8,614 nt of DNA from the NCBI GenBank assembly GCA_021770615.1, contig JAETQR010000082.1, positions 1 through 8,614 of the forward strand, written 5' to 3'. This DNA comes from Lachnospiraceae bacterium (GTDB lineage Bacteria; Bacillota_A; Clostridia; Lachnospirales; Lachnospiraceae). The position numbers were made by a program, and so were the translations under genes. Numbering within the stretch: position 1 is the stretch's first letter; every line of letters starts with the position of its first letter. This document shows, one piece after another, positions 1 to 8,614 of this stretch. A model generated the notes under the pieces. That model was not told the origin of the DNA. It saw nothing but the letters and a program-made list of their open reading frames with translations, and ran no database searches.

Positions 1-455
1 TGATACTCCCCGATTGTGACCGCCATATTCGGCTGTTTTGCGCTCCGGCACATATCAATCAGCGCTGCCCCGGCTTCCTTCTTGTCCGTATATACCCGGT
101 TCCCGATTTTTATGGAAAAAGTGTCTTTATCCGGGAATTTATTCTGTGCGTAGGTCTGAATGTCGGCACGATACCCCGCAAGGCGTTCTTTCATGGAAGC
201 GATCTGCACCGGGTAATGCTTCACGATGTTGTCCTCCAGACGGTACTTCTGGCTGGTGTGGTTCGCCTTCAACAGCTTTAGCTTGGATACCTGAATATCT
301 AAATCCATTTTTTCTTTAATATAGGGATTTCCTGTTGCCAGAGCTTTCACTTCTGCATAAGTGAGAGCCGCTTCGTCTATGTCCTCACAGCTTCTGACCG
401 GGGATTTGCTCGTCATAATCTGCCCAATGAATTTCTGCTTGTTCTCGATAAGCTG
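1..455 (-). CDS. Snf2-type helicase / N6-adenine methylase of a conjugative element, C-terminal part (3' exon, runs off the left edge)
   Basis: Read on the minus strand from 455, the frame begins QLIENKQKFIGQIMTSKSP and continues open to the window edge through segments such as DIDEAALTYAEVKALATGNP and KEKMDLDIQVSKLKLLKANH. I recognise this as the region just after the helicase C-lobe in the very large DEAD/SNF2 helicase-N6 DNA methylase proteins carried by Tn1549-like and related integrative conjugative elements. The frame continues in phase from 2810 once the intron at 456-2809 is removed, so this is the downstream exon of one gene. The 3' end lies outside the window. The family role is inferred to be in element maintenance or DNA processing; its precise reaction is not established here. 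Identification rests on recalled family sequence, not on a search. Confidence 0.8.
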
Positions 456-496
456 GTCGGGTAGGTCAGCGGTATTACTACCGCCTTCCCCCCTAA
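456..496 (-). ncRNA. group II intron domain VI with predicted branch-point A
   Basis: On the minus strand GGCGGTA pairs with TACCGCT across a GTAA loop. The outer GGGGGG arm pairs with CCT and CCC around an unpaired A at position 462. That bulged A lies 7 nt from the 3' end of the intron, counting itself, which is the usual place for the lariat branch nucleotide. The intron ends with AC at 457-456. Confidence 0.82.
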
Positions 497-530
497 GAAC
501 CGTGCATGAAGGTTTCCCCTCACACGGCTC
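497..530 (-). ncRNA. group II intron domain V (catalytic hairpin)
   Basis: The minus strand reads GAGCCGTGTG...CATGCACGGTTC, exactly 34 nt. It forms the classic helix GAGCCGUG / CACGGUUC, with a two-nucleotide bulge and a GAAA tetraloop context. This is the most conserved piece of the ribozyme and holds the catalytic metal-binding triad. It lies just downstream of the maturase stop codon, the standard position. Confidence 0.93.
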
Positions 531-536
531 AAGCAC

Positions 537-2207
537 TTATAAGCCCTGTGTCACCAGAGCCGGTTCACCAGTGTTTTTCAAGTAATGTAATGCCCTATGG
601 CATTCGGCATGTAACAACATTTTCTTTTCCCTGAAATCTGCCCCTGTCTCTGAATGGATTCGAAAGCCTCTCTCTACCGTGATTGCTTCTCCGCAATGAG
701 GGCAGATTCCCTTTTGCGCTTTGTAAAGAGCATTCAGCTTCTTTCTCCCGTTAATTTCACGAAACATCCTCTCTGTATCCCTGTCCTCGAAATACTCTGT
801 AAACCTGCTGTCAAATGGCGTTGCTTCTGATTTTGTTTTCAGCCACCGTATGATATTGGTGTCCGTGGCATAAATCAAGCGCAGTTCAAACGAATCTGAC
901 GTTTTAACGCTGAATGTCCAGCTTCGTGTGCCAGCCTGCCTAAAATATTTCTTTGCTATCCATTTGTGGCTCTTTTTCGGATGTCTGCGCTTACACCATT
1001 GCCACAGGCATCTCCAAACGTCAAAATCAAACCGTTCAAATGCCTGTGAAGAAACATTGTATTTCTGGAAATTTACCCAGCCACGGATGACCGGGTTCAG
1101 CTTGCGTATCAAATCCTCCTGCTTCATAGACGGATTTTTCTTGATTATCTCCCTTATCTTGCTTACTATGGCTTTATAATTCTTTTTAGATGGTTTTGTA
1201 AGAAGTTTGTCTTTGTACCACCTTATATTACTTCCGAGAAAATCAAATCCATTTTCGATATGGGTAATAACCGTCTTTTCTTCTGACAATTCTAATCCTC
1301 TCTCTGACAGAAATTCCCGGATTATCGGAAGCACACCATTTTCCAACAGTTCTTTGCTTTCGCCTGTAACGATAAAGTCATCAGCATAGCGAATAAAATT
1401 CACTTTCGGAAAATATACTCTCCCTTTTACCGTTCTCCGATGGTATCTATCTTTCAGTTCTTTTTCCAATCCATCCAATACCATGTTACAGATAGTTGGT
1501 GAAATAGCTGACCCCTGTGGGCTTCCCAATTCTGTCGGGAATAGCCGTCCGGTTTCAATGTATCCGCTTTTTAGCCATTTACGCAGGATATCCCTGTCCA
1601 TTGGGATATTATCCAGAATCCATTCATGGCTGATATTATCGAAACAGCCTTTGATATCTCCTTCTAACACCCACTTCGGGGATTTCCTTTTATTCAGACA
1701 GGTGAAACATTGCTCAATGGCGTCCTGCACACACCGTTTTGCCCGGAATCCGTAAGAATTCGGGTCGGCGGTGATTTCCGCAATCGGCTCCAATGCAAAT
1801 TTATATAATGTCTGCATTGCCCTGTCCTCCATGCATGGAATACTTAATGGGCGCATTTTTCCGTTTTTCTTCGGTATATACACCCTCTTTAGTGGCAGGG
1901 GCTTATATCCCCTGCGTTTCAAGCTGAGAATCGCTTCGTATTTCAGTTTTGGAGTAGACCATAATACTTTATCTACTCCTGCTGTTTTCTTGCCTTTATT
2001 ACTTGTCACCCTCTTTACGGCTAAAGCACGCCCGTAAAAAGAATGTGTGAGCAGCCACTGCAAGGATTTTACCTTGCCTGTCCTGCCCTGCTGATGAGCC
2101 TTTACGATACGCATTTGCAGTTTTTTAACATATGCTTCGGCTTTGTTCCAGTCAATCCTGTCCCAAGCCTTTGCAACGTCAGAAGTCGCACACGTTTTAC
2201 CGTTCAT
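537..2207 (-). CDS. ltrA: group II intron reverse transcriptase/maturase with HNH endonuclease
   Basis: The intron-encoded protein (556 aa) assists splicing of its own intron and copies it into DNA targets. The start chosen is the ATG at 2207, because AGGAG lies 8 nt upstream and the protein then begins with the usual maturase N-terminus (MNGKTCATSD). The open frame extends further up to 2435, but that part is intron RNA. Visible domains are: RT motifs at about residues 60-330, including D184 and D190 in GDIKGCFD, QGSAISP at 231-237 and the catalytic YADD at 274-277; the maturase/X thumb region at about 340-470; and a C-terminal HNH endonuclease with CPHCG at 502-506 and LLHAECHRALH near 531-541. 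Length and domain order are complete, with no frameshift, so the protein looks functional. The stop is 7 nt before domain V. Confidence 0.95.
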   Translation of the reverse strand: MNGKTCATSDVAKAWDRIDWNKAEAYVKKLQMRIVKAHQQGRTGKVKSLQWLLTHSFYGRALAVKRVTSNKGKKTAGVDKVLWSTPKLKYEAILSLKRRGYKPLPLKRVYIPKKNGKMRPLSIPCMEDRAMQTLYKFALEPIAEITADPNSYGFRAKRCVQDAIEQCFTCLNKRKSPKWVLEGDIKGCFDNISHEWILDNIPMDRDILRKWLKSGYIETGRLFPTELGSPQGSAISPTICNMVLDGLEKELKDRYHRRTVKGRVYFPKVNFIRYADDFIVTGESKELLENGVLPIIREFLSERGLELSEEKTVITHIENGFDFLGSNIRWYKDKLLTKPSKKNYKAIVSKIREIIKKNPSMKQEDLIRKLNPVIRGWVNFQKYNVSSQAFERFDFDVWRCLWQWCKRRHPKKSHKWIAKKYFRQAGTRSWTFSVKTSDSFELRLIYATDTNIIRWLKTKSEATPFDSRFTEYFEDRDTERMFREINGRKKLNALYKAQKGICPHCGEAITVERGFRIHSETGADFREKKMLLHAECHRALHYLKNTGEPALVTQGL

Positions 2208-2583
2208 TTGCTTTACTCCTTTCAAAAATTCTATAAATTCTCTCGTAATCAAGCACCACGCGGAATTGGGCACCCTTTCGGGCAGGGCAAATCTTGAACC
2301 CCTATCCGGCTTCATTACAAAGCCGGCATTCGCTTCTTCCGCAATCCTATACCCGCATTCCCAACGGCTTCCCTTACGGTCGGCTTGCCTTTGCAGGCGA
2401 GAATACGGGCTTGACACGTTCCACTTAATCAACAATTATCTGATAGTTTAGGTCCCACCTCTACTCCGGCAGTCTTATGTCCGTGTATTCCCAATGTGGA
2501 AGGGAATATCCGACTGCACACCTTTTGGTTCAAGCCTGTCAGCTACTTTGGCTTGTTCAGCTTTAACGAAGCTTACGGTGATT

Positions 2584-2590
2584 CAGTTAA
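2584..2590 (-). other. candidate EBS1 of the intron
   Basis: The minus-strand heptamer TTAACTG, about 220 nt into the intron, can pair with the last seven bases of the 5' exon, CAGTTGG (2816-2810). The duplex has five Watson-Crick pairs and two G-U pairs. Position and partner are as expected for EBS1-IBS1, the main target-recognition contact. The call rests on complementarity alone. Confidence 0.6.
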
Positions 2591-2666
2591 TTAACCATGC
2601 TATCAATAAAAAGCCTGCACCCTAACCGCCTTGTAGCTGGCAGCTTCATCCTCCCCTCACGGTTTG

Positions 2667-2671
2667 GATTC
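2667..2671 (-). other. candidate EBS2 of the intron
   Basis: Minus-strand GAATC, about 140 nt into the intron, is the complement of exon GATTC (2824-2820), which lies just upstream of the proposed IBS1. Order and spacing (EBS2 before EBS1, IBS2 before IBS1) fit the rule, but five base pairs is short and could be chance. Confidence 0.45.
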
Positions 2672-2809
2672 TAAATAGGGCTACGTTTATGCCCGCTTCC
2701 GAACAGTGCCATTACTGGCAGAGCCGGGGGCAACGGCTTCATCCAACGGAATGGATGGTTTGGTCGGTATTACCGCCAAACAGTTAAATTAAGCGACTTC
2801 GTGTCGCAC

Positions 2810-2824
2810 CCAACTGTACGAATC
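2810..2824 (-). other. intron target site in the 5' exon (IBS2-IBS1)
   Basis: The exon sequence GATTCGTACAGTTGG directly precedes the intron. Its GATTC and CAGTTGG parts are the proposed IBS2 and IBS1, three bases apart, matching the candidate EBS2 and EBS1. In the protein this is the conserved FDSYSW stretch after helicase motif VI, so the intron has entered a well-conserved part of a mobile-element gene. Confidence 0.55.
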
Positions 2825-2923
2825 GAATGTGCCTTCCGTCACATATCGGAATATTTTCACCTTGTCATTCATGTTGCCCTGTCTTAAAATCCGCCCTTCC
2901 TGCTGTTCAATGTCAGTCGGTCA
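2810..2923 (-). pseudogene. Snf2-type helicase fragment (exon upstream of the intron; 5' part missing)
   Basis: On the minus strand the frame reads PTDIEQQEGRILRQGNMND, followed by KVKIFRYVTEGTFDSYSW up to the intron. QQEGRILRQGN is helicase motif VI (QxxGRxxR), whose arginines contact ATP in this superfamily. In phase, a TGA at 2923-2921 immediately precedes the recognisable homology, and the sequence further upstream belongs to a different gene, the recombinase. The helicase has therefore been cut in the middle of its C-terminal lobe by insertion of another element, and the remaining part has no start of its own. It overlaps the last codons of the recombinase in another frame. The missing N-terminal part may lie past the right edge of the window. 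The gene is broken at this locus even if the intron splices. Confidence 0.78.
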
Positions 2924-4473
2924 TTTTTTGCGGACAGTTCAATACATACCATCCTTTTCTGTTCCCTGCTCCTGCGTTTGCTCTCGTTTGACTTCTCCCT
3001 CTGTATCCTCTTGGCACAAGCAGGACAATACTTCGATATTCCAGAGCCAGGGACATATTCAACGCCGCACACCGTACAGTGTTTGGCGGGCAACGCTGTC
3101 CACCGTTTCGTGGGTGTGATATGTAATTCACCGACAAAGCCGATGAATTTATAATAAATCTTGATTTCCTGTTTCACTGTTCCGTCTGCCATCTTCTCAC
3201 GCTCCGAAACAAGTATCTTGTCTATCAAGGCGTTTACAATGGTTGCGTCCAGTTCCTTAATGCCTTGGTAGTTGCGGATAAGGGAGAGGAAGTCACGGAT
3301 TCCCTGCGATTTCTCGTAGCTTTCATTGAGCGTTTCCGTTACTTTTTTCAGTCTTGCTTCAATTTCAAGCTGTTCTTTCTGGTATTTCCCCGACATCATC
3401 TCAAAATTCCGCTCGGTGATACGCTCCATGACCTTATCCTCATAGAGAGAGGAAAACAGCCTGTCAAGCTCCGCAAGGCGTTTGTTCAGCTTCTTTTGTT
3501 CTTTCTCCATTGCTTTCGCTTTGCTCTGGTCTGTTTCCGTGAGCCGCTTCTCAATCGCCCTCACCGCCCGCTTGTCATTCACCGCCATATCCGCAAAACG
3601 GTTGATGTCGGCAAGCACGGCGTTAAATAAATCCCTCGCTTCAATGGCGTGTGCGGTACACATAACATTGCCGTACCTGCCATAATTATTACAGGTGTAT
3701 TGTACGCAGTCGATGATGTCGGGGCGTTTCCTCCTGTTTGCGCTCATAGCCCGCAAAGCGTAGCCGCAGTCCGCACACTTGATAACGCCTGCAAAAATGT
3801 TCTCAAAGCCGCCCTTATTTTCGGGTAATCTGCGGCTTGTGATAAGCTGCTGTACAGTGTCAAATTCCTCCTGCGTGACTATCCCCTCATGGGTATCGGG
3901 TATCACTTCCCATTCTTCGGGCAGCTTCGAGGGGCGTTTCTTGCTTTTCATGTTGGCGGCAATCCGTTTGTAGCCCGCAAGGTTTCCCGCATATATCGGG
4001 CTTCTTAAAATGCCCCTTACACTGTTTTCGCTCCAAATATAGCGGTTTTCCTCGTTACCCTCAAAGTAACGCTCGTAACCTGTCGCCCCCTGCTCCGCCG
4101 CATAAGCGGCAGGGCGTAAAATATGCTGTTTATTGATGTGCTTGCGGATTTTGGAGATTCCATTTCCCTCTAATGCAAGTTCAAAAATCTCCCTTACCAC
4201 ATGGGCAACCTTATCATCTATCAGCAGGTGGTTATGGTCAGCAGGGTCTTTGATATACCCATAGGGTGCATACGTCCCCATGAATTTCCCCTGCTGAAAC
4301 CTCGCTCGGTACGCCGATTTTATCTTGACCGACACATCGGCAGAATACATTTCGTTTAGGATATTGCGAAATGGGGTGATGTCCATCGCCGATTTATTCA
4401 AGGTGTCCACGCCGTCATTGACTGCTATATACCTCACGTTATGCTCAGGGAAAAAGACTTCTGTATAATTCCA
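2884..4473 (-). pseudogene. large serine recombinase (TndX/TnpX type) lacking the catalytic domain
   Basis: Enzymes of this family cut and paste integrative elements using an N-terminal resolvase domain with a nucleophilic serine. Here homology starts abruptly at about 4473-4467 with YTEVFFPEHNVRYIAVNDGV, normally the end of the resolvase domain, and an in-frame TAA (4476-4474) precedes it. About 100-130 N-terminal residues, including the catalytic serine, are therefore absent. What remains is open for 517 codons from a GTG at 4437 (residue 1): the end of the catalytic core, the Recombinase domain (about 40-200, APYGYIKDP, SPIYAGNLAGYKR), a zinc ribbon with C221, C224, C249 and C260, a long charged coiled coil (about 280-400), and a second CxxC...CxxC zinc ribbon near the C-terminus. 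The last residues (RLTLNSRKGGF) and stop come from the interrupted helicase gene. No clear ribosome binding site precedes the GTG. It is probably inactive, though a DNA-binding remnant could be made. Confidence 0.82.
2915..2926 (-). other. probable end of the inserted element (recombinase attachment junction)
   Basis: Helicase-like coding (PTDIEQQEGR) begins at about 2920 and recombinase-element sequence lies to the right. The minus-strand junction reads AAATGACCGACT. TndX/TnpX-type recombinases are known to exchange strands at GA dinucleotides, and a GA is present at 2922-2921. The exact crossover base is an inference; the second end of the element is not in view. Confidence 0.45.
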
Positions 4474-4476
4474 TTA

Positions 4477-4509
4477 GAGAACATATATAGATATATACCC
4501 TATATAAAG
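4477..4509. repeat. AT-rich near-palindrome at the recombinase truncation point
   Basis: The plus strand reads gaacatatatagatatatac then cctatataaag. TATAT and ATATA units mirror each other. The run lies exactly between the lost 5' end of the recombinase and the terminator behind the sigma-like operon. It could be a deletion scar, a recombinase or excisionase binding site, or a leftover promoter. The sequence alone does not decide. Confidence 0.35.
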
Positions 4510-4511
4510 AA

Positions 4512-4537
4512 CAAGTGAGAAGCCTTTGACCTCTCAC
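4512..4537 (-). terminator. rho-independent-like terminator after the sigma-like operon
   Basis: On the minus strand GTGAGAGG (4537-4530) pairs with CTTCTCAC (4522-4515) over a seven-base loop, giving eight pairs with one G-U. TTGTTCTTT follows. It lies about 30 nt after the stop of the sigma-like gene at 4569, the right place to end that transcript. The U-tract is interrupted, so efficiency may be moderate. Confidence 0.6.
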
Positions 4538-4568
4538 CTAACATCCCATAGAATAACAGACTGAATTA

Positions 4569-4994
4569 TTATAAAATTTTCCGCAGTTTCTTACGCAAAT
4601 GAGATAACCTTGCATAGACAGCCCCTACCGTCAAATGCACAAGCAGCGCAATCTCCTTTGTAGAATAGCCATGCATTTTCAGCAATACGATTTGTAAAGT
4701 GCGTCTGTCTACCGTGGCTAAGGCAAGGTATAGATTTTCACTCTCAATCTCATCCAGTAAATCAGAAACAGACTTTACCTCCATCTGCTTCTCCTTGTCT
4801 ATCATATCCTCAAGATATTCTCCAAAATCACTTGTCCATCGGTAAAACCGCCTGTTGGAATTAAAATCTGCCCTATCGTCTGTGCGGATTTGTTCAATGA
4901 CCGTTTCATTAACGCCACACTCTCGCAAAACCTTTTCCTCAGCTTCTTTCCAGATGCGCCATTTCCTATCCTCTCGTCCGTGGTTGTATGCCAT
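4569..4994 (-). CDS. sigma-70 region-4-like regulator, 141 aa
   Basis: This is a small protein resembling the sigma-like Orf7-type regulators found near the integrase end of Tn916/Tn1549-family elements. The start at 4994 (MAYNHGREDRKWRIWKEAEE) is chosen because GGAGG lies 7 nt upstream; the frame is also open upstream to 5096 but without a comparable ribosome binding site. The N-terminal two thirds are charged and helical with no region 2. The C-terminus (about residues 85-141) is a sigma region 4 helix-turn-helix, including YSTKEIALLVHLTVGAVYAR followed by a basic tail LRKKLRKIL. It is the second of two sigma-like genes, 107 nt after the first, and is followed by a terminator. It probably controls element genes by binding DNA or RNA polymerase. 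A hairpin at 5006-5034 adjoins its ribosome binding site. Confidence 0.82.
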   Translation of the reverse strand: MAYNHGREDRKWRIWKEAEEKVLRECGVNETVIEQIRTDDRADFNSNRRFYRWTSDFGEYLEDMIDKEKQMEVKSVSDLLDEIESENLYLALATVDRRTLQIVLLKMHGYSTKEIALLVHLTVGAVYARLSHLRKKLRKIL

Positions 4995-5005
4995 GCTTTT
5001 TCCTC

Positions 5006-5034
5006 CAATCGGGATTTTAGTAAATCCAAGATTG
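5006..5034 (-). promoter_or_regulatory. hairpin adjoining the ribosome binding site of the 141-aa sigma-like gene
   Basis: On the minus strand CAATC (5034-5030) pairs with GATTG (5010-5006), and GGATTT with AAATCC, around an ACTA loop; a small internal loop separates the two helices. The 3' arm runs straight into GGAGG, so folding would partly hide the Shine-Dalgarno sequence. The sequence closely resembles the hairpin at 5623-5660 before the other sigma-like gene. Confidence 0.55.
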
Positions 5035-5053
5035 AGAGAGCTTAGGAATCGCC

Positions 5054-5085
5054 CCCTCATTTTCCCAAAGGAAAAAACAAGAGGG
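5054..5085 (-). promoter_or_regulatory. stable hairpin in the gap between the two sigma-like genes
   Basis: On the minus strand CCCTC (5085-5081) pairs with GAGGG (5058-5054), and an inner TTTTCC pairs with GGAAAA around a TTTG loop. No U-run follows on either strand, so it is not a standard terminator. It may stabilise or process the shared transcript, or pair alternatively with the hairpin that follows it. Confidence 0.4.
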
Positions 5086-5101
5086 CTGAACGCCATAAAA
5101 T

Positions 5102-5611
5102 TTAGTTCTCAATTATCGTCCTTAGCTTCGCAAGGATTTTGGCTTTGCGTTTGTTTACAACACTCTGCGTTATGCCTAACCGCAATCCGACTTCCCTCTC
5201 GGAAAGTTCCTCAAAGAAGATGGCTTGTATCAATGTCTGTTCGCCATCCGACAATAAAGGCAGGGCGACTTTCAACCTGTCCACCATCACCGCATGGATA
5301 ACGGTTTCCGCAACATTTACTGCTTCATCAACAATGAAGTCAATCACATTTCCCTCACTGTCTGTAAATCCCTCCAATGAAAGCAGCTTGTGGTTTGTGT
5401 CCAGTTTTTTCAGATAACGCCACCATTCTTTGTCCTTGTAGAAATCTGCATACTGTTCCCGCACGACTTCAAGCAAACAGCCCTGCACGGGGATAAACAG
5501 CTTGTCCAGATAACTCTGGTCGGATTCCCTGCGACAGCAGAAATCCTTATAGGACAGTTCCACATAGACATTGTTTTCTTTGATATATACTTTTCTTGGT
5601 GCATATTTCAC
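5102..5611 (-). CDS. sigma-70 region-4-like regulator, 169 aa
   Basis: A second helix-turn-helix protein of the sigma-like type seen in Tn916/Tn1549-family elements. The start is a GTG at 5611 (VKYAPRKVYIKENNVYVELS), preceded by GGAGG at 8 nt. The C-terminus (about residues 115-169, SDGEQTLIQAIFFEELSERE followed by GLRLGITQSVVNKRKAKIL) is a region 4 helix-turn-helix. The N-terminal part, with WWRYLKKLD near residue 60, has no domain I recognise. It lies upstream of the 141-aa gene in the same transcript. The frame is open without a stop up to an ATG at 5809, so a longer 235-aa form is possible. It probably regulates element transfer or excision genes, but its targets are not visible here. With the recombinase broken, part of that role may be lost. 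Confidence 0.8.
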   Translation of the reverse strand: MKYAPRKVYIKENNVYVELSYKDFCCRRESDQSYLDKLFIPVQGCLLEVVREQYADFYKDKEWWRYLKKLDTNHKLLSLEGFTDSEGNVIDFIVDEAVNVAETVIHAVMVDRLKVALPLLSDGEQTLIQAIFFEELSEREVGLRLGITQSVVNKRKAKILAKLRTIIEN

Positions 5612-5809
5612 CGTATTTTCCTCCAATCCGAATTTTTGAAGATGTAAAAATCCAGATTGGAAAGGCGGGGAGCGGCAATGAACACCAGAAACAGCCCTGC
5701 GGCACATTCCGATAAAAAACGACAAAAGAAAAACCGCAAAGGCTCTGTGACCTCTACGGTTATAGGAGATATGTATTCTGATAAGTGGAGATTCTACTTC
5801 TGGTTTCAT
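5612..5809 (-). other. open reading frame in phase with the 169-aa gene (possible coupled small protein or N-terminal extension)
   Basis: From an ATG at 5809 the frame reads MKPEVESPLIRIHISYNRRG, then a hydrophobic stretch AFAVFLLSFFIGM, and runs without a stop into the sigma-like gene at 5611. There is no ribosome binding site of its own, but its ATG overlaps the TGA of the 42-aa ORF upstream as ATGA, a common coupling arrangement. It could be translated as a 66-residue extension, giving a 235-aa protein with a possible membrane segment, or it may be an untranslated leader that merely lacks stops. I do not recognise a domain. Confidence 0.35.
5623..5660 (-). promoter_or_regulatory. long hairpin adjoining the ribosome binding site of the 169-aa sigma-like gene
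   Basis: On the minus strand CCAATCTGGATTTTT (5660-5646) pairs with AAAAATTCGGATTGG (5637-5623): fifteen continuous pairs including two G-U, with an eight-base loop. The 3' arm ends within TTGGAGG, so the stem includes the GG of the Shine-Dalgarno sequence 8 nt before the GTG start. This is the strongest of the three SD-linked hairpins in the block and has no U-tract, which suggests control of translation, not termination. Confidence 0.65.
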
Positions 5810-5934
5810 GGTGAAAAGTAGCGTTGCATAAGCAGGGATTTTTTTGACTGGCTTCCTGCCAATCCCCGATATGCTATATATAAGTCAATTCTGTATTGCA
5901 TGAACAGATAGGTTACTACCCGAAAAAAGGACAT
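5806..5934 (-). CDS. small ORF, 42 aa, possible leader peptide
   Basis: ATG at 5934 is preceded by GGAGGG at 8 nt, one of the better ribosome binding sites in the window. The product starts MSFFRVVTYLFMQYRIDLYI and ends LLMQRYFSP, with an aromatic, weakly hydrophobic first half and a basic second half. Its TGA overlaps the next ATG (5809). The ribosome binding site lies in the 3' arm of the hairpin at 5943-5973, and the U-run of that hairpin is the spacer before the start. This resembles a leader peptide whose translation is tied to the RNA structure, as known in principle for attenuated genes in Tn916-type elements. I recognise no homologue; it may also be a chance or relic frame. Confidence 0.45.
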   Translation of the reverse strand: MSFFRVVTYLFMQYRIDLYIAYRGLAGSQSKKSLLMQRYFSP

Positions 5935-5973
5935 AAAAAAATCCCTCCAAACTTTAAAAACAAAGTTAGAGGG
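5935..5973 (-). terminator. terminator/attenuator hairpin with seven-U tract
   Basis: On the minus strand CCCTC (5973-5969) pairs with GAGGG (5947-5943), and AACTTT with AAAGTT, around a GTTTTT loop; seven T follow (5941-5935). It lies about 80 nt behind the radical SAM stop and so can end that operon. It also lies directly ahead of the 42-aa ORF and the sigma-like genes on the same strand, and it contains the GGAGGG that serves the small ORF. It could therefore act as an attenuator for the downstream block. Confidence 0.72.
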
Positions 5974-6051
5974 TAATTAAGGTACAGCAATACAGCCCAT
6001 CGAACATCGTTTTTTTTATTCAATGGACGTATTTGCCTTCTCACAATTTAT
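5974..6051 (-). other. spacer between the radical SAM gene and the sigma-like block, possible promoter
   Basis: I see no gene here. A weak promoter-like pair exists on the minus strand: TTGTGA (6046-6041), a 17-bp spacer, then TTGAAT (6023-6018), each four of six to consensus. It would serve the small ORF and sigma-like genes. An eight-T run at 6010-6017 on the plus strand is not preceded by an obvious stem. The base composition becomes AT-richer to the right of this stretch. Confidence 0.25.
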
Positions 6052-6885
6052 CTATTGATTATTTAATTTTTCCTTAACAAGTTTTTCATGGTAAAAGTAA
6101 TTGACATAATTTAATCCCAGTTCATCACAATACGTGTTGAGCAAATCAGCCAACGTATTCCAATATGCACTATCTTTATTTAAATAAATTGCTTCATATT
6201 TTTCTTTTAAGTCTGGATAGTGTGTATTGATATAAGAGAGGATACTGCTTTTGTATGCACCTCTAAGATTCAGATTTTCAAACCAATATTCACATACATT
6301 CTCTTTCGTACCATCAATGATGTCTTTCCATTCTGTGATATACGGAAAAATAGGAGACATAAACAAAACCGTATGGATACCCACATTATGTAATTTCTCT
6401 ATCGCATGAAGCCTGTCCTTTATCGAACCGCCTTTATCCATATCCGCCCTAAAATTGTCATCTAAAGTGTTGATTGAAAATGCCACTTTGAGATTGGACA
6501 TCCTTTTCAATAATTCTATATCCCGTAAAATAAGCGTTGATTTTGTTGAAATTGTAAGTTGGCAATCTGCATCCACAAGCTGTTCTAATATCTTTCTTGT
6601 GATGCCGTATTTCTCCTCATAAGAATTATAACAATCTGTTACAGACGACATAAAAACAGATTTTCCCTTTAATCTCTTTAGGTTAATAGGTTTTTCACAC
6701 TGCTTAATGTCTATAAATTTCCCCCATTCTTCCTTATGCCCTGTAAATCTTTTCATAAATCTTGCATAGCAGTATTTACAAGCATGGGTACAGCCGACAT
6801 AGGGATTTATCACATAATCACTTGCTGGCAAATTTGATTTCGTTAAATAGTCCTTCGTATTTATTTTTTGTTCTATAATATCCAT
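6052..6885 (-). CDS. radical SAM protein, spore photoproduct lyase-like (SPL family)
   Basis: A 277-aa soluble protein. The radical SAM cluster motif is clear in NPYVGCTHACKYCYARFM: C32, C36 and C39 would bind a [4Fe-4S] cluster and cleave S-adenosylmethionine to a 5'-deoxyadenosyl radical. Other family-like stretches are KSVFMSSVTDCYN, LTISTKSTLILRDIELL, VAFSINTLDD and HTVLFMSPIFPYITEW. This set matches the SplB-related radical SAM proteins of DNA-repair type, but the substrate is unknown and many relatives are not photolyases. The start at 6885 directly follows the TAG of the XRE/DUF5680 gene with no gap, indicating coupled translation; a GGAGG lies 13 nt upstream, inside that gene. A terminator follows about 80 nt downstream. 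Codon and base use are AT-rich, unlike the recombinase and helicase, suggesting separate origin. Confidence 0.85.
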   Translation of the reverse strand: MDIIEQKINTKDYLTKSNLPASDYVINPYVGCTHACKYCYARFMKRFTGHKEEWGKFIDIKQCEKPINLKRLKGKSVFMSSVTDCYNSYEEKYGITRKILEQLVDADCQLTISTKSTLILRDIELLKRMSNLKVAFSINTLDDNFRADMDKGGSIKDRLHAIEKLHNVGIHTVLFMSPIFPYITEWKDIIDGTKENVCEYWFENLNLRGAYKSSILSYINTHYPDLKEKYEAIYLNKDSAYWNTLADLLNTYCDELGLNYVNYFYHEKLVKEKLNNQ

Positions 6886-7560
6886 CTATTGAATCACGCC
6901 TCCATGAAAATAACATTCATAAATTTTTTCATCCAAATAAAAAATATCTTCGTACCCTTGAAACCAAACAAATTCACCATCTACTTTACAATGATAATGG
7001 TAATCGCCTTTTGTATACATTTGTGGTCCCCGATAAGGAAATTTTTCCGTAACCTGCAACAAAACTTCTTTCAAAAAGCCATTGTTAAAATTATCCCCTA
7101 TAACCCGACCAGTATAATTCATGCACCAAATAGGATTATCATAGTACCATACCGCTTCTTCACCAGTAAATTTTTCGCCGCCTAAATATGTATCGTAATA
7201 TTTATACTCATTTTCCGCATAACAAAAATCACTGGATTTCATTCGGGAAGATTGCACTTTATTTTCATTGATTGGATAAGTATTCTTTTTTGCAGAAACC
7301 AAAAAGGAAACAACTTTATTGAGGTCAATGTCCACACTCTTACATAATAAAATGTTGCACTCATCATCATCTTTCACTATTCTGTCAATGGTTACGCCAT
7401 ATAATTCGCTTAATAATATCAAGCCATTCAATTCTGGAATTGCCTGTCCGTTTTCCCATTTGCTTACAGTCTGCCTTGCTATCCCAATCTTATCTGCCAG
7501 TTGTTCTTGGGAGTAACCATTCTTCTTCCTTAGCATTTGCAATTTTTCTTCTAAATTCAT
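6886..7560 (-). CDS. XRE-family HTH regulator with C-terminal DUF5680 domain
   Basis: A 224-aa protein. The start at 7560 (MNLEEKLQMLRKKNGYSQEQ) is chosen because GAGGTGAT precedes it at proper spacing; the frame could extend three codons further to a GTG that lies inside this binding site. Residues 5-62 form a canonical Cro/CI helix-turn-helix with SQEQLADKIGIARQTVSKWE as the recognition region. Residues about 82-224 match what I recall of DUF5680: FLVSAKKNTY, YYDTYLGGEKFTGEEAVWYY, MNYTGRVIGDNF, PYRGPQMYTKGDY, and the ending WFQGYEDIFYLDEKIYECYF. That domain may sense a ligand or modification state, but its function is not established. The gene is first in a two-gene unit with the radical SAM gene, and may repress its own promoter. 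Confidence 0.88.
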   Translation of the reverse strand: MNLEEKLQMLRKKNGYSQEQLADKIGIARQTVSKWENGQAIPELNGLILLSELYGVTIDRIVKDDDECNILLCKSVDIDLNKVVSFLVSAKKNTYPINENKVQSSRMKSSDFCYAENEYKYYDTYLGGEKFTGEEAVWYYDNPIWCMNYTGRVIGDNFNNGFLKEVLLQVTEKFPYRGPQMYTKGDYHYHCKVDGEFVWFQGYEDIFYLDEKIYECYFHGGVIQ

Positions 7561-7581
7561 ATATATCACCTCTAAAATAAC

Positions 7582-7587
7582 ATTATA
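7582..7587 (-). promoter_or_regulatory. -10 box of the XRE/radical SAM operon
   Basis: The minus strand carries a perfect TATAAT in CATATATAATGTT, about 22 nt before the XRE start. At 17-18 nt further upstream only a poor -35 (GTGGCT/GGTGGC) is present, so activity may need an activator or be weak. The AT-rich dyad around it could be the regulator's own operator. Confidence 0.45.
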
Positions 7588-7626
7588 TATGTTTTCTTAT
7601 GGAAAGCCACCACGGGAAGTAGGCAA

Positions 7627-7680
7627 TTATGCCACCCTTAATATGCAAAAGTGAATTTTCTGCTGAATGTTGTCTTTCAT
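7627..7680 (-). other. 17-codon reading frame directly after the dehydrogenase
   Basis: An ATG directly abuts the TAA of the dehydrogenase gene and opens the frame MKDNIQQKIHFCILRVA, ending in TAA. There is no strong ribosome binding site. Immediate stop-start contact can allow re-initiation, so a micropeptide or leader for the XRE operon is possible, but so short a frame easily arises by chance. The rest of the 7561-7680 gap holds the -10 box and a short GGCATAATTGCC dyad. Confidence 0.2.
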
Positions 7681-8475
7681 TTAACCTACTTGACGTTGTT
7701 TTCCTAACATCATCTTACTAATATAATCAACGAATCTATTTGGTAGGATGTAAGATGACATAACGAGTATCTTATTGTAAATTCCTGCCACGACTATCGT
7801 TTTTCTTTTCATAACAGCTTTATAAGCTATATCAGCAACCCGTTCTGGCGACATAACAAACAATTTAAATAATAAAGTATCTTCCATGCCTGCTTTAGCT
7901 GCAAATTCTGTTTTTGTAGAACCTGGGCATAGAGTTGTGATTGTTACGCCAGTGCCTTTGAGTTCTGAACTAATTCCTTTTGACACAGATAAAATATATG
8001 ATTTTGTTGCCGCATAAACAGCATCATAGGGACATGATATGTAAGAGCCTGTTGAACCAATATTTAAAATCTTTCCCTGCTTGTTATCTACCATTGAGGG
8101 CAGGAATAATTTCATCATATCTGTTACAAAAAACATATGTAAGTACATCATATCATGCTCTTTTTCCCTGCTTGTTTTAATAAAACTTCCAAACTCATTA
8201 AAACCCGCATTATTAACAAGCACATCAATTTTCAAATCCAATTCCTGTACTCTACGGAATACATATTCAGCGGCTTCTGGCTTTTCTAATCCATAAACAA
8301 TGAAAACTGATTTTATGCGGAAAGTCTGCGACAGATGATTTGATAATTCTTTCAATTTATCCTTATTTTTTGCTACCAAAATCAAGTTGTAACCTTGCTG
8401 TGCAAATTTGACAGACAGAGCCTTTCCTATTCCGCTTGTACAGCCTGTTATCAAAGCTATTTTATTATTTTTCAT
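7681..8475 (-). CDS. short-chain dehydrogenase/reductase (SDR, DltE/YqjQ-like)
   Basis: A classical-type SDR of 264 aa, expected to be a cytosolic NAD(P)H-dependent oxidoreductase; the substrate cannot be told. The start is the ATG at 8475 (MKNNKIALITGC), preceded by GGAGGG at 7 nt; a TTG six codons upstream lies over that binding site. The Rossmann glycine motif TGCTSGIG is at residues 10-17, NNAG at 88-91, the catalytic serine at about S141 (STGSY), and Y154-x3-K158 in YAATK, followed by CPGSTKTEF at 183-191. Two points are odd: the position usually holding Asp before Leu after strand 3 reads YGLEKP (G62), and the helix-4 Asn of the catalytic tetrad seems to be His (YLHMFF, H113). It is AT-rich like its neighbours. 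A short hairpin GGTAG/CTACC (8518-8500) lies upstream of its ribosome binding site. No clear terminator follows. Confidence 0.88.
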   Translation of the reverse strand: MKNNKIALITGCTSGIGKALSVKFAQQGYNLILVAKNKDKLKELSNHLSQTFRIKSVFIVYGLEKPEAAEYVFRRVQELDLKIDVLVNNAGFNEFGSFIKTSREKEHDMMYLHMFFVTDMMKLFLPSMVDNKQGKILNIGSTGSYISCPYDAVYAATKSYILSVSKGISSELKGTGVTITTLCPGSTKTEFAAKAGMEDTLLFKLFVMSPERVADIAYKAVMKRKTIVVAGIYNKILVMSSYILPNRFVDYISKMMLGKQRQVG

Positions 8476-8614
8476 ATGCAATCCCTCCGACAAGTTCTTG
8501 GTAGTGTCAAATCCTACCTGATTTTTTGTTACTCAAACCTTGATTTTATGGGAGTTTGCAAATAAAAGAGCATTGACCTCCCTTTTTATGGTATAATGTC
8601 AATCGCCAAACCAA
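8476..8614. other. region upstream of the dehydrogenase, no gene seen
   Basis: This holds the GGAGGG binding site of the dehydrogenase, a GGTAG/CTACC hairpin (8500-8518) and, on the minus strand, TTGACA at 8602-8597 without a good -10 at 17 nt. GGGAG (8551-8555) and CTCCC followed by five T (8578-8587) could make a weak plus-strand terminator with a long loop. I see no convincing minus-strand promoter for the dehydrogenase. Confidence 0.3.
8589..8597 (+). promoter_or_regulatory. extended -10 promoter reading out of the window to the right
   Basis: TGGTATAAT (TGn plus perfect TATAAT) lies on the plus strand. A TTGACC box is present at 8573-8578 but only 13 bp away, too close for a normal -35, so recognition would depend on the extended -10. 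It would drive a divergent gene beyond the window edge, which cannot be seen. Confidence 0.4.

Follow-up and report, generated by a model that had tools for sequence, protein, structure and literature searches.

The window that we analysed, the whole stretch of 8,614 nucleotides from a Lachnospiraceae bacterium, is mobile DNA of Bacillota type, related to that of gut bacteria. On its minus strand, two genes for sigma-70-like proteins follow a leader made of short reading frames and RNA hairpins. In the direction of transcription, the features are these:

5943–5973, minus strand: hairpin 1, whose 3′ arm is GGAGGG, the Shine-Dalgarno sequence (SD) of ORF1; A-U7 and the ATG of ORF1 come next.
5806–5934, minus strand: ORF1, an upstream leader ORF of 42 aa, seen as an open reading frame and in relatives.
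5839–5845, minus strand: candidate dnaX-type −1 heptamer A AAA AAA in ORF1, also seen in relatives, with a putative function.
5663–5809, minus strand: ORF2 frame, running to CRSPP; its ATG (5807–5809) overlaps the ORF1 stop as ATGA.
5732–5761, minus strand: intrinsic terminator-like hairpin in the ORF2 region, with a 12-bp stem and a U-rich tail, called by a terminator scan.
5663–5677, minus strand: the CRSPP codons TGC CGC TCC CCG CCT, a candidate site of ribosome arrest that directly precedes the main anti-SD arm.
5622–5661 (first noted as 5623–5660), minus strand: hairpin 2, occluding the SD of the 169-aa gene, from its fold and relatives.
5102–5611, minus strand: gene for a 169-aa sigma-70-like protein with a GTG start and a C-terminal sigma region 4.
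5051–5086, minus strand: terminator-like hairpin between the two sigma genes, from sequence and relatives.
5006–5034, minus strand: hairpin 3, occluding the SD of the 141-aa gene and homologous to hairpin 2.
4569–4994, minus strand: gene for a 141-aa sigma-70-like protein (Pfam PF08281, 9.3e-09).

The leader peptide, the terminator at 5732–5761 and the possible frameshift site had been missed in the initial annotation. The upstream genes vary among related loci; in one related element, tetracycline genes of the ribosome-protection and efflux kinds lie directly upstream.

Both sigma-like proteins match region 4, which binds the −35 element, above the cut-off, the 169-aa protein through PF04545 (2.2e-08) and its tandem neighbour through PF08281. 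The 169-aa protein also gives a PDB profile match to residues 144–236 of FliA/sigma-28, and the profile aligns with solved sigma factors only from about position 68 onward. For region 2, which binds core and the −10 element, the Pfam scan found no family match. The predicted model of the 169-aa protein is of low confidence (pLDDT 60.9), and a Foldseek search with it gave no match at E ≤ 0.001, sigma factors being the best matches. Two scans of a viral collection with single proteins returned no relative. Among known RNA families, only two group II intron matches reach the gathering score in the window, while the six matches near the leader are all sub-threshold (E 1.7 to 5).

Three hairpins that touch or contain SDs had been described on the minus strand, and both the sequence and its folding bear them out. 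In hairpin 2 the arms (5646–5661 and 5622–5637) meet the SD GGAGG at 5620–5624; counted over 5623–5660, it has a 16-bp stem and two outer pairs. Thermodynamic folding, proposed earlier as a check, gives negative z scores for all three leaders, but that of the 169-aa gene alone clearly beats chance: its 91 nt have a folding energy of −24.9 kcal/mol (z −3.1; 2 of 200 shuffles do as well), against z −1.9 for the hairpin at 5943–5973 (3 of 200) and z −1.2 for hairpin 3, which has a 5+6-bp stem (23 of 200). Shuffled leaders often pair the SD too, because they are rich in CCUCC-like sequence. It is therefore comparative evidence that confirms the hairpins, rather than single-sequence folding, which supports only the 169-aa leader. 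Hairpins 2 and 3 are homologous in sequence; this upholds the proposal of a duplicated module, and for the same reason these two do not count as independent cases.

Relatives of the 169-aa gene were collected as 255 sigma ORFs at E ≤ 1e-8, from which 24 having no SD by our rule were dropped; many of the remaining 231 are near-identical, and de-duplication at 80% left 81 or 80 leaders, the difference coming from the order of comparison. The initial 462 control genes included 141-aa-like genes and were cleaned to 357, or 194 after de-duplication. The sigma leaders have a conserved SD-occluding structure. The SD pairs with upstream sequence at more than 0.8 in 65 of the 81 leaders and in 34 of the 194 controls; over 80 leaders mean SD pairing is 0.90 as observed and 0.69 when shuffled, and the mean z of the minimum free energy is −3.9, with 66 of 80 below −2. 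The occluding hairpin is kept even at 25–35% amino acid identity, often with unrelated arms. When the relatives are grouped into 30 clusters at 50% amino acid identity, 23 have median SD pairing above 0.8 and 7 do not. The close clade comprises 46 distinct rows; in it 92.7% of stem cells pair, and both sides of one pair change from C-G in 23 to A-U in 11, besides 11 mismatches. In the covariation check proposed in the initial annotation, the count of double-change cells (11 against 5.0) and the covariation score exceed those of column shuffles, but pairs showing a double change (1) are no more numerous than in the shuffles. Three relatives (L039, L050 and L075) retain a sigma frame but have lost the leader by deletion or replacement, the hairpin of L039 having gone by deletion; in L031 an insert in the loop comes with a broken motif.

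What runs through this structure is a reading frame. In the window, ORF2 continues open into the sigma gene, whose frame it shares; relatives have its stop within or past hairpin 2. Over 53 sequences its pN/pS is 0.54, the two remaining forward frames giving 1.34 and 0.90, and none of the 53 has a stop in 50 codons; one reverse frame is also low (0.58) but carries stops in 53 of 53. These sequences were picked for an intact 42-codon ORF1, a choice that biases the openness of ORF1 and not that of ORF2. We rejected the view of ORF2 as a plain N-terminal extension of the 169-aa protein: in many relatives its end lies in the hairpin loop or at the GTG, or is reached in a different frame. The frame encodes a hydrophobic stretch, AFAVFLLSFF, partly by means of the terminator U tract, and hairpins like that at 5732–5761 are present, by eye, in relatives.

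The frame brings Cys-Arg-Ser-Pro-Pro up to the anti-SD arm, and in the predicted fold the second proline codon pairs with the SD. Of 80 leaders, 46 have CR[SG]PP in a frame across the anti-SD arm, and of 191 control leaders, drawn from the uncleaned control set, none does; 50 shuffles of the leader set give a mean of 0.02. The looser R[SAG]PP occurs in 54 of the 80 de-duplicated leaders. Among the 45 leaders with CRSPP all 18 synonymous codons occur (six for Arg, six for Ser, four for each Pro, two for Cys), and the 15-mers, 32 of them distinct, have as few as 7 of 15 nucleotides in common. Since every synonymous codon is used, selection acts on the peptide. R[SAG]PP is present in the majority of members of 15 of the 30 clusters; 6 more have instead a second class of leader, found in 6 of 80, which ends in W...YI(A)RYP-stop inside the anti-SD arm, and 9 have neither. 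TnaC-type leaders have a Pro-stop ending. The second class shares this ending with TnaC and differs from it in sequence. The motif frame of some relatives, L153 for one, is without ATG, GTG or TTG.

Motifs of this kind have a precedent. RxPP, where x is Ser, Ala, Gly or Pro, is reported to stall ribosomes, and RSPP, which counts among the strongly avoided tetrapeptides, retains part of the arrest in ApdA and ApdP, where it is weaker than RAPP or RGPP (PMC12992588, PMC7897499). In the SecM system, stalling releases the SD of secA from a stem-loop (PMC10987492). The placement of the motif here is fixed: its first proline codon lies at a median of −42 nt from the SD, with a spread of 3.3, and the anti-SD arm at +4 to +16 (medians) from that codon. 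With that proline codon 42 ± 3 nt before the SD, a stalled ribosome would therefore cover the anti-SD arm. A footprint model (n = 54) puts SD pairing at 0.97 in the free leader, at 0.62 with a ribosome at RSPP and again at 0.97 with a ribosome 25 nt upstream; the modelled opening is partial, falling below 0.3 in only 6 of 54.

From the sequences and from these analogies, we consider it probable that we are dealing with a SecM/ApdA-like arrest leader that gates the sigma-like genes of a mobile element, perhaps fed from ORF1 by a −1 frameshift. In the default state, hairpins in the mRNA would occlude the SDs of the sigma-like genes and the intrinsic terminator of the leader would restrict transcription. 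The leader peptide would be translated in the ORF2 frame as far as Cys-Arg-Ser-Pro-Pro, entry into the frame being by −1 frameshift from ORF1 on A AAA AAA, by a start at the ATGA overlap, or by both. With Arg-Ser-Pro in the tunnel and the next proline in the A site, the ribosome would pause and cover the anti-SD arm, freeing the SD of the 169-aa gene for translation; ribosomes close behind RNA polymerase should also impede the leader terminator. The arrest itself, the opening of the hairpin and any inducing signal are what we infer here.

Ordinary translational coupling would account for part of this. Ribosomes that never arrest would read through the hairpin and either melt the SD or reinitiate at it, RSPP having no special role. 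In favour of this, of 63 window-family sequences with a usable ORF2 none has its stop before the loop of hairpin 2, the stops falling in the loop, at the sigma start (as a GTGA overlap) or beyond, or else the frame being fused. This count leaves out L039 (hairpin deleted), L013 (broken), and L021, L026, L048 and L058, which have no ORF2 by the rule. The tandem 141-aa gene, moreover, keeps a hairpin that lacks the motif. Of 59 unique intergenic sequences examined, 58 have a short frame from the terminator ATG, and in 57 of these it enters hairpin 3. This frame is not conserved, and we rejected the idea that a small ORF there encodes a conserved peptide. Coupling leaves unexplained that CRSPP persists, with all its synonymous codons in use, at a constant spacing from the SD, and that R[SAG]PP recurs in half of the clusters with YP-stop leaders elsewhere. 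As the whole explanation we find it unlikely.

The 141-aa gene offers a comparison of its own. We used only those matches to it whose alignment began within the first five residues and which had a GGAG and no less than 200 nt of upstream sequence, and then de-duplicated them. Where the gene stands alone, the motif is present in 14 of 14 leaders (12 RSPP, 1 RAPP, 1 RSPT); where it is in tandem, in 0 of 10, and in the window, too, only the hairpin of the 169-aa gene has the motif across it. Under the arrest-leader reading, the motif-less copy before the tandem gene would probably be opened by ribosomes coming from upstream. The initial annotation had suggested that a shared factor, an RNA-binding protein or a stalled ribosome, switches all three hairpins. 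The stalled ribosome is the better of the two, favoured by a conserved RSPP-type motif whose position across the anti-SD arm is fixed and which lone 141-aa relatives have as well; that one factor opens all three is not supported, the tandem leaders having no motif and the hairpin of the 42-aa ORF being terminator-like.

This last hairpin, at 5943–5973, resembles an intrinsic terminator, its 3′ arm serving also as the ORF1 SD. It is conserved, with a variable 5′ arm, in relatives (27 of 36 unique sequences listed). The simple terminator scan had neither it nor the hairpin at 5051–5086 among its calls; the latter has no U run in the window and a CTTTT-like tail in most of the relatives listed. 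ORF1 itself is exactly 42 aa long in 65 of 81 sequences, so that the idea of a chance ORF is at least weakened, though the coding signal is weak (NG86 pN/pS 0.59; the two remaining forward frames give 0.86 and 0.74, the reverse frames 0.59–0.75). Its role may be mainly that of the front of a frameshifted leader. The slippery heptamer X XXY YYZ is present in the ORF1 frame, −1 relative to the downstream frame, as AAAAAAA in 46 and AAAAAAG in 7 of 53 unique ORF1s. It is found in 12 of 14 window-type leaders with R[SAG]PP, at 57 codons from RSPP in each of the 12; L011 and L022 are without it, the locus of L022 being incomplete. By register, in and out, A6[AG] heptamers number 22, 5 and 9 (54 leaders). 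The dnaX-type heptamer is A AAA AAA/AAG. As in the −1 frameshifting of Escherichia coli dnaX and of IS elements, an SD-like sequence lies a few nucleotides upstream of the heptamer (PMC5009743): AGGAA, at 5853–5857 in the window and in at least 47 of 53 ORF1s, stands about 7–9 nt before the shift site, according to the way of counting, the published range being 9–14 nt (PMC5009743). Unlike in dnaX, the heptamer would link two leader ORFs and deliver an arrest motif; a −1 frameshift would perhaps join ORF1 to the ORF2 frame. A frameshift in every family was rejected: in L109, L153, L206 and L242 an A7 stands in register but its frame has no ORF1 start, and for most members of the L190/L198/L218-type group the frame relation of ORF1 is the other one.

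Leader ORFs with a terminator among them also call to mind an attenuator of the erm, tet or mef kind that senses an antibiotic or an amino acid, in which a ribosome stalled by a drug on ORF1 or ORF2 would block formation of the 5732–5761 terminator. The tetracycline genes upstream in one related element fit this, and RSPP arrest could itself be modulated by drugs. Yet upstream genes vary, and such a device would be compatible with the arrest leader rather than exclusive of it; as a separate explanation it seems distinctly unlikely. The same variation of upstream genes between loci would suit protection from outside transcription, as known for IS10, IS50 and IS200: terminator and SD hairpin would silence read-through, and a promoter inside the hairpin would give the active mRNA. 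Terminator-like and SD hairpins do co-occur before the sigma genes inspected, by eye and by scan. This explanation gives no reason to expect a conserved peptide across the anti-SD arm, and a scan for sigma-70-type promoters found none on the coding strand between terminator and hairpin; over the leader coding strand it had no match at all, and as a whole did no better than shuffles. We regard it as scarcely probable.

Like SecM-secA, ApdA, ApdP and ApcA, the arrest leader proposed here would be an upstream ORF with an R-x-P-P (or RAGP/RAPG) core (PMC10987492, PMC7897499, PMC10951233, PMC12992588), and, as in SecM-secA, the SD-hiding stem-loop is placed so that a stalled ribosome would break it (PMC10987492). 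It differs in its targets, which are sigma-region-4-like genes on mobile elements and not sec or yidC, and thus lie outside the protein-localisation targets that define the Sec/YidC-monitoring class; in its core, mostly RSPP with a preceding Cys; in the intrinsic terminator within the leader; and in leaders that range from about ten codons to a multi-ORF array. RAPP-type upstream ORFs also precede ECF sigma genes in Streptomyces lividans (SLIV_33595, SLIV_33605), but those ORFs are predicted four-transmembrane proteins of an actinomycete, whereas the present leaders are of Bacillota and mostly RSPP (PMC12992588). The copper-responsive CruR is a further case of RAPP arrest controlling a non-Sec target, unlike ours in being a DUF2946 protein that senses copper via CXXC and acts through Rho-dependent termination (PMC9426467). 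A 2025 paper reports RGPP/RAPP upstream ORFs to be absent in many Gram-positives, including Bacillota (PMC12992588). The leaders described here being mostly RSPP, a search tied to RAPP/RGPP would miss them.

If this is true, SecM-like arrest leaders stand before a sigma-like gene in a large group of mobile elements of Bacillota, and RxPP arrest peptides extend past the control of protein localisation, into Bacillota. More tentatively, and with some doubt, we propose that a frameshift-gated arrest-peptide switch, common to these elements, turns on their sigma-like regulators at the level of translation, so that the element would sense directly the translation state of its host (elongation, EF-P, ribosome-targeting drugs). 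The element would then be reading the ribosome.

The initial annotation had placed the Shine-Dalgarno (SD) sequences of three successive frames in, or against, the 3' arms of hairpins, and its coordinates are borne out. These features and their surroundings are:

Before the sigma-like genes, minus strand: an SDR gene, an XRE regulator and a radical-SAM gene, in that order
5943-5973, minus strand: hairpin 1
5806..5934, minus strand: ORF1, a leader frame of 42 aa
5663..5809, minus strand: ORF2, reading to CRSPP (5663-5677)
5622-5661, minus strand: hairpin 2
5102..5611, minus strand: 169-aa sigma-like gene
5006-5034, minus strand: hairpin 3
4569..4994, minus strand: 141-aa sigma-like gene
2884-4437, minus strand: serine recombinase ORF after the sigma-like genes (Recombinase, zinc-ribbon and DUF4368 domains)
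456-2758, minus strand: group II intron downstream of the recombinase ORF (Rfam matches 456-532 and 2618-2758)

The hairpins are real and conserved. That such a series could hardly be put down to chance, as had been argued, holds for the 169-aa leader, which folds better than its shuffles as a single sequence (z -3.1), but not clearly for the other two (z -1.9 and -1.2). Compensating change in the stem of hairpin 2 is likewise supported in part: in the close clade, where 92.7% of cells pair, the covariation score lies above all 500 column shuffles, but double-change pairs are no more numerous than in shuffles, one pair alternating between C-G (23) and A-U (11), with 11 mismatches. The SD side of the stem cannot vary freely. 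We regard comparison with distant relatives as the decisive step: among sequences 25-35% identical the stems have unrelated arms, yet the SD is closed again, for example by CCTCCGTTTAATTTG...CAAATTGAACGGAGG in L101 and by TCCTCCTTTTTT...AAAAAGGAGG in L104 and L108 (L-numbers designate related loci). Leader folding energy lies on average 3.9 standard deviations below shuffles. The SD pairs with upstream sequence at more than 0.8 in 213 of 231 scored sigma ORFs and, after de-duplication, in 65 of 81 sigma leaders versus 34 of 194 other genes of the same loci (141-aa-like genes removed); shuffled leaders reach a mean of 0.69, so that composition accounts for part of the pairing.

Individual loci show further arrangements. 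In L015 and L031, upstream of 3001, the hairpin 2 loop is enlarged by a few dozen inserted bases that contain inverted repeats of their own; L031 has RSPL as its leader motif and no longer pairs its SD. L039 (the same place as L082), L050 (the same as L086) and L075 are natural leaderless variants: their leader has been deleted or replaced, and the adjoining sigma frame is otherwise open. In L104, L105, L106, L108, L110, L112 and L113 the 3' arm of the leader's terminator-like hairpin (AAGTCCTCC followed by T6-7) doubles as the anti-SD arm, the strand pairing with the SD, which would make the two hairpins mutually exclusive.

Over the anti-SD arm, Cys-Arg-Ser-Pro-Pro recurs in one frame. CR[SG]PP is found in 46 of 80 de-duplicated leaders and in none of 191 control leaders, dinucleotide shuffling yielding a mean of 0.02 of 80 leaders (maximum 1); RAPP and RGPP variants also occur. 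The 45 CRSPP leaders comprise 32 different 15-mers, the least similar sharing 7 of 15 letters, and use all six Arg codons, all six Ser codons (TCN and AGY), all four for each Pro and both for Cys. Exchange of TCN and AGY with the peptide kept is hardly explained by pairing alone, and it is therefore very likely, judging from codon usage, that the frame is translated and that its product matters. In the window family, ORF2 has a pN/pS of 0.54, compared with 1.34 and 0.90 for the two remaining forward frames, and lacks stops within 50 codons in all of 53 sequences; one reverse frame also gives 0.58, but has stops in 53/53. Both annotated records inspected have CRSPP before the sigma gene; the leader ORF is annotated in neither.

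Grouping at 50% protein identity gives 30 clusters: in 15, most leaders have R[SAG]PP; 6 others have a YI(A)RYP-stop-like ending within the arm, and 9 have neither. In the second class (L102, L121, L149, L162, L233, L235), W...YI(A)RYP-stop ends inside the anti-SD arm, which in our view resembles TnaC and other arrest leaders of the Pro-stop type. A third (L169, L175, L246, L252), excluded from the RxPP counts, has an AP(A/P)(D/E)F-like or related sequence there, with AGGAG as SD.

RxPP (x = Ser, Ala, Gly, Pro) is known to stall ribosomes. In two sources (PMC7897499, PMC12992588) it was selected from random libraries, ApdA and ApdP carrying RSPP retain part of their arrest, and RSPP is among the strongly avoided tetrapeptides; the second reports that EF-P does not relieve ApdA and ApdP arrest. 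CruR (PMC9426467) is a RAPP uORF serving outside Sec control. The open-access papers found on RSPP arrest peptides are localisation-linked or proteome-wide, and none joining an arrest peptide, a mobile genetic element and a sigma factor was found. Nor does this leader appear, by title or abstract start, among the open-access matches listed for leader peptides, upstream ORFs, conjugative elements, Tn916, translation arrest or frameshifting.

How ribosomes would reach the RSPP frame may involve ORF1, exactly 42 aa long in 65 of 81 sequences. In 27/27 unique upstream sequences examined (of 36), the ORF1 SD is formed by the 3' arm of a preceding hairpin that has a run of 5-9 U. All 53 unique copies with intact ORF1 hold a heptamer (A AAA AAA in 46, A AAA AAG in 7) in a register suited to a -1 shift into that frame, with AGGAA just 5' of it in at least 47. 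The two are about 7-9 nt apart by different ways of counting; for SD-like stimulators of -1 shifts, PMC5009743 gives 9-14 nt. In all 12 window-type leaders having the heptamer (of 14), 57 codons separate it from RSPP, and in L030, L053 and L146, which have no ORF2 ATG, the RSPP frame opens at the heptamer itself, following ORF1s whose N termini are dissimilar. The arrangement is less clear in other families, and from these sequences we give a -1 frameshift about an even chance.

Both sigma-like proteins have sigma region 4 only, the 169-aa protein aligning with sigma-28/FliA from about residue 76. A 141-aa relative is present in 77 of 80 loci (tblastn), where it mostly follows the first gene at a distance of 95-111 nt. 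Lone 141-aa relatives also have SD hairpins and carry the motif in 14/14 de-duplicated leaders (RSPP 12, RAPP 1, RSPT 1), versus 0/10 in the tandem order seen in the window, with the 169-aa gene first; hairpin 3 is thus probably a copy of the module, whose arrest frame was lost on coming under the shared leader. A short frame that starts at the terminator ATG extends into the 141-aa gene's hairpin in 57 of 58 unique sequences having it, without a conserved peptide. Behind distant sigma genes, after the terminator, L100, L103, L146, L149, L102, L115 and L121 share a CTTTGAAAATTGAATA-like stretch, which resembles an extended -35 element and is perhaps the target of these region-4 proteins.

The hosts of the 80 loci are mostly Lachnospiraceae and other Bacillota, and in Streptococcus suis a related element has tet(O) and tet(40) immediately 5' of the same two sigma-like genes. 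In the window, the nearest NCBIfam model to the radical-SAM gene is rSAM mobile pair B, with a score under the model's cut-off. A domain search found no catalytic resolvase domain in the recombinase ORF, which may have lost its front part; an element boundary near 4440-4500 is perhaps the cause. A reverse transcriptase/maturase is encoded between the two intron matches.

Where R[SAG]PP is present (54 leaders), a median of 42 nt (spread 3.3) separates the first Pro codon from the SD downstream of it, and relative to that codon the anti-SD arm extends from +4 to +16 (medians); this is the mRNA expected within a ribosome stalled with Arg-x-Pro in its P site. Modelled SD pairing falls from 0.97 to 0.62 when those bases are blocked and stays at 0.97 if the ribosome is placed 25 nt upstream; it drops below 0.3 in only 6 of 54 leaders because alternative pairings form, so the model can be taken as suggestive only. 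Very likely, the leader has a coding frame across the anti-SD arm whose nascent RxPP peptide is under selection. The best explanation is that this peptide would stall the ribosome and that the stalled ribosome would open the SD hairpin, which would make the leader a direct analogue of SecM/ApdA.
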